NCBI RefSeq assembly: GCF_000814845.2
Contig: NZ_CP010431.2
Location: forward strand, 310,001 to 374,000
Length of the DNA: 64,000 bases
Direction: 5' to 3'
Origin: Pandoraea sputorum
Lineage (GTDB): Bacteria > Pseudomonadota > Gammaproteobacteria > Burkholderiales > Burkholderiaceae
Part shown: positions 1 through 64,000 of the stretch, piece after piece
Numbering within the stretch: position 1 is the stretch's first letter
Layout: every line of letters starts with the position of its first letter
The notes under the pieces: model-generated
Seen by the model: the letters and a program-made list of their open reading frames with translations, nothing else
What the model was told of the DNA's origin: nothing
The model's database searches: none
Program-made: the position numbers and the translations under genes

Positions 1-1
1 A

Positions 2-487
2 GACGAGCCGACGACTGCGCTGGACGTCACCATTCAGGCGCAGATCATGGCGTTGCTGCTGCAACTGCAGAAGGACTACGGCATGTCGCTCGTGCTGATT
101 TCCCATGATCTCGCGGTCGTGGCGGAAGTCGCGCACAAGGTGGCCGTCATGTATGCGGGGCAGGTCATCGAAGTCCAGCAGGTGCCAGCGCTGTTCGACG
201 CGCCGCATCACCCTTACACAGAGGCGTTGCTCTCCGCGATTCCGGAACATAACCGGGGCGTGCGCCGATTGCGCACGCTACCGGGCGTGGTGCCGGGGCG
301 AGACGACCGGCCCGCAGGTTGTCTGCTGTCGCCGCGCTGTCCCTATGCCGACGATCATTGCCGCGAGGTGCAGCCTGCGCTGACGCCTTATGTCGGGCCG
401 AGCGCGGTGGGTTCGCCGATGGTGCGGTGTTTCAAGCCGTTGCCGCATGAAGTGGCGATTGGACAGTCGACGGGAGGGGTGCGATGA
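2..487 (+). CDS. dppD: Peptide ABC transporter ATPase, DppD-like (5' truncated)
   Basis: C-terminal part of the first ATPase of a dipeptide/oligopeptide importer. The window opens inside the Walker B/D-loop (DEPTTALDV, residues 1-9 of the fragment); the switch histidine follows in LISHDLAVV. The tail has the oligopeptide-transporter C-terminal signature with spaced cysteines ([14 protein letters not shown], then VRC), which in this family can hold an Fe-S cluster. Walker A and the signature motif lie outside the window. It ends in an ATGA overlap with the next ATPase gene, the usual DppD-DppF arrangement. Peptide class cannot be decided because the binding protein and permeases are not visible. 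Confidence 0.9.
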
Positions 488-1512
488 GCGAAACGATATT
501 TGCCGCGCCTCCGGCCAGTCCGCAGGCGAGTGCGTCGGACAACCGCGTAGTGTTGGCCGCGCAGGATCTGACGCGTTTTTACACGGTCAACCGTGGGTTG
601 CTGCGCGGGCAGGCGAGCGTCAAGGCGCTGAACGGGGTGTCGTTCGAGTTGAAAGCGGGTCGTACGCTGGCAGTGGTTGGCGAGTCGGGGTGCGGCAAAT
701 CGACGCTGGCGCGGGTGCTGACGTTGATCGAGACGCCTACGTCCGGCAGGCTCTTCGTCGACGCGACCGAGACCACGGCGGCGTCGGCGGGCGAACTGGC
801 GCCGTTGCGCACGCGCATCCAGATGGTGTTCCAGAACCCGTACGCGTCGCTCAACCCGCGCAAGACGGTGGGACAGGCGCTCGACGAACCGCTGGCCATC
901 AATACGTCGCTCAGTCGCGCCGAGCGGGGCGAGAAGATCGCCGCGATGATGCGCACCGTCGGCCTGCGTCCGGAACATGTAGCGCGTTACCCGCACATGT
1001 TCTCGGGCGGTCAGCGTCAGCGGGTGGCGATTGCCCGTGCGATGATCCTGTCTCCGGCGATTGTGGTCGCGGACGAGCCCGTTTCGGCCCTGGATGTCTC
1101 AATTCAGGCACAGATCCTGAATCTTTTCATGGATTTGCAGGACCGATACGCGACGAGTTACGTATTCGTGTCGCATAATCTCGCGGTGGTCGAGCATGTG
1201 GCCGACGACGTCATGGTGATGTACCTCGGCCGCGCGGTCGAACACGGTCCCAAGGCCGCCGTGTTCGGCAAGCCGCTGCATCCGTACACGAAGGCATTGA
1301 TGTCGGCGACGCCGGCGATCAAGGCGTCCGAGCGGCGGGTGAAGATTCCGCTGATCGGCGAGTTGCCGTCGCCGCTGCGCCCGCCGCCGGGGTGTGCGTT
1401 TGCGCCGCGCTGTCCGTATGCGGTTGACCGATGCCGTCAGGAAGTGCCGCAATTGCGAGAGCTCGAAGGACGTCGGGTGGCGTGCCATCGGGTCGAAGAG
1501 ATAGAGGGATAA
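484..1512 (+). CDS. dppF: Peptide ABC transporter ATPase, DppF-like
   Basis: Second cytoplasmic ATPase of the peptide importer, 342 aa, complete. Walker A is [11 protein letters not shown] near residue 70, the signature is [14 protein letters not shown] near 172, Walker B is [11 protein letters not shown], and the switch His is in FVSHNLAVV. The C-terminal oligopeptide domain ([14 protein letters not shown] near 300) is present, as in DppD. A ~35-residue N-terminal leader precedes the ABC domain. The ATG lies in the ATGA overlap with dppD, so the two are translationally coupled; together they should form the heterodimeric motor. Confidence 0.93.
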
Positions 1513-1517
1513 AGAGA

Positions 1518-2510
1518 TTGGGTGGACCACCACGCGCGACGCATGTGCGCCGGGGCGTTGCATTGACCGGCTGGCTGCTGGGTTGCTTGCTGATGACGCT
1601 GGCCGTCACGCTGGACGCGGCGACGACCGCCGTTGCGCGCACGGTGGCACCGCGAACGTTCCCGTTGGTGGTCCCCGAGCCCGGCGAACCGCCGCCGGGC
1701 GCCAATCTCCCGTTCTACGAAGCGCGCAAGGGCGACATGACCATCTACGTGATGGGCACGTTGCACGTGGGCAAACCCGACGACTATCCGTTCCGCAAAG
1801 TGGTGGTCGATGCGCTGCGCGTGTCGAAGGTGGTGGCGTTCGAGCTGTCGCCCGACGACCTGACGATGTCGCAGGACGACGTACAGAAATACGGCATGTG
1901 CTCGCGCGCCTGCCTGCCCAGGCTGATCCCTGCGCCGCTCTGGCGTAAGTTGCGCGACCGTCTCAAGGGCAATCCGGCGATGCTCGCCGAGATTCGCCAC
2001 ATGCGCCCGTGGCTGGCGGCGTTGCTCGTCGAGACGCTGGATTCGATGGGCGCCGACCTCCAGACCGAGTACGGCACGGAAAATCAGTTGGAGAACATCT
2101 ATCGTGGCCGCATCGTCGGCCTCGAGTCGCTTGCCGAGCAGATGGACGCGTTCACCGGCCTGACGGCGGCGCAGCAGAACGAGTTGCTGGCGCAGGAGCT
2201 GGTGCTCACGCCGAAGACGGCGACGGCGCAGGTGGAGGAGTTGCACCGCCTGTGGCGCGCGGGCGATGCCGAACTGGTGTTCGACTGGTCGCAAAGCAAG
2301 GCGCTGCAAGTACGACGCAATGCGGCGTTGGCCGACGCGATCGACGAGCGCATTCTCTACTCGCGCAACCGTCGCTTTCTGGCGCGCATGTTGTTTCTGG
2401 CGGACCCGGGCAAGCCGGTGTTCGTCGCGGTCGGCACACTGCATCTGGGCGGCCCGCACGGCATTCTCCAACTGCTTCGCGAGCACGGCTTTTCGGTCGC
2501 CCAGCGATAA
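1518..2510 (+). CDS. TraB/GumN family protein
   Basis: TraB/GumN (PF01963) family protein. Two copies of the family's GT-hydrophobic-H motif are visible, MGTLHVG early and VGTLHLGG near the C terminus, with conserved Glu residues (FELSPDD, ENIYRG). These proteins resemble metalloproteases (Tiki-like) but most bacterial members have no assigned substrate. The start is uncertain. I chose TTG 1518 because it follows the dppF stop directly, has a purine-rich stretch upstream, and gives a hydrophobic leader (TGWLLGCLLMTLAVTL) that looks like a signal peptide or anchor. The in-frame ATG at 1431 lies deep inside dppF. ATG 1593 is an alternative. Expected location is periplasm or membrane. Confidence 0.75.
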   Translation: MGGPPRATHVRRGVALTGWLLGCLLMTLAVTLDAATTAVARTVAPRTFPLVVPEPGEPPPGANLPFYEARKGDMTIYVMGTLHVGKPDDYPFRKVVVDALRVSKVVAFELSPDDLTMSQDDVQKYGMCSRACLPRLIPAPLWRKLRDRLKGNPAMLAEIRHMRPWLAALLVETLDSMGADLQTEYGTENQLENIYRGRIVGLESLAEQMDAFTGLTAAQQNELLAQELVLTPKTATAQVEELHRLWRAGDAELVFDWSQSKALQVRRNAALADAIDERILYSRNRRFLARMLFLADPGKPVFVAVGTLHLGGPHGILQLLREHGFSVAQR

Positions 2511-2609
2511 GTCGGTCGGGACATCAGAGAACCAGGCGATCCGCTTAGGAATCGCCCGAGAAATCTCCAGACCCGATTGGACACCCGGCGACCCGCTTCT
2601 GATCTCACC

Positions 2610-3248
2610 TCACGCCAGCATCCCTCGTGCTTCGATGAAGCTGATGATCTCCTGAAGACCTTTCCCTTCCTTCATATTGCCCATCACGAACGGACGCATG
2701 CCGCGCATCTTCTGCGTGTCGGAGCGCATGATGTCGAGCGACGCGCCGACATAAGGTGCAAGGTCGGTCTTGTTGATCACCAGCAAGTCGGACTTTGTGA
2801 TGCCCGGGCCGCCTTTGCGGGGGATCTTCTCGCCACCGGCCACGTCGATGACGTAAATCGTCAGGTCCGACAACTCGGGGCTGAACGTCGCGGCAAGATT
2901 GTCACCACCCGATTCGATGAACACGACATCCGCATCCGGGAAACGATCCAGCATGCGCTCGACAGCTTCGAGATTGATTGACGCGTCCTCGCGAATCGCC
3001 GTGTGCGGACAGCCGCCCGTCTCCACGCCGAGAATCCGCTCAGGCTCCAGCGCACCGGCGACGGTGAGCAAACGCTGATCTTCCTTCGTATAGATGTCGT
3101 TGGTGATGACGACCAGGTCGTAGCGATCGCGCATCGCTTTACAGAGCATCTCGGTCAACGTGGTCTTGCCGGAGCCGACCGGGCCTCCGATGCCGACACG
3201 CAGCGGCGGATTCTTTTTGGTGCGACGGGCGTTGGCGGATATCGTCAT
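2610..3248 (-). CDS. ureG: Urease accessory GTPase UreG
   Basis: SIMIBI-class GTPase that drives nickel insertion into urease, 212 aa, the normal size. The P-loop [10 protein letters not shown] is at residues 22-31, the metal-binding CPH motif sits in [15 protein letters not shown], and the guanine-specificity motif NKTD is in [12 protein letters not shown]. It is the last gene of the urease block, 74 bp after ureF. The frame is open upstream to 3665, but that part overlaps ureF in another frame; ATG 3248 gives the family N terminus. Confidence 0.97.
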
Positions 3249-3322
3249 GGCGTATGTCGTGGTGGTGGTGATTGAAAGATGACGCAGGAAATGACGAATA
3301 AGACGACGCGAAAACCTGCGTC

Positions 3323-4048
3323 TTAAGAACGGAACAGCCGTGAATACTGTGTTTCGTGGCGCGAGGCCAGAATGGCCAGCGCCGGGGAAAACGTGTTGAT
3401 CTGATCGTCCGGCAACGACGCGGCCCGATGGGCGGCGTCGACCACGCGCGGACGTAATGCAACGATGACTCGCTGTGCCGCCAACTGCCCGAGCGGCACT
3501 GCCTTGAGCGCACCGGCGACCTGATTCTCCAGCCAACTGAATGCGTAAGCGACGAGCGTATCGGGCAGCGGTGCACCGTGCGTGAGCGCGGCGAAGGCGA
3601 AGGCCGTCGGTAGCGCAATCGGTTTGAGCGACGACAGATGCTCGCGTAGTTCGGCATCGCCCCATTCGAGCGACACCGCGAGTTGGGTGAGCGACCAGCC
3701 CATCTGCTCGGTCTCGGCGCGTAGCTCTGCGGTCTCACGCGTGGCGAGCAGCCAGTCGTTGATGTGTCGTAACGCAGCGACATCCCGCGCTTGCCAGTGA
3801 CGCCATTGGCGCGCCAGCAGCGCCATTTCACCCGTGGTGAATACGCCGTCGAGCTGACTGGCGATCCAGCGCTCGGCGCTAGGCGCGTCGTGGATGACGC
3901 CGTGCTCGACCGCTGCTTCGAGGCCCTGAGAATAGCTGAAGGCGCCGATGGGCAGCGCGGGCGAGGCGAGATGAAGCAGCGCCGCGAGCGATTGCAGCGA
4001 CGCCGCCGCAACCGGCTCAGTGAGAGGGCTGGGCAGGCTTGCCGTCAT
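3323..4048 (-). CDS. ureF: Urease accessory protein UreF
   Basis: Activator that recruits UreG and gates its GTPase during urease maturation, 241 aa. The characteristic opening [16 protein letters not shown] is at about residues 29-44, followed by the all-helical body with the conserved [10 protein letters not shown] and a C-terminal tail ending FRS. The first 32 nt overlap the end of ureE in another frame, implying translational coupling. No clear ribosome binding site is seen, consistent with reinitiation from ureE. Confidence 0.95.
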
Positions 4049-4817
4049 CGGTCGGATTCACTGAAGCGGGTTCACCACCGGAGTCGGCGGCGTGATGGTG
4101 GCCACAATCCGGGCCATGAACATGGTCATGGTCGTGCGCATGATCGTGACTATGCGAATGCAAATGCGAGTGATCGTGACCGCAGCCTGGACCATGAACA
4201 TGCCCGTGTTCATGCCCGTGGTCGTGGCCGTGATCATGATCATGACCGTGATGCTCGTGAAACACGCGCTGTGCGAGTTCGAAGTCTTCGGCGTAAGTCG
4301 CGTCGTGACCGTGCTTGTGACCGCCGCCGTATGCACCGGCCTCCGGCTCGAAGGGCATCAATGCTTCGGCGACGTCGACATCGAGCCGCAGCAGCATGTC
4401 GCGCAAGACCGGGTCGTATTCGAGCTTGAGGTATCCGTCGCCCACTTCGACCGGGGTATGACGATTGCCGAGGTGATACGCCGCGCGGGTGAGCGCGAGG
4501 GCGGTCGGTGCGCTCACGAGCAGCACGGTTTGCGCCGCCGCTTCCACGCGGATGAACTTCCCGTCGTCTGCGACGAGCACATCGCCCCCGCGCAACACGG
4601 TGCCGCGCGGCAAAAACAGCGCGACCTCTTCACCGGTCTCCAGCGTCGCACGAAGACGGCTCTTGCTGCGCGCGTCGAACGGCAGCACGAGCGCCGGGGC
4701 GCGGCGCGCGAGCGGGGCAGCGATGCGTCCCGCTTCGAAGCGCTTCTCGACACGGCGCAAAGCCGTGGTCGACGACGGAGGGTTCCCGGATGCGGAGAGT
4801 TCGGAATCTTGCGACAT
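4017..4817 (-). CDS. ureE: Urease accessory nickel chaperone UreE with long His-rich tail
   Basis: Nickel-binding metallochaperone that hands Ni2+ to the UreDFG complex. The first ~165 residues are the UreE fold ([19 protein letters not shown], the [11 protein letters not shown] loop, and the [13 protein letters not shown] segment with the interface His). The last ~85 residues are an exceptionally His/Asp-rich metal-binding tail: one 58-residue stretch has 26 His, with two HGPxCGH motifs. At 266 aa it is much longer than the ~150-160 aa core family size. It lies 12 bp after ureC and overlaps ureF by 32 nt. A ~40-residue N-terminal extension also precedes the core, so a downstream start cannot be excluded. 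Confidence 0.95.
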
Positions 4818-4829
4818 GGCTCGGCGAGG

Positions 4830-6530
4830 TCAGAAAAGAAAGTAGCGTTGGGCCATGGGCAATACGGTGGCAGGCTCGCACGTCAGCAGTTGCCCGTCGG
4901 CAATGACCTGATAGGTCTCGGGATCGACGCTGATGTTCGGCAGCCAGTCGTTATTGATCATGTTGGCCTTGGTCACCTGCCGGATATTGCGTACCGGCAC
5001 GATGCGTTTGGCCAGCCCGAAACGACCGGCCACGTCGCCATCGTACGCTGCTTGCGAGACGAACGTCAGCGACGTGCGCGCCAGCGCGCCTGCCCGTGCG
5101 CCGAACATTTCGCGGTAATGCACCGGCTGCGGCGTCGGAATCGACGCATTCGGGTCGCCCATCAGCGCCGTCGTGATCATGCCGCCCTTGAGAATAAGCG
5201 ACGGCTTCACGCCGAAGAACGCCGGTTCCCACAACACCAGATCGGCCCACTTCCCGACTTCGATGGACCCGATTTCATGCGCCATGCCGTGCGTGATCGC
5301 CGGGTTGATCGTGTACTTCGCAACGTAGCGTTTCACACGAAAGTTGTCCGACGCCGACGGGTCCGTCCCCAGTGCGCCGCGTTGCACCTTCATCTTGTGC
5401 GCCGTCTGCCAGGTGCGCATCACCACTTCCCCGACGCGCCCCATGGCCTGCGAATCCGACGAAATCATCGACAACGCGCCGAGATCGTGGAGGATGTCTT
5501 CGGCCGCAATCGTCTCGCGACGAATGCGCGACTCGGCAAAGGCAATGTCCTCCGCAATCGCCGGATCGAGGTGATGGCAGACCATCAGCATGTCGAGATG
5601 TTCGTCGAGCGTGTTGACGGTGTAAGGCCGCGTCGGATTGGTGGACGACGGCAGCACGTTCGGTTCGCCGCAGACCTTCAGAATGTCCGGCGCGTGGCCG
5701 CCGCCGGCACCCTCGGTGTGATACGTGTGGATCGTACGGCCCTTGATGGCCGCGACGGTCGCTTCGACGAAGCCACCTTCGTTGAGCGTGTCCGTGTGAA
5801 TCGCGACTTGCGTGTCGGTGGCGTCGGCCACCGAGAGGCATGCATCGATGGCCGCAGGCGTCGACCCCCAGTCCTCATGCAGCTTCAGACCGATGGCCCC
5901 CGCTTCGATCTGCTCCATCAACGGCGCGGGCTGACTGACGTTGCCTTTGCCGAGAAAGCCGAGGTTGATGGGCCAGCCGTCGGCGGCCTGCAACATGCGC
6001 TCCATGTGCCACGGTCCTGGCGTGCAGGTGGTCGCATTGGTGCCCGTCGCGGGACCGGTGCCGCCGCCCAGCAGCGTCGTCACACCCGACGACAGCGCTT
6101 CTTCGATCTGCTGCGGGCAGATGAAGTGAATATGCGAATCGATGCCACCGGCCGTGACGATCATGCCTTCACCGGCGATGACTTCGGTCGCGCCGCCGAG
6201 CGGGATCGTCACGCCGGGCTGGATGTCGGGGTTCCCGGCCTTGCCGATGCCCCAGATGCGTCCGTCCTTCAGGCCGATGTCCGCCTTGACGATGCCCCAA
6301 TGGTCGATGATGACGGCATTGGTAATGACGGTGTCGACCACGTCCGCGCGGGTGCGTTGCGATTGCCCCATGCCGTCGCGAATCACCTTGCCGCCGCCGA
6401 ACTTCACTTCTTCGCCGTAGATCGTGTAGTCGCGTTCGATCTCGACGATGAGTTCCGTATCGGCCAGACGCAACCGGTCGCCCGTGGTGGGGCCGAACAT
6501 TTCCGCGTAGGCGCGGCGAGAGATCTTCAT
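4830..6530 (-). CDS. ureC: Urease subunit alpha UreC
   Basis: Catalytic subunit of nickel urease (urea + H2O to carbamate + NH3), cytoplasmic, 566 aa. Active-site residues are all present, each one position below Klebsiella numbering: Ni ligands His133 and His135 (SHIHF), carbamylated Lys216 (GLKLHEDWG), His245, His271 and Asp359, plus the mobile-flap Cys318/His319 (MVCHH). It overlaps ureB by 4 nt (ATGA). Nothing suggests inactivation. Confidence 0.98.
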
Positions 6531-6832
6531 AGCGCCCCCATGACGCGACCCGCGAAACCATAAACGCGGCGGTCACCCGCCAGCGCGACGAGTTCTACCG
6601 TGCGTTGTTGCCCCGGTTCGAAGCGAACGGCGGTCCCCGCGGCGATGTTCAGCCGAAAGCCGCGCGCCGCTTCGCGATCGAATTGCAGGGCGTCGTTGAC
6701 TTCATAGAAGTGGAAGTGCGAGCCGATCTGGATCGGACGGTCGCCGGTGTTGGCCACGGTCACGCTGACGGTCTCACGCCCCTCATTGAGCGTGATGTCA
6801 CCAGCGGCGGGGAGCAGTTCTCCGGGAATCAT
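6527..6832 (-). CDS. ureB: Urease subunit beta UreB
   Basis: Structural beta subunit, 101 aa, normal for the three-gene urease type. The diagnostic opening MIPGEL is present, followed by [21 protein letters not shown] and the C-terminal [10 protein letters not shown]. It is separated from ureA by the HupE/UreJ-type permease gene, so the subunit order is ureA-hupE-ureB-ureC. Its stop overlaps the ureC start. Confidence 0.97.
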
Positions 6833-6859
6833 GAGCGTCTCCTGGCGGCAGCAACCGGA

Positions 6860-7537
6860 TCAGGCGGCTGCCACGAGCAGCGTTACGCCATAGGCCAGCA
6901 CGCCTGCACCCAGCACGCGCGGCACCCACGCCGTGCGATGGCGCAGCGCCACACCGGCAGCGATGCCGAGGCAGTGCAGCGTGCCGGTCGCGACGAGGAA
7001 ACCGGCCATGTAATGCATCGCGCTCGCTTCGGTCGGCAGCTCGGCGCCGTGGGCGAAACCGTGGAAGACGGCAAACGTGCCGACGACCGCTGCGCCCGCC
7101 CATCCCGGCAGTTGCGCACGCGTCGCGAGCATCAGACCGAGGACGAGCAGCGAGACGGCGATCATCGGCTCCACGCCGGGCAGGGAGAACCAATGCATCA
7201 TGCCGAGCAGGCCGCCGGCCGCGAGCATGGCGACGAACGCGAGCGGTGCCGCCCAGACGCGTTTGGACGTCAGCGAACTCCACAGCCCCACGACGATCAT
7301 TGCGCAGAGGTGATCCGCGCCGGTCAGCGGGTGCAGGAAACCGGCGGCGAAACTGCTCACGGCGTCATGACCGGGATGCCCCGGGTGGGCCAGCGCGACA
7401 CCCGATGTGGCGAGCAACGCAAGGCCGGTCGCCACGCGGGCACGGACCGTAGCGTGGCGAGGACGACCGGCGTCGGTCGAGCGGGCAGAGACGGGGGGCG
7501 CATTGTGCGCGTCAATCGTGTGTTCGAGGCGAGCCAT
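6860..7537 (-). CDS. HupE/UreJ family nickel permease-like membrane protein
   Basis: HupE/UreJ family integral membrane protein, 225 aa from this start, a likely nickel (or cobalt) permease supplying urease. It has about six hydrophobic segments after an N-terminal signal-like helix. The family motif HPLTGADHLCAM follows an HPGHPGH metal-binding cluster, and a second motif FHGFAHGAELP lies near residue 150. I prefer ATG 7537 over ATG 7546 because AAGG lies 9 nt upstream of it; the earlier ATG has no room for a ribosome binding site. It sits between ureA and ureB, consistent with metal delivery. UreJ is a fair name but the metal is inferred. Confidence 0.9.
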   Translation of the reverse strand: MARLEHTIDAHNAPPVSARSTDAGRPRHATVRARVATGLALLATSGVALAHPGHPGHDAVSSFAAGFLHPLTGADHLCAMIVVGLWSSLTSKRVWAAPLAFVAMLAAGGLLGMMHWFSLPGVEPMIAVSLLVLGLMLATRAQLPGWAGAAVVGTFAVFHGFAHGAELPTEASAMHYMAGFLVATGTLHCLGIAAGVALRHRTAWVPRVLGAGVLAYGVTLLVAAA

Positions 7538-7619
7538 GGGGGGCATCCTTAAAGTGCAGCGAAATGTTGTTGTCTATGGTTACAGCTGACAGACGAAGCG
7601 GTCGACGCGGACCGTCACG

Positions 7620-7922
7620 TCATGGAATCGGGTGATGCACGGTGACGAGCTTGGTGCCGTCGGGAAACGTAGCTTCGACCTGAATGTCGGGAATCATTTC
7701 GGGCACGCCTTCCATGACGTCGTCACGCGTGAGCAGCGTCGTGCCGTAATGCATCAGGTCGGCGACGGTGCGTCCGTCGCGCGCGCCCTCCATCAGTGCG
7801 GCGCTGATGAACGCCACGGCTTCCGGATAGTTCAGCTTCAGGCCGCGCGCGCGCCGACGCTCGGCCAGCAGGGCGGCGGTGAAAATGAGCAGCTTGTCTT
7901 TTTCGCGGGGGGTGAGCTTCAT
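7620..7922 (-). CDS. ureA: Urease subunit gamma UreA
   Basis: Structural gamma subunit, exactly 100 aa. The family opening [11 protein letters not shown] is visible, then the [10 protein letters not shown] helix and the C-terminal [19 protein letters not shown] strand. It follows the amino-acid ABC ATPase gene by 46 bp and precedes the HupE-like gene by 82 bp. Unusually it is separated from ureD by about 2.3 kb of transporter genes. Confidence 0.98.
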
Positions 7923-7968
7923 CGTGACGAGTGAATTTCAGTGCGAAGGGTGGGCAAAGGGTGACGTG

Positions 7969-8691
7969 TCATTGTGCGATGAACCGCTGCAATTCCGGCG
8001 TTGCGGGTTGCGTGAAGAGCTGTTCCGGATCGCCGGACTCCCAGATCTTCCCCTGATGCATGAACACCACGCGATCCGATACATGACGTGCAAAGCGCAT
8101 CTCGTGCGTGACGAGAATCAGCGTCATGCCTTCGGCGGCGAGGTCTTCCAGCACCTTGAGCACTTCCGCGACGAGTTCGGGATCGAGCGCCGAGGTGATC
8201 TCGTCGCACAGTAGCACCGAAGGATGCATCGCAAGTGAACGGGCAATCGCCACGCGTTGCTGCTGACCGCCCGAGAGTTGCGACGGGTAGCTGTCGAACT
8301 TGTCGGCCAGCCCCACTTTGGCGAGCATCGTGCGGGCGACTTCGCGGGCCTCGTGCTTCGCAGTCTTCTTGACGACCTTCTGCGCGAGCATCACGTTTTC
8401 GCCCGCCGTCAGATGCGGAAACAGGTTGTACTGCTGGAATACCATGCCGACCTTCAGACGCAGCGCGCGAAGATCGGTGTCGCGTGCACCGACCAGCACG
8501 CCGTCCACGTCCACGCTACCCGCATCGAACCGCTCAAGACCGTTGAGTGTGCGCAGCAGTGTGCTCTTGCCCGAGCCGCTCTTGCCGATGATCGACACGA
8601 CCTGACCGCGCTCGACATCCATGTCGATGCCACGCAGCACGGGGTTCTCGCCGAAGCGCTTTTGCATGCCCCGGACCTTAATTAGCGACAT
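7969..8691 (-). CDS. Polar amino-acid ABC transporter ATPase
   Basis: Cytoplasmic ATPase of a PAAT-type (GlnQ/GltL/HisP class) amino-acid importer, 240 aa. It shows Walker A GKSGSGKSTLL, the Q-loop VFQQYNLFPHLT, the signature LSGGQQQRVAIARSL, Walker B LLCDEITSALD and switch His ILVTHEM. ATG 8691 was chosen for the AAGGAAA ribosome binding site and the family start MSLIKVRGMQKRFG; the frame stays open further upstream inside the permease gene. It overlaps the upstream permease by 14 nt. The specificity is unknown because no binding protein is adjacent. Confidence 0.93.
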   Translation of the reverse strand: MSLIKVRGMQKRFGENPVLRGIDMDVERGQVVSIIGKSGSGKSTLLRTLNGLERFDAGSVDVDGVLVGARDTDLRALRLKVGMVFQQYNLFPHLTAGENVMLAQKVVKKTAKHEAREVARTMLAKVGLADKFDSYPSQLSGGQQQRVAIARSLAMHPSVLLCDEITSALDPELVAEVLKVLEDLAAEGMTLILVTHEMRFARHVSDRVVFMHQGKIWESGDPEQLFTQPATPELQRFIAQ

Positions 8692-9328
8692 GGAGTTTCC
8701 TTTCGAGATGACGCGCCCACAGCGACAGCGGATAGCAGGCGGCGAAGTAGAGCAGCGCAACGAGGCCGTACACGGTGAACGGCTGGAACGTCGCATTGGT
8801 GAGCATGGTGCCGGTCTTGGTGAGTTCGTCGAAGCCAATGATCGACGCGAGCGCCGTGCTCTTGACGACCTGCACCGAGAAGCCGACGGTCGGCGCAATC
8901 GCGATGCGCAGCGCCTGCGGAAGGATCACGTGACGCAGTTGTTCGCCGTAACGCATCGCCAGACTGGACGACGCCTCCCATTGACCGTGCGGAATGGCGT
9001 CGACGCAGCCGCGCCAGATTTCCGTCAGGTAAGCGCTCGTGTAGAGCGTGAGACACACGGCCGCGGCCACCCACGGCGACACTTCCAGCCCGAGCAACGG
9101 CAGTCCGAAGAACACCAGAAAGAGCTGCATGAGCAGCGGGGTGCCCTGAAACACTTCGATGTACAGCGCCACGGCGCGCGCGGCCCATTGCACGCGCCCG
9201 ACGCGAATCACCAGAAGCAGCAGCGCGACCAGGCCGCCGCACACGAAGGCGATGGCGGATAGCGCAAGCGTCCAGCGTCCGGCGAGGATCAGCCCGCGCA
9301 GCATGTCCACGATAGAGAACTCGGTCAT
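8678..9328 (-). CDS. Polar amino-acid ABC transporter permease (second subunit)
   Basis: Inner-membrane permease of the HisMQ family, 216 aa, with about five transmembrane segments. The EAA coupling loop is visible as EASSSLAMRYGEQLRHVILPQALR (split here: EASSSLAMRYG then EQLRHVILPQA), and VALYIEVFQGTPLLMQ is the usual motif before it. ATG 9328 overlaps the stop of the other permease (ATGA), so the pair is translationally coupled. The two permeases should form the heterodimeric channel with the ATPase encoded next. Confidence 0.92.
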   Translation of the reverse strand: MTEFSIVDMLRGLILAGRWTLALSAIAFVCGGLVALLLLVIRVGRVQWAARAVALYIEVFQGTPLLMQLFLVFFGLPLLGLEVSPWVAAAVCLTLYTSAYLTEIWRGCVDAIPHGQWEASSSLAMRYGEQLRHVILPQALRIAIAPTVGFSVQVVKSTALASIIGFDELTKTGTMLTNATFQPFTVYGLVALLYFAACYPLSLWARHLERKLHVAN

Positions 9329-10005
9329 CGCGCGCCTCCCTTGACCATGCCGCGAAACAGTCGTCGTGCGGCGCGCATCAGTACACGACGAAGCGCGATG
9401 GCGAGCACCAGATAGAGCGCGGTGACGATCAGGTAACTCTCGAAGGCGCGGAATGTGCGCGACTGCACGAAGTTGGCCGCATACGACAGATCGGGGACGG
9501 AGATTTGCGACACGACGGCCGAACCGAGCATCACGATGACGATCTGACTGGCGAGCGCGGGGAACACCTTGGCGAACGCTTGCGGCAGGATCACGTGACG
9601 CAGGATTTGTCCGCGCGTCATGGCAAGCGAGAGACCGGCTTCGGACAGCCCGCGCGGTACGGCACGCATGCCTGCGCGAATGATCTCGGTCGCGTATGCG
9701 CCGAGGTTGAGACTCATGGCGATGATGGCGGCGCTCGTTTCGTCGATATGAATACCGACGCTGGGCAGCCCGAAGAAGATGAAGAACAGCTGAACGATGA
9801 ACGGCGTGTTGCGGAACAGCTCGACGTACAGTCCGGCGAAAAACCTGAACCCGTTCGAACCTTCCTCGCGCGCGGCGGCGCACAGCGCACCGATGACCAC
9901 GCCGATGACCGTGGAGACGGCTGTGAGCGCAATCGTTAGCGCGGCACCGCGCACGAACAGCGCGAAGTACTGCCGCAGGTCGGCGAAATCAAGGACGTAG
10001 TGCAT
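9325..10005 (-). CDS. Polar amino-acid ABC transporter permease (first subunit)
   Basis: HisMQ-family permease, 226 aa. It has the motif LYVELFRNTPFIVQLFF and EAA loop EAGLSLAMTRGQ followed by ILRHVILPQAF. It is the first gene of the transporter-ureA-hupE-ureBCEFG run and lies 268 bp downstream of ureD. The region upstream of the ATG is pyrimidine-rich with no recognisable ribosome binding site. A sigma-54-like element about 75 bp upstream could drive it. No substrate-binding protein gene is found next to it. Confidence 0.92.
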   Translation of the reverse strand: MHYVLDFADLRQYFALFVRGAALTIALTAVSTVIGVVIGALCAAAREEGSNGFRFFAGLYVELFRNTPFIVQLFFIFFGLPSVGIHIDETSAAIIAMSLNLGAYATEIIRAGMRAVPRGLSEAGLSLAMTRGQILRHVILPQAFAKVFPALASQIVIVMLGSAVVSQISVPDLSYAANFVQSRTFRAFESYLIVTALYLVLAIALRRVLMRAARRLFRGMVKGGAR

Positions 10006-10050
10006 TAGGCGGCATGAGGTGAAAGGGGGGATGCAAAGGATCGGCGCATC

Positions 10051-10067
10051 TGGTCAGACCGGTCGAT
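10051..10067. promoter_or_regulatory. Shared palindromic element upstream of the amino-acid permease
   Basis: TGGTCAGACCGGTCGAT is the partner of the urtA element (two mismatches in 17). It lies 46-62 bp before the permease ATG and at or just after the predicted sigma-54 start point, as at urtA. Confidence 0.4.
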
Positions 10068-10077
10068 ACAGTGAGGT

Positions 10078-10094
10078 AGCAGGATTCGTGCCTG
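10078..10094 (-). promoter_or_regulatory. Sigma-54-like promoter of the amino-acid permease-ure operon
   Basis: On the minus strand AGGCACG-AATC-CTGCT keeps GG-N10-GC (GG 10091-10092, GC 10079-10080) with two deviations from the consensus. Predicted start is near 10067, giving a ~60-nt leader. It would drive the transporter and, by readthrough, ureA-hupE-ureBCEFG. Confidence 0.6.
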
Positions 10095-10244
10095 GCGCTG
10101 TCGGGTGCTGCGCAGGCTTGCAGGAAGCCGCGGCGGGGTCCGTCGATCAACGAAGTGGGGGAGAGGTAGAACGTCCGATTCGTTTTCGGTGCGCCCGATT
10201 TTGGTGCGCGAAAACGCTGGTGTCGAAGGTGTGATGCCGACGTT

Positions 10245-10261
10245 GTCACCATATTGGTGCG
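10245..10261. promoter_or_regulatory. NtrC-like site between ureD and the amino-acid permease
   Basis: GTCACC-ATATT-GGTGCG is an inverted repeat (CACC-N5-GGTG) close to the NtrC consensus, about 155 bp upstream of the sigma-54-like element. Two further GGTGCGC half-sites lie at 10188-10194 and 10203-10209, inside an 8-bp inverted repeat (CGTTTTCG 10181-10188 / CGAAAACG 10209-10216). Confidence 0.5.
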
Positions 10262-10273
10262 TCGGCATCGCCT

Positions 10274-11119
10274 TCACGTCGCCCAGATCCGAAGCGGCTC
10301 GGCCGGTGCCCCATGCACGATCGGACGTAGCTTGAGCCAATGAGCGATCAGCAATTGGCGCACCGTCTCCATCTCTCGGCCGAGCACGCGCAACACGAGG
10401 ACATTACCGGGCAGGCACGTGATACCGGCACGGATGTCCTCGCTGAACGGCAGTCCCTCGGCCAGGGTCTCGGCCAACTCGCGTGTACAGGCTGGCCCGA
10501 CCGCCCAGAGTGCCGCGAACACGGGGAAGCTCGCGAGGCCGGTCGCGCCGGTGCGCTGTGGATCATCCGCCCCGAGCACCGCCTGCTCCGCCCACAGCAG
10601 ACGATCCTGCGCGTCGCGCAGTGCGAAATTCGAGCGCCAGCGGCCTTCTGTCCACTGCTCACCTGCCGCCTGACGGCCGAGCAGCGTCGCGTCCCAGCCG
10701 ATGACGGTCGCGTTCTCGCCAAGACGCACCGTCACGCGCTGACGCGCATCCGCATGCTCGAACACGATGTTCTCCAGCGGCAGCCAGTCGAGCTTCGCGC
10801 CGTCGTGCACCGTCAGCGTAATGTCCTGCGTGCCAAAGCGGCCTTGCGACTTGTACCACTTCGTCGCACCGGGCGTCGTCAGCACGGCGTGGCTGTCGTG
10901 GCCGACATCGATGTCGATGGACAACGCGTCGCCACCCGCGATGCCGCCGGGCGGATGCACGACGACCGCGTGACAGATGCCGGGGCCTTCCGGATGCAAC
11001 GACTTCTGTACGACGAGTGGCCCCTGATGACGGCGCGTTGCGAGCACCGTGCGGGCGTGATGGCGCTCGAAGCCGAGCGTCAGCTCGGCGTGCCAGCCGG
11101 TTTCCGTCGACGCCATCAC
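10274..11119 (-). CDS. ureD: Urease accessory protein UreD
   Basis: Scaffold protein (UreD/UreH) that binds apourease and connects it to UreF-UreG during nickel insertion, 281 aa. The family core VVVHPPGGIAGGDAL is at about residues 52-66, followed by TTPGATKWYKS, and the end is ..EPLRIWAT. The ATG overlaps the urtE stop by 4 nt, so ureD is translationally tied to the urea-transporter operon instead of to ureA. The first two codons are both ATG. Confidence 0.96.
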   Translation of the reverse strand: MMASTETGWHAELTLGFERHHARTVLATRRHQGPLVVQKSLHPEGPGICHAVVVHPPGGIAGGDALSIDIDVGHDSHAVLTTPGATKWYKSQGRFGTQDITLTVHDGAKLDWLPLENIVFEHADARQRVTVRLGENATVIGWDATLLGRQAAGEQWTEGRWRSNFALRDAQDRLLWAEQAVLGADDPQRTGATGLASFPVFAALWAVGPACTRELAETLAEGLPFSEDIRAGITCLPGNVLVLRVLGREMETVRQLLIAHWLKLRPIVHGAPAEPLRIWAT

Positions 11120-11817
11120 ACCGCCACCATGTGCCGTACGCCGTCGGCTTCCATGTTCTTGCCCAGTCCGCTTGCGACGATGGCGCCGCGGCTCATCACG
11201 CGATAGTGGTCGGCGAGCTCAAGTGCGAAGTCGTAGTACTGCTCGACGAGCAACACCGTCATGCCGCGCTCGTCCACCAGACGTCGCAGCGTGCGACCGA
11301 TGTCCTTGATGATCGACGGTTGAATGCCTTCCGTCGGTTCGTCCAGAATCAGCAGTTGCGGGTCGCTCATGAGCGCGCGCCCGATGGCGAGTTGCTGTTG
11401 CTGCCCACCGGACAGATCGCCGCCGCGTCGCTGCTTCATGTCGCGCAACACGGGGAACAACTCGTAGATGTCGTCCGGTACGCCGCGCTTCGCTTCACGC
11501 GACGGGCGGCTTGCGGCTCCGATCAGCAGGTTCTCTTCGACGGTGAGGCGCGGGAAGATCTCGCGACCTTGCGGCACGTACGCCATGCCGCTCGACACGC
11601 GGGCATAGGACGGGGCCGACGTCAGCGTCTTGCCGCGCCACGCGATGCTGCCCGACTTCACCGGCACCACACCCATGAGGCATTTGAGAAGCGTCGTCTT
11701 GCCCACGCCGTTGCGTCCCAGCAGCACGGTGAGTTGTGCGTCGGGCACCGTGAACTCCACGTTGCGCAGGATGTGACTACCGCTGTAGAACTGATTGAGT
11801 GCGTGAATTTCCAGCAT
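11116..11817 (-). CDS. urtE: Urea ABC transporter ATPase UrtE
   Basis: LivF-type ATPase of the urea importer, 233 aa. It has Walker A GRNGVGKTTLLK, signature LSGGQQQQLAIGRAL, Walker B LLILDEPTEGIQPSII and the Q-loop YVPQGREIFPRLTVEENL. ATG 11817 lies 2 nt after the urtD stop; the open frame further upstream is inside urtD. It is followed directly by ureD, coupling urea import to urease assembly. Confidence 0.96.
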   Translation of the reverse strand: MLEIHALNQFYSGSHILRNVEFTVPDAQLTVLLGRNGVGKTTLLKCLMGVVPVKSGSIAWRGKTLTSAPSYARVSSGMAYVPQGREIFPRLTVEENLLIGAASRPSREAKRGVPDDIYELFPVLRDMKQRRGGDLSGGQQQQLAIGRALMSDPQLLILDEPTEGIQPSIIKDIGRTLRRLVDERGMTVLLVEQYYDFALELADHYRVMSRGAIVASGLGKNMEADGVRHMVAV

Positions 11818-11819
11818 GG

Positions 11820-12686
11820 TCAGCGTCCCAGATACGATTCGATCACGCGTTCGTCGCGTTGCACGGCGTCGAGCGTGCCTTCGGCGAGTACCCGGCCTTC
11901 GGCCATCACGGTGACGAGACCGGACTCCCCCGCGAGCGCGGCGACGAATGCCATATCGTGCTCGACCACCATCATCGAGCAATGTCCGCGCAGACGGTTG
12001 AGCAACTCGGCCAGTTGGGCCGTCTCTTCGTCGGTCATGCCAGCGGCGGGCTCATCCAGTAACAGTAACTGCGGCTGCTGCATCAGCAACATCCCGATCT
12101 CGAGTCGCTGCTTCTGACCGTGCGACAACTGACCCGCGCGCACATGCGCCTGATGCTCCAGATGCGTGAGCGCCAGCACTTCCTCGACGCGCCGTTTGAT
12201 GGTCGGCGTCAGCACGGCCCAAAGCGCGTGGAACCAGCGCTTGTCCCCCGCGCACGCGAGTTCGAGATTTTCCCAGACGCTGTGATGCTCGAACACCGTC
12301 GGCTTCTGGAACTTGCGCCCGACCCCCGCCTGCGCGATGGCCGGTTCGTCCAGACGCGTGAGGTCGAGTGTCTGACCTAGGAAGGCGCGTCCCGAGTCGG
12401 GGCGCGTTTTGCCGGTGATCACGTCCATCATCGTCGTTTTACCTGCGCCATTGGGGCCGATGATGCAGCGCAGTTCGTCCGTCTTGATCGACAGCGACAG
12501 ATCGTTCAACGCGCGAAAGCCGTCGAACGAAACGCAGATGTTCTCCAGATACAGGATGAGACCGTGCGACGTGTCGATTTCACCGGGCACCACGAGGTGC
12601 GACATGCCCGTCGCGTCGCCGCTGACCGAAACGGAAGCCTGCGGCGCATCGGCCTGCTGCCAACTGATGTCGTAGTCGGGTCTCAT
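11820..12686 (-). CDS. urtD: Urea ABC transporter ATPase UrtD
   Basis: LivG-type ATPase of the urea importer, 288 aa. It has Walker A GPNGAGKTTMMD, signature LSHGQKQRLEIGMLL (typical of UrtD), Walker B LLLLDEPAAGMTDEE and switch His VVEHDMAFV. There is a ~45-residue N-terminal extension before the ABC domain. ATG 12686 overlaps the urtC stop by 4 nt. Confidence 0.96.
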   Translation of the reverse strand: MRPDYDISWQQADAPQASVSVSGDATGMSHLVVPGEIDTSHGLILYLENICVSFDGFRALNDLSLSIKTDELRCIIGPNGAGKTTMMDVITGKTRPDSGRAFLGQTLDLTRLDEPAIAQAGVGRKFQKPTVFEHHSVWENLELACAGDKRWFHALWAVLTPTIKRRVEEVLALTHLEHQAHVRAGQLSHGQKQRLEIGMLLMQQPQLLLLDEPAAGMTDEETAQLAELLNRLRGHCSMMVVEHDMAFVAALAGESGLVTVMAEGRVLAEGTLDAVQRDERVIESYLGR

Positions 12687-13885
12687 GCGCGGTCTCCGGA
12701 AACGGAATGGGGCACGTCGCCTTCCGCAGCGACGGGGGCGTGGCGCTCGCGCTTGCGCGTGAGTTGCGTGACCAGACCCATCACGCCTTGCGGCAGCAGC
12801 AGTGGCACCAGCACGAACATCGCGCCGAGGAAGAACAGCCAATATTCAGCGAAGTAGGCGGTAAAGAAGCTCTTCGCACCGTTGACGATGAACGCACCGG
12901 CAATCGCACCGACGAGTGAGCCGCGTCCGCCGATGGCGACCCAGATCGCCATTTCGATGGAGTTGACCGGGGCCATTTCGCTGGGGTTGATGATACCGAC
13001 CTGCGGCACATAGAGCGCACCGGCGATGCCGCACAGCATGGCCGACAGCGTCCAGACGAACAGCTTGTAGCTGAGCGGTCGATAGCCGAGGAACATGGCG
13101 CGGGACTCCCCGTCGCGAATGGCGGTGACGACGCGTCCGAACTTCGAGACCACCAGTGCGCGGCACAGCAGGAACGCGCCGACCAGCACGGCGAACGTCA
13201 CCAGAAACAGCACCGTGCGCGTGTTCGCCGAGGTGATCGAGTAGCCCAGAATGCGCTTGAAGTCGGTGAAGCCGTTGTTGCCACCGAAGCCGGTCTCGTT
13301 GCGATAGAACAGCAGCATGGCGGCGAACGTCAGCGCTTGCGTGATGATCGACAGATAAACGCCCTTCACGCGCGAGCGGAACGCCAGATACCCGAAGAGC
13401 CACGCGACCACGCCCGGCAGCGCCACGACGAGGAACATCGCCCAGGCGAAGTGCTCGGTGCCGGTCCAGTACCACGGCAGTTCCTTCCAGTCGAGGAACA
13501 CCATGAAGTCGGGCAGATCGCTGTGATACACGCCGTCACGCCCGATGCCGCGCATGAGATACATCCCCATTGCATAGCCGCCGAGCGCGAAGAACAGACC
13601 GTGCCCGAGGCTCAGAATGCCGCAGTACCCCCACACGAGATCGAGCGCCAGTGCGGCAATCGCGTAGCACATGATCTTGCCGACGAGCGTCATGGCATAT
13701 GCCGACAGATGCAACGGATGTGTAGCGGGCAGTACCAGCGCACACACCGGGACGATCACCATCACCGCCAGCACGAATGCCAGCAGCACCGGGGCGACGT
13801 GTTTCGGTAGCAGGCGTGCACGCGCGGGCACGTCCAGTGGCACCGTCGGGGCGACGCCGTCAGGTAGAAAGTTCGACGTCTGCAT
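12683..13885 (-). CDS. urtC: Urea ABC transporter permease UrtC
   Basis: LivM-type inner-membrane permease, 400 aa, with 8-10 hydrophobic segments. The conserved LVWGYCGILSLGHGLFFALGG (key part YCGILSLGHG) near residue 90 and IAGAFIVNGAKSF near 340 identify UrtC. The ATG abuts the urtB stop with no gap. It pairs with UrtB to form the channel. Confidence 0.96.
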   Translation of the reverse strand: MQTSNFLPDGVAPTVPLDVPARARLLPKHVAPVLLAFVLAVMVIVPVCALVLPATHPLHLSAYAMTLVGKIMCYAIAALALDLVWGYCGILSLGHGLFFALGGYAMGMYLMRGIGRDGVYHSDLPDFMVFLDWKELPWYWTGTEHFAWAMFLVVALPGVVAWLFGYLAFRSRVKGVYLSIITQALTFAAMLLFYRNETGFGGNNGFTDFKRILGYSITSANTRTVLFLVTFAVLVGAFLLCRALVVSKFGRVVTAIRDGESRAMFLGYRPLSYKLFVWTLSAMLCGIAGALYVPQVGIINPSEMAPVNSIEMAIWVAIGGRGSLVGAIAGAFIVNGAKSFFTAYFAEYWLFFLGAMFVLVPLLLPQGVMGLVTQLTRKRERHAPVAAEGDVPHSVSGDRA

Positions 13886-15508
13886 TCAGGCCTCCGCACT
13901 GCGCCCTTTGAGCGCAAACATGCCCTGCGGGCGTTTCTGGATGAACAGCACGATCAGGATCAGCACGGCGATCTTCGCGAGCACGGCACCCCACACGGGT
14001 TCGAGCAGTTTGTTGGCGATGCCCAGACCGAATGCGCCGACGATCGTCCCCGCGAGTTGGCCCACGCCGCCCAGCACCACGGCCATGAACGAATCGATGA
14101 TGTAGCTCTGACCGAGGTCCGGGCCGACGTTGCCGATCTGCGAGAGGGCGCAGCCGCCGAGACCGGCAATGCCCGCACCGAAAGCGAAGGCGTAGCTGTC
14201 CACGCGTCCCGTTTTCACGCCGACGCACGCGGCCATCGAACGGTTCTGCGTCACAGCGCGAATGAACAGGCCGAGGCGCGTGAGATTGAGCACCGACCAC
14301 GTGAGCGCCACCACGACCAGTGCGAACACCAGAATCACGATGCGGTTGTACGGCAGCATCAGATTCGGCAGCACAGCGACACCGCCGCTCATCCACGACG
14401 GATTGATGACCTCCACGTTCTGCGCGCCGAACAGCGTACGCACCGCCTGAATCAGGAGCAGGCTGATACCGAACGTGGTGAGCAGCGTCTCCAGCGGACG
14501 TCCGTACAAATGCTTGATGACGGTGCGCTCCAGCACGAATCCGAGCGCGGCGGCCACGACGAACGCGGCGGGCACGGCGGCGACGAGGTAGAAGTCGAAC
14601 GCCCCCGGCAGGAAGCGCTGGAATAGCGTTTGCACGACGTAGGTGGCATACGCGCCGACCATCAGAAACTCGCCGTGCGCCATATTGATGACGCCGATCA
14701 GGCCGTAGGTGATCGCCAGACCGAGTGCGGCGAGCAGCAGCACGCTACCGAGTGACAGACCGGCGAACACCGTGCCGAAGAACTCACTGCGGCGCTGTGC
14801 GGCGGCCAGTTGTGTGAGCGCGATGTCGGCGGCGCTGCGTACCGTGGCGTCGGGCTCGGCATAGGTGCCGTCCGCTTGCCTGGCGACGATGGGCAGCAGC
14901 AGGTCGCGCATCTGCGGATCGCCAGCGGAGGCAATCAGATCGATGGCTTCACGGCGTTTCTTCGGATCGGTGTCGTGCAGGGCCGATTGCGCCCAGAGCT
15001 GATCGAGACGTTTGAGCAACGCGGGATCGATCTCCTTCTGACGCGCTTGTTCGATCAACGTCTTGAACGCGGGCGACGGGTTCTGCAACATCGTGTCGAT
15101 GGCTTGCGCACGGGCGTCGTGATCGGTCGACAGCAGCGCACCGGCGGCGGCGGCCGTTGCCACCTTTGCGCGCAGCACGTTGTTCAGCGTCAGCGACCCG
15201 GCGTCGTCGGCTTTGACGGGCGCACCCGTGATCGGATCGACGTATTTGTCGTCCTTCTGAATCGCGAGGCGCTCGCCCACGGTCACGGCCGAGTCGTCGG
15301 CCAGTGCCTTGAGGAGTGCAGCCGCCTGCGGCGAACCGTCGGCGGCGAGGTGATCGATGGCTTGTGCCTTGGCGTCGAAATCGTCGCCCGCGAGGGCGGT
15401 AAGGTCGGCGTCGGTGACGGCGGCACGTGCGGGGTGGGAGAGGGTCAGCGCAGCGCCCAGTGAAAGCAGGACAAGGGCGGCAGCGGTCCAGCGTCTTATC
15501 GTTATCAT
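13886..15508 (-). CDS. urtB: Urea ABC transporter permease UrtB
   Basis: LivH-type permease, 540 aa from this start. It has the long periplasmic N-terminal domain typical of UrtB (roughly residues 30-235) before the membrane domain, which opens with LGLAITYGLIGVINMAHGEF. I chose ATG 15508 over ATG 15523. The former has AGAGG 6 nt upstream and starts a classic signal peptide (MITIRRWTAAALVLLSLGA...HPARA), while the latter abuts an intercistronic hairpin. Confidence 0.95.
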   Translation of the reverse strand: MITIRRWTAAALVLLSLGAALTLSHPARAAVTDADLTALAGDDFDAKAQAIDHLAADGSPQAAALLKALADDSAVTVGERLAIQKDDKYVDPITGAPVKADDAGSLTLNNVLRAKVATAAAAGALLSTDHDARAQAIDTMLQNPSPAFKTLIEQARQKEIDPALLKRLDQLWAQSALHDTDPKKRREAIDLIASAGDPQMRDLLLPIVARQADGTYAEPDATVRSAADIALTQLAAAQRRSEFFGTVFAGLSLGSVLLLAALGLAITYGLIGVINMAHGEFLMVGAYATYVVQTLFQRFLPGAFDFYLVAAVPAAFVVAAALGFVLERTVIKHLYGRPLETLLTTFGISLLLIQAVRTLFGAQNVEVINPSWMSGGVAVLPNLMLPYNRIVILVFALVVVALTWSVLNLTRLGLFIRAVTQNRSMAACVGVKTGRVDSYAFAFGAGIAGLGGCALSQIGNVGPDLGQSYIIDSFMAVVLGGVGQLAGTIVGAFGLGIANKLLEPVWGAVLAKIAVLILIVLFIQKRPQGMFALKGRSAEA

Positions 15509-15523
15509 GCGAAACCTCTGCAT

Positions 15524-15553
15524 GCGCCGGAGGGCGGTGTGCGGCTCCGGCGC
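15524..15553 (-). promoter_or_regulatory. urtA-urtB intercistronic hairpin
   Basis: Perfect 9-bp inverted repeat (GCGCCGGAG at 15524-15532, CTCCGGCGC at 15545-15553) with a 12-nt loop between urtA and urtB and no T-run. By position it looks like an mRNA-stabilising or attenuating hairpin that would keep urtA, the abundant binding protein, above the membrane genes. Confidence 0.55.
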
Positions 15554-15570
15554 AAGGAATGGAAGGAAGA

Positions 15571-16827
15571 TCAGACCTTGTCGGGCTTGCCTTCGTTACC
15601 CGCGATGAACGGGCTCCACGGCTGGGCGCGCACCGGCGCCTTCGTCTTCCACACCACGTTGAACTGACCGTCCGGGCGGATTTCGCCGATCATCACCGGC
15701 TTGTGCAGGTGGTGATTGCCGTCCATGACCATGTCGAAGCCGTCCGGCGACTTGAACGATTGGCCGATCATGGCGGTGCGCACCTTGTCGACGTCCACGC
15801 TGCCCGCCTTCTCGACGGCCTGCTTCCACATATGCATGCCAACGTAGGTGGCTTCCATCGGATCGTTCGTCACGCGCTTGTCGCCACCGGGCAGACCCTT
15901 GGCCTTCACGTAGGCGAACCATTCCTTCTTGAACGCTTCGTTGGTCGGGTTCTTGACCGACATGAAGTAGTTCCACGCGGCCAGATGGCCCACGAGCGGC
16001 TTGGTGTCGATGCCGCGCAATTCCTCTTCGCCAACGGAGAACGCGACGACCGGCACGTCCGTCGCCTTGATGCCCTGATTGCCGAGCTCTTTATAGAACG
16101 GCACGTTCGAATCGCCGTTGATCGTGGAGATCACGGTGGTCTTGCCACCCTGTGCGAACTGTTTGATGTTGGCGACGATGGTCTGATAGTCGCTGTGACC
16201 GAACGGCGTGTAGACCTCCTGAATGTCCTTGTCGGCGACACCCTTCGAGTGCAGGAAGGCGCGCAGGATCTTGTTGGTCGTGCGCGGATAGACGTAGTCG
16301 GTGCCGAGCAGGAAGAAGCGCTTGGCGCTGCCGCCTTCCTTGCCCATCAGATACTCGACTGCCGGGATCGCCTGCTGATTCGGCGCAGCGCCCGTATAGA
16401 AGACGTTCTTCGACATCTCTTCGCCTTCGTACTGCACCGGGTAGTAAAGCAGACCGTTGAGTTCTTCGAAGACAGGCAGCACCGACTTGCGCGACACCGA
16501 CGTCCAGCAGCCGAATACGGCGGCGACTTTGTCCTTGGTGAGCAACTGACGTGCTTTCTCGGCGAAGAGCGGCCAGTTCGAGGCGGGGTCCACGACCACG
16601 GCTTCGAGCGGACGGCCCATCACGCCGCCTTTGGCGTTGATGTCGGCAATGGTCATGAGGGCGACGTCCTTGAGCGACGTCTCCGAGATGGCCATCGTGC
16701 CCGAGAGCGAATGCAGGATACCGACCTTGATGGGCTGTTTGCTCTGCGCGAACAAGTTGGGCGCCATGCCGGTGAGCGATGCGGCGCCCGAGAGGGCCGC
16801 CATCTGGAGTAGCGTGCGTCGTTTCAT
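15571..16827 (-). CDS. urtA: Urea ABC transporter substrate-binding protein UrtA
   Basis: Periplasmic urea receptor, 418 aa, Leu/Ile/Val-binding protein fold (peripla_BP_5). Its N terminus MKRRTLLQMAALSGAASL carries a twin-arginine-like motif and a hydrophobic stretch ending at FAQ, so export may be by Tat. UrtA hallmarks include VGILHSLSGTMAISE, FGCWTSVSRKSVLPVFE and LYYPVQYEGEE. GGGGAAG lies about 8 nt upstream of the ATG. It is the first gene of the urea block and sits behind a strong sigma-54 promoter. Confidence 0.97.
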   Translation of the reverse strand: MKRRTLLQMAALSGAASLTGMAPNLFAQSKQPIKVGILHSLSGTMAISETSLKDVALMTIADINAKGGVMGRPLEAVVVDPASNWPLFAEKARQLLTKDKVAAVFGCWTSVSRKSVLPVFEELNGLLYYPVQYEGEEMSKNVFYTGAAPNQQAIPAVEYLMGKEGGSAKRFFLLGTDYVYPRTTNKILRAFLHSKGVADKDIQEVYTPFGHSDYQTIVANIKQFAQGGKTTVISTINGDSNVPFYKELGNQGIKATDVPVVAFSVGEEELRGIDTKPLVGHLAAWNYFMSVKNPTNEAFKKEWFAYVKAKGLPGGDKRVTNDPMEATYVGMHMWKQAVEKAGSVDVDKVRTAMIGQSFKSPDGFDMVMDGNHHLHKPVMIGEIRPDGQFNVVWKTKAPVRAQPWSPFIAGNEGKPDKV

Positions 16828-16846
16828 GGTACGTCTTCCCCTTTCC

Positions 16847-16863
16847 TGGTTAGACCGGTCAAT
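16847..16863. promoter_or_regulatory. Shared palindromic element upstream of urtA
   Basis: TGGTTAGACCGGTCAAT matches 15 of 17 positions with 10051-10067, upstream of the amino-acid permease. The core TGGT-N3-ACC has the shape of a GntR/FadR-type half-palindrome. It lies 20-36 bp before the urtA start, just downstream of the predicted sigma-54 transcription start, a position suited to a repressor. No regulator is assigned. Confidence 0.4.
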
Positions 16864-16881
16864 CCGGTATCGGGGAATTAA

Positions 16882-16897
16882 CGCAAGGGTCGTGCCA
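16882..16897 (-). promoter_or_regulatory. Sigma-54 promoter of urtA
   Basis: On the minus strand the sequence reads TGGCACG-ACCC-TTGCG, matching the sigma-54 consensus TGGCACG-N4-TTGC and the obligatory GG-N10-GC spacing (GG at 16895-16896, GC at 16883-16884). Transcription should start near 16871, leaving a ~45-nt leader before urtA. This implies RpoN and an NtrC-type activator. Confidence 0.8.
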
Positions 16898-16991
16898 GCG
16901 TGCTCCCATGAGGTGCGCAGGGCGTGGCGACGGGGGCGGGGGATAGATTTTCAGGAGGCCCGCTATGAGCGCGAGACACGGTGGTGCGACG

Positions 16992-17010
16992 GCGCGCCGT
17001 ATTGGTGCGC
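16992..17010. promoter_or_regulatory. NtrC-like site upstream of the urtA promoter
   Basis: GCGCC-GTATT-GGTGCGC approximates the NtrC consensus GCACC-N5-GGTGC with one mismatch in the left half. It lies about 100 bp upstream of the -24 element, a normal enhancer distance. The 10-mer TATTGGTGCG (17000-17009) recurs upstream of the amino-acid permease at 10252-10261. Confidence 0.5.
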
Positions 17011-17052
17011 ACCGACTTGGCGCGCGAACCTGTCCGTTCGCGCGCGAGGGCC

Positions 17053-17265
17053 TCAGACTTTGCGCGGCGACTCTACGGGCGGCGTGCCGTCATGAAAAAG
17101 GGATGTCAGAAGCGAACGCAGTTCCGCCGAGTCGGCGTGCTTGTGGACCGTGACCGCGTGCTGCACGGCCGCCTCCAGCAACTCGTTTTCGGAGTCTGCG
17201 CAAAGCGCTACCGAACAGTTCATTTCGCTGGGGAATTCCCGGCAATCGATGAATTTGCGAGCCAT
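17053..17265 (-). CDS. DUF1059 domain small protein
   Basis: Small cytoplasmic protein, 70 aa, matching the DUF1059 pattern: MARKFIDCREFPSEMNC at the N terminus, then a helical segment rich in Ala, Glu and His (LLEAAVQHAVTVHKH). Function unknown in the family. ATG 17265 has GGAGAG 6 nt upstream, so I prefer it to the in-frame start at 17304. It lies upstream of urtA on the same strand but beyond the sigma-54 promoter, so it may be an independent transcript. Confidence 0.75.
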   Translation of the reverse strand: MARKFIDCREFPSEMNCSVALCADSENELLEAAVQHAVTVHKHADSAELRSLLTSLFHDGTPPVESPRKV

Positions 17266-17437
17266 GATGCTCTCCTCGCACAAACAGACTGATGACGCAT
17301 GCATGAACCACAGCGAGCGATGAACGCTACGCGAAGTGGTTCAAAAAGTATAGGCCGCAGGGGATGAGATGACGGTAACGAGACCGGTTTTCTCTGCGTG
17401 ATGCCGCGCCAGGTGCGCAGGCCAGATCGGAGCGCGG

Positions 17438-17508
17438 GAATGCCCCGCCTGAGGGCATTCGACATGCCGCCCTGGCATTTTTTGATGCATGATTGGCATT
17501 CGTGCCAA
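17438..17508. promoter_or_regulatory. Cluster of GGCATTC palindromes upstream of the MFS gene
   Basis: Within 71 bp there are two good palindromes: GAATGCCC (17438-17445) with GGGCATTC (17453-17460), and TTGGCA-TTCG-TGCCAA (17493-17508). Between them are further CATGCC and TGGCAT half-sites (17462-17478). The heptamer GGCATTC occurs at 17454-17460 and 17495-17501 and inverted at 17438-17444. The last palindrome ends 16 bp before the MFS start, so these are probable operators, perhaps of the GlxA-type regulator encoded downstream. Confidence 0.5.
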
Positions 17509-17524
17509 ATAGGCTGACGGCAAG

Positions 17525-18859
17525 ATGACGGCGTCCGAAGACTTCTCACCGACTCGACATCACACCATGACCGATACCGTTGCCAGGCGCCCCGCGCCAC
17601 CTTCCGAACCCGCCGCGCCACCTTCCGAGCCCGCTGGGCATCAGCGCCGTCGACTGGGCCGACGCTATGCCGCCGTACTCGCCGCCTGTCAGGCGCTCTA
17701 TACGGCGGCGTTGTCCGTCGACCTGACGCTGACCGGTCTCGTCGGCTACATGCTGGCGTCCGACAAAGGGTATGCGACGCTGCCGTTCTCGCTCATTACC
17801 GTCGCTTCGGCAATTACGACGATCTTCGCGTCGATGCTGATTCAGCGCTTCGGCCAGCGGCTCGGCTTTGCGCTGGGGGCTCTGTTCGGCACCGTGGGCG
17901 GTCTGGTGTCGGTGATGGCGATCTACGAGAAGCATTTCGCGATGTTCTGCGCGGGGACGGCGTGCGTGGGCGTGTTTCAGGCGTTTGCGCGTTACTACCG
18001 GCTCGCGGCGGCGGACGTCGTGCCTGTCGAAGACAAGCCGCGTGCCATTTCCGTTGTGCTCACGGGCGGTGTGCTGGCCGCCGTGATCGGACCGGCGCTC
18101 GCGGCGGGCAGCAAGGACTGGCTCGCGCCGGTGACGTTCGCCGGATCGTATCTCGTCGTGACAATCCTTTCGGGCATCTCGTTGCTGCTGCTCGTCGGTT
18201 TTCTGCGCGACCTGCCGGTGCACGCGGCGGGTGGGGTAGCGGGCGGTGCGGCGGAGCTTCCGGCGCGTCCGCTCGGCGAGATCATGCGGCAACCGATTTA
18301 CGTCGCGGCACTCGCGAACAATCTGATCGGTTTCATGGTGATGATGTTCGTGATGACGGCGACGCCGATTGCCGCGGTCGCGTGCGGCCACAGCATCGAC
18401 GACGGCGCACACATCATCGAGTGGCATCTGGTTGGCATGTACGCGCCGTCGTTCTTCTCCGGTCATCTCGTCAAGCGATGGGGTGTGGTGCCGGTGCTGC
18501 TGCTCGGCATCGGCATGTCGGCGCTGTGCGGTGTTCTGGCACTGATGTCGACGAGTCTCGCGTACTTCTATGCGGCGTTGGCCTTTCTCGGCGTCGGCTG
18601 GAACTTCATGTTTGTGGGCGGCACGACGTTGCTCACGATGTCGTACCGTCCGGCGGAGCGCGCGCGTGCGCAGGCCGCGAACGAATTCATCACCTTTGCA
18701 GGCACTGCGCTGGCGAGTCTGTTCGCCGGGCAATTGCTGGCGCGTTTCGGCTGGGCCACGATCAATCAGGCGACGTTCCCGTTGCTGACGATCGCGGCGC
18801 TGGCGACCGTGTGGTACGCCGTCGATGCGAAGCGCCGTCCGGCGCACGCGACGGCCTGA
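17525..18859 (+). CDS. MFS transporter
   Basis: Major facilitator superfamily permease, 444 aa, about 12 hydrophobic segments with a central loop near residue 240. The N-terminal tail holds a 21-bp tandem duplication giving APPSEP twice. The loop between helices 2 and 3 contains RFGQRLGF, the MFS motif A region; otherwise it resembles the small MFS group often paired with regulators. The start is uncertain: ATG 17525 or ATG 17567 (15 codons later), neither with a strong ribosome binding site. The substrate is unknown. It is followed by a GlxA-family regulator 19 bp downstream, probably the same operon. Confidence 0.85.
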   Translation: MTASEDFSPTRHHTMTDTVARRPAPPSEPAAPPSEPAGHQRRRLGRRYAAVLAACQALYTAALSVDLTLTGLVGYMLASDKGYATLPFSLITVASAITTIFASMLIQRFGQRLGFALGALFGTVGGLVSVMAIYEKHFAMFCAGTACVGVFQAFARYYRLAAADVVPVEDKPRAISVVLTGGVLAAVIGPALAAGSKDWLAPVTFAGSYLVVTILSGISLLLLVGFLRDLPVHAAGGVAGGAAELPARPLGEIMRQPIYVAALANNLIGFMVMMFVMTATPIAAVACGHSIDDGAHIIEWHLVGMYAPSFFSGHLVKRWGVVPVLLLGIGMSALCGVLALMSTSLAYFYAALAFLGVGWNFMFVGGTTLLTMSYRPAERARAQAANEFITFAGTALASLFAGQLLARFGWATINQATFPLLTIAALATVWYAVDAKRRPAHATA

Positions 18860-18878
18860 CATCAACCGACCGTTCACC

Positions 18879-19865
18879 ATGAGCCAACCTCGTCTCGTTG
18901 CCTTTCTTCTCGTGCCGCCGTTCGTTCTGCTGGATCTGGCGGGGCCGCTCGACGCGTTTCACGCCGTCGTGCGCAACTTCACGGAGCAGGGGCAGGACGC
19001 ACCCTACAAAACCGTGGTTGTGTCCGAGTATGGCGGCCCAGTGGAGACGGGGTCGGGCATCACGTTGCACACGGAGCCGATGCGGGCGCTGGACGCGATG
19101 CAAGTCGACACGCTGATCGCAGTGGGCGGTGCGGTGGCGCATCGTCCGGCGGTGCCGGGGCCGGTAGGTGACTGGTTGCGCGACTACGCACCGCGCGTGA
19201 GGCGCGTGTGTTCGGTGTGCGTGGGGGCGTTCGTGCTTGCTTCGGCGGGGCTGCTCAATGGGCGGCGCGCCACGACGCACTGGCTGGACACGGCGATGTT
19301 GCAGGCGTGCTTTCCCGAAGTGCGGGTCGAGTCCGATCCGATCTACGTGCGTGAGGACCCGGTGTGGACGTCGGCCGGGATCACGGCGGGCATCGATCTT
19401 GGGCTGGCGTTGATCGAAGACGATTGCGGCGTGGATGTCGCGTTGCAGGCGGCGCGTCGGTTGGTGGTGTTTCTCAAGCGTGCGGGCGGGCAGTCGCAGT
19501 TCAGTCCGCCTTTACAAGAGCAGGTCGCGGCGGGCGCGCCGTTCGGCGATTTGCATGCGTGGATGTCCGCGCGGCTGGACGGCGATCTGTCGGTGATGCG
19601 ACTGGCGGAGCAGGCGAACATGAGTCCCCGGACGTTTGCCCGAAGCTATCTCGCGCGCACGGGATCGACGCCTGCGAAGGCGGTGGAGCGCATGCGTCTG
19701 GAGGCGGCGCGCTTCGCGTTGCTCGACTCGGATGCGTCGCTCAAACGCATCGCCGCGCGCGTGGGCTTCGGCGACGAGCAGAACCTGCGTCGCGCGTTTC
19801 AACGTCAGTACGGCGTGACGCCGGTGGCGTATCGGGAGCGGTTTGGGGTGGGAGTTGATGCGTAA
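18879..19865 (+). CDS. GlxA-family transcriptional regulator (DJ-1/PfpI + AraC HTH)
   Basis: 328-aa regulator with two domains. Residues ~1-190 form a DJ-1/PfpI-like amidotransferase fold (MSQPRLVAFLLVPPF; nucleophile-elbow-like CVGAFVLASAGLLNGRRATTHW, key Cys in VCVGAF). Residues ~220-320 form an AraC-type double helix-turn-helix (MRLAEQANMSPRTFARSY and the C-terminal IAARVGFGDEQNLRRAFQRQYG). GlxA-type regulators often sense small nitrogenous metabolites; the ligand here is unknown. I chose ATG 18879 because it gives the family N terminus; an in-frame start at 18825 lies inside the MFS gene. Confidence 0.9.
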   Translation: MSQPRLVAFLLVPPFVLLDLAGPLDAFHAVVRNFTEQGQDAPYKTVVVSEYGGPVETGSGITLHTEPMRALDAMQVDTLIAVGGAVAHRPAVPGPVGDWLRDYAPRVRRVCSVCVGAFVLASAGLLNGRRATTHWLDTAMLQACFPEVRVESDPIYVREDPVWTSAGITAGIDLGLALIEDDCGVDVALQAARRLVVFLKRAGGQSQFSPPLQEQVAAGAPFGDLHAWMSARLDGDLSVMRLAEQANMSPRTFARSYLARTGSTPAKAVERMRLEAARFALLDSDASLKRIAARVGFGDEQNLRRAFQRQYGVTPVAYRERFGVGVDA

Positions 19866-20013
19866 GGAATCGAGGATCACCGGTCGAATGTGACGGTTGG
19901 CGCTTCAGTCCCCAACGGCATGAGCAATTTCGGAATCATCCGATTTCGGAATGCCGGAGGCTCGTTGATACTTCACAGATCGTGAATATCACCTCTCTGG
20001 ATTCGCTTCCTTA

Positions 20014-20967
20014 ATGCTCGCCAGGCGACTAACACAATTCATTGTCTCTTCACTTCTTTCGCTGCTGTCCGTGCAACCGCTATTCGCCCACGCAAGTTCA
20101 GCGCGGTGCGGCGAAGTGTGGCCAACGGTTAGGCCCGTGTTCGCGTCAGCGATTCAGTACGGCAACGTGGAGCGAAAGAGCGATCCATTCATTACGTTAT
20201 CGTTAAATAAGAAGCCAGCTCGGATGCTGCTCGATTCTGGGTCGAATCGCCACGTCATTTGGGACCCACGCATCGTCCTCGAAGGAGGCGCGCCTGACAC
20301 TGGCGGCAATGTCCTGAAAGCAATCGCTTCTTCTGCGCCTGCACGTCAACGCGTTTTCGAGTTGGAGGATGCTGAGCGCCGCAGCACGGCCCAGACAATC
20401 TACGTAATTGATGAAACGCCTCTGATGGCAGAGGGCTTCTCGGGGATTATCAGTCCACAGTATCTGGCCGGTAGCGATGTGTCGGTAATGAACTTCAGGG
20501 ACGATTGTTTTCTTGTTGCCGAACGCTTTGAGCCGGAGGTCGTTGGGCGGATTCGCGTTGTCGACGGAAGAGCATTGCCCAATATCCATCATGTGATGGC
20601 AATTCCAGTGGGATTTAAGGGCGCGCGGATCCCGATGGTTGTCGATTCGGGCGCGTACGCGACAACGCTACCTCTCCCGACGATCAGCGGTGAAGCGGTC
20701 GGCGAGGTTCGGCGCAGATCCATCGATTTGTTGGGGCACGAGATCGAAAGTGACGATCACACGCGACTCGTGGACTTCACTATTAATGGTCAGACGATCT
20801 CCCGCCATCCAGTTGCATCTCAAGCTGTTCCGCGTGAAGGTGGCTTAGCGAGTCTTGGTGCGATTGGGATGGATGTCTTAAGGAACCGAATCGTGTTTCA
20901 CGATAACGAGCGTCATCGATTCGCTTTGCTGGTTCCTTGGACGGAGGTGAGCACTGGTGATGAATAA
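20014..20967 (+). CDS. Secreted two-lobed aspartic protease-like protein
   Basis: 317 aa with an N-terminal signal peptide (hydrophobic residues ~8-24, cleavage near AHA-SS). It carries two retropepsin/pepsin-like active-site motifs: MLLDSGSN (Asp74-Ser75-Gly76) and MVVDSGAY (Asp211-Ser212-Gly213). Each is followed by a hydrophobic-Gly segment (GFSGIISPQYL near 141; LGAIGMDVL near 281). That is the pattern of a bilobed aspartic protease with one Asp per lobe. Two cysteines (32 and 165) could form a disulfide. Base composition is visibly less GC-rich than its neighbours, suggesting transfer. Catalytic activity is inferred, not shown; it could be an inactive relative. It ends tail-to-tail with the MocR gene, one base apart. 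Confidence 0.6.
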   Translation: MLARRLTQFIVSSLLSLLSVQPLFAHASSARCGEVWPTVRPVFASAIQYGNVERKSDPFITLSLNKKPARMLLDSGSNRHVIWDPRIVLEGGAPDTGGNVLKAIASSAPARQRVFELEDAERRSTAQTIYVIDETPLMAEGFSGIISPQYLAGSDVSVMNFRDDCFLVAERFEPEVVGRIRVVDGRALPNIHHVMAIPVGFKGARIPMVVDSGAYATTLPLPTISGEAVGEVRRRSIDLLGHEIESDDHTRLVDFTINGQTISRHPVASQAVPREGGLASLGAIGMDVLRNRIVFHDNERHRFALLVPWTEVSTGDE

Positions 20968-20968
20968 A

Positions 20969-22417
20969 TCAAGCCGCCAACTTCCCCGCCGCAGCTTTAT
21001 CCAGAAACCGGAACAGGCGCGCGTCGTCCGAGTATGCGACGTTGAAGCGGAACCAGTGGCAGGGTTCGTTGTGGGCGAGGAAGAACTCGCCCGGGGCAAG
21101 CATGATGCTTTCCAGCAGCGCTGCTTCTGCCAACTCTCGGGCAGGTTGCGTGGCGTCCGGTAGGCTGCCGCACACGAACATGCCGCCTTCCGGCTGCGCC
21201 AGCAGCGTCACGCCGTGCGATTGCAACTGAGTGATGAGACGTGCACGGGAGCGCGTCAGGCGATCCGACAGGCGTTCGATGTGCTTGCGGTGGCGTCCCT
21301 CGGTCAGGATCGCGTGCACGATGCGCTCGTTGATCTCGGACGACGTCAGCCCCGCCACCATCTTGCTGCGCGCAATCTCATGCGCCAGATCGCGCGAACA
21401 CGCCAGATACCCCACGCGCACAGACGGCGAGATCGTCTTCGAAAAACTGGAGACGTAAATCACGCGCGACAAGCCATCCATCGCCGCTAAGGACGGTGTA
21501 CCCGCCGGCGCAAGCTCGCGGTAGATGTCGTCCTCGACGATCCAGAAACCATGCTGCTCGGCGCACTGCAAGATGCGATGCGCCGACGCCGGTGTGAGCG
21601 ACGTGCCCAACGGGTTCTGCAACGCGGGATTTACGAACAGCGCGCGCGGACGATGCGTCTGCGCCGCCTGCTCCAGCGCCGCGAGGTCCAGCCCGGCTTC
21701 CGTGCGGGGGATGCCCACGACGTTCAGTCCCGCCAGACGCAACACCGCCAGCAAATTGCAATACGCCGGGGCTTCGACCAGCACCGTGTCGCCCGGCTTG
21801 AGCAATGTGCGCACCACGAGATCCAGCGCCTGCGTGGCACCTTGCGTGAGCACGATTTGCTCAGGTGGCGCGTCAATGGACAACTCCCCAAGGCGTCGGG
21901 CGAGCCACTGACGCAACGGCCCATAACCGTGCGGATGCCCGTAGTGCGCGAAATGCGCGCCCGGTCCCTTCGACAGCGAACGCAGCGCGCCATGCAGACC
22001 GTCCTCGTCGAGCCAACTGTCGGGGAGCCAGCCGCAGCCGCTTTTCACCGCGATGGAGTCGTCCGCGAAGATCTCCGAGAGCAACCAGGCGTTGGTGACT
22101 TCGCTCGCGGCGGCCCCCATCGACAGGCTCCCGCCGGGGCTGGACGATCCGGGCTCGCGCGTGTCCGCCGCGCCCGCCACAAAGAACCCCGCGCCGCGCC
22201 GCGCCACGAGCGTGCCGTGTGCGACGAGACGGTCGTACGCCTCCACCACCGTGAATGTGCTGATGCCGTGCGCCTTCGCCAGCGACCGGATCGACGGCAT
22301 GCGCATGCCCGCGTGCAACGTCTGACGCTGCAACGCCCGCTCGACCTCCCGCACGATCTGGTCGACGAGGGCTTCGGGTTGCGCGCGGTTCAGGGTAAAG
22401 GCGAGCGGCTGGACCAT
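20969..22417 (-). CDS. MocR/PdxR-type regulator (GntR HTH + aminotransferase domain)
   Basis: 482-aa PLP-dependent transcription factor. The N-terminal winged HTH of the GntR family is at residues ~15-85 (MPSIRSLAKAHGISTFTVVEAYDRL). The fold-type-I aminotransferase domain follows, with the PLP lysine in SSFSKTISPSVRVGYLA and an NPALQNPLGTSL segment typical of the fold. It is divergent from the aminotransferase-mmsA pair across a 329-bp region with four TACAG-type half-sites, so it likely regulates them, in the manner of GabR or TauR. The effector may be beta-alanine or a related omega-amino acid. Confidence 0.92.
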   Translation of the reverse strand: MVQPLAFTLNRAQPEALVDQIVREVERALQRQTLHAGMRMPSIRSLAKAHGISTFTVVEAYDRLVAHGTLVARRGAGFFVAGAADTREPGSSSPGGSLSMGAAASEVTNAWLLSEIFADDSIAVKSGCGWLPDSWLDEDGLHGALRSLSKGPGAHFAHYGHPHGYGPLRQWLARRLGELSIDAPPEQIVLTQGATQALDLVVRTLLKPGDTVLVEAPAYCNLLAVLRLAGLNVVGIPRTEAGLDLAALEQAAQTHRPRALFVNPALQNPLGTSLTPASAHRILQCAEQHGFWIVEDDIYRELAPAGTPSLAAMDGLSRVIYVSSFSKTISPSVRVGYLACSRDLAHEIARSKMVAGLTSSEINERIVHAILTEGRHRKHIERLSDRLTRSRARLITQLQSHGVTLLAQPEGGMFVCGSLPDATQPARELAEAALLESIMLAPGEFFLAHNEPCHWFRFNVAYSDDARLFRFLDKAAAGKLAA

Positions 22418-22580
22418 GGTTTGACGAGAGTACGGGTAAGGACAGCGAGTGAGCGTGCGGATTACGTACTCCGTCGAACACTCAACCTGCGGTGTACGGG
22501 TAAATCCCGAGCGGCATCACATCCGGCCCCGGCCCACGTGGTGCGGGGCGGGCGGGTGTCCGCTCCATTGGCTGTTGCCA

Positions 22581-22644
22581 ATACAGTTGGGGCAATTGAC
22601 CGATACAGAATAACCATTTTCCGGGTGACTGTACATGTCTGTAC
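22581..22644. promoter_or_regulatory. TACAG half-sites in the MocR/aminotransferase intergenic region
   Basis: ATACAG occurs at 22581-22586 and 22603-22608 on the plus strand, and CTGTAC (inverse orientation) at 22629-22634 and 22639-22644. The last pair is a direct repeat with exact 10-bp spacing. MocR regulators typically bind direct repeats, so this is the probable operator. The rest of the 22418-22746 gap shows no gene. Confidence 0.5.
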
Positions 22645-22746
22645 CGGTTCACCTCTCGTAGCATCCATTCCATCCACCCGTGGAGCGGCTTCGCGCCGCC
22701 AACCCGGGACCTCCTGATCGTGACATGCCCCTGGGGAGACCCCGCG

Positions 22747-24075
22747 ATGAACATGAAAGACCTGAATCTCGATATGACGGCGTTCTGGATGCCGTTCACC
22801 AACAACCGTCAGTTCAAGAGCTCGCCGCGCCTGTTGGTCAAGGCCGAAGGCATGCACTACACGTCGTCGGACAATCGTCAGATTCTCGACGGCACCGCCG
22901 GTCTCTGGTGCGTGAACGCCGGTCACTGCCGCACCGAGATCGTCGAAGCGATCCGTCAGCAGGCCGGTGAGATGGACTTCGCGCCGACGTTCCAGATGGG
23001 GCACCCGAAAGCGTTCGAAGCGGCCGCCAAGATCGCCGAGATCACGCCGCAGGGCCTCGACCGCGTGTTCTTCACGAACTCGGGATCGGAGTCGGTCGAC
23101 ACCGCCCTGAAGATCGCACTCGCCTATCACCGTGCACGCGGCGAAGGTCAGCGCACGCGCCTGATCGGTCGTGAGCGCGGCTATCACGGCGTGGGCTTTG
23201 GTGGCATCTCTGTTGGCGGCATCTCGCCGAACCGCAAGGCGTACTCCGGTCAACTGCTGCCCGCCGTCGACCATCTCCCGCACACGCTCAACATCAAGGA
23301 AGCGGCCTTCACCAAGGGACAGCCGACGTGGGGCGCGCATCTGGCCGACGAACTGGAGCGCATCGTCACGCTGCACGACGCGTCGACCATCGCCGCCGTG
23401 ATCGTCGAGCCGCTGGCCGGTTCCACCGGTGTGCTGGTGCCGCCGCAAGGCTATCTGCAAAAGCTGCGCGAGATCTGCGACAAGCACGGCATTCTGCTGA
23501 TTTTCGACGAAGTGATCACGGGCCTCGGCCGCCTCGGCAAGCCGTTCGCCGCGCAGTACTTCGGCGTGACGCCGGACATCATCACGATGGCCAAGGGCGT
23601 GAACAACGCTGCCGTGCCGATGGGCGCCGTCGCTGTGAAGACGTCCGTGCACGACACCATCGTCGACGCCGGTAACACGGGCGCCATCGAGTTCTTCCAC
23701 GGCTACACATACTCGGGGCACCCGCTGGCGGCCGCCGCTGCCTGCGCTGCGCTCGACGTCTACAAAAACGACGGCCTGTTCGAGCGTGCCGCCAAGCTCG
23801 CTCCGCACTTCGAAAAGTCGATTCACGGTCTGCGCGACCTGCCGAATGTCGTCGATATTCGCAACCTCGGCATGGTCGGCGGCATCGAGTTGTCGACGCG
23901 CGACGGCAAACCCGGCGCACGCGCACACGAGATCTTCGTCAAGTGCTTCGAGAAGGGCGCGCTGATCCGATACACCGGCGACATCCTCGCGTTCTCGCCG
24001 CCGCTCATCATCAGCGAAGCGCAGATCGACGAGTTGTTCGGCATCGTCGCGCAAGCCATCCGCGAGACGGCATAA
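22747..24075 (+). CDS. Beta-alanine:pyruvate (omega-amino acid) aminotransferase
   Basis: Class III PLP aminotransferase, 442 aa. It converts beta-alanine plus pyruvate to malonate semialdehyde plus alanine, and probably other omega-amines. Typical N-terminal features are AFWMPFTNNRQFK and GTAGLWCVNAGH; the PLP-binding part has NSGSESVDTALKIA, FDEVITGLGR and the Schiff-base lysine in TMAKGVNNAAVPMG. I chose ATG 22747 because GGGGAGA lies 7 nt upstream; an in-frame upstream start at 22720 lacks a ribosome binding site. Its partner mmsA follows after 39 bp and would consume the semialdehyde. Confidence 0.92.
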   Translation: MNMKDLNLDMTAFWMPFTNNRQFKSSPRLLVKAEGMHYTSSDNRQILDGTAGLWCVNAGHCRTEIVEAIRQQAGEMDFAPTFQMGHPKAFEAAAKIAEITPQGLDRVFFTNSGSESVDTALKIALAYHRARGEGQRTRLIGRERGYHGVGFGGISVGGISPNRKAYSGQLLPAVDHLPHTLNIKEAAFTKGQPTWGAHLADELERIVTLHDASTIAAVIVEPLAGSTGVLVPPQGYLQKLREICDKHGILLIFDEVITGLGRLGKPFAAQYFGVTPDIITMAKGVNNAAVPMGAVAVKTSVHDTIVDAGNTGAIEFFHGYTYSGHPLAAAAACAALDVYKNDGLFERAAKLAPHFEKSIHGLRDLPNVVDIRNLGMVGGIELSTRDGKPGARAHEIFVKCFEKGALIRYTGDILAFSPPLIISEAQIDELFGIVAQAIRETA

Positions 24076-24114
24076 GCCAACACCCGCATTCACACAGTAT
24101 TTACGGAAATCGAC

Positions 24115-25641
24115 ATGAACCAACGAGTCAGCACCGAACGTATCGAGCATTGGATTGGCGGCGCAAGCGTCGCGTCGGGTGAAGCCGAACTGCGCTTTGG
24201 CGAAGTGACGAACCCGGCGACCGGCGAAGTGATTCGTCAGGTGGCGCTGGGCGGTGCGAAGGACGTCGCAACGGCAGTCGCCGCCGCGCGTGCCGCGCTG
24301 CCGGGCTGGCGCGCCACACCGCCGATGAAGCGCGCTCGCGTGATGATGAAGTACCGCGAATTGCTTGAGACGAACCGCGAAGCGCTCGTGCAACTGATCA
24401 CGCAGGAACACGGCAAGACGCTCGACGACGCCCGCGGCGAAGTCACGCGCGGCATCGAAGTGGTCGAGTTCGCCATCGGTATCCCCCATCTGCTCAAGGG
24501 CGAGATTGCACCGCAGGTCGGTACCGGCGTCGATACGTACTCGATCCATCAGCCGGTGGGTGTTTGCGCGGGCATTACCCCGTTCAACTTCCCGGCCATG
24601 GTGCCGCTGTGGATGTTCCCGATGGCCGTGGCGTGTGGCAACACGTTCGTGCTCAAGCCCTCGGAGAAGGTGCCGTCGGCGGCGCTGCTGCTGGTGCGTC
24701 TGGCCAGGGAAGCCGGTCTGCCCGACGGCGTGCTGAACGTGGTGAACGGCGACAAGGCAGCCGTCGATGCGCTGCTCACGCACCCGGACGTGAACGCTGT
24801 GTCGTTCGTCGGCTCGACGCCGATTGCGCAGTACATCTACAGCACGGCGTCGGCGCACGGCAAGCGCGTGCAGGCGCTCGGCGGCGCGAAGAACCACGGC
24901 GTGGTCATGCCGGATGCCGATCTCGACTTCACCGTCGACGCACTGATCGGCGCTGCGTACGGTTCCGCTGGTGAGCGCTGCATGGCGATCTCGGTGGCCG
25001 TCGCGGTGGGCGATGTGGCCGACCAACTGGTGGCGCGTCTCGCACAAGCCGCGAAGGCGCTGCCGGTCGGCGACGGCACCGACCCCGTCGCGCAAATGGG
25101 ACCGCTCATCACGCGTGTGCATTGCGACAAGGTGAAGGGGTTCGTCGATGCCGGTGTGGACGAAGGCGCGAAGCTCGTGGTGGACGGCCGTGGCCTGAAG
25201 GTCGCCCAGCGCGACGACGGCTTCTTCATCGGTCCGTGCCTGTTCGATAACGTCACGCCGGATATGTCGATCTATCGCAACGAGATCTTCGGGCCGGTGC
25301 TGTCGGTCGTGCGTGTGAACACGCTGGAAGAGGCCATTGCGCTCATCAACCGCAATCCGTATGCGAACGGCACGGCGGTGTTCACGACGTCGGGCGGTGC
25401 TGCACGTCGCTTCGAAGACGAAATCGAAGTCGGCATGGTCGGCGTGAACGTGCCGATCCCGGTGCCTGTCTCGTACTTCTCGTTCGGCGGCTGGCGCAAT
25501 TCGCTGTTCGGCGATCAGCACATTTACGGGCCGGAGTCGGTGCGCTTCTACACGCGCTCGAAGGTGGTCACGCGTCGCTGGTCTGAGGGACGTCCGGCGA
25601 ATGCCACGTCGTCGCTTGTTATGCCGACGCTCGGTCAGTAA
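24115..25641 (+). CDS. mmsA: CoA-acylating methylmalonate/malonate-semialdehyde dehydrogenase
   Basis: Aldehyde dehydrogenase superfamily, 508 aa. It oxidatively decarboxylates malonate or methylmalonate semialdehyde to acetyl-CoA or propionyl-CoA with NAD+ and CoA. The MmsA hallmarks are [16 protein letters not shown] [32 protein letters not shown], and the catalytic Cys in [14 protein letters not shown]. Length matches the family. In this pair it completes beta-alanine catabolism; in other organisms it serves valine and myo-inositol breakdown. Confidence 0.95.
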
Positions 25642-25664
25642 GTCGTCAACTTCAGCGCAATACG

Positions 25665-25701
25665 AAAACGCCGTCCCGGGATGCCCGGCGACGGCGTTTT
25701 T
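25665..25701. terminator. Bidirectional terminator between mmsA and pxpA
   Basis: AAAACGCCGTC (25665-25675) pairs with GACGGCGTTTT (25690-25700), with T-runs in both directions. It sits between two convergent genes. Confidence 0.85.
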
Positions 25702-25728
25702 GTTGGTGGGCGACGATCGTCTGAGAGG

Positions 25729-26472
25729 TCAGCGCACCGGCGCGATTTCGATGCCTTCGTCGAGCAGGAAACTACGGATGCGCTGCGCGAATTCGAGCGC
25801 GTGTTCGCCGTCGCCATGCAGACAGACGGTCTGCGCCTGGATCGGGACGAGCGTGCCGTCGATGGCGCGCACGCGCTGCGCCTGAACCATCATCAGCGTT
25901 TGTGCGAGGGCGTCCTCCTCGCGCTCGATCAGCGCGCCGGGCGTGCCGCGTTTGACGAGTGAGCCGTCCGGGTTGTAGCCACGGTCGGCAAACACTTCCT
26001 CGACGGCGTGCATGCCCGCCGCGCGCGCCGCCTTCACCAGTTCGCCACCCGCCAGACCGTAGACGGCGAGATCGGTGTCGAAGGCGCGAATCGCTTCGAC
26101 CAGCGTTTCGGCGAGTGCGGGGTCGCGCGCGGCCTGATTGTAGAGTGCCCCGTGAGGCTTCACGTGCGTGAGCCAACCGCCCTGCGCGCGCACCATCGCA
26201 GCGAGTGCGCCGATCTGATACAGCGTGCCTGCACGGATTTCGTCTAGCGGGAGCTGCATTTCGGTGCGTCCGAAATTTTCGCGGTCGGGGAAGCTGGGAT
26301 GTGCGCCGATGGCCACGCCGTTCTCCAGCGCCCAGCGCACCACTTGCTGCATCGTGCCAGCGTCGCCCGCATGCCAGCCGCACGCCACGTTGGCCGAGCT
26401 GACCAGCGCGAGCAGTGCTTCGTCGTAATCGCAACCTTCTCCGAGGTCGACGTTAAGGTCGATCTTCATCAT
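25729..26472 (-). CDS. pxpA: 5-oxoprolinase subunit A (LamB/YcsF family)
   Basis: 247 aa. One of three subunits of the ATP-dependent bacterial 5-oxoprolinase that opens pyroglutamate to glutamate. Family marks: [12 protein letters not shown] at the start, [38 protein letters not shown] and [13 protein letters not shown]. It is the last gene of the cyclo-ligase-pxpB-pxpC-pxpA unit, 48 bp after pxpC. The first two codons are both ATG behind AGGAGA. Confidence 0.95.
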
Positions 26473-26520
26473 GCGTTCTCCTGCGGGGACAGCCTGTCCT
26501 GCGTGTTCAAGTCTGCGTAT

Positions 26521-27534
26521 TCAAGTGCGTTTGCGCGTAATGGCGGCCACCTTCGGCGTACTCAGAATGCCGCGGTCGTGCCACGCGAGTGCGCGTTCGA
26601 TCTGATCAAGATAGCGCAGTTGCTCGCGTAGCGCTTCACGCGCTTCGGCGGGGGTGCATTCCGAAAAGTACAGCGTGCTGCCGAGCCGTGCCTGTCCGAG
26701 CCGCCAGAGATCGGCGGTGATCACCGTGCCGATCTTCGGGTAGCCGCCGGTCGTCTGCGCGTCAGCGAGCAGAATGATCGGCTGTCCCGACGGCGGTACC
26801 TGAACCACACCCGGCAACACGCCGTGAGAGAGCAGGTCGTGCATGCGGTTTTTCTTGCGCGCGAGCGGCTCCGGGCCGGACAGGCGATAACCCATGCGGT
26901 TGCTGTTGGGCGTGACCTGCCACGGGTTCTCCCAGAAGTTCTTGTGCGTGACGGACGTGAAGTCGTCGTACTCCGGGCCGGGCAGCACGCGCACGCGGTG
27001 TGCGAGCGGGTCGGACAGCCACAGCGGCGGGCGCACGCCCAGAGGCTCGGCTTTGCGTGCGGCGGTGCGCGGGTGGCCGATGGCGATGCGGTCGCCGTCG
27101 TGCAGGGCGCGGCCCTCGAAGCCACCGAACCCGCCGTTCAGATCGGTGCTGCGCGAGCCGAGCGTTTCGGGCACGTCGATGCCACCGGCCACGGCCAGGT
27201 AGGTTCGCATGCCGAAGCGCGAGGGGCGCAACGTCAGCGTCTGACCTTTCACGACGGGGAAGCGCCACCACGACCACACGGGCGTGCCGTCGAGGTCGGC
27301 GTGACAGTCCGCGCCGGTCAGCGCGACGAGGGTGGCCGACGTGAAACGCATCACACACGTCCCCATCGTGATTTCGAGAGTGGCGGTGTTCTGGTCGTTG
27401 CCCACGAGCCGGTTGGCGACGGCGCAGGCGAGCGGGTCGAGGGCACCGCCGCTGGCGACGCCGAAGGCACGCTGACGGGTTCGGCCCAGGTCCTGAACGG
27501 TAGTGAGCAGGCCGGCACGCTGGATGTCGATCAC
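26521..27534 (-). CDS. pxpC: 5-oxoprolinase subunit C (biotin-dependent carboxyltransferase-like)
   Basis: 337 aa, AHS2/KipA family. Typical features: VQDLGRTRQRAFGVASGGALDP (key part VQDLGR...GGALDP) at the N terminus, LEITMGTCVMRF, NRMGYRLSGPEPLAR and PPSGQPIILLADAQTTGGYPKIG near the C terminus. The start is a GTG overlapping the pxpB stop (GTGA), showing translational coupling. Confidence 0.95.
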   Translation of the reverse strand: MIDIQRAGLLTTVQDLGRTRQRAFGVASGGALDPLACAVANRLVGNDQNTATLEITMGTCVMRFTSATLVALTGADCHADLDGTPVWSWWRFPVVKGQTLTLRPSRFGMRTYLAVAGGIDVPETLGSRSTDLNGGFGGFEGRALHDGDRIAIGHPRTAARKAEPLGVRPPLWLSDPLAHRVRVLPGPEYDDFTSVTHKNFWENPWQVTPNSNRMGYRLSGPEPLARKKNRMHDLLSHGVLPGVVQVPPSGQPIILLADAQTTGGYPKIGTVITADLWRLGQARLGSTLYFSECTPAEAREALREQLRYLDQIERALAWHDRGILSTPKVAAITRKRT

Positions 27535-28193
27535 AGGTCGAGACTCGCGATAGTGAAGCGCACGCGGTCGCCCGGCGCCAGGAGGGCGGGGGGCGTCGCA
27601 GCGGGGTCGAACAGGGCGCTGGTGGCGTGGCCGATGATCTGCCAGCCGCCCGGCGAGTTGAGCGGGTAGATGCCGGTCTGATTGCCGCCGATGCCGACCG
27701 AGCCGGCGGGCACGGACAACCGGGGCTCTGCGCGACGCGGCGCGGCAATCGAATCGTCCAATCCGCCCAGATAGGCGAAGCCCGGCTGGAAGCCGATGAA
27801 GTAGACGATGTACTCCGGGGCAGTGTGGCGCTGCACGACCGTCTTCGGTTGCAGGCGCGCGTGTTTGGCCACATCCGCAAGATCGGGGCCGTGCTTGCCG
27901 CCGTATTGGACGGGAATCTCGATGTCGCGTCCGACTTCCCCTGCGCCCGGCGGCGTCTGCCAGGCATCGCGCAACCGTTCGCTCAGGACATCGATATCGG
28001 TGGCGAGCGGGTCGAAGAGCAGCGTGAGGTTATTCATGCCGGGTACGACTTCGCGCACGTCGTGCCAGTCGCGGGCCAGCGTCGCCACGTGCCAGACACG
28101 GCGCTGTGTGGCGAGATTGGCAGACGTCGGGCTGGTGCCCGCTTCACACACGAGCGCGCTGTCGCCGAGCGGCAGGATCTTGAGCGTTGTCAT
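27531..28193 (-). CDS. pxpB: 5-oxoprolinase subunit B (KipI-like)
   Basis: 220 aa, AHS1/KipI family. Characteristic segments are LPLGDSALVCEAG, the central VVPGMNNLTLLFD, FIGFQPGFAYLGGLD and the C-terminal SVGIGGNQTGIYPLNSPGGW. It lies 3 bp after the cyclo-ligase stop. The AHS1-AHS2-LamB/YcsF trio is the full PxpABC enzyme; the order here is B-C-A. Confidence 0.95.
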   Translation of the reverse strand: MTTLKILPLGDSALVCEAGTSPTSANLATQRRVWHVATLARDWHDVREVVPGMNNLTLLFDPLATDIDVLSERLRDAWQTPPGAGEVGRDIEIPVQYGGKHGPDLADVAKHARLQPKTVVQRHTAPEYIVYFIGFQPGFAYLGGLDDSIAAPRRAEPRLSVPAGSVGIGGNQTGIYPLNSPGGWQIIGHATSALFDPAATPPALLAPGDRVRFTIASLDL

Positions 28194-28196
28194 GAA

Positions 28197-28859
28197 TTAG
28201 CGTGGGTTGCCGGGAGGGCGGGCGTAGGTGGCCGATTCCGTCACGATGGCGTCGAGCGCCAGATCGTGCGCTTCGGCGCTGAGGTCCTGAACTTCGAGAA
28301 GGTCGTAGGCAATACCGAGCGTTTGCGGGGCGGGTTCCATCGCATGTAGCGTGCGGTCGTAGAAGCCTCCGCCGTAGCCGAGGCGCAGACCGTCGCGCGT
28401 GAAGCCGACGCAGGGCACCAGCAGCAGGTCGGGAACCAGCACTTCGGTGTCGCGCGGGACCGGGATGCGGTAGCGGCCTTCCATCATGGGGGTGTCGGGT
28501 GTCCAGCGATGGAAGACAAGCGGGGTGGCCGGTGCGGTGACGACCGGCAGGGCAGCGAATCTGGGCGTATCGGGCGACGCTGCGACCAGCCACGTGGCGA
28601 CGACATCGCGGGCGTCGAATTCGTCCTGAATGGGCCAGTAAAAGCCAATGCAGCGCGGGGCACGGCGCGAAAGCTCGTCGGTCAGCCGGGTGGCGAGTGC
28701 GGTGTCACGCTCGGCGCGTGCGTCGAGGGTGCTGCGGGCGTCGAGCAACGCGCGGCGCAGCAGGGCTTTCGGGCGTGCGTTCGCCGACGTTGCGTCCGCC
28801 CCATTTCCAGACGTCTGGGCCGCCGATTGGGCGGGGTCCCGTGCTATGCTTGAATTCAC
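28197..28859 (-). CDS. 5-formyltetrahydrofolate cyclo-ligase
   Basis: 220 aa (FAU1/YgfA family). It converts 5-formyl-THF to 5,10-methenyl-THF with ATP, recycling an inhibitory folate. The signature VPCVGFTRDGLRLGYGGGFYDR (key part GLRLGYGGGFYDR) is near residue 160, and an Arg-rich N-terminal helix (KALLRRALLDARSTL) follows a low-complexity leader of ~30 residues. It is first in the unit leading to pxpBCA and begins only 23 bp from the divergent transglycosylase gene, so both promoters lie over each other's coding starts or in the short gap. Confidence 0.93.
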   Translation of the reverse strand: MNSSIARDPAQSAAQTSGNGADATSANARPKALLRRALLDARSTLDARAERDTALATRLTDELSRRAPRCIGFYWPIQDEFDARDVVATWLVAASPDTPRFAALPVVTAPATPLVFHRWTPDTPMMEGRYRIPVPRDTEVLVPDLLLVPCVGFTRDGLRLGYGGGFYDRTLHAMEPAPQTLGIAYDLLEVQDLSAEAHDLALDAIVTESATYARPPGNPR

Positions 28860-28882
28860 TTTTTACCCGACGCTCCACGAAG

Positions 28883-30889
28883 ATGTCCGAACGTTTGACC
28901 CGAGTATATCGCGCCGCCGCGCTCGCCCTGACCGCTGCCGCGCTGGTGGCCTGCAGCACGACCCAGGCGACAGGACGTCCCAAGGCGCAGTCGGCGGCAA
29001 GCCGCTCGGCGCCATCGGCCGACGCGCTGTCGCAGCGCTCGCCGGACGACATCTTCGTCCAATTGCGCGAGGCGGCCCGCAGCAATGACGCACCGCGCGC
29101 CGCCGCACTCGCCGCGATGCTCACCGACTACGACGTGCCGTCGTACGTCCAGTATTTCCAGATCAAGCCGCGCATGTTCGACCGTTCGGGCAAGGCGCTT
29201 CTCGACGCACCCGACGACGATATCCGCGCCTTCTTGCGCACGTATGACGGTCAGGCCATTGCCGATCGCATGCGCAACGACTGGCTGCTCGTGCTGGGCA
29301 AGCGCCACGACTGGCGCACGTTCGACGCCGAGTACCCGAAGTTCGCCCTCGACGACGACACCCAGGTCAAGTGCTACGCGCTGATGTCGCGTGCCTCGCG
29401 CGGGGAGAACGTCACGCAGGCCGCCATCGATCTGCTGACCACGCCGAAGAACTATGGCGAGGGCTGCATCGACATGATCAATACGCTCGCCGCGAGCGGT
29501 CAGTTGCCGCGTCAGGAAGTCTGGCATCAGATTCGTCTGGCGTACGAGGAGAACTACACCTCGCTGGGCAAGCAGATTGCCGATGCGCTGGGTGCGGCGC
29601 GTCCGGACGACACGTTGCTCGACATGGCGGCGACGCGTCCGGCGCAGATTCTGGCGCGCGGCGTGGATGGCTCGGAGGCGTCGCGTCAACTGGCGCTGCT
29701 CGCCACCGTGCGCATGGCCCGCTCGGACGCCATGCTCGCCGCGAGCAGCTTCAGCAGTATCGCGGGCAGCCTGTCGCAAGACGAACGCGCCATCGGCTGG
29801 GGTGCGATCGGCATGCGTGGTGCGCTGTCGCAGAATCCGATGGCGATCAACTGGTACCGTCAGGCGGGCACCGCCAAGCTCTCGAACACGGCACAGGAAT
29901 GGAAGATTCGCGCGGCGTTGCGCGCGGGCGACTGGAATCTCGTGCGCACGGGCATCGAAGCGATGCCGGCCGCGTTGCGCGACGACGGTGTCTGGACTTA
30001 CTGGTATGGTCGCGCGCTGCGCGAAGCCGGGCAGGGCGATGCCGCGCGTGCGCAGTTCCAGAAGATCGCGTCGCAACCGAACTTCTACGGTCAGCTGGCG
30101 AACGAGGAACTGGGCAACAAGACGATGCTGCCGCCGCGCACGGCCGTCACTCGTGCCGAGATCGACGCCAACCGCTCGAACGCCGGTTTCCTGCGTGCTG
30201 CCAAGTTCTACGACATGGGCTTGCGCTTCGAAGGCAACCGCGAGTGGAACTGGGAATTGCGCAACATGACCGACCGTCAGCTGATCGCCGCCGCGCAGTA
30301 CGCCAACGGTATCGAACTGTTCGACCGTGCGGTGAATACGGCGGATCGCACGAAGGTGGAGCACGACTTCTCGCTGCGCTATCTGATGCCGTTCCGCGAC
30401 AAGGTCGACCGCTTCTCCAAGATCGTCGATCTCGACGAAGCGTGGGCGTACGGCCTGATCCGTCAGGAATCGCGTTTCATCATCAATGCCCGTTCGTCCG
30501 CCGGAGCCGGTGGCCTGATGCAAGTGATGCCCGCCACGGCGAAGATGGTCGCCAAGCAGATCGGCATCGACTACAGCCCGGGCATGATGCACGACATCGA
30601 TACCAATATCCGTCTGGGTACGAGCTATCTGTCGGATATCTACAATAAGTTCGACGGCTCGGCGGTGCTCGCGTCGGCCGGTTATAACGCTGGCCCGGGA
30701 CGGCCGCGCACGTGGCGCTCTACCCTCGACCGCCCGGTCGAAGGCGCGATCTTCGCTGAGACGATTCCGTTCAACGAGACGCGTCAGTATGTCGAGAACG
30801 TGTTGTCGAATACGACGTATTACTCGGCCATCATCACGGGCCGTCCGCAATCGCTCAAGGAGCGACTCGGCGTCATCCTGCCCCAGTGA
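28883..30889 (+). CDS. Soluble lytic murein transglycosylase, lipoprotein-type (Slt70-like)
   Basis: 668 aa. It cleaves peptidoglycan glycan strands to 1,6-anhydro-muropeptides. The N terminus has a hydrophobic signal ending in a lipobox LVAC (Cys24), predicting a periplasm-facing lipoprotein. Residues ~60-450 are the long alpha-helical superhelix (U domain) as in Slt70. The C-terminal SLT domain has catalytic Glu in LIRQESRF, then SSAGAGGLMQVMPATAK and SAGYNAGPGRPRTW. ATG 28883 was chosen because it gives the signal peptide; the frame is open upstream to 28697. Confidence 0.93.
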   Translation: MSERLTRVYRAAALALTAAALVACSTTQATGRPKAQSAASRSAPSADALSQRSPDDIFVQLREAARSNDAPRAAALAAMLTDYDVPSYVQYFQIKPRMFDRSGKALLDAPDDDIRAFLRTYDGQAIADRMRNDWLLVLGKRHDWRTFDAEYPKFALDDDTQVKCYALMSRASRGENVTQAAIDLLTTPKNYGEGCIDMINTLAASGQLPRQEVWHQIRLAYEENYTSLGKQIADALGAARPDDTLLDMAATRPAQILARGVDGSEASRQLALLATVRMARSDAMLAASSFSSIAGSLSQDERAIGWGAIGMRGALSQNPMAINWYRQAGTAKLSNTAQEWKIRAALRAGDWNLVRTGIEAMPAALRDDGVWTYWYGRALREAGQGDAARAQFQKIASQPNFYGQLANEELGNKTMLPPRTAVTRAEIDANRSNAGFLRAAKFYDMGLRFEGNREWNWELRNMTDRQLIAAAQYANGIELFDRAVNTADRTKVEHDFSLRYLMPFRDKVDRFSKIVDLDEAWAYGLIRQESRFIINARSSAGAGGLMQVMPATAKMVAKQIGIDYSPGMMHDIDTNIRLGTSYLSDIYNKFDGSAVLASAGYNAGPGRPRTWRSTLDRPVEGAIFAETIPFNETRQYVENVLSNTTYYSAIITGRPQSLKERLGVILPQ

Positions 30890-30956
30890 CGGCCAATGGC
30901 TGTCCTCGGGGTGTGGCCGGGTCCGCGAACCCACAGTCATAACGCGGAGGTGACGC

Positions 30957-31907
30957 ATGCGCTATAACGTTTGTGTCGTCGGTGGCACCGGCTTCATCGG
31001 TAGCCATCTGGTGGCCCGGCTGGTCACGCTGGGACACGCCGTGCGTCTGCCGACGCGGCGTGTCGAAGCCGCCAAGGCGCTCGGTGTGCTACCCGGCGTG
31101 GAACTCGTCGAGTGCGACGTGCATGACCCGCGCGCCCTCGAACGCGTGATCGCGGGCAGCGATGCCGTCATCAATCTCGTCGGTATTCTGCATAGCGACC
31201 GAGGCACGCCCTACGGCCGCGCGTTTGCGCGGGCGCACGTGGAACTGCCACGCAAGATCGCGCAGGCCTGCAACGACCGTGGCGTTACCCGGCTAGTTCA
31301 TATGAGCGCGCTCGGCGCGGATTCGAACGGCCCGAGCATGTACCAGCGCTCAAAGGGCGACGGCGAGGCGGTGATTCGCGAGTCGGGCCTTGCGGCGACG
31401 ATCTTCCGTCCGTCGGTGGTCTTCGGCCCCGGCGACCATTTCCTGAATACGTTTGCGAAGCTGCAACGGCGTCTGCCGATCGTGCCGCTGGCCAGTGCGA
31501 ACGCGCGCTTCCAGCCGATCTATGTGACGGACGTTGCGCAAGCGTTTGCGCGGGCGCTGGAATGCGACGCCACCATCGGCAAGACGTACGAACTCGGTGG
31601 ACCTGAGGCGTACACGCTCGAAGCGCTGGTGCGTTTCGCGGGCGCGGCCTGCGGCTGCGAGCGTCCCATCCTGCCGCTGCCGGACAGCACCGCACGACTT
31701 CAGGCCGCGATCTTCGAGAAGCTCCCGGGCGAGCCGATCATCACGCGCGACAATCTCGATTCGATGACGGTCGACAACGTGCTGACCGGCCCGCTGGCCC
31801 CGGAGCTCGATCTGACGCCGAACGGTCTGGAAATCGCCGTCGACTATCTGAACGGCGGCAATTGGGAAAAGCGGATGTCGGACTATCGCCGCTTCGCCGG
31901 ACGTTAG
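30957..31907 (+). CDS. NAD(P)-binding SDR, complex I NDUFA9-like family
   Basis: 316 aa, extended/atypical short-chain dehydrogenase. Rossmann motif VVGGTGFIGSHL is at residues 7-18; LVHMSALGAD replaces the usual catalytic site and the YxxxK counterpart is YQRSKGDGE. It belongs to the bacterial family called complex I NDUFA9 subunit-like; a quinone- or sugar-related role is possible but unknown. GGAGG lies 6 nt upstream of ATG. It may be cotranscribed from slt, 67 bp upstream. Confidence 0.88.
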   Translation: MRYNVCVVGGTGFIGSHLVARLVTLGHAVRLPTRRVEAAKALGVLPGVELVECDVHDPRALERVIAGSDAVINLVGILHSDRGTPYGRAFARAHVELPRKIAQACNDRGVTRLVHMSALGADSNGPSMYQRSKGDGEAVIRESGLAATIFRPSVVFGPGDHFLNTFAKLQRRLPIVPLASANARFQPIYVTDVAQAFARALECDATIGKTYELGGPEAYTLEALVRFAGAACGCERPILPLPDSTARLQAAIFEKLPGEPIITRDNLDSMTVDNVLTGPLAPELDLTPNGLEIAVDYLNGGNWEKRMSDYRRFAGR

Positions 31908-32035
31908 GCTCGACTGAACGACGGACGTAGCACCGTCAGTTACAACTTCGCTGCATCGGTTTCATCTGCTTCATCGCTACGCCATCACAAGCCAACGCGC
32001 GGCGCTCAGGCGCTGCGCGGGCAAAGAAGGTCCTC

Positions 32036-32680
32036 ATGCAACTCATCATCGCCAACAAAAAATACTCCTCGTGGTCGATGCGTCCCTGGGTGCTGCTCAA
32101 GCACTTCGGCATCGCGTTCGAAGAGAAGAACGTGTGGCTCGCGCAGCCCGATTCGCGCGAGCAGATCCTGCGCTACTCGCCCACGGGCAAGGTGCCTTGT
32201 CTGATCGATAACGGCATCACCGTCTGGGATTCGCTCGCCATCTGCGAATACCTGGCCGACGCCTATCCGCATCTGCCGCTGTGGCCGAAGTCGCTGGGCA
32301 CCCGCGCGCATGCCCGCAGTATCTGTGCCGAGATGCACAGCGGTTTCACCGCGTTGCGCACCAATATGTGGATGAACGTTGCGGCCCACTGGCCCGGCGC
32401 CGGTGCGACGCCCGAGGCGCTCGCCGACGTCCGCCGCGTCGAAGCGATCTGGGAAGACTGCCTCGCGCGCTACGAAGGTCCGTTCCTCTTTGGCGACTTC
32501 TCGATTGCCGACGCGTTCTATGCCCCCATCGTGATGCGCTTCACGACGTTCGAGCCCGCGTTGTCGGCGCATGCACAGGCGTATGCCGAGCGCATTCGCG
32601 AAGTGCCTGCGGTGCAGGCGTGGGTGGCGGCCGGTCGTGCGGAGACGCAGAGCGTCGCTTTCTACGACGTGCGCCCATGA
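32036..32680 (+). CDS. Glutathione S-transferase family protein
   Basis: 214 aa, cytoplasmic. N-terminal thioredoxin-like domain with the GSH-site Ser/Tyr region NKKYSSWSMRPWVLL and the conserved cis-Pro in TGKVPCL; ESLAI-like DSLAICEYLAD follows. The C-terminal helical domain has GDFSIADAFYAPIV. AAGAAGG lies upstream of the ATG. The stop overlaps the cca start (ATGA), an operon arrangement whose functional meaning is unclear. Confidence 0.92.
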   Translation: MQLIIANKKYSSWSMRPWVLLKHFGIAFEEKNVWLAQPDSREQILRYSPTGKVPCLIDNGITVWDSLAICEYLADAYPHLPLWPKSLGTRAHARSICAEMHSGFTALRTNMWMNVAAHWPGAGATPEALADVRRVEAIWEDCLARYEGPFLFGDFSIADAFYAPIVMRFTTFEPALSAHAQAYAERIREVPAVQAWVAAGRAETQSVAFYDVRP

Positions 32681-33927
32681 AGATTTACGCCGTCGGCGGT
32701 GCGATTCGCGACGCCATGCTGGGACTGCCTGTGAAAGACCGCGACTATGTCGTGGTCGGTGCGACGCCGGAAGAGATGGTGCGACAGGGCTTCCGTCCGG
32801 TGGGGCGCGACTTCCCGGTGTTTCTGCATCCCAAGACACAAGCCGAGTATGCGCTGGCGCGTACCGAGCGCAAGACGGCGCGTGGCTACCATGGCTTCTC
32901 GTTCTACTTCGCGCCGGAAGTCACGCTGGAGGAGGATCTGATCCGGCGCGACTTCACCATCAATGCCATGGCCCGCGAAGTGCTGCCGGACGACAGTCTG
33001 TCCGACGTGCTGGTCGACCTCTATGGCGGCAAGCGCGATCTGGACGCCCGCGTGTTTCGTCATGTCGGCGAGGCGTTTGCAGAAGATCCGGTGCGTATTC
33101 TGCGCTGCGCACGGTTTGCCGCGCGCTTCACCGACTTCACCGTCGCCGACGAGACGATGGCGCTGATGCAGACGATGACGGCCAACGGCGAAGTCGACGC
33201 ATTGGTGGCCGAGCGGGTCTGGCAGGAAATTTCGCGCGGGTTGATGGAACATCGCCCATCGCGCATGTTCGATGTTCTGCGTGAGTCAGGGGCGCTCGCG
33301 CGCATTCTGCCGGAGGTCTCCCAGTTGTGGGGCGTGCCGCAACGTGCCGACTTCCATCCGGAGGTGGACACCGGCGTGCACGTGATGATGGTGCTCGACT
33401 ACGCCGCGCAGCAGGGCTATTCGCTGCCGGTACGTTTCGCTGCGCTCACGCACGATCTCGGCAAGGGCACGACGCCGGAAGATGTCCTGCCTCGCCACAT
33501 CGGACACGAGGGGCGCAGCGTCGGATTGCTCGGTCCGTTGTGTGCACGGTTACGCGTGCCGGTCGAGTGCCGGGAACTGGCGCAGGTCGTGGCGCGCGAG
33601 CACGGCAACATCCATGCAAGTCAGAAGTTCGGCGCGGGTGCGTTGGTGCGCCTGCTGGAGCGGTGCGATGCTCTGCGCAAACCGGAGCGGTTCGTCGAAG
33701 TATTGCAAGCGTGCGAAGCGGATGCACGTGGGCGTGGCGGTGACTTCGCGACGGCGCCATATCCACAACGCGAGCGTTTGCTGGCGGCGCTGGACGCGGC
33801 GCGTAGCATCGATGCCGGGGCGGTGGCAGGTCAGTACGCAGACAACCCGGGGAAGATTCGCGAAGCGGTTCAGGCCGCGCGCATCGATGCCGTCGACGCG
33901 GCAGGGTTGGGCGGCGAAGAGAGCTAA
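32677..33927 (+). CDS. cca: CCA-adding tRNA nucleotidyltransferase with HD domain
   Basis: 416 aa. It adds or repairs the 3' CCA of tRNAs. The nucleotidyltransferase core has VGGAIRDAMLG and the metal-binding DxD pair in VKDRDYVVVG, then RRDFTINAMA and the AEDPVRILRCARFAARF-like block. The C-terminal HD phosphohydrolase domain shows THDLGKGTTP and H...EH, so this is the bifunctional (multifunctional) type. The ATG overlaps the GST stop; the longer open frame from 32281 is out of family register. Confidence 0.96.
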   Translation: MKIYAVGGAIRDAMLGLPVKDRDYVVVGATPEEMVRQGFRPVGRDFPVFLHPKTQAEYALARTERKTARGYHGFSFYFAPEVTLEEDLIRRDFTINAMAREVLPDDSLSDVLVDLYGGKRDLDARVFRHVGEAFAEDPVRILRCARFAARFTDFTVADETMALMQTMTANGEVDALVAERVWQEISRGLMEHRPSRMFDVLRESGALARILPEVSQLWGVPQRADFHPEVDTGVHVMMVLDYAAQQGYSLPVRFAALTHDLGKGTTPEDVLPRHIGHEGRSVGLLGPLCARLRVPVECRELAQVVAREHGNIHASQKFGAGALVRLLERCDALRKPERFVEVLQACEADARGRGGDFATAPYPQRERLLAALDAARSIDAGAVAGQYADNPGKIREAVQAARIDAVDAAGLGGEES

Positions 33928-33950
33928 CCCATTCGTCAGACGGAACGACA

Positions 33951-33988
33951 GAGGGGCATGCGAGACTTCCGAATCTCGCCTGCCCCTC
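33951..33988. terminator. Terminator after cca / after the amino-acid binding protein
   Basis: GAGGGGCA..GCGAGA pairs with TCTCGC..TGCCCCTC around an 8-nt loop, with one unpaired base on each side. ATTGTTT follows on the plus strand. It lies between convergent genes. Confidence 0.7.
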
Positions 33989-34046
33989 ATTGTTTACTTC
34001 GCTATTGCGCCGCTTTCCGGACGCTTTCCCGCCGCCCTCGTCCTGC

Positions 34047-34958
34047 TTACTCGAATGCCTTGTCGTTCGGGTTCGCGTAGAGCTGCTTGAGCTGCTCGCT
34101 CATCGGGAAATTGAAGTTGATGTTCTTCGGCGGCACCGGCGTCTCGAACCACTTCTTGTACATGGCGTTGATCTCGCCGCTCTTCATCACACCTGCGAGC
34201 GTGTCGTCCACCAGCTTTTTGAACTCGGTGTCGCCGTGCTTCATCATGAAGCCGTACGCTTCGAACGACTGCGGCTTGCCCGTCACGACCCACTCGTCGG
34301 GATTGCGACCCATCGTGCGCGCACCGGCAAGCAATACGTCATCCATCATGAATGCCTGAACGCGTCCGCCCTGAAGCATGGTGAACGACTCGCCGTAGTC
34401 CTTGCCGGAAATGACGTTCATGCCCATCTTCTTCTCGTTGTTCATCTTGTTCAGGATGCGCTCTGAGGTCGTTCCGGCATTGGTCACGACGGGCTTGCCC
34501 GCCAGATCCGGGAAGTCCTTGATGCCCGAATTCTTGTTCGTGAGCAGGCGCGTGCCCGCGACGAAGAACGTGTTCGAGAAATTGACCTGCGACTGACGCG
34601 CCGTGAGGTTCGTCGTCACGCCGCACTCGATGTCGACCGTGCCGTTCTGCACGAGCGCGATGCGGTTCTGCGACGTGACGGGGATAAAGCGGACTTGCAG
34701 ATCCGGCTTCTTAAGACGCGTTTTGACTGCGTCCACGACCTTGTTGCACAGGTCCTGAGAGTAACCGATGACGTTATGACCGTTGTCGTAATACGAGAAC
34801 GGAATGGACGATTCGCGATGGCCGATGGAAATCACACCGCTGCTTTCGATCTTTTGCAGCGTCTCCGACGTACCCTGCGCCAGCGCCGCACCGGCCGCCA
34901 ACGTCATCGCTACGGCCAACACCCCGCGCATCACCCCGGTCAATCGCGTCTTGATCAT
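34047..34958 (-). CDS. Orphan amino-acid ABC transporter substrate-binding protein (GltI-like)
   Basis: 303 aa, periplasmic binding protein of the SBP_bac_3 family with a Sec signal peptide (VLAVAMTLAAGAALAQ). The motifs GVISIGHRESSIPFSYYD, GYSQDLCNKVVDAVK and TVDIECGVTTNLTARQ resemble the glutamate/aspartate receptor GltI. AGGAG lies about 8 nt before the ATG. No permease or ATPase is adjacent; the nearest amino-acid permease pair in the window, which lacks a receptor, is at 8.7-10.0 kb. Specificity is inferred from family resemblance only. Confidence 0.9.
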   Translation of the reverse strand: MIKTRLTGVMRGVLAVAMTLAAGAALAQGTSETLQKIESSGVISIGHRESSIPFSYYDNGHNVIGYSQDLCNKVVDAVKTRLKKPDLQVRFIPVTSQNRIALVQNGTVDIECGVTTNLTARQSQVNFSNTFFVAGTRLLTNKNSGIKDFPDLAGKPVVTNAGTTSERILNKMNNEKKMGMNVISGKDYGESFTMLQGGRVQAFMMDDVLLAGARTMGRNPDEWVVTGKPQSFEAYGFMMKHGDTEFKKLVDDTLAGVMKSGEINAMYKKWFETPVPPKNINFNFPMSEQLKQLYANPNDKAFE

Positions 34959-34985
34959 GTCCTGCTCCTGAAATGGTCTTCCCGT

Positions 34986-35000
34986 GATTCAAATTGAATC
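34986..35000. promoter_or_regulatory. 15-bp palindrome upstream of the GltI-like gene
   Basis: GATTCAA-A-TTGAATC is a perfect palindrome 28 bp before the start codon, in a short AT-rich island (34985-35045). A second imperfect one, ATGAT-CAA-ATCAT, lies at 35031-35043. They probably bind a regulator of the receptor gene. The remaining gap up to 35241 holds nothing recognisable. Confidence 0.5.
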
Positions 35001-35241
35001 ATTTGTTTCATGTTAATTTTTTTGCAACAAATGATCAAATCATAGTTAACCCGGAAAACGACAGGGTTATGCACCACGTCGTGAGACGCGAAGGCGCAAC
35101 GAACTATTGGCGGGGACTGACGGGGAAGACGGGGCGGTGCGGGGCGAATGCGATTGGAGCGGCCGATGAACGGCGTTGCAACGGGTGTTGCGGCGGGTGG
35201 GGTGTTGTGCCAGTTGTGGCGGTTGTGGAGTGCAGCGATTG

Positions 35242-35436
35242 TTACAGCAAACGAATCAGCAGGTTGAAGATAAGCGAGAGCAGCACGGTCGAGGCAAACG
35301 GGAAGACCATTTCCTTACCGCGCCAGCGCAGACGCACGTCACCGGGCAGGCGGCCGATGCCGAGTTTGGTCAGCCAGGGCGCGGCTGCCGAGAGGACGCA
35401 GATCGCGAAGAAGATGGTGAACATCCAGCGAAACAT
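35242..35436 (-). CDS. DUF2905 small membrane protein
   Basis: 64 aa, matching DUF2905: hydrophobic N-terminal helix, the conserved GIGRLPGDVRLRWRGKEMVFPF in the middle (key part GRLPGD), and a second hydrophobic helix at the C terminus. Inner-membrane hairpin of unknown function. GAGAGG upstream of ATG 35436. It follows the MidA-type methyltransferase by 46 bp on the same strand. Confidence 0.9.
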   Translation of the reverse strand: MFRWMFTIFFAICVLSAAAPWLTKLGIGRLPGDVRLRWRGKEMVFPFASTVLLSLIFNLLIRLL

Positions 35437-35482
35437 CGGGGCGGCCTCTCGGTTGGGCGTGATTTGACGTTGGCGTAGCGGA

Positions 35483-36697
35483 TCAGAGGGCGTGACTGCG
35501 GTCGCCGTTGACGAAGCCGACCAGCCCGGCCCATTCGTCCATTGCGCGTCCGAAGGCGATGACCTTGAAGAGCTCGCCCATCTCAGCCTCGGAAAGCAGT
35601 TTCTGCGCGGCGGCGGCCGCAGGCAGGAACGTCTTCGGGTCGGTCGGGTCGAGTGCGCTCATCAGATCGACGATGCCCGCATTCATCAGGAAGCGCGCCT
35701 GCGACGTGAAGCCCAGCAGGTCGAGACCGGCTTCCACACCGGCGTCGGCGATACCCGAAAACTCTACGTGCGCGGTGATGTCCTGCAAGCCCGGGTAATA
35801 GAAGGGGTCGTCGTGCGCGTGGTGACGGTAGTGGCACATGAGCGTGCCGCCTGCGCGCTGCGGATGGTAGTACTCGCGTGCGGGGAAGCCGTAATCGATC
35901 AGCAGCAGCACGCCGCGCGCAAGCAAGGGGGCGACGCTGCGCACGAAGGCCGCGGCGGCTTCGTGTGTTTCCGTCAGATATTCCTGCGTCGGAGGCAGAT
36001 CGGCCAATGCGTTGAGCGCTTGCGGCAGCGGGCCGGTGTAAAGCCGCTCTTCCCACGCGAAGCCTTCCGGCGTGAGCACGACGCCGCGCTCGAACCAGAC
36101 CGGCTGACCGTCGGCATCCGGACGACGGGCCCACAGGCGTACGGGCATGGCGTCGAGGACTTCGTTGCCGATCATCGTGCCGTGGAAGGCGTCGGGCAAC
36201 TGATCGAGCCACGTCACACGATCCAGCAGATGCGGTGCGGCTTTTTCAATAGTGTCGCGTTGGCGGGTGCGAAGTTCGCCCGAGAGTTCCATGATCGAGT
36301 ACTGCTCGCACGGCGTGCCTTCGGCTTCGAGGGCGAGCAGCAGATCGGCCGCGAGGCGTCCGGACCCGGCACCGAACTCCAGTACTTGCGCGTCACCCGT
36401 CTGTTCGAAGACTTCGCCGATCTGCCGCGCGAGCGTGCGCGCGAAGAACGGTGTGAGTTCCGGTGCGGTGACGAAGTCGCTGCCGTCGGCGGCGAGGCGT
36501 CCGAACTTGGCGGCACCGGCGGCGTAATAGCCGAGGCCGGGCGCGTACAGGGCCAGTTCCATGAAGCGATCGAACGGCAACCAGCCGCCGTCAGCTTCAA
36601 TGGTGTCGGCGAGATATGCCGTGAGGCGGCGCGAGTGTTCGAGCGCGTCCGTCTCCGGAACGGGTAAACTATGGGGTTTCGGTGCGGCCTGATTCAT
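35483..36697 (-). CDS. SAM-dependent methyltransferase, MidA/NDUFAF7 family
   Basis: 404 aa. The family (PF02636) includes the mitochondrial arginine methyltransferase that acts on complex I. Motifs are LYAPGLGYYAAGAAKFG, FVTAPELTPFFARTLA and the SAM-binding VLEFGAGSGRLAADLL, then GNEVLDAMPV and LLIDYGFPAREYYH. The bacterial target is uncertain. ATG 36697 gives the family start; the open frame continues to 37087 without family features. It is divergent from the folM-like gene across 256 bp of T-rich DNA. Confidence 0.92.
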   Translation of the reverse strand: MNQAAPKPHSLPVPETDALEHSRRLTAYLADTIEADGGWLPFDRFMELALYAPGLGYYAAGAAKFGRLAADGSDFVTAPELTPFFARTLARQIGEVFEQTGDAQVLEFGAGSGRLAADLLLALEAEGTPCEQYSIMELSGELRTRQRDTIEKAAPHLLDRVTWLDQLPDAFHGTMIGNEVLDAMPVRLWARRPDADGQPVWFERGVVLTPEGFAWEERLYTGPLPQALNALADLPPTQEYLTETHEAAAAFVRSVAPLLARGVLLLIDYGFPAREYYHPQRAGGTLMCHYRHHAHDDPFYYPGLQDITAHVEFSGIADAGVEAGLDLLGFTSQARFLMNAGIVDLMSALDPTDPKTFLPAAAAAQKLLSEAEMGELFKVIAFGRAMDEWAGLVGFVNGDRSHAL

Positions 36698-36953
36698 GCG
36701 GGCATTGTAACGGAGACGGTGCAGACTGGTTGCTATGGTTGAGATAGTGCGTCTGTGGGCGAATTCGACGCGTTTTGCGCCGATTTTTGCTGGTTTTCGA
36801 TAGTTTTTGCGTGTTTTTCGCCAGTTTGCGCAACGCTCGGCCTCCGCCAGGAGTCCGGCAGAAGGTTCGCAGGCTGTTGTGTCCCGCTGCCGCTGAAGCC
36901 TCAGGACGCCCGAAGTTCGTTCATCCGCCCGCTGTGAAACAGGAATTCGCCGC

Positions 36954-37814
36954 ATGACCGTTGCATCGACGCCACGCCCTGTCCCCGACGCAAATGACGC
37001 CGCTCGCACGTCCGACGTGCTGCACGCGTCGCATGCATCGCGCGTTGCGTTGGTGACCGGCGGCGCGCGCCGCATCGGGCGCGCCATCGCGCTGAAGCTT
37101 GCGAGCCTGGGCTGGGACGTCGCCGTGCACTACGAGCGCTCGCATGACGAGGCGCTTGAAACGGTGGCTGCCATCGAGGCGATGGGTCGCCGCGCGGTGG
37201 CGTTGCAGGCGTCGCTCGCCGACGAAGCCGCCACCGTCGCGCTGATCGGGCGTTGCCGTGAGGCCCTGGGCGCGCCCGTGTGTCTGGTGAACAATGCGTC
37301 GCGCTTCGAGTACGATTGCGCCGACGATTTCGGCTACCAGGCGCTGGAGCGCCACATGCGCGTGAACGCAGGCGCGCCGCTGGTGCTGGCGCGCGAGATG
37401 CACGCGGCGCTGGGTGAGTCCGGGCGTGGCGTCGTCGTCAATCTGCTCGATCAGAAGCTGGCGAATCCGAACCCCGATTACCTGTCGTACACGCTGTCGA
37501 AGGCGGCGCTCGATGTGGCGACGACGTTGCTCGCACAAGCATTTGCACCGCGCTTGCGTGTGGTCGGCGTAGCACCGGGCGTCACGCTTCTGTCCGTCGA
37601 CCAGACGCCAGCGGGTTTTGCCGCCGCGCATGCGTCGACGCCGCTGGGCGCGTCGTCCACGCCGGAAGACATCGCCGAAGCCGTCGCCTATCTGGCGCAG
37701 GCGCCCGCCGTCACAGGCACGGTGTTGTATGTGGACGGTGGCCAACATCTCGCGAGTTCGTCGCGCGACGTGAAATTTCTGACCGAGCCGGCCGATGCCG
37801 ACCGGTCTCGTTGA
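36954..37814 (+). CDS. folM: SDR oxidoreductase, FolM/pteridine-reductase-like
   Basis: 286 aa. Short-chain dehydrogenase with the cofactor motif TGGARRIGRAIA (the Arg suggests NADPH) near residue 36 and catalytic YTLSK in LSYTLSKAALDV. Position directly before folB and the QKLANPNPDY segment point to the FolM type, dihydromonapterin/dihydrofolate reductase. A ~28-residue low-complexity leader precedes the domain, so an internal start is possible. Assignment rests mainly on motif plus context. Confidence 0.8.
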   Translation: MTVASTPRPVPDANDAARTSDVLHASHASRVALVTGGARRIGRAIALKLASLGWDVAVHYERSHDEALETVAAIEAMGRRAVALQASLADEAATVALIGRCREALGAPVCLVNNASRFEYDCADDFGYQALERHMRVNAGAPLVLAREMHAALGESGRGVVVNLLDQKLANPNPDYLSYTLSKAALDVATTLLAQAFAPRLRVVGVAPGVTLLSVDQTPAGFAAAHASTPLGASSTPEDIAEAVAYLAQAPAVTGTVLYVDGGQHLASSSRDVKFLTEPADADRSR

Positions 37815-37835
37815 TTGTCATTACGAGTCTTCAAA

Positions 37836-38231
37836 ATGCATAGCGCTCTTTCCCACCCCCGCCTGATGGACTGCCGTCGCATGTTCCTGCGCGACTACGA
37901 GGTGTTCATCAACATCGGCGTGCACGATCACGAAAAGCGTGGCGAGCAGCGCGTGCTGATCAATGTGCAACTGTTTGTCCCGCTCGCCGAGAGCACGCCC
38001 ACGGAAGACAAGCTCGATGAAGTGGTGGATTACGACTTCATGCGCGAGACCATCGCCAAGCGTGTGGGGCAGGGCCACATTCACTTGCAAGAAACCCTTT
38101 GCGACGACGTCGCGCGTGCGCTGCTGGCGCATCCGCGCGTGCGCGCCGTGGGGGTGTCGACCGAGAAGCCCGACGTCTACCCCGATTGCCACTCGGTCGG
38201 CATCGAAGTGTTTCAGATGAAGGATGCCTGA
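37836..38231 (+). CDS. folB: Dihydroneopterin aldolase family protein FolB
   Basis: 131 aa from ATG 37836. It acts in folate synthesis (7,8-dihydroneopterin to 6-hydroxymethyl-dihydropterin) or as a related epimerase. Family features: [30 protein letters not shown] (key parts IGVHDHEK and QRVLINV), the substrate Glu in the [10 protein letters not shown] helix, and [21 protein letters not shown] at the end. An in-frame TTG at 37815 is a less likely start. It lies between folM and ttcA in one operon. Confidence 0.9.
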
Positions 38232-38232
38232 C

Positions 38233-39201
38233 ATGAGTGCCGTCATGCCTGAGACCGGCGCGCCACTGGCTGCGACCGGCAATGCCGCCGCCGCCGACAG
38301 CGTGAAGAAAGCGCAGAAGCTCGCGTTCGAGAACAACAAGCTCGAAAAGCGCCTGTTCCGTCTGACGGGGCAGGCCATCGGTGACTACAACATGATCGAG
38401 CAGGGCGATCGCGTCATGGTGTGCATGTCCGGCGGTAAGGACAGCTATGCCATGCTCGATATTCTGCTCAAGCTGCGCGAGCGTGCGCCGATCGACTTCT
38501 CTATCGTCGCCGTCAACCTCGATCAGAAGCAGCCCGGCTTTCCCGAACACGTGCTGCCGGATTACTTCCGTTCCATCGGCGTGGACTTCCACATCGAGAA
38601 TCAGGACACGTATTCCATCGTCAAGCGCGTGGTGCCCGAGGGCAAGACCACCTGCTCGCTGTGCTCGCGTCTGCGTCGCGGCATTCTGTATCGCGTGGCT
38701 GGCGAACTCGGTGCGACGAAGATCGCGCTGGGCCACCATCGCGATGACATCATCGAGACGCTGTTCCTGAACATTTTCTACGGTGGCAAGCTCAAAGGCA
38801 TGCCGCCAAAGCTGCAATCGGACGACGGCAAGAACGTGGTGATCCGACCGCTCGCGTATGTGCGCGAACCGGATCTCGAGCGTTACGCCGAGTACAAGCA
38901 GTTTCCGATCATTCCGTGCACGTTGTGCGGCAGCCAGCCGAACCTGAAGCGCGCCGAGATGAAGTCGCTCATCCGCCTGTGGGAAAAGCAGCACCCGGGG
39001 CGCATCAAGTCGATTTTCAGCGCGTTGTCGAACGTGGTGCCGTCGCATCTGATGGACACGGGCCTTCACGACTTCCGGAATTTGCGTGCGACGGGGCAGC
39101 CCGATCCGCTCGGCGACATTGCGTTCGACGAAGCGCCCTGCGGCGATGAGGACGATGCGGGCATCATCCGCATCAATCAATTGACGCAATTCGACGACTG
39201 A
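38233..39201 (+). CDS. ttcA: tRNA 2-thiocytidine(32) synthetase TtcA
   Basis: 322 aa from ATG 38233. It thiolates C32 of certain tRNAs using a [4Fe-4S] cluster. The PP-loop [11 protein letters not shown] is near residue 70; the cluster cysteines are in [10 protein letters not shown] and CTLCGSQ. I preferred ATG 38233 because GAAGG lies 9 nt upstream; ATG 38224 overlaps folB and lacks such a site. TtcA needs sulfur from a cysteine desulfurase. Confidence 0.96.
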
Positions 39202-39355
39202 TCGACATCGACGACTGACGCACGACGGGCGCGTATCTTGCGAACCGAATCGTGCGCCAGACGTGTCCCCAGTGATCCCCGCGCTGTCATCGGCCGGGGA
39301 CGCGAGATCCCGACACACTGACAAACGCCTCCCACTTTCGAATCGTCACGACGCC

Positions 39356-40717
39356 ATGAATATTGTGATTCTCGCCGCCGGCATGGGTAAGCGCATGCGC
39401 TCGAAGTTGCCCAAGGTGTTGCAGCCGCTGGCTGGCCGCCCGTTGCTCTCACACGTGATTGCGACTGCGCGTCAACTCGCGCCGGGCAAGCTCATCGTAG
39501 TGATCGGGCACGGTGGCGACGCCGTGCGCGAAGCCGTATCTGCGCAGGACATCCTGTTCGCAGAGCAGACGCATCAGTTGGGCACAGGGCACGCCGTGCA
39601 GCAAGCGGCGTCGCAGCTCGACGAATCGGTGCCGACCCTCGTGCTCTACGGAGACGTGCCGCTCACGCGCGTCGAGACCTTGCAAGGACTGCTCGATGCA
39701 GCGGGCAACGACAAGCTGGGTGTGCTCACCGTCGATCTCGACAACCCGACAGGCTATGGTCGCATCGTGCGCGATGCGGCGGGCAACGTGCAGCGTATCG
39801 TCGAACAGAAAGATGCCAACGAGGCCGAGCTGGCGATTCGTGAGATCAATACGGGGATCGTCGTCGCCCCGACGCGCGCGCTCAAGGGATGGCTCGGCGG
39901 TCTGAAGAATCAGAATGCGCAGGGCGAGTACTACCTGACCGACGTGATCGCCTGTGCGGTGGCGGACGGCGTGTCCGTCGTCACCACGCAGCCAGCGTTT
40001 GCTTGGGAGCCGAACGGCGTGAACGACAAGGCGCAGCTGGCCGCGCTGGAGCGCGACTATCAGCGCAATGCGGCGGGGGCACTGCTCGCGGCCGGTGTCA
40101 CGCTGATCGATCCGGCGCGCTTCGATGTTCGTGGGGAGATCGTCTGCGGCACCGACGTTTCCATCGACGTGAACTGTGTCTTCGAAGGCAAGGTCACGAT
40201 CGGCGACGGAGCTACCATCGGTGCGAACTGCGTCATTCGCAATACCACGATCGGTGCGGACACCCGTATCGAAGCGTTCAGTCATCTGGACGGCGCAGTG
40301 GTCGGGGCGAATGCGGTCATCGGGCCGTACGCCCGTCTGCGCCCTGGCGCCGATCTGGCGGACGACGTGCACATCGGCAACTTCGTGGAAGTGAAGAATG
40401 CATCGATGGCCAAGGGGTCGAAGGCGAACCATCTGGCGTACGTCGGCGATTCGACCGTGGGCGCGCGTGTGAATATCGGTGCAGGCACGATCACGTGCAA
40501 CTACGACGGCGCGAACAAGCACCGCACGATTATCGAGGACGATGTCTTCATCGGTTCGGACACGCAACTGGTAGCCCCCGTCACGGTCCGACGCGGTACG
40601 ACGATTGCCGCTGGCACGACAGTCTGGAAGGACACGCCGGAAGATGCACTGGTGCTCAACGGCAAGACGCAGGAAGCGAAGACGGGTTATGTCCGCCCGC
40701 GCAAGCAGAAGCAGTAA
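39356..40717 (+). CDS. glmU: Bifunctional UDP-GlcNAc pyrophosphorylase/GlcN-1-P acetyltransferase GlmU
   Basis: 453 aa. It makes UDP-GlcNAc for peptidoglycan and LPS in two steps. The N-terminal uridyltransferase domain has [19 protein letters not shown] (key part AAGMGKRM), GTGHAVQQA and the metal Asp in LVLYGDVPL. The C-terminal left-handed beta helix shows hexapeptide repeats (~250-430), [19 protein letters not shown] (key part KANHL) and the acetyl-CoA site [15 protein letters not shown] 39356 fits the family start. Confidence 0.97.
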
Positions 40718-40771
40718 AATCGACGGTTATGTGCTGGCGCATGGCCGATTGGCGTGCGCTGGTGAGTGAAT

Positions 40772-40811
40772 TCGGATCTCATCCGATTGAATGAGCCAGC
40801 GTTTCTGGCTC
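40772..40811 (+). promoter_or_regulatory. Two tandem hairpins before the glmS ribosome binding site
   Basis: Hairpin 1 is TCGGAT-CTC-ATCCGA (40772-40786). Hairpin 2 is GAGCCAG-CGTTT-CTGGCTC (40793-40811), ending 3 nt before the AGGGAAG ribosome binding site of glmS. There is no T-run, so a leader control element (or weak glmU terminator) is more likely than a full terminator. Confidence 0.5.
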
Positions 40812-40825
40812 TTAGGGAAGCGAAT

Positions 40826-42655
40826 ATGTGCGGCATTGTCGGCGCGGTGGCGCGACGTAATGTAGTACCGGTACTGGTCGAAGGTTTGCGTCGTCTCGAA
40901 TATCGTGGCTACGACTCTTGTGGCGTGGCTGTACTCAAGGACGGTGTGCCGCAACGTGCACGCAGCGTCTCGCGCGTGGCTGACCTCGACGAGCAGCTTG
41001 CCCAGACGCAACTGACGGGCGAAACGGGCATTGCCCACACGCGCTGGGCAACGCACGGCGCACCGGTCACGAACAACGCGCACCCGATCTTCTCGCGCGA
41101 CGAAGTGGCACTGGTTCATAACGGCATCATCGAGAACCACGAAAGCCTGCGGGACGAATTGCGCGGTCTTGGCTATGAGTTCGTGTCGCAAACCGACACC
41201 GAAGTCATCGCCCATCTGATTCACCACATTCTCTCTAATGGCGCAGCCAGCGATCTGTATCAGGCGGTTCGTCTGGCGACGCGTCGTCTGCATGGCGCTT
41301 ACGCCATTGCCGTGTTCCGCAAGCAGGAGCCGCATCGCGTCATCGGTGCACGTGCGGGTTCGCCCCTCGTAGTCGGTGTGGGCGAGGGCGAGAACTTCCT
41401 CGCGTCGGACGCGCTGGCGCTGGCTGGCACGACCGATCAGTTCATCTATCTGGAAGAGGGCGATGTCGTCGAACTCACGCTGGACGGCGTGAAGATCGTG
41501 GATCGCAACGATGCGGCTGTCGAGCGTGAAGTGCGCACCGTTCAGGCTTACACGGGGGCCGTGGAGCTGGGACCGTATCGTCACTACATGCAGAAGGAAA
41601 TCTTCGAGCAACCGCGCGCGATCGGCGACACGATGGAAGGCGTCGAAGGTATTTCGCCGACGCTCTTCGGCGAGAAAGCCGAAGCGATGCTCAGCAACGT
41701 CGATTCGATTCTGATTCTGGCGTGCGGCACGAGTTATTACTCGGGCATGACGGCGAAGTACTGGCTGGAGTCGCTGGCGCAGATTCCGACGCAGGTCGAA
41801 GTGGCGAGCGAGTACCGTTACCGCGACAGCGTGCCGAATCCGAAAACGCTGGTCGTGACGATCTCGCAATCGGGTGAGACGGCCGACACGATGGCGGCGC
41901 TGCAGCATGCGCAATCGCTGGGCATGACGAATACGCTGGCGATCTGCAATGTGGGAACGAGCGCGATGGTGCGTCAGACCGCGTTGCATTACCTCACGCG
42001 TGCGGGCACGGAAATCGGCGTGGCGTCGACAAAGGCGTTCACGACGCAGCTCACGGCGCTGTTCCTGTTGACGCTGACAATTGCGAAGTTGCGCGGCCGT
42101 CTGAGCGCGGCGCAAGAGGCGGATTACCTGACGCAGCTGCGTCACCTGCCGTCGGCGCTGCACAGCGTGCTGGCGCTGGAGCCGCAGATCATTGCGTGGG
42201 CCGAAGAGTTCGCCCGTCGCGAAAACGCGCTGTTCCTGGGGCGTGGTCTGCACTACCCGATTGCCCTGGAAGGCGCACTCAAGCTCAAGGAAATCTCGTA
42301 CATCCACGCCGAGGCGTATCCGGCTGGCGAACTGAAGCATGGCCCGCTGGCGCTGGTGACGGATCAGATGCCTGTCGTGACGGTGGCGCCGCGCGACGCG
42401 CTGGTGGAGAAGCTGAAGTCGAACATGCAGGAAGTGCGCGCCCGTGGCGGTCAGCTGTATGTGTTTGCCGATTCGGACACGGAGATCGCGAATGCCGAAG
42501 GCCTCCATGTGATTCGTATGCCGGAGCACTACGGCCAGTTGTCGCCGATTCTGCACGTCGTGCCGCTGCAACTGCTCGCGTATCACACCGCCTGCGCTCG
42601 CGGCACCGACGTCGACAAGCCGCGCAATCTCGCGAAGTCGGTCACGGTGGAGTGA
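40826..42655 (+). CDS. glmS: Glutamine-fructose-6-phosphate aminotransferase GlmS
   Basis: 609 aa. It makes glucosamine-6-phosphate, the entry step to UDP-GlcNAc. The start MCGIVGAV puts the nucleophile at Cys2, fixing ATG 40826 (the frame is open upstream to 40766). The glutaminase domain runs to ~240 ([13 protein letters not shown] [21 protein letters not shown]), and two SIS domains follow ([38 protein letters not shown]). Follows glmU by 108 bp. Confidence 0.97.
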
Positions 42656-42700
42656 GGTGACGAAGGCGCCTGCGTTTTCAGGCCCCGTCGGCTAGTTCGG

Positions 42701-42727
42701 AAAGAGGCACCTGCGGGTGCCTCTTTT
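42701..42727 (+). terminator. Terminator of glmS
   Basis: AAAGAGGCACC-TGC-GGGTGCCTCTTTT is a perfect 11-bp stem with a TTTT tail, 45 bp after the glmS stop. Confidence 0.9.
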
Positions 42728-42778
42728 GCTTTGTGCGTTCAGCGATGTCGACGTGAGTCGTTCCCGGACATCGGTGGC

Positions 42779-43135
42779 TTACGTCGCGGCCGACCAGACT
42801 GCGAGTTCGTAACCATCGGGATCGAGGAAGTGGAAGCGGCGACCGCCGGGAAATGAGAACACGGGACGGCTGATCGTTGCACCGGCCGCTTCGACACGCT
42901 GTTGGGCTCCGGCGAGATCGTCTGCGTAGAGGATCACCAGCGGTCCGCCGGGGCGAACCGCTTCTCCTGTCGTGAAGCCACCCGTGAGGCGTCCGTCCGT
43001 GAATTCGGTGTACGTCGGGCCGTAGTCGGTGAAGGTCCAGCCGAACACGCTGCCGTAGAACGCTTTGCTGCGTGCAATATCGCAGACGTTGAACTCGATG
43101 TTGTCGATCTGACGATCGCGGCCTCGGTGACTCAT
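42779..43135 (-). CDS. VOC-family (glyoxalase-like) protein
   Basis: 118 aa, a single vicinal-oxygen-chelate unit with two beta-alpha-beta-beta-beta modules: IDNIEFNVCDIARSKAFYGSVFGW at the start (key part FYGSVFGW) and FHFLDPDGYELAVW at the end. Metal ligands of typical glyoxalases are only partly visible, so the activity is unknown. The ATG overlaps the DUF3224 stop by 4 nt, so it is the second gene of a two-gene unit. Confidence 0.88.
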   Translation of the reverse strand: MSHRGRDRQIDNIEFNVCDIARSKAFYGSVFGWTFTDYGPTYTEFTDGRLTGGFTTGEAVRPGGPLVILYADDLAGAQQRVEAAGATISRPVFSFPGGRRFHFLDPDGYELAVWSAAT

Positions 43136-43557
43136 GCTTGTTCTCCTGCGGAAGACGGTTCGTCGGGAAGGGCGTAGCGGAAGTCGTAAGCGTGCTCTCC
43201 GTCGGTGATTTCGATGACGAGACTGCCGGTCAGGCCCGTCAGCGCATCGGTCCCGGAATCGGGCACGACGGTAATGGACTGCGTGGGTACGCCGCGCGTC
43301 ATTGTCGAGCTGTGTTGCAACACAAACGTCCCGTTGCGTCCATGAAGCGCGCCGCGCACGGTTTCCATGGCGACGTAACCGGCTGAGCCAGGTGTGCCGC
43401 TGCGAAACGCCAGCATCTCTCCCCGACCGGTGGCACTCAGATCCCCGTGGTACGTCTTGTCCAGCGAGAGGCGGCCAAGCCCGGTGTCCTGCGCAACGGC
43501 ACTCAGCGCTTCCGGCCCGAGCTGAACATCGAAAAGCCCTTTGGCGGTTTGGTTCAC
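43132..43557 (-). CDS. DUF3224 domain protein
   Basis: 141 aa. It matches DUF3224 (a beta-barrel of unknown function): LSLDKTYHGDLSATGRGEMLAFR (key part KTYHGDLSATGRGEML) in the first half, GSAGYVAMETVRGALHGRNGTFVLQH, and TGLTGSLVIEITDGEHAYDF near the end. The start is GTG 43557 behind GGAGGAG. It is coupled to the VOC protein gene, a common pairing in detoxification-type loci. Confidence 0.85.
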   Translation of the reverse strand: MNQTAKGLFDVQLGPEALSAVAQDTGLGRLSLDKTYHGDLSATGRGEMLAFRSGTPGSAGYVAMETVRGALHGRNGTFVLQHSSTMTRGVPTQSITVVPDSGTDALTGLTGSLVIEITDGEHAYDFRYALPDEPSSAGEQA

Positions 43558-43725
43558 TTTCGTGCTCCTCCAGTCGAATATGGGTGCTGTGTTTTTGTAC
43601 AGTGTTGAGTGTACTCAAACTTGCGCAAGATGCAAGCTGCATTTGCGTCGATGACGTATCGATGCCGCTTCGGTCCGATAGTCAGTACTAATGAATTATT
43701 GAGTTAGGCCGCGTCCGATTTTTCG

Positions 43726-44379
43726 GTGCATCTGCTCGCACCGACGCATGCGTTTCTAAAATGGCTGACTTCAACGTTTCCTGATCATGTGCAAATGCTG
43801 TTGGTGGAGCCACTGCCTGAGGCCTTGGCAGATGGGCTGCCACGGCCATTCGGCACCGTTAGCTTTCGAGGCGTTGTCTGGGATCTGAGTCATTTGTCGC
43901 CATTCGCTTTCAGAGTGCAAATCGCGGAGCGCTGCGATGTCTCCGTGCTGGTGCTATTTTCCTGTCACTGCTTCACTAAAAGCATTCAGTGGGATGCTCG
44001 GCCGATTGCTTCGATTCCGACTCAGGAGATTTACACAGACGGACGAGAGCGTCGGGTGCTGTGTCCAGAGCGCTACGCGCTTTCCCGAAAAATCCTACGC
44101 AAAATCGTGTTGAGTCTGGGGACTCGACGTATCACGTTAGCAGACGACAGGCGACCAAACTTTGTCACGCACGAACATGTCGATGCGCTGGGCCGAAAGG
44201 CGCTCTATGCCGTGTTTTTCGAGGTTGAGAGGGACCGGCGGCGCAAGCGGTTGATCTTGCGGGTGCAGTCGGCGTACGTGCTGGAGGGTGGATTGACGCG
44301 ACGGCAGCGAGAGGCCAAAAAGATCGCGTTGAGCACGTTGTTACGCAACATCCACAAAGGTTCGCCGATTCGGGCGTAA
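43726..44379 (+). CDS. Hypothetical protein of atypical composition
   Basis: 217 aa, not recognised. The start codon would be GTG 43726 (an in-frame stop lies at 43705); no good ribosome binding site is seen and ATG 43795 is an alternative. It has no signal peptide or membrane segment; one hydrophobic stretch SVLVLFSCHCF contains a C-H-C triplet. The C-terminal half is basic and Arg-rich (FFEVERDRRRKRL, LTRRQREAKKIALSTLLR), suggesting nucleic-acid contact. Base composition is lower in GC than flanking genes and it is isolated, which suggests an acquired gene. Function unknown. Confidence 0.6.
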   Translation: MHLLAPTHAFLKWLTSTFPDHVQMLLVEPLPEALADGLPRPFGTVSFRGVVWDLSHLSPFAFRVQIAERCDVSVLVLFSCHCFTKSIQWDARPIASIPTQEIYTDGRERRVLCPERYALSRKILRKIVLSLGTRRITLADDRRPNFVTHEHVDALGRKALYAVFFEVERDRRRKRLILRVQSAYVLEGGLTRRQREAKKIALSTLLRNIHKGSPIRA

Positions 44380-44393
44380 GTGCATGCGACACT

Positions 44394-44425
44394 ACAAAAA
44401 CCAACGGCCACCGAAAGGTGGCCGT
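44394..44425 (-). terminator. Terminator of the candidate small RNA
   Basis: Perfect 9-bp stem (44404-44412 with 44417-44425) with a four-base loop, followed on the minus strand by GG and TTTTTG. The T-run exists only on the minus strand, so it ends a leftward transcript. Confidence 0.7.
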
Positions 44426-44540
44426 CGCATGCGGGATTCTCTATCTGACATGTTGCAGAACTCCCACTCCTGGTGGGACCCGGTTGCCCGGGCGGCGCTA
44501 CGTTTTTCGCACCCGCTGGTACGTAGTTTTCAGGCGGGAT
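44396..44540 (-). ncRNA. Candidate structured small RNA
   Basis: A ~145-nt minus-strand stretch with no credible coding gene. It can form three hairpins before its terminator: CTACGT/ACGTAG (44521-44526 with 44498-44503), CCCGG-GCAA-CCGGG (44479-44492) and TCCCAC-CAGGA-GTGGGA (44462-44478). It ends in a strong intrinsic terminator. A promoter-like TTGACC (44563-44568, minus) precedes TATTAG (44542-44547) with a short 15-bp spacer. The porin terminator just upstream separates it from the porin transcript. The CAGGA loop resembles a CsrA-type GGA site but there is only one. Family not recognised; it is not 6S, SRP, tmRNA or RNase P RNA by what I can see. Confidence 0.45.
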
Positions 44541-44615
44541 ACTAATATAGCGGCACGTGCCTGGTCAAGTTGAGGCAGACGTCGCTATTCTCCCGAGTCT
44601 AGTCTCCACCCAAAC

Positions 44616-44641
44616 AAAAAAGGAGTCCCTTTCGGGACTCC
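44616..44641 (-). terminator. Terminator of the 44.7-45.9 kb porin
   Basis: GGAGTCCC-TTTC-GGGACTCC stem (44622-44641) with six T on the minus strand (44616-44621), 55 bp after the porin stop. Confidence 0.9.
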
Positions 44642-44695
44642 CTCAACTACTGGAGCACTCAAATCAACGGCTAAACATCTCGCGAAGCGTTTAGC

Positions 44696-45850
44696 TTAGA
44701 ACTTGTGGCGCAGGCCCGAGATCACAGCCGTTTGGGTCTTCGTGCTCGACGCACCGCCAGCACCGTTGATCGATGCGGCCGAGGCGTCGCCAGCGGCCTT
44801 TTGATAGACACCGACCAGATACACGTCGGTACGCTTCGAGAGCAGGTAGTCCACCGCGGCGTTGACCTGGTGGTACTTCGGACTCAGGTTGGCGAGCGTG
44901 GCGCTGCGCGTGCTGGCGTCCGTGTACGTGTACGACAGGCCCAGCAGCAGCGACGGCGTCAGGTTGTACGTGCCGTTCAGTTCGTAGTTCGACACACGTG
45001 CGCCCGTGCCGCCAACATACTTCAGCTGCGTGTTGCTATAGATGAAGCCAACGTTTGCCGGACCGAACTTGTAGCTGCCGCCCGTGGCGAGCACGCGCTG
45101 CTTGTCCACACCGACCGTTGCCGTGCCGACCTTGGCCGAGTAGAAGTCGCCGCTGTAATCGCCGGTCACTGCACCGCCGGTGTTCGCGCCGTTCGGCGTG
45201 CCGACTTCCAGGTAACCGATGCCAAACTTGAACGGACCGTTGGCGTAGCTCGCGCCCAGGCTCCATGCGCGGTTGTTCGAGAAGCCCGTGCCGTTGCCGC
45301 TATTGGCCTGGTTTGAGAAGCCATACAGGCCGCCGAACGAGAAGCCAGCGTAGTTGGCGCTCGTGTACTTGATCGAGTTGTTGATGCGGAACGAGTTGTA
45401 CAGGTTGTCAACGTCGCCGACGTGCGCGCCGAGCTTCGTTGCAAACTGCTTGGCCGACGTCAGGCCGCTCACGAAGTCCACCACGGAGTCGTACTGACGA
45501 CCGATGGTCACGCTACCGAACGTCTTGTTCGACAGACCGACGAATGCCTGACGGCCGAATTCACGGCTGCCCTGACCCAGAGCACCGTTCGTGATGTTGA
45601 AGCCGTTCTCCAGGGTGAAGATGGCCGACGTGCCGCCGCCCAGATCTTCCGAACCCTTCAGACCCCAGCGATTACCCGATTGCAGGCCATCAGCCGTCGT
45701 GAAGTTTTTGCTGCCACCGACGTTGCTCACGTAGGCGAGACCCCCATCGAGAACGCCATACAGCGAAACGTTGCTTTGCGCATGTGCAGCACCTGCCGCA
45801 GCGGCTGCGATCACGCCAGCCAGTGCGGCGGCCAATTGCGTCTTTTTCAT
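44696..45850 (-). CDS. Outer-membrane porin (Gram-negative, OpcP-like)
   Basis: 384 aa. Trimeric beta-barrel general porin of the Burkholderia type. It has a Sec signal peptide (MKKTQLAAALAGVIAAAAAG...AHA-QS), the family start QSNVSLYGVLDGGLAYVSN (key part SLYGVLD), SRWGLKG-like NRWGLKGSEDLGGG, FVGLSNKTFGSVTIGRQYD (key part GSVTIGRQ), and a C-terminal HKF ending for BAM recognition. AGAGGAT precedes the ATG. The 262-bp upstream gap contains GTTCGG-G-CCGAAC, a short palindrome near 45924-45936, but no gene. Confidence 0.95.
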   Translation of the reverse strand: MKKTQLAAALAGVIAAAAAGAAHAQSNVSLYGVLDGGLAYVSNVGGSKNFTTADGLQSGNRWGLKGSEDLGGGTSAIFTLENGFNITNGALGQGSREFGRQAFVGLSNKTFGSVTIGRQYDSVVDFVSGLTSAKQFATKLGAHVGDVDNLYNSFRINNSIKYTSANYAGFSFGGLYGFSNQANSGNGTGFSNNRAWSLGASYANGPFKFGIGYLEVGTPNGANTGGAVTGDYSGDFYSAKVGTATVGVDKQRVLATGGSYKFGPANVGFIYSNTQLKYVGGTGARVSNYELNGTYNLTPSLLLGLSYTYTDASTRSATLANLSPKYHQVNAAVDYLLSKRTDVYLVGVYQKAAGDASAASINGAGGASSTKTQTAVISGLRHKF

Positions 45851-46112
45851 CGGTCGAATCCTCTATCGAAAACTTATTAATCAATTCGAACCCTTCGCCT
45901 GTGGACGGGCGCCCCGTGGGTTCGGGCCGAACTATATCGAACGAACCCGCAATTCCATAGGTGTATTAACCAAATTACGCGACCGATGTCTGACCGATGC
46001 AACGCATCGCAGCACACCGCGACGAATGTCATCGAATTCATTTTCATGACACATGAATGCCGTAAAAAGGAATCCGCGAGAGGTCCGATGTGCAGGCCGC
46101 TTGCGCAAAACT

Positions 46113-46685
46113 TCACCGCAGCGTCGCCCGCCTTTCACGCTCGGCCACGAGCACCGCATAGCGCTTGCGAACCTTGTCGGCGTAGCGCTGGCGCAGCATG
46201 GCGCGTGCCTCACCGCCGCCGGCGTTATAGGCGCCCACGGCTTCCCATCCATACCCATACTGACGTACGAAGCCTGCGAGAATCCACGCGCCGGTGATGA
46301 TCGACGCACAGGCGTCTTCACGTAATCGACGCTCGGTCAGACCGTAGCGAGAGAGTGTCGGCAGGTGGGCGCTGTTGATCTGCATCAGGCCGATGTCGCG
46401 CGTGCCGTTACGGTTGACGTTGCTGGCGTTCACGTCGAGATTCGATTCGACTTGTGCGATGGCGTACAGCAGCAGCGGATCGAGACGATAGCGATCTGCG
46501 GCGACGTCCCAACAGTCAGCCCGCGCGGGTGTCGACATGAGCGCTGCGACGACAGCGATTGCGGCGCAGGAATAAAGAAGATGAAAGCGACGAAAGTGAC
46601 GAAAGCGACGAAAGCGACGAGAGGGACGAGAGGGACGAGAGGGACGAAGGAAGCGAAGGAGACGAGAGATCGTAGGGGATGACAA
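46113..46685 (-). CDS. Lytic transglycosylase, VirB1/IagB-like
   Basis: 190 aa, periplasmic muramidase-type transglycosylase of the small family used by secretion systems or cell-wall remodelling. The catalytic Glu is in LLYAIAQVESNLD, followed by GLMQINSAHLPTL and a YNAGGGEARA segment. The start is TTG 46685 with AGGAG 7 nt upstream. Before the hydrophobic signal segment (CAAIAVVAALMSTPARA) lies an Arg-rich run encoded by 9-bp repeats (PSR x3, then R-F-R/H units), which lengthens the positive n-region. No secretion-system genes are nearby. Confidence 0.85.
   Translation of the reverse strand: MSSPTISRLLRFLRPSRPSRPSRRFRRFRHFRRFHLLYSCAAIAVVAALMSTPARADCWDVAADRYRLDPLLLYAIAQVESNLDVNASNVNRNGTRDIGLMQINSAHLPTLSRYGLTERRLREDACASIITGAWILAGFVRQYGYGWEAVGAYNAGGGEARAMLRQRYADKVRKRYAVLVAERERRATLR
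46583..46645. repeat. Seven 9-bp tandem units inside the VirB1/IagB-like gene
   Basis: Units of GAAAGCGAC type (four, with one GAAAGTGAC) at 46583-46618 followed by three GAGAGGGAC units at 46619-46645; diverged units continue to ~46670. The unit is a multiple of three, so copy-number change alters the signal-peptide n-region without a frameshift. Confidence 0.9.
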
Positions 46686-46852
46686 TTCGAAACTCCTGAC
46701 AGCGCCACGACCGCGCGGGTGGGCGAGATTATCGATAAGCGCGTGTCGCCTCGGCTTTCAGAACGCGCTCATCCGTGTGCTGGTCGTGTGTCGATTCGCG
46801 GACTCAAGGGGCTGTTGGCTCAACGTTCAGTCGTGGCATAGCGCCTTCTTTA

Positions 46853-46886
46853 TGACGATATGAAGTGAATGTGCGACATATCGTCA
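46853..46886. promoter_or_regulatory. Inverted repeat upstream of the saccharopine-dehydrogenase-family gene
   Basis: TGACGATATG (46853-46862) and CATATCGTCA (46877-46886) form a perfect 10-bp inverted repeat with a 14-nt spacer, 127 bp upstream of ATG 47014. It is AT-rich against its surroundings and looks like a transcription-factor site. The rest of the 46686-47013 gap shows no gene. Confidence 0.6.
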
Positions 46887-47013
46887 CCAATGACGTAGTT
46901 ATCGACGATTTAACGCTACATTTCATCCGAATCTCTCCCTAGAATTGAGGCATATCGCGTCGCGCGGCAAGCCGTGATGACGCGTCGACCGACGTTCCTG
47001 AATGGGGAAAGAC

Positions 47014-48111
47014 ATGAAAAAGATCGCCTTGCTGGGTGCGGGACACATCGGCCAGACCATCGCGCGTTTGTTGCACGACAGCGGCGATTACCGGGTGACG
47101 GTGTTCGACCGCAACGCGCAGTCCTTTGAAGCGGTGCGCGACTATGCGCACGCGTTCGTCGAACTCACCGGCAATGACACTGGCTCGCTGCAACGCGCAG
47201 TCACCGGCTTCGATGCCGTGGTCAACGCCTTGCCCTACACGATGGCCACGAGCGCGGCAACCGCCGCCGTGGCAGCGGGCTGTCACTACTTCGATCTGAC
47301 CGAAGACGTGGCGGCCACGCACGCGATAGCGCAACTGGCTGAAGGCGCATCGACAGCGTTGATGCCGCAATGCGGACTCGCGCCGGGCTTCATCGCGATT
47401 GCGGCGCATCACCTCGCGGCGGCGTTCGACCGCGTCGACTCGGTGAAGATGCGCGTCGGTGCACTGCCAGCCTTTCCGACCAACTCGCTGAAGTACAACC
47501 TGACGTGGAGCGTCGACGGATTGATCAACGAGTATTGCCAGCCGTGCGAGGCGATTCGCGATGGTGCGCGCCTGAGTGTGCAGCCGCTGGAAGACCTCGA
47601 ACACTTCTCGCTCGATGGCGTGGAATACGAGGCCTTCAATACCTCGGGGGGTCTCGGCACGTTATGTGAAACGCTGGCGGGGCGAGTGCGCGATCTCGAC
47701 TACAAGTCCGTGCGCTATCCGGGGCATGGTGCCTTGATGAAGGTGCTGTTGAACGAGCTACGTCTGAAGGACGATCAGGAAACGATCAAGACGATTCTCA
47801 AGCGCGCGATTCCGAGCACTTTGCAGGACGTGGTGCTCATCTTCGTGGTGGTGAACGGGCTTCGTCGCGGCGTGCTCACGCAGGAAGTGTTTGCGCGCAA
47901 GATCTTCGCGGAGCGCAACAACGGTCACAGCGCGAGCGCCATCCAGATCACGACGGCGTCGGCCATTTGCGCTGCAGTCGACATGTTCTTCGCTAAACAA
48001 CTCCCGCAGCGCGGTTTCGTGCGTCAGGAACAGATCGCGTTGCCGGATTTTCTGGCGAATCGGTTCGGTCAGGTCTACGCGCACTCGACGCACATCGAAT
48101 CGCTTTCCTGA
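47014..48111 (+). CDS. Saccharopine dehydrogenase family protein
   Basis: 365 aa. Rossmann fold with dinucleotide motif LLGAGHIGQTIA at the N terminus, then FDRNAQSFEAV, VVNALPYTMA and YFDLTEDVAAT, followed by the catalytic C-terminal domain (QCGLAPGFIAIAAHHL, GHGALMKVLL). This matches saccharopine-dehydrogenase/lysine-ketoglutarate reductase-like enzymes; the bacterial substrate may be a lysine-derived or carboxynorspermidine-like imine, not determinable here. ATG 47014 has GGGGAAAG upstream and is preferred to ATG 47002. Confidence 0.85.
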   Translation: MKKIALLGAGHIGQTIARLLHDSGDYRVTVFDRNAQSFEAVRDYAHAFVELTGNDTGSLQRAVTGFDAVVNALPYTMATSAATAAVAAGCHYFDLTEDVAATHAIAQLAEGASTALMPQCGLAPGFIAIAAHHLAAAFDRVDSVKMRVGALPAFPTNSLKYNLTWSVDGLINEYCQPCEAIRDGARLSVQPLEDLEHFSLDGVEYEAFNTSGGLGTLCETLAGRVRDLDYKSVRYPGHGALMKVLLNELRLKDDQETIKTILKRAIPSTLQDVVLIFVVVNGLRRGVLTQEVFARKIFAERNNGHSASAIQITTASAICAAVDMFFAKQLPQRGFVRQEQIALPDFLANRFGQVYAHSTHIESLS

Positions 48112-48136
48112 CGTCACATACGTCGCAAGGGATGCG

Positions 48137-48191
48137 AAAAAAGACACGACGGCCCGGCAAGCGGTGCGCCCCGCCATCGGCGGGCCGTCGT
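48137..48191 (-). terminator. Terminator of the 48.3-49.4 kb porin
   Basis: ACGACGGCCCG (48146-48156) pairs with CGGGCCGTCGT (48181-48191); on the minus strand TGTC then TTTTTT follows (48137-48142). It lies between convergent genes. Confidence 0.8.
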
Positions 48192-48224
48192 TGAGGAAAC
48201 GCATTGGCTGACGCGAATGCGAAG

Positions 48225-48260
48225 AGGTTTGAAGCGGATTAAAAAGGTTTAAAGCGGATT
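48225..48260. repeat. 20-bp-period direct repeat downstream of the second porin
   Basis: AGGTTTGAAGCGGATT (48225-48240) and AGGTTTAAAGCGGATT (48245-48260) differ by one base and are separated by 4 nt. AAGCG motifs continue to 48266. No function seen. Confidence 0.7.
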
Positions 48261-48289
48261 GAAGCGATGTGAAACGTCGTTACGCCGTT

Positions 48290-49363
48290 TTAGAAGCGAT
48301 GCTGGATGCCCGCCGTCACGCCGACCTGCGTATCGGCAGCGCCCGTCAGGTCGCGCGAAAGGCTGACCTTCTGGCCGTGCTTCGCGAAGGCATAGCCGCC
48401 GGACAGATACAGCGCCGTGCGCTTGGACATCGCATATTGCGCACGCAGGGAGATGAGCGTCGGATCGGCGTCGCTCGCGTCCTTGATGTCCTGATGGTAG
48501 ATCGCGCCATACAGCGTGAACGCAGGCGTGAAGTCGTACGATGCGCCGAGCCAGTACATGTCGCTGCGCAGCGATGCGGTGCCTGCGGTCACGAACGTCT
48601 TCTTGTAGTTGCGATACCCGGCCATCACCTTGGCTCCGCCAAAGCGGTAGCTCGCACCTGCGTGAATCCCTTGGATGTAGTCCGTCGTGTCGGCCGGCGT
48701 CACGCTGTTGCCCGCACCGTTTTGACGATCGTACGTTGCGACGACGGCGAACGGACCGTTCTCGTAGCCGATGGCGAAGTCGTACTTCGACGACGTCTTC
48801 ATGCTGTCGGCCACGTTGCCGAAGCCATACATCGCGCCGAGTTTCAGCCCGTTGAACTCGCCGTCGTAGCGCACGGCGTTAGCCGAGCGGGAGAACAGGC
48901 CGTCTTTGCGTCCACCGGTGGCCGTCGCACTCGTCGCCCACGAGTAGTTCGGCGCGTAACCCATCGGGTCGAACTGGAGCATGTAGTCGTACGTCGTGGT
49001 GAATGTGCGGCCGAGTGTGAACTGGCCCCACTTCTTGTGCGACAGGCCGACGGTGGCGCGGCGATCGAAGATTGCGCCGGGGCCGTCGTCGAACTGGCCG
49101 TTCACGACGTTGATGCCGCTCTCGAGGTTGAACACGGCCTTGAGATCGCCGCCGAGATCTTCCGTGCCCTTGAAGCCGAAGCGCGACGTGTTCTTGCCAC
49201 CCGAGACCGCGCGCATTGCACCGCCGTTATCGGCGGCATGATTCACATACTCGACGCCGGCGTCGACAATCCCGTAAATCGTCACGTTCGATTGGGCGTG
49301 CGCCTGAGCGGCCAGTGCGCCCACAGCGATCAGCGCGGCACGCGCCATACTGCTTCGTTTCAT
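48290..49363 (-). CDS. Outer-membrane porin (second copy)
   Basis: 357 aa, same trimeric-porin family as the gene at 44.7 kb but clearly diverged. Signal peptide MKRSSMARAALIAVGALAAQAHA-QS; SNVTIYGIVDAGVEYVN (key part TIYGIVDAG) begins the mature barrel, RFGFKGTEDLGGD follows, and the protein ends QHRF. AGAGGAG is 6 nt before ATG 49363; the longer open frame to 49537 is not used. Downstream of the Fbp-like ATPase gene by 82 bp, so it could be read from the ABC operon. Confidence 0.95.
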   Translation of the reverse strand: MKRSSMARAALIAVGALAAQAHAQSNVTIYGIVDAGVEYVNHAADNGGAMRAVSGGKNTSRFGFKGTEDLGGDLKAVFNLESGINVVNGQFDDGPGAIFDRRATVGLSHKKWGQFTLGRTFTTTYDYMLQFDPMGYAPNYSWATSATATGGRKDGLFSRSANAVRYDGEFNGLKLGAMYGFGNVADSMKTSSKYDFAIGYENGPFAVVATYDRQNGAGNSVTPADTTDYIQGIHAGASYRFGGAKVMAGYRNYKKTFVTAGTASLRSDMYWLGASYDFTPAFTLYGAIYHQDIKDASDADPTLISLRAQYAMSKRTALYLSGGYAFAKHGQKVSLSRDLTGAADTQVGVTAGIQHRF

Positions 49364-49445
49364 TGTTATCTCCTCTGTTCTCTTTCTCGTGGTGTTGCGC
49401 GGGAGAGCGCCCGCGCGTCGCATGAAAAGCGTGTCGGCGTCTCCC

Positions 49446-50516
49446 TTAGCCGTTCGATTGCGCAAACGCCCAGCAGTCGTTCGCGGGGAATTCCACCCAG
49501 TGATTGCCGGGTTCGCGGGGGACGTGACCGAATGCACGGAAACGCAACGCGCCGCAATGGAAGAGGTACTCCCAGCGGTCGCCGAGATACATCGACGTGA
49601 CGAGCTGGGCGTTCACGCGGTTGAGGCCCGGGCCGTCGGCCACCTGCACGCGCTCGAGACGGATGACGGCCTGCGCGTCCTGCCCCGGCGCGAGCGTGTC
49701 GCGTGCGCGCGCTTGCAGTGCAAAACCGTCGCCTGCGAGCGTGACGAGATCGCCGTCGACGGCGCTGACCGTCGCGTCGATGCGGTTATTGCTCCCCATG
49801 AACTCCGCCGTGTAGAGCGAGCGCGGTGAGCCGTACAGTTCTGCCGGCGTGCCTTCCTGCTCGATGCGGCCGTTGCGAAGCAGCAAAATGCGGTCCGACA
49901 TCGCCATGGCTTCGGTCTGATCGTGTGTGACGCACAGCGCCGACAAACCTAGCGACACGATCAGCTCGCGCAGCCACGCACGCGCTTCTTCGCGCAGCTT
50001 GGCGTCGAGGTTCGAGAGCGGCTCGTCGAGCAGAATGACGGGCGGGTTGTAGACGAGCGCACGCGCAATGGCGACACGTTGCTGCTGACCGCCCGAGAGC
50101 TGGAAGGGGAAGCGTTCGGCGAGATGGCCGAGGCCCAACTGGTCGAGGGCGCTCTGCACTCGCTCGCGACGCTCCGCCGCGCCTACTTTGCGCAGCTTCA
50201 GCCCGTAGCCAACGTTATCCGCCACGGTGCGGTGCGGCCACAGTGCGTACGACTGAAACACCAGACCGAGCGAGCGTTGCTCGACCGGACAATCGACGTT
50301 CCTGGCACCGTCGAAGAAGACCTGATCGTCAAGCGCGATGCGGCCTTGCGACGGCTGTTCGAGACCGGCCACGGCACGCAGCAAGGTGGTCTTGCCGCTG
50401 CCCGAAGCGCCCAGCAGACACACGACTTCACCGGCTTTGAGTTCGAACGACACACCCTTGAGGATGGGGTTGGCGCCGTAGCTCAGAAAGAGGTTGTCGA
50501 CGATGAGCTTATCCAT
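49446..50516 (-). CDS. ABC transporter ATPase, Fbp/PotA-like
   Basis: 356 aa, cytoplasmic ATPase of the iron(III)/polyamine/thiamine-type importers (CUT1-like with C-terminal TOBE domain). Walker A GASGSGKTTLLR, signature [15 protein letters not shown], Walker B VILLDEPLSNLDAKLR and switch His VTHDQTEAMAMSD. Residues ~240-350 form the TOBE regulatory domain. It overlaps the permease gene by 8 nt. Substrate not determinable from the ATPase. Confidence 0.92.
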   Translation of the reverse strand: MDKLIVDNLFLSYGANPILKGVSFELKAGEVVCLLGASGSGKTTLLRAVAGLEQPSQGRIALDDQVFFDGARNVDCPVEQRSLGLVFQSYALWPHRTVADNVGYGLKLRKVGAAERRERVQSALDQLGLGHLAERFPFQLSGGQQQRVAIARALVYNPPVILLDEPLSNLDAKLREEARAWLRELIVSLGLSALCVTHDQTEAMAMSDRILLLRNGRIEQEGTPAELYGSPRSLYTAEFMGSNNRIDATVSAVDGDLVTLAGDGFALQARARDTLAPGQDAQAVIRLERVQVADGPGLNRVNAQLVTSMYLGDRWEYLFHCGALRFRAFGHVPREPGNHWVEFPANDCWAFAQSNG

Positions 50517-52272
50517 GCAATTTGACTCCGAAGCGCAACGCCACGCCCAGACCGGCGCCGACCATCGCGATGTTGATGACAGAGAGCGCGGCGACCTGAT
50601 CGACCGCGCCGGTCGCCCACAGCGACACGAGCAGCGAGCCGATGACTTCCGTGCCCGGCGAAAGCAGGTAGACGGCCGTCGAGTATTCGCGCTCGAAGAT
50701 CATGAAGATGAGCAGCCACGCAGCGAGCAGACCGAAGCGCACCAGCGGCAGCGTGACGTCCAGGCTCACGCGGCTGCGCGTGCCGCCGACGCTGCGCCCG
50801 GCTTCTTCCAGCTCAGGGCCGACTTGCAGCAGCGCGCTCTGGATGAGGCGCATGCCGTAGGCGAGCCACACCACGGTGTAAGCGACCCAGATGCTCCACA
50901 TCGAGTTCTTCAGTTCGCGCAGTCCCGGCACGAACAGGAAGATCCAGAGGAACGCGAGACCGGCGAGCAGGCCCGGCACAGCGCGTGGCAGCAGCACGAG
51001 GTAGTCGAGCAGCTTCGCGGCCCAGTCGTTGCGGCGATGACCGGCAAAGGCGACGAGCGAGTAGAAGCCCACGGCCAGCGCGCCGCCGATCACGCCGATG
51101 CCCAGCGTATTGACGATGGCGCGCACGAGGTTGTCCTGCTCGAACAGCTCGGTGAAGTTCGCGAGCGTGAGCACTTCGCCGAGCGCGACGCCTTCGCCCC
51201 AGTGCGTGACGAACGAGCGCAGCACGATGCCGGAGATCGGCACGAACACCGTCACGATCAACCACACCGCCACGATCGCCAGCGCGACCCAGCGCCAGAT
51301 GCCGAGCGGCAGCACCGTCTGACGTCCCGCCTTGCCCTTCACCGTGACGAACTTGTTCGCGCGCTTGAGCAGGTGACGTTGCAGCAGCACGAGGGGGAAG
51401 GTGATGGCCACGATGCACATCGCCACGGCCGCCATCAGGTGATACGACGGCACGCCGAGCTTGTTGGTCAGCTTGTAGAGGTAGGTGGCCAGCACCAGAT
51501 GGCCCTCGGGATCGCCGAGCACCAGCGGCAGACCGAAGACTTCGAAACCGAGGAAGAACACGAGCACGCCCGCAAACAGGAGCGCAGGCATGGTCATCGG
51601 CAAGCTCACGTCGAGCGCCACGCGGAACGGGCGGGCGCCGGCCACGCGAGCGGCTTCTTCGACGTCGGAGCCGAGATTACGCAGCGCGGCCGACGAGTAC
51701 AGGTAGACGTGCGGCACGTGCGTGAGGCCCACGATCACGGTGATCGCAAAGATCGAGTAGACCGACCACGGGGCGTCGATGCCCGTCAGTTCGCGGAACC
51801 AGACCGAGTAAAAGCCGACGGGACCGGCAGCCACCACGTAACCGAACGCGAGCACCATCGGCGAGACGAACACCGGCGTGAGCAGCAGCGGTTCGAGCCA
51901 GCGGCGGCCGGGCAGGTCGGTGCGCACCATCAGGAAGGCGAGAATGCCGCCGAACGGGATCGAGATGAACAACATCCCGAACGCGATGATGAAAGAGTTC
52001 TTCACGGCCGACCAGAAGTCGGGATCGGTGAAGATAAAGCGGTAACCGTCGATGCCGAACGTGCGGCTGGCGTCGAAGAACGGTGCGGAGAGCAGACTCT
52101 GCAGCACGATGAACGACAGGGGCAGCAACACCGCAATCGTGAGCACGGCGATGACAAGCCAGCGCGAAGTGGCCGCGAGCGCGCGCCAGGGCGGCGCTAC
52201 GTGAGGGGCGGCACCCGCTGGCGGACGGCCGACAGGGGCCGCTGCGCGGTTGGCAGTAGAGGACGACAGCAT
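50509..52272 (-). CDS. ABC transporter permease, fused two-domain (FbpB-like)
   Basis: 587 aa, about 12 transmembrane segments, two BPD_transp_1 (MetI) modules in one chain. Each has an EAA coupling loop: EEAARVAGARPFRVALDVSLP (first, split: EEAARVAGARPF) and EEAGRSVGGTRSRVSLDVTLP (second, split: EEAGRSVGGTRS). One chain therefore makes the whole channel, as in FbpB or ThiP. ATG 52272 has AGGGAGA upstream and is preferred over 52302. Confidence 0.93.
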   Translation of the reverse strand: MLSSSTANRAAAPVGRPPAGAAPHVAPPWRALAATSRWLVIAVLTIAVLLPLSFIVLQSLLSAPFFDASRTFGIDGYRFIFTDPDFWSAVKNSFIIAFGMLFISIPFGGILAFLMVRTDLPGRRWLEPLLLTPVFVSPMVLAFGYVVAAGPVGFYSVWFRELTGIDAPWSVYSIFAITVIVGLTHVPHVYLYSSAALRNLGSDVEEAARVAGARPFRVALDVSLPMTMPALLFAGVLVFFLGFEVFGLPLVLGDPEGHLVLATYLYKLTNKLGVPSYHLMAAVAMCIVAITFPLVLLQRHLLKRANKFVTVKGKAGRQTVLPLGIWRWVALAIVAVWLIVTVFVPISGIVLRSFVTHWGEGVALGEVLTLANFTELFEQDNLVRAIVNTLGIGVIGGALAVGFYSLVAFAGHRRNDWAAKLLDYLVLLPRAVPGLLAGLAFLWIFLFVPGLRELKNSMWSIWVAYTVVWLAYGMRLIQSALLQVGPELEEAGRSVGGTRSRVSLDVTLPLVRFGLLAAWLLIFMIFEREYSTAVYLLSPGTEVIGSLLVSLWATGAVDQVAALSVINIAMVGAGLGVALRFGVKLHG

Positions 52273-52327
52273 GAGAGTCTCCCTGCACCCCGCAGGGCGC
52301 ATATCGAGAAAGGCTTGGGGAGAGGCG

Positions 52328-52370
52328 GGCCGCGCGTTACGTCGTCAGGAGACGAGGTGAGGGCGCGGCC
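52328..52370 (-). promoter_or_regulatory. Intercistronic hairpin between binding protein and permease
   Basis: GGCCGCGC (52328-52335) pairs with GCGCGGCC (52363-52370) without a T-run, in the 163-bp gap after the binding-protein gene. It is likely to reduce downstream expression or protect the upstream mRNA. Confidence 0.45.
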
Positions 52371-52435
52371 GCCGGACTTGAGGCCTGGGGCTTAGAAAAT
52401 CGTAAGACGGATGCGGCAGCTTCGGTCGGTGCCGA

Positions 52436-53566
52436 TCAGCGCTTGATCGACTGCTGCCAGCGCTTGAGGAATTCAAGACGCTTCGACTGATCCAGATAGA
52501 CGAGCAGACCCGCGCCGATGGGGATCGGCTTGAGCGCTGAACCGAGCTGCTGCGTGAGGTTCGCCATCGAGGTTTCGCCGTCGACGTCCGCACGGATCGA
52601 GAACAGGTTGGCCTGATTGGCGAGCAGCGTCTGACCACGCTTGGAGAGCAGATAGTCGACCCACAGCTTGGCCGCGTTCGGGTTCTTCGACTGCTTCGAG
52701 ATCGTCACGAGACGGCTCACGACCTGCGTGTAGTCGCGCGGATAGACGTAGCCGATAGACGGATCCTTCTTCGCCTTGGCGAACGCATACGAGCCGAGAA
52801 TGTTGTAGCCGATCAGGTTTTCACCCGACGAGATGCGCTCCATCATGGCGCCCGTGCTCGATTGCAGCTTCGGGTTGAGTGCGCCCATCGCGCCGACGAG
52901 TTCCCACGTCACTTCGGGGTTCACGCGTGCATCCTGCGTCAGATAGTTGAAGCCCACGCCCGACTTTTCGATGTCGTAGGTCGTGACCTTGCCCTTGAAC
53001 TTGGCCGCATTCGTCTGCAGCAGCTTGATCAGCTCCATGCGCGTTTGCGGCACTTCGCCTGCGGGCAACAGACGCTTGTTGTAGACGATGGCGAGCGGCT
53101 CATACGTCGTGCCGTAGGCCTGCTTCTGGTACTGCGCCCATTGCGGAATGTGGGCAGCTTCGGGCGATTCGTAGCTCGCCATCGTGCCGTCGTTCACGAG
53201 TTTGACCTGGAGATCCATTGCGGAGCTCCAGAGCACGTCGGCGCTGGTGCTGTGCGCGGCGTACTCGCTGATGTAGCGGTTGTACAACTCCGTGCTGTTC
53301 ATGTCGTTGTACTCGACCTTGATGCCGTACATCGACTCGAAGTCCTTGATGAGCGGGCGCACCAGCGCGGTGTCCGTCACCGAATAGACGATCAGCTTGC
53401 CTTCCTTTTTTGCGGCGTCGATGGTGGCCTGATAGTTCGCCGGATAGCCGGGCGGCACCTGAGCATGGGCGGCCGGGAGCGCTGCCGTGAAGAGCGCTGC
53501 CGTGAAGAGCGCTGCACCGAGCGTCGTCGTCGCGAGCAGGGCGCGGGGCATTATCGTTTGCTTCAT
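52436..53566 (-). CDS. ABC transporter substrate-binding protein, Fe3+/polyamine type
   Basis: 376 aa, periplasmic extracellular solute-binding protein (SBP_bac_6/AfuA-like). The signal peptide carries an ALFTA duplication from a 15-bp tandem repeat. Mature part: KEGKLIVYSVTDTALVRPLIKDFE (key part EGKLIVYSVTD), YNDMNSTELYNRYISE and NPNAAKLWVDYLLSKRGQ. The conserved tyrosines of Fe-binding members are not clearly matched, so phosphonate, phosphate ester or carboxylate ligands are possible. It is divergent from the TctD-like regulator. Confidence 0.9.
   Translation of the reverse strand: MKQTIMPRALLATTTLGAALFTAALFTAALPAAHAQVPPGYPANYQATIDAAKKEGKLIVYSVTDTALVRPLIKDFESMYGIKVEYNDMNSTELYNRYISEYAAHSTSADVLWSSAMDLQVKLVNDGTMASYESPEAAHIPQWAQYQKQAYGTTYEPLAIVYNKRLLPAGEVPQTRMELIKLLQTNAAKFKGKVTTYDIEKSGVGFNYLTQDARVNPEVTWELVGAMGALNPKLQSSTGAMMERISSGENLIGYNILGSYAFAKAKKDPSIGYVYPRDYTQVVSRLVTISKQSKNPNAAKLWVDYLLSKRGQTLLANQANLFSIRADVDGETSMANLTQQLGSALKPIPIGAGLLVYLDQSKRLEFLKRWQQSIKR
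53478..53507. repeat. 15-bp tandem duplication in the binding-protein signal peptide
   Basis: AGCGCTGCCGTGAAG occurs twice in a row and a third partial copy follows (53508-53515). It encodes ALFTA twice within the hydrophobic core of the signal peptide. Confidence 0.9.
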
Positions 53567-53634
53567 GTCATCCTCCGGAAGACCCCTTGCATGGGGTTTG
53601 TCGTTTTCGCGTGGCGCATGTTAATTTGCCGAAA

Positions 53635-53654
53635 CTTTCAATTCGCTTTCGATT
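53635..53654 (+). promoter_or_regulatory. Direct repeat in the ABC/two-component intergenic region
   Basis: CTTTCAATT (53635-53643) and CTTTCGATT (53646-53654) are spaced by one helical turn (11 bp), as in OmpR-family operators. They lie between the divergent transporter and the response regulator, which is the likely ligand. Confidence 0.4.
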
Positions 53655-53710
53655 TCGTGTCGAATCCGGCCCGAGCCCCGATTTTCGGGTCATGGATTTC
53701 CCTAGTTCTC

Positions 53711-54409
53711 ATGCGCATCCTGCTTGTCGAAGACAATCCGAGCCTGGCCAAATCGCTCTCCGAAGCGCTGACGCAGGCGAACTTCGCCGTCGATTGTATG
53801 CACGACGGCGAGGCGGCCGATCACGTCCTACGCACGCAGGAATATTCGCTCGTGATTCTCGATCTGGGGCTGCCGCGACTGGACGGGCTCGAGATCCTGC
53901 GCCGATTGCGTGCACGCCGTAATCGGGTGCCCGTGCTGATCCTCACCGCACACGGCTCACTCGAAGACCGGGTGAAGGGCCTCAATCTCGGGGCCGACGA
54001 TTATCTTTCAAAACCGTTCGAACTCGATGAACTGGAAGCGCGTGCGCGCGCGTTGATCCGCCGTTCTCAGCATCACGAAAGTGCGGATGTGACGTGCGGG
54101 CCGCTCGTGTTCGACGGTGTGGAGCGTAGTTTCCGGCTCGATGGCGAGCTGCTTGCGCTGACCAAGCGTGAGCGCGCCGTACTGGAAGTGCTGATCTTGC
54201 GCGGCGGACGTGCCATCAACAAGGAAGCGTTGTCGGAGAAGCTCTTCGGTATCGACGAGTCCGTGAATCCCGACGCCATCGAGATCTACGTCTACCGCCT
54301 GCGCAAGAAGCTCGAAGGCAGCCGCGTGGCGATCGTCACGTTGCGCGGGCTGGGGTATCTGCTGGAAGAGAAGGCGGATCTCGCGCCGCCAGCACCTTCC
54401 GTCGACTGA
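53711..54409 (+). CDS. OmpR-family response regulator, TctD-like
   Basis: 232 aa. Receiver domain: MRILLVEDNPSLAKSL, the phospho-acceptor Asp in LVILDLGLPRLDG (~residue 51), and Lys in YLSKPFELDEL. The winged-helix trans_reg_C domain shows LTKRERAVLEVLILRGGRAINKEALSEKLFG. ATG 53711 is preferred over the open frame that extends back through the divergent gene. It is upstream of its cognate kinase by 21 bp and divergent from an Fbp-like transporter it probably controls. Confidence 0.94.
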   Translation: MRILLVEDNPSLAKSLSEALTQANFAVDCMHDGEAADHVLRTQEYSLVILDLGLPRLDGLEILRRLRARRNRVPVLILTAHGSLEDRVKGLNLGADDYLSKPFELDELEARARALIRRSQHHESADVTCGPLVFDGVERSFRLDGELLALTKRERAVLEVLILRGGRAINKEALSEKLFGIDESVNPDAIEIYVYRLRKKLEGSRVAIVTLRGLGYLLEEKADLAPPAPSVD

Positions 54410-54430
54410 CATCGGACGTTCCGTCACCTC

Positions 54431-55957
54431 ATGCCGCAACCGAATCTCCGCCGTCAACTGGCGCTCTGGCTGCTGTTCCCGTTGCTGGGGCTGCTCGCGC
54501 TCGACACCTGGCTGACGTATCAACGTGCGATGAGTGCGGCCAACTCGGCGTTCGACCGCTCGCTGGAGTTCTCGATCAAGTCGATTCGCGAAGGCACGCA
54601 ACTGATCGACGGCGAGGTGCAGGTCAATCTGCCGTATCTCGCGCTGGAGATGTTCGAATCGGATCGTGGCGGCAAGATCTACTACGTCATTCGTGAGGGC
54701 GGCGACGGCGTGCAGGGCGGCGATAACGACGGCCGTGCCGTCACGGGCTATCACGACCTGCCGTTGCCGCCCGCACGCGTCACGCCCGAGCCTTATCACA
54801 CGGCCTTCTACGACGCCACCTATCGTGGGGAGACGCTGCGTATGGGCGCCCTCCAGTTGCCGGTCCACGATGTGCCGAACGCGAAGACGCGTGTCGTGTG
54901 GATCGTCGTCGGGGAGACGACCGAGGCGCGTCACGAGCTTGCGCGCCAGATTCTGACTGGCGCACTTCAGCAGGAGGTGCTGCTGGTGGTGCTGGCGCTC
55001 GCGATCGTGTGGCTCGGTGTGACGCGCGGCCTGCGTCCGCTCAACCGGCTCTCGGCCAAGGTTGCCGCGCGAGAGGAGGACGACACGACGCCGCTCGAAA
55101 ACGTCGATCTGCCGACCGAGGTCAAGCCGCTCGTCGAGTCCATCAACCAGTACGTGGGGCGGGTGGGGCGCATGCAGGCGTCGCGTCAGCGCTTCTTTGC
55201 GGACGCCGCCCATCAGTTGAAGACGCCGCTGGCGATCATTCAGGCAGAGTCCGAGCTGACGCTGCGCGAATCGTTGAGTGCACAGGCACGTGAGCGCGTC
55301 GAGCGCCTCAATCAGGCGGTGAAGCAGGCGGCGAAGAGCGTGCGGCAGTTGCTCTCGCTGTCGCGTCTGGAGGCCGAGGACGGCCCGCCCGTGGCGATGG
55401 TGCCGACCCGGCTCGACGAGGCGGCACGCAGCGTCACACTCGACTGGTCGCCGGTGGCGCGCTCGCGCGGGATCGACCTCGGCTTCGAGAACGACGGTGC
55501 CGTGACGGTACTGGCGCAACGTGAGTTGCTGGCCGAGTTGTGCGGCAACCTGATCGACAACGCCATTCGCTATGCGGGGGACGGCGCAGTGATCACCGTG
55601 CGCACGCGGCGCGGGGGGGCGACGGGCCACTTGCGCCACTTGGGCCACTTGGACGGCGCGGACGTTGCCAACGTTTCGGACGCGACGAATGGCGGGCACG
55701 ACAATCCCGACGGGCCGATGCTCCAGGTCGTCGACAACGGCCCCGGCATCCCGACGCACGAGCGCGACGCCGTGTTCGAACGCTTCTATCGTCGCGAGTC
55801 CGCAGTGCTCACCCAATCCACCGCCGATGGCTCCGGTCTCGGGCTCGCCATCGTCAAGGAAATCGCACGGAAACATCACGCCGTCGTGACGCTTGGCGAA
55901 GCCCCGGGGGGCGGTCTGGAAGTCACCGTTCGATTCCCGGCGAATGAGGTTGCCTAA
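54431..55957 (+). CDS. Sensor histidine kinase, TctE-like
   Basis: 508 aa. Inner-membrane kinase with TM1 near residues 12-28, a ~150-residue periplasmic sensor region, TM2 near 180-197, then a HAMP-like linker. The dimerisation helix contains the H-box in FADAAHQLKTPLAIIQ (~His265). The ATPase domain has the N-box LCGNLIDNAIRYA, the G1 DNGPGIP and the G2 GSGLGLAIVKEI. A Gly/Asp/His-rich insertion (~395-420) interrupts the catalytic domain. Its ligand may be related to the transporter's substrate. Confidence 0.93.
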   Translation: MPQPNLRRQLALWLLFPLLGLLALDTWLTYQRAMSAANSAFDRSLEFSIKSIREGTQLIDGEVQVNLPYLALEMFESDRGGKIYYVIREGGDGVQGGDNDGRAVTGYHDLPLPPARVTPEPYHTAFYDATYRGETLRMGALQLPVHDVPNAKTRVVWIVVGETTEARHELARQILTGALQQEVLLVVLALAIVWLGVTRGLRPLNRLSAKVAAREEDDTTPLENVDLPTEVKPLVESINQYVGRVGRMQASRQRFFADAAHQLKTPLAIIQAESELTLRESLSAQARERVERLNQAVKQAAKSVRQLLSLSRLEAEDGPPVAMVPTRLDEAARSVTLDWSPVARSRGIDLGFENDGAVTVLAQRELLAELCGNLIDNAIRYAGDGAVITVRTRRGGATGHLRHLGHLDGADVANVSDATNGGHDNPDGPMLQVVDNGPGIPTHERDAVFERFYRRESAVLTQSTADGSGLGLAIVKEIARKHHAVVTLGEAPGGGLEVTVRFPANEVA

Positions 55958-55979
55958 CCGTCCTGGGATGAAATTTCCT

Positions 55980-56025
55980 CGTTATGCAGTTTTTTGGGAA
56001 GGATATTCCATGGAACTGCATAACG
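55980..56025. promoter_or_regulatory. Long inverted repeat upstream of the cysteine desulfurase gene
   Basis: CGTTATGCAGTT (55980-55991) and AACTGCATAACG (56014-56025) are a perfect 12-bp inverted repeat with a 22-bp spacer, which itself contains GGAA...TTCC. It is 76 bp before ATG 56101 and resembles a dimeric-repressor operator or a stem that could regulate the leader. Confidence 0.65.
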
Positions 56026-56100
56026 AAGGGTGATTCTGCAAGCCTTTTCCTCTTTTCGGCGCGTACGATCGATGCACTCTTTTTTGGCGGGGGGCCGATC

Positions 56101-57261
56101 ATGCGCGAGAACGAAACACTTCACTACTTCGATTACGCAGCGACAACGCCTGCGGACGCCGCAGTCATCGCGGCGATGGCCGACTGTCTGGGCATCGACG
56201 GCGTTTTCGGCAATCCCGCGTCCAGTTCGCATTCCGCGGGTGTGAGCGCCCGCCGTCTCGTGGAACGCTCGCGTTCGCAGGTCGCGTCGCTCATCGGCGC
56301 GGATGCGGCCGAGATCGTGTGGACGTCCGGCGCGACCGAATCGAACAATCTCGCACTCAAGGGCTATGCGGAGTTGGGGCAGGCGCGTGCGCATCTGATC
56401 ACCAGCGTGCTCGAACACAAGGCGATTCTCGATACGATGGCGTGTCTGGAAAAGCGAGGTGTGCCCGTCACTTATGTGAAGCCCTCGGCGACCGGCGAGA
56501 TCACGGCCGACATCGTGGCGGCCGCGCTGCGTCCGGATACGGGGCTGGTGTCGGTCATGCTGGTGAACAACGAACTGGGGACACTGACCGACGTCGCGGC
56601 CATCGCGAAGGTCGTGCATGCCGCAGGCGCGCTGCTCCACGTGGACGCCGCACAGGCGCTCGGCAAGACCCCCATCGACGTGAAGGCCATGGGCATCGAC
56701 ATGCTGTCGATGTCGGCACACAAGGTGTATGGCCCGAAGGGCATCGGCGCCCTGTATGTGAGCAAAGACGCGATGTCGCGCATCGCGCCGCAGATGCACG
56801 GTGGCGGCCATGAGCGCGGTCTGCGCTCGGGCACGCTGGCGACGCATCAGATCGTTGGCATGGGCACGGCATGCGAGTTGGCAATGCAGAACATGACGGT
56901 CGATACCGTCCGTATCGAAGCACTGAGCCGTCGTTTGCTCGACGGTGTGCGAGTGCTTGATGGCGTGGTGCACAACGCCGCGAACGCCCGTCGCATTCCC
57001 CATACGCTCAGCCTGACGATTGGCCACCCCGGCTTTTTCACGTTCATGCTCAACGGCAATCTCGCCGTGTCGTCGACTTCGGCGTGCAATTCGGCCTCGG
57101 GGCAACCGTCGCACGTGCTGAGCGCCATCGGGCTGGACAGCGAAGCGGCGAGCCGCACCGTGCGCCTGAGTCTCGGCCGGTTTACTTCCGAGGCGTCCGT
57201 CGATTTTGCGATTGCGTGCTTCGAGCGCGTGGTTTGCCAGTGCCGCGCGCTGGCGGCGTAA
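56101..57261 (+). CDS. Cysteine desulfurase-like class V aminotransferase (stand-alone)
   Basis: 386 aa. PLP enzyme of the NifS/IscS family converting cysteine to alanine plus enzyme-bound persulfide. Features: HYFDYAATTPADAAV, TSGATESNNLALKG, VNNELGTLTDV, the PLP Lys in MSAHKVYGPKGIG, RSGTLATHQIVG, and the active-site Cys loop SSTSACNSASGQ. The ATG at 56101 fits the family start. There are no isc or suf genes adjacent, so it is a solitary type; a role in sulfur supply to, for example, tRNA thiolation is only a guess. Confidence 0.93.
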   Translation: MRENETLHYFDYAATTPADAAVIAAMADCLGIDGVFGNPASSSHSAGVSARRLVERSRSQVASLIGADAAEIVWTSGATESNNLALKGYAELGQARAHLITSVLEHKAILDTMACLEKRGVPVTYVKPSATGEITADIVAAALRPDTGLVSVMLVNNELGTLTDVAAIAKVVHAAGALLHVDAAQALGKTPIDVKAMGIDMLSMSAHKVYGPKGIGALYVSKDAMSRIAPQMHGGGHERGLRSGTLATHQIVGMGTACELAMQNMTVDTVRIEALSRRLLDGVRVLDGVVHNAANARRIPHTLSLTIGHPGFFTFMLNGNLAVSSTSACNSASGQPSHVLSAIGLDSEAASRTVRLSLGRFTSEASVDFAIACFERVVCQCRALAA

Positions 57262-57590
57262 TCCCTTTCTCGCGGGCGATCTTGGCGCGCCGGAATAAAT
57301 CGCCCGTGCAGCGCTATTCCTGGCGAGCGACGATTCGCGCTACGTGCTCGGCGCTGAAATTGTGGTGGGCGGCGGGTTTCCACACTTTAGACCTTGCGAC
57401 GGTGGGGGCGGGCAGAGGAGAGGCGCGCAGAGAGAGGCGGGGCACTTGATCCATCGCAAGTTGACGAAGATTCAACGCACCGGGCGTCGGGGAGTGCATT
57501 TCGCCGTCCTGTATTATGCTTTGAACGACTTGCGATATTGCTGACTCTTATTCTCTCCCTCTCCCCACCCACCTCATGTCGGAGGTATGT
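57262..57590. other. Intergenic region before catalase
   Basis: No gene seen. Contains an inverted repeat CGGGCGAT / ATCGCCCG (57273-57280 with 57299-57306), which may end the desulfurase transcript without a T-run. A -10-like TATTAT lies at 57512-57517 with no clear -35, as at activator-dependent promoters. I saw no complete OxyR motif. Confidence 0.5.
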
Positions 57591-59060
57591 ATGAGCAAAG
57601 AGAAAGACCGTCTGGACACCGGCTCGACGACCGGCGCCGGTGCACCGGCGGCAAGCGACCGAAACACGCTTTCGGTCGGCGCGGATGGCCCCCTTCTGTT
57701 GCACGACGTTCATTTCCTCGAACAGATGGCGCACTTCAATCGGGAGAAGGTCCCCGAGCGCCAACCACACGCAAAGGGCGCAGGTGCCTTCGGCGTTTTC
57801 GAAACCACGGAAGATGTGAGCCGTTACACCAAGGCGTCGTTGTTCAAGAAGGGCGCCAAGGTCGACATGCTCGCGCGTTTCTCCACGGTCGCGGGCGAAG
57901 CCGGTAGCCCCGACACCTGGCGCGACGTGCGCGGTTTCTCCCTCAAGTTCTATACAGACGAAGGCAATTACGACCTCGTTGGCAACAACACCCCGGTCTT
58001 CTTTGTCCGCGATCCGATGAAGTTCCCGCACTTCATTCGCAGCCAGAAGCGCTTGCCGGACTCGGGCCTGCGCGACAACCACATGCAGTGGGATTTCTGG
58101 ACGAACAATCCGGAGTCCGCGCATCAGGTGACCTACCTGATGGGCGACCGTGGTTTGCCACGCACCTGGCGTCACATGAACGGATATGGTTCGCATACCT
58201 ACATGTGGGTCAACGCCAGCGGCGAGAAATTCTGGGTCAAGTATCACTTCCACACGCAGCAGGGCATGGAGTTCTTCTCCAACGCCGAAGCCGCGACCAT
58301 GTCCGGTCAGGATGCTGACTTCCACCGTCGCGATCTGTTCGATGCCATTGCGCGTGGCGAAAACCCGAGCTGGATTCTGTCGGTGCAGGTCATGCCGTAC
58401 GCGGACGCGAAGCAGTACCGCTTCAATCCGTTCGATCTGACGAAGACGTGGTCGCACAAGGACTATCCGCTGATCAAGGTGGGCAAGATGACGCTCAACC
58501 GCAATCCGGAGAACTTCTTCGCGCAAATCGAGCAAGCGGCGTTCTCGCCCGGCAACACCGTGCCGGGCATCGGTCTGTCGCCGGACAAGATGCTGCTCGG
58601 TCGTGCGTTCGCTTATAACGACGCGCAGCGCAATCGCATCGGCACTAACTTCCACCAACTGCCCGTGAACCGTCCAAAGGTGCCGGTGCAGACGTATATG
58701 TTCGACGGTCACATGGCTTACGAACATAGCGGAAACGCACCGGTGTATGTGCCCAACAGCGGTGGACGTCCATATGCCGATCAGACGGGGGCGGCCGAGG
58801 ACGGCTGGGAATCCGACGGCGCCATGGTCCGCAGCGCCTACACGCTGCACAAGGACGATGATGACTTCTCGCAACCGGGCGACCTCGTGCGCAACGTATT
58901 CGACGAAGCGGCCCGTACGCGTCTCGTTGAAACCGTGTCCGGTGCCCTGCTCGCCGGTGTCCGCAGTCCGGTACTGGAGCGCGCGTTCGACTACTGGAAG
59001 CAGGTCGACGCGGATGTCGGCGCGCGGATCGAGAAGGCGGTGAAGGCCGGAAAGAAGTAA
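57591..59060 (+). CDS. Monofunctional haem catalase (small-subunit, clade 3 type)
   Basis: 489 aa, decomposes H2O2. Family features: [21 protein letters not shown] with the active-site His (key part [14 protein letters not shown]), the catalytic Asn region [26 protein letters not shown], and the haem-ligating Tyr in [19 protein letters not shown] lies 5 nt before ATG 57591; the in-frame ATG 57576 has none. A short N-terminal leader of ~30 residues is low complexity, not a signal peptide. Regulation by OxyR is likely in this family but not visible in the DNA. Confidence 0.95.
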
Positions 59061-59141
59061 GTGCGAGTAGGCGCCAGTAGGCGCGAGTAAGTGTGTGGAT
59101 TGGCGCGGGAAGTCGGCGCGCTAATCCCAACGACGCATTTG

Positions 59142-59179
59142 CGGCGGGCGACGATGCTCTGCAAAGTGCCCGCCGTTTT
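59142..59179 (+). terminator. Terminator of catalase
   Basis: CGGCGGGC (59142-59149) pairs with GCCCGCCG (59168-59175) followed by TTTT, 82 bp after the catalase stop. Confidence 0.8.
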
Positions 59180-59512
59180 CATATGTAAAAGGTTTCGCGT
59201 CCAGCGTAGTAATGCCCTCCAGAATCCGCCGATCGGGTTCGGCATTTCGCCCCAAAAAATGTCACTTATTGTGAGTGCGCGCGGTTCCTGATAGCATCAC
59301 GACTACTACACGGAGATGGCATTCCTCCGGCGTTCGTTTCGCAAACCGCCCTGCAAAGGGGCTGATGATGCCTGCAAGATCCTGGCGTGCCGGGAGGTTG
59401 CGGGCTACGCAAGCGAGCGTGTTTCTCGTTCCTCTGAAGTCGCATTCCGCAGACCGTTCCCCTTCGCGTTCAGGCCACGTGTCGACGACATTGTTCGTCT
59501 CTGATTGAGCCT
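59180..59512. other. Intergenic region before the chloride channel gene
   Basis: No gene or clear regulatory motif was seen. Short open frames here lack ribosome binding sites and family features. Confidence 0.5.
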
Positions 59513-60862
59513 GTGAAGATGTTCCGCGATTCTCCTTTGTGGTCCTCCCTGTGCGATCTGTTCGGCGTATTGCCGCGCGCCGCACATGCCAGTGCGCTTG
59601 CAGCACTCGTCGGCGTGATGGCGGGCAGTGCGTCGGCGTTGTTCCTTGTCGTGCTCGATCTTGCGACCAATACACGTGTCGTCCACCCCTGGCTGCTCTG
59701 GCTGTTGCCGGTCGCCGGATTCGCGGTCGGCTGGCTCTATCTGCGCCTGGGCGCGAGCGTCGAAGCGGGCAACAACCTGCTGATCGACGAGATCCACGAT
59801 CCCCGGCGCGTCGTGCCGTTGCGCATGGCACCCCTCGTGCTTTTCGGCACGGTTGCGACGCACCTCTTCGGCGGCTCTGCGGGACGCGAAGGCACGGCCG
59901 TGCAAATGGGCGGCGCGCTTGCCGATCAGTTGACGCACGTCTTCCGTTTGTCGGGCGAGCAACGCCGTGTGCTGCTGATGTCGGGGATCGCCGCGGGGTT
60001 CGCGTCGGTGTTCGGTACGCCGCTCGCGGGCGCGGTGTTCGGTCTCGAAGTGCTTGCCATCGGTCGATTGCGTTACGACGCCTTGCTCCCGTGCCTCGTA
60101 GCCGCCCTCGTGGGCGACGCGGTGACCCGCGCGTGGGGCGTGCAACACACCGTCTACACGATTGCACCGACGGCATTCGCGCCGTCGATCACGCTCGCCG
60201 GTGCCTTCAGTGCTGCGGCGGCAGGCGTGCTTTGCGGCTTGGTCGGCATGGCGTTTGCACAGGCGACGCATGCCACGTCCGCCTTCATGAAGCGGCGCAT
60301 CGCTTACGCGCCGCTGCGTCCCTTCGCGGGCGGTGTGCTGGTGGCCGTGGCGGCCACGATGCTCGGCACGCCGCAGTACCTCGGCCTCGGTATCCCGACC
60401 ATCGTCGACGCATTCCATACGTCGCTGCCGTGGTACGACTTTCTCGGCAAGGCAATCTTCACGGTGATCACGCTCGGAACGGGATTCAAGGGCGGCGAGG
60501 TGACGCCGCTGTTCTACATCGGCGCGACGATGGGCAATGCGCTGTCCCATGTGCTGATGCTGCCAGCGGCAGTGCTGGCGGGCATCGGATTCGTTGCGGT
60601 ATTCGCTGGGGCGGCGAATACGCCCATTGCGTCGACGTTGATGGCGATCGAGATTTTCGGTCCGCAGATCGGAGGCTACGCGGCGATAGCTTGCGTGCTT
60701 GCGTATCTGTGTTCCGGACACACGGGCATCTATCGCGCACAGCGTGTGGGCCACAGCAAACATGGTGAAGTGCCTGAAGGCACGCGGCTCGCGGATCTTC
60801 CCGCGTGGCGCAAGACGCTCAGGGCGAATTCGTCATCGTCGGACAACGCCCATCGCCCTTAA
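59513..60862 (+). CDS. ClC-family chloride channel/transporter, ClcB-like
   Basis: 449 aa, inner-membrane ClC protein with ~10-12 hydrophobic segments. The filter motifs are visible: GSAGREGTAVQMG (the GREGP-like site, with Thr instead of Pro), GIAAGFASVFGTPLAGAVFGLE, and LGLGIPTIVDAF with GTGFKGGEVTPLFYIGA. The gating Glu (E148 in E. coli) corresponds to the Glu in GREG. The start is GTG 59513 or ATG 59519, neither with a strong ribosome binding site. It ends convergently with DUF72, the stops sharing TTAA. Confidence 0.92.
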   Translation: MKMFRDSPLWSSLCDLFGVLPRAAHASALAALVGVMAGSASALFLVVLDLATNTRVVHPWLLWLLPVAGFAVGWLYLRLGASVEAGNNLLIDEIHDPRRVVPLRMAPLVLFGTVATHLFGGSAGREGTAVQMGGALADQLTHVFRLSGEQRRVLLMSGIAAGFASVFGTPLAGAVFGLEVLAIGRLRYDALLPCLVAALVGDAVTRAWGVQHTVYTIAPTAFAPSITLAGAFSAAAAGVLCGLVGMAFAQATHATSAFMKRRIAYAPLRPFAGGVLVAVAATMLGTPQYLGLGIPTIVDAFHTSLPWYDFLGKAIFTVITLGTGFKGGEVTPLFYIGATMGNALSHVLMLPAAVLAGIGFVAVFAGAANTPIASTLMAIEIFGPQIGGYAAIACVLAYLCSGHTGIYRAQRVGHSKHGEVPEGTRLADLPAWRKTLRANSSSSDNAHRP

Positions 60863-61800
60863 GCACGCAGGCGAGCCAGATCGGCGAGGGCACGTTCAAA
60901 CGCAGACGCGTTTTTCATCCCTTGATCTTCGTGATTGGTGTTGAAGAGCACATGCGTGTCGTCGGCGAGCGCGGCGATCCGTTCGACGCGCGCCGAAATA
61001 TCGATCAGCTCACTCGCGCTGTACTCGTAGACGAAGCGACCCGACGAGGCCGTGACGCCCCGCCGGTTCCACGCGGCGGCATTGCGTCCGTGCAGACGAA
61101 CGACGCACAGGTCGTCGCGCGTCGTGGCCCATACGGCGGGCACGGTGTTGTCGAATCCGCAGGGACTGTCGACGATGGTGTGTGCTGCGCCCGTCTCGCG
61201 CAGCATGGCGAGCGTGGCCGCCTCGCGCGATGGCGTATCGAACCAGCTACGGTGACGAAATTCGATGGCATGGCGCTCCCCGTCGAGCCGTCGCGCGGTC
61301 TCGAAAACGAGGGCGCGTCCGGCGCGGTCGTTTTGCACCCTTGGCGAGAACTGAAAGTGGATGGCCGTCAGTTGCCCGCTTTGGCGCAACGGCTCGACGG
61401 CTTCGAGATAACGTCGCCACAACTCGTCGCGCAACTCGACAGGTATGTCGGTGGCGGCAATTTGTGCGCTTTCCGGCGGCGCGCGGCGGTGCTGCGCTTC
61501 ACGTGACGGTAACGCCTGAGCGATATCGGACGGCAACGCGGCGAGGGGGGTGTTGTGCCCGGTAAAGGCGCGAAACGCCTTGATGTGAAAGCGAAAGGTG
61601 GGGGGCGTGCGCTGCGTCCATCGCCAGGCAATATCGGCGTCGGGCAGCCGGTAATAGCTGCTGTCGACCTCGACGAGATCAAACCTGGACGCGTAGTGGC
61701 GCAGGCGCGCGGCCGGTGTATCGACGCCCGGTGGGTAGAACCGTCCGCACGCGATGAGCGTGGGGTCGGTCCAGGACGACGTGCCGGTGCGGATTGTCAT
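60859..61800 (-). CDS. DUF72 family protein
   Basis: 313 aa, YecE/DUF72 TIM-barrel-like protein of unknown function. Family features: MTIRTGTSSWTDPTLI, the FDLVEVDSSYYRLP segment, FRFHIKAFRAFTGH, ALVFETARRLDGERHAIEFRHRSWF (key part AIEFRHRSWF) and YEYSASELIDIS. ATG 61800 is the family-like start. It is divergent from the helicase, with 168 bp between. Confidence 0.9.
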   Translation of the reverse strand: MTIRTGTSSWTDPTLIACGRFYPPGVDTPAARLRHYASRFDLVEVDSSYYRLPDADIAWRWTQRTPPTFRFHIKAFRAFTGHNTPLAALPSDIAQALPSREAQHRRAPPESAQIAATDIPVELRDELWRRYLEAVEPLRQSGQLTAIHFQFSPRVQNDRAGRALVFETARRLDGERHAIEFRHRSWFDTPSREAATLAMLRETGAAHTIVDSPCGFDNTVPAVWATTRDDLCVVRLHGRNAAAWNRRGVTASSGRFVYEYSASELIDISARVERIAALADDTHVLFNTNHEDQGMKNASAFERALADLARLRA

Positions 61801-61895
61801 AAGAGCCGTAGGCGGGGTGGTGGGCTGTCGACGCAGGTGACAGCGAGGATTCGTCCGAATTTCACAAGAGGCTCGATGGGCACAAAACCCATCGC

Positions 61896-61917
61896 TATAA
61901 TGTATAAATATACAGTA
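61896..61917 (+). promoter_or_regulatory. LexA-box over the helicase -10 region
   Basis: TAATGTATAAATATACAGTA (61898-61917) agrees with the LexA consensus TACTGTATATATATACAGTA at 18 of 20 positions (the left CTGT is ATGT). It overlaps a TATAAT -10 (61896-61901) and ends 51 bp before the helicase ATG. LexA binding here would block the promoter. Confidence 0.7.
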
Positions 61918-61968
61918 CTCTTTGAGCGTACCTAAACCCGATTGCCTGCCGTTCATCCACCGATTCGC

Positions 61969-64000
61969 ATGTCAGAACAGCCGTCCGCCGCCGCCCGCGA
62001 TCCTTGGGCCGAACTCAACGACCGTCAGCGTGAAGCCGTCGACTTCGGTGTGGACGACGATGGTGCGCCTGGCGGGCCGTTGCTCGTGATTGCCGGGGCG
62101 GGGTCGGGCAAGACGAGTACGCTCGCGCACCGGGTCGCGAATCTGATCGTGCGTGGTGCCGATCCCAATCGAATCCTGCTGCTTACGTTCTCGCGTCGTG
62201 CCGCTGGCGAAATGGAGCGTCGCGTGGGGGCCGTGTTGCAGAAGGTACTGGGGCTGTCGTCGACACAACCGCCGTCGCTGCCGTGGGCCGGTACGTTTCA
62301 CGCGATTGGCGCACGGTTGCTGCGCGATTTCGCCCCACGTATCGGGCTGTCGGAAGCGTTCACCATTCATGACCGCAGCGACGCCGAGGATCTGCTCGGG
62401 CTGGTGCGGCACGATCTGGGTTTTTCCGCGACGCAGTCGCGTTTCCCGCTCAAAGGCACGTGTCTGTCGATCTACTCGCGCGTGGTGAACAGTCAGGCAC
62501 CGCTCGCCGAAGTGCTCGCCAGGCACTTCCCGTGGTGTGCGCAATGGGAAGCGCAACTCAAGCAGCTTTTCGGCGGTTATGTCGACGCGAAACAAGCGCA
62601 GCATGTGCTTGATTACGACGACCTGCTGCTGTATTGGGCTGAGACGATGGGTGCGCCGGAACTGGCTCGTGAGCTTGACGCCCGCTTCGATCATGTACTC
62701 GTCGACGAGTATCAGGACACCAACCGCTTGCAGGCGCAGATTCTTCTCTCGATGAAACCGGACGGGCGTGGCTTGACGGTCGTGGGCGACGATGCGCAGT
62801 CGATCTACGCGTTTCGCGCGGCGACGATCCGCAACATTCTCGATTTCCCGGGTCAGTTTGCCGAGCCGGCGCACGTGGTGACGCTGGAGCGCAATTATCG
62901 GTCGACGCAGCCGATTCTCGATGCGTCCAATGCGGTGATCGCCGAGTCGAACGAGCGCTACGCGAAGGCGTTGTGGACGGACCGGCTATCGGACCGGTTG
63001 CCGCAACTTGTCAACGTGAGCGACGAATCGGGGCAGGCGCGTTGGGTCGCGGATCAGGTGCTGGCGCAACGTGAGACCGGCACGCGACTCACGCAACAGG
63101 CGGTGCTGTTTCGCACGGGGAGTCACAGCGCGGCGCTGGAGCTGGAACTCACGCGTCGCAATATTCCCTTCGTGAAGTTCGGTGGGTTGAAGTTTCTCGA
63201 AGCGGCCCACGTGAAGGACATGCTGTCGATCTTGCGATGGGCGCATAACCCGGCCAGCCGGTTGTCGGGTTTTCGCGTTGCGCAGTTGATCCCCGGCATC
63301 GGGCCGGTGAGCGCCACGCGCTTGCTCGATGCCATGGCCCAGTCCGCGACACCCGCGCAGGTGCTGGCCGAGTTCAAGCCACCGTCGGGTGCCGCCACGC
63401 AGTGGCGAGCGTTCGTCGAAGTCTTCATGACGTTGCACGACACGCGGCTGGCGTGGCCTGCAGACGTGGATCTGGCGCTGCGCTGGTACGCACCGCTGCT
63501 CACCCAACGTTTCGACGATGCCGCCGTGCGTCAGGCCGATCTCGAACAACTCGCGCGCATCGCCAACACGTACGGCTCGCGCGAGCAATTCCTGACCGAG
63601 CTGACGCTCGACCCACCCGATGCCACGAGCGCACAATCCGGTCCGCCGCTCCTCGACGAGGATTACCTGATCCTGTCGACGATTCACAGCGCCAAGGGGC
63701 AGGAGTGGCATTCGGTGTACGTGCTCAACGTGGTCGATGGCTGTATCCCCTCCGATATGAGCACCGGGGACGACGAAGACATCGAGGAAGAGCGACGTCT
63801 GCTTTACGTGGCGATGACGCGTGCAAAAGAGTCGCTGCAACTCGTTGTGCCGCAGCGGTTCTACGTCCATCAGCAAACCGGTCTGGGCGATCGCCATGTG
63901 TACGGCACGCGCAGCCGTTTCGTGTCCGACAAGATGCTGCCGCTGTACGATATTTTCCCGAAGCCGCGCGAGGACGATGTGCCGCGCGGGCCGGTCGGCG
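61969..64000 (+). CDS. ATP-dependent DNA helicase, UvrD/Rep/PcrA family (3' truncated)
   Basis: Superfamily 1A helicase, 677 codons in the window and open at the right edge. Walker A is LVIAGAGSGKTSTLAHR near residue 43; the SF1 motifs follow as TFSRRAAGEM (motif Ia), VDEYQDTN (Walker B, motif II), GDDAQSIYAFRAA (motif III), LERNYRS (motif IV), STIHSAKGQEW (motif V) and RLLYVAMTRAK (motif VI). The intermediate region (~130-220) has a 2A/2B-like HDRSDAEDLL. It is shorter than full UvrD in domain 2B spacing, so the exact class (UvrD versus another SF1A helicase) is open. The LexA box upstream fits an SOS role. Confidence 0.93.
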   Translation, partial: MSEQPSAAARDPWAELNDRQREAVDFGVDDDGAPGGPLLVIAGAGSGKTSTLAHRVANLIVRGADPNRILLLTFSRRAAGEMERRVGAVLQKVLGLSSTQPPSLPWAGTFHAIGARLLRDFAPRIGLSEAFTIHDRSDAEDLLGLVRHDLGFSATQSRFPLKGTCLSIYSRVVNSQAPLAEVLARHFPWCAQWEAQLKQLFGGYVDAKQAQHVLDYDDLLLYWAETMGAPELARELDARFDHVLVDEYQDTNRLQAQILLSMKPDGRGLTVVGDDAQSIYAFRAATIRNILDFPGQFAEPAHVVTLERNYRSTQPILDASNAVIAESNERYAKALWTDRLSDRLPQLVNVSDESGQARWVADQVLAQRETGTRLTQQAVLFRTGSHSAALELELTRRNIPFVKFGGLKFLEAAHVKDMLSILRWAHNPASRLSGFRVAQLIPGIGPVSATRLLDAMAQSATPAQVLAEFKPPSGAATQWRAFVEVFMTLHDTRLAWPADVDLALRWYAPLLTQRFDDAAVRQADLEQLARIANTYGSREQFLTELTLDPPDATSAQSGPPLLDEDYLILSTIHSAKGQEWHSVYVLNVVDGCIPSDMSTGDDEDIEEERRLLYVAMTRAKESLQLVVPQRFYVHQQTGLGDRHVYGTRSRFVSDKMLPLYDIFPKPREDDVPRGPVG

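Follow-up and report, generated by a model that had tools for sequence, protein, structure and literature searches.

How urea import is switched on in Pandoraea is the question raised by a gene cluster in the window (the whole 64 kb stretch of DNA that was analysed), in which the urea transporter genes lie together with the urease genes on the minus strand. The initial annotation had predicted that urtABCDE-ureD is controlled by RpoN and NtrC. With high confidence, on the strength of the sequence and its conservation among relatives, we favour a reading in which a canonical sigma-54 promoter and an upstream array of NtrC sites would switch on urtABCDE-ureD under nitrogen starvation, with a second promoter probably serving an inserted transporter and the urease genes. 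The cluster is made up of the following genes.

15571 to 16827, minus strand: urtA, urea ABC transporter substrate-binding protein (TIGR03407, 599.4 bits, cut-off 492.75)
13886 to 15523, minus strand: urtB, permease (TIGR03409)
12683 to 13885, minus strand: urtC, permease (TIGR03408)
11820 to 12842, minus strand: open reading frame with urtD (TIGR03411, residues 96-340), the true start probably being inside the frame
11116 to 11982, minus strand: open reading frame with urtE (TIGR03410, residues 57-288)
10274 to 11119, minus strand: ureD (PF01774, 195.3 bits)
7969 to 10005, minus strand: ABC transporter of the polar amino-acid type, two permeases and an ATPase, between ureD and ureA
7620 to 7922, minus strand: ureA, urease gamma (PF00547)
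4830 to 6530, minus strand: ureC, urease alpha (PF00449)

Downstream of ureA follow hupE/ureJ, ureC, ureE and ureF, and ureB and ureG were recognised by eye only. On the other side, directly upstream of urtA, lies a small DUF1059 gene (PF06348; 17053-17262, minus strand).

In front of urtA, the minus strand had been said to carry TGGCACG-N4-TTGC with GG-N10-GC spacing, and this was found as described.

16883 to 16897, minus strand: sigma-54 -24/-12 element TGGCAC-N5-TTGC, reading TGGCACGACCCTTGC, sole exact match in the window and conserved

GG and GC stand ten bases apart within the TGGCAC-N5-TTGC frame, and the first base of the element is 70 bp 5' of the urtA ATG at 16827. Nowhere else in the 64 kb is TGGCACGNNNNTTGC matched without a mismatch. 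The motif alone is weak evidence genome-wide, with 12 exact matches to the pattern in the whole genome vs 6 for the pattern read backwards; by arithmetic from these counts, the chance expectation of a match on the right strand within 200 bp upstream of a given gene is about 1e-4 (about 1 in 10,000). From the -12 spacing, transcription of urtA is predicted to start at approximately 16870-16872, roughly 12 nt downstream of the GC (16883-16884).

A motif search in related genomes, as the initial annotation had proposed, supported the promoter strongly. Two sets of loci were used. The named set holds the best 80 of 582 confirmed urtA stretches, which are the closest relatives and not a sample (Pandoraea, Burkholderia, Caballeronia, Paraburkholderia, Trinickia, Cupriavidus, Ralstonia and two Pigmentiphaga), and the Pandoraea set holds the 30 loci with urtA from 32 genomes searched. 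Counts from these sets are not independent, owing to relatedness among the genomes and overlap between the sets (six of the seven Pandoraea loci in the named set appear to be common to both). With at least 10 of its 11 scored positions matched, a sigma-54 element stands at native spacing, no more than 200 bp before the start, in 78/80 named loci (best 80 of 582) and in all 30 Pandoraea loci, i.e. it is kept at fixed spacing before the same gene. Taking the best hit near each gene favours a motif, which for the urtA promoter is answered by controls with wrong spacing: at six wrong -12 spacings a score of 10 or more was reached in 1, 0, 0, 1, 1 and 0 of the same 80 named loci, and in 2, 0, 0, 0, 0 and 0 of the 30 Pandoraea loci. 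At the same score the reversed motif and the opposite strand each gave none in the 80. TGGCA and TTGC are invariant in the 78 named loci that have the element (best 80 of 582), partly through the picking of the best score per locus, and the neighbouring columns are variable. The two misses are the Pigmentiphaga loci (L053, L078), neither of which has the element within 400 bp of urtA. Among close relatives, Pandoraea anapnoica LMG 31117 has a UrtA that is 100% identical (rounded) to that of the window.

Further upstream, a GCGCC-N5-GGTGCGC dyad had also been pointed out. It is present at 16994-17010 (plus-strand spelling) and is the second of three boxes read on the other strand; the boxes on either side, one 15 bp further up and one 21 bp further down, had been missed.

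17008 to 17024, minus strand: NtrC-type box A, CGCGCCAAGTCGGTGCG, one half of a pair with B that is found in 28/30 Pandoraea loci
16993 to 17009, minus strand: NtrC-type box B, CGCACCAATACGGCGCG, overlapping A by 2 bp
16972 to 16988, minus strand: weaker box C, CGCACCACCGTGTCTCG, downstream of B

The array lies 75-127 bp upstream of the -24 element. Taken alone, the dyad is within chance, as the window holds 33 relaxed matches (up to 1 mismatch) vs a shuffle mean of 32.3, and 23/200 shuffles reach the highest NtrC-consensus score of the 260 bp before urtA. The boxes of the window have 10 of 14 consensus letters and are singly non-significant, and the outer halves of A and B are imperfect (GCGCC for GCACC). 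Exact matches to GCRCC-N5-GGTGC number only two in the window, and these are the abutting boxes A and B. Because the dyad by itself does not go beyond chance, conservation was used instead, and it is conservation within Pandoraea, where dyad and box A are kept together, that makes the dyad convincing.

The A+B pair is present in 28/30 Pandoraea urtA regions. Over these 28 loci the mean frequency of the top base per column is 0.92 across A-B and 0.84 across C, vs 0.42-0.50 in the flanks, and box B lies anywhere between 101 and 238 bp from the -24 element, so that the box sequence is kept while its distance to the promoter varies. A pattern search places box C 20 or 21 bp from B in 27 of these 28 loci, all but L120. 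The pair was not found in L130 and L131, the most distant Pandoraea loci (84% UrtA identity), where other high-scoring boxes lie 69 and 110 bp upstream. A search of the genome for A+B with 2 mismatches gave 14 matches, and the reversed pattern 12; of the 14, none is meaningful except the one exact match, at urtA, and one of the 2-mismatch matches, which lies in the second promoter described below, could be chance. An enhancer under selection in otherwise drifting DNA would look like the A/B/C array, and we infer that the overlapping A/B pair would function as such at variable distance. The overlap as such appears to belong to Pandoraea among the loci viewed by eye and by pattern, the strict A+B pattern having been run on Pandoraea only. 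Five Cupriavidus loci (L039, L040, L048, L052, L076) have two box-like sequences 36 bp apart, which is the A-to-C distance of Pandoraea and may be coincidence.

The build of the pair allows for a variant of this reading. A/B (GCGCC-N5-GGTGC joined to GCACC-N5-GGCGC, a near-palindrome with a box spacing of 15 bp) might be a distinct composite element and not two ordinary NtrC boxes, taking one NtrC dimer at a time or being shared with a second regulator, in which case urea import would be tuned unlike glnA. We offer this tentatively and consider it rather unlikely.

Whether the boxes are NtrC sites was approached with a matrix built from 123 boxes in 30 Pandoraea glnA promoters (duplicates removed). 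A box was admitted if at least 10 of its letters matched the published E. coli consensus TGCACCAnnnTGGTGCA, so the matrix is seeded with that consensus and shares its assumptions. With it, A, B or C is ranked first in 28/30 Pandoraea urtA regions, which extends to NtrC the support that the comparison of related genomes gave to the initial annotation; the 17-bp, two-fold layout of these boxes is like that of TGCACCAnnnTGGTGCA. Per region, no more than 5 of 100 shuffles (range 0-5) equal the top score, and the reversed matrix scores below the best hit in all 30. In the window itself box B ranks first, a poorly conserved sequence at 16901-16917 second and box A third, with box C outside the four best hits; in the nearest relatives (L103, L104 and L109) box C scores -0.6, -0.6 and -3.0. 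The sequence at 16901-16917 (CGCACCTCATGGGAGCA) was left out of the array: its score in the window is high, but among the four best matrix hits of each of the 30 loci a like sequence occurs at that place only in L105.

The genome as a whole (5.74 Mb) is consistent with this. It has one RpoN match (Sigma54_DBD, 225.8 bits) and one ntrC over the cut-off (main piece 617.7 bits), approximately 1.5 kb from glnA. The glnA promoter of the same genome combines a sigma-54 element with boxes such as TGCACCAATTTAGTGAT, and near-consensus boxes (TGCACCGATGTGGTGCT), equalled by 0/200 shuffles, are found in the region before amtB. The first gene behind the latter boxes resembles torF. Outside Pandoraea, the boxes were scored in the window and 18 of the best 80 named loci, hand-chosen to spread over genera. 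Best scores average 10.5 of 14 across these 19 (shuffles 8.7, reversed motif 8.6), and in 7/19 the best score is equalled by no more than 10/200 shuffles. In the Burkholderia cenocepacia locus (L026), for which NtrC control is published, 93/200 shuffles equal the best box, which does not stand out from chance; box scores offer little guidance at that locus. Box scores at single loci are weak evidence, and the weight is placed on conservation in Pandoraea.

The promoter might depend on sigma-54 and yet be served at A/B/C by another enhancer-binding protein. Candidates for such an activator would be the further NtrC-family matches in the genome, which fall below the ntrC cut-off, and A+B makes up a single long near-palindrome, whereas glnA has its boxes apart. 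Set against this are the matrix, which was trained on glnA and still puts a box of the array first in 28/30, and the reported strong fall of the corresponding B. cenocepacia genes in an ntrC mutant (PMC5491218); we regard a different activator as very improbable.

It is harder still to credit that urtA is expressed mainly from an ordinary sigma-70 promoter, with the sigma-54 element in a minor role. Promoters of GC-rich genomes may escape a simple consensus scan, and the one applied here to 16800-17540 of the window gave no sigma-70-like site; the key -24/-12 letters, moreover, are identical in 78/80 loci (best 80 of 582), which also speaks against this. A reading in which the dyads merely result from a terminator hairpin closing the DUF1059 gene upstream and take no part in regulation, as a GC-rich inverted repeat seen by eye next to box A in the window might suggest, was rejected as the least probable of all, since a terminator scan gave nothing at the boxes and a single hit at 17464-17478, away from the array, and since the gene is present in only 5/28 loci (the window, L166, L167, L168 and L172; about 1 kb of upstream DNA searched) vs the A+B pair in 28/30 with diverged flanks.

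A sigma-54 promoter with an NtrC array thus remains our reading for urtA, and a second promoter of this type is predicted between ureD and the inserted amino-acid transporter.

10079 to 10093, minus strand: second sigma-54-like element, AGGCACGAATCCTGC, matching at 9 of 11 positions, ahead of the inserted amino-acid ABC transporter
10245 to 10261, minus strand: NtrC-type box of the second promoter, CGCACCAATATGGTGAC, equalled by 0/100 shuffles
10192 to 10208, minus strand: NtrC-type box of the second promoter, CGCACCAAAATCGGGCG, ranked second in this gap of the window

The comparison took in 27 of the 29 other Pandoraea urtA genomes (G025 and G027 were left out) and the window, i.e. 28 loci, of which seven (L169, L171, L173, L176, L190, L191 and L192) have no permease match after ureD in the stretch compared and give no count. 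Wherever the gap is measurable, in the window and in 20 of the 27 relatives, the second sigma-54-like element occurs (21/21), a count to be read with the pattern having been written after its hits were seen and with the wrong-spacing controls covering the urtA promoter only. In each of the 21 the best box of the second promoter is equalled by 0 or 1 of 100 shuffles. An open reading frame of at least 287 codons follows the element in 16/21 loci, and the one such frame tested (L174:8033-8896) encodes a family-3 solute-binding protein (PF00497). No frame of the length of a solute-binding protein follows the second element in the window (9325-10300, minus strand) or in L166, L167, L168 and L172.

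The gene order fits urtABCDE-ureD as a unit, and the RpoN/NtrC control predicted for it from sequence is supported by conservation, likeness to the glnA boxes, the rpoN and ntrC genes of this genome and published work on relatives. The proposal needs extending at the urease genes from ureA on, which lie behind the second promoter that the initial annotation did not have. Since an amino-acid transporter with a predicted promoter of its own stands between ureD and ureA, transcription of the urease genes probably relies on the second promoter, read-through or a combination of the two.

The two promoters would then work as follows. In nitrogen-poor cells, phosphorylated NtrC would bind the array 75-127 bp upstream of the -24 element, contact the sigma-54 polymerase through looping of the DNA and open the promoter at 16883-16897 with its ATPase, so that urtABCDE-ureD would be transcribed; in ammonium-rich cells the urtA promoter would be silent. 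The variable distance at which the array is kept is one that an enhancer may have. The second promoter, of the same type, probably drives the inserted amino-acid transporter and the urease genes from ureA on. With import and urease genes behind two promoters of one type, nitrogen starvation could induce import and hydrolysis jointly, despite the intervening transporter.

Control of this kind is already known in related bacteria. Among the matches listed in our literature search, no title or abstract beginning dealt with RpoN/NtrC control of Pandoraea urea genes, subscription literature being mostly outside its scope. For Alteromonadales, Oceanospirillales, Rhizobiales and Rhodobacterales, a comparative study assigns urt genes to NtrC control (PMC5343134). 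An RpoN site of high significance is reported upstream of Bphy_2251, a urea ABC transporter gene of Paraburkholderia phymatum, and the motif searched for there (GGCACG-N4-TTGC) is the same as that before urtA; section 2.3 of that study differs from the present case in describing no NtrC boxes (PMC5979394). Nitrogen starvation is reported to induce Bphy_2251-52, among other genes, and mutation of rpoN to abolish the use of urea (PMC5748707). The NtrC box given for E. coli shares the 17-bp, two-fold layout and the GCACCA half with the boxes described here, whereas the Pandoraea A/B pair has GCGCC outer halves and overlaps at a spacing of 15 bp (PMC8743547).

The closest parallel is B. cenocepacia H111, in which the urt and ure genes also lie together and their expression is reported to need NtrC: RNA-Seq of an ntrC mutant gave log2 changes of -4.8 for the urea-binding protein gene and -5.9 for urtB, and neither urea nor nitrate could serve the mutant as sole nitrogen source (PMC5491218). 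The B. cenocepacia locus in our set likewise has a sigma-54 element, 75 bp before urtA. Together, this suggests that the nitrogen-control circuit of related genera extends to Pandoraea, with a well-conserved set of predicted NtrC sites, and it leaves the general view of such promoters unchanged. The urtA switch looks real but ordinary, and what goes beyond the known, in comparison with B. cenocepacia H111, is the overlapping A/B pair of Pandoraea and a two-promoter layout in which an amino-acid transporter with its own predicted promoter stands between ureD and ureA.
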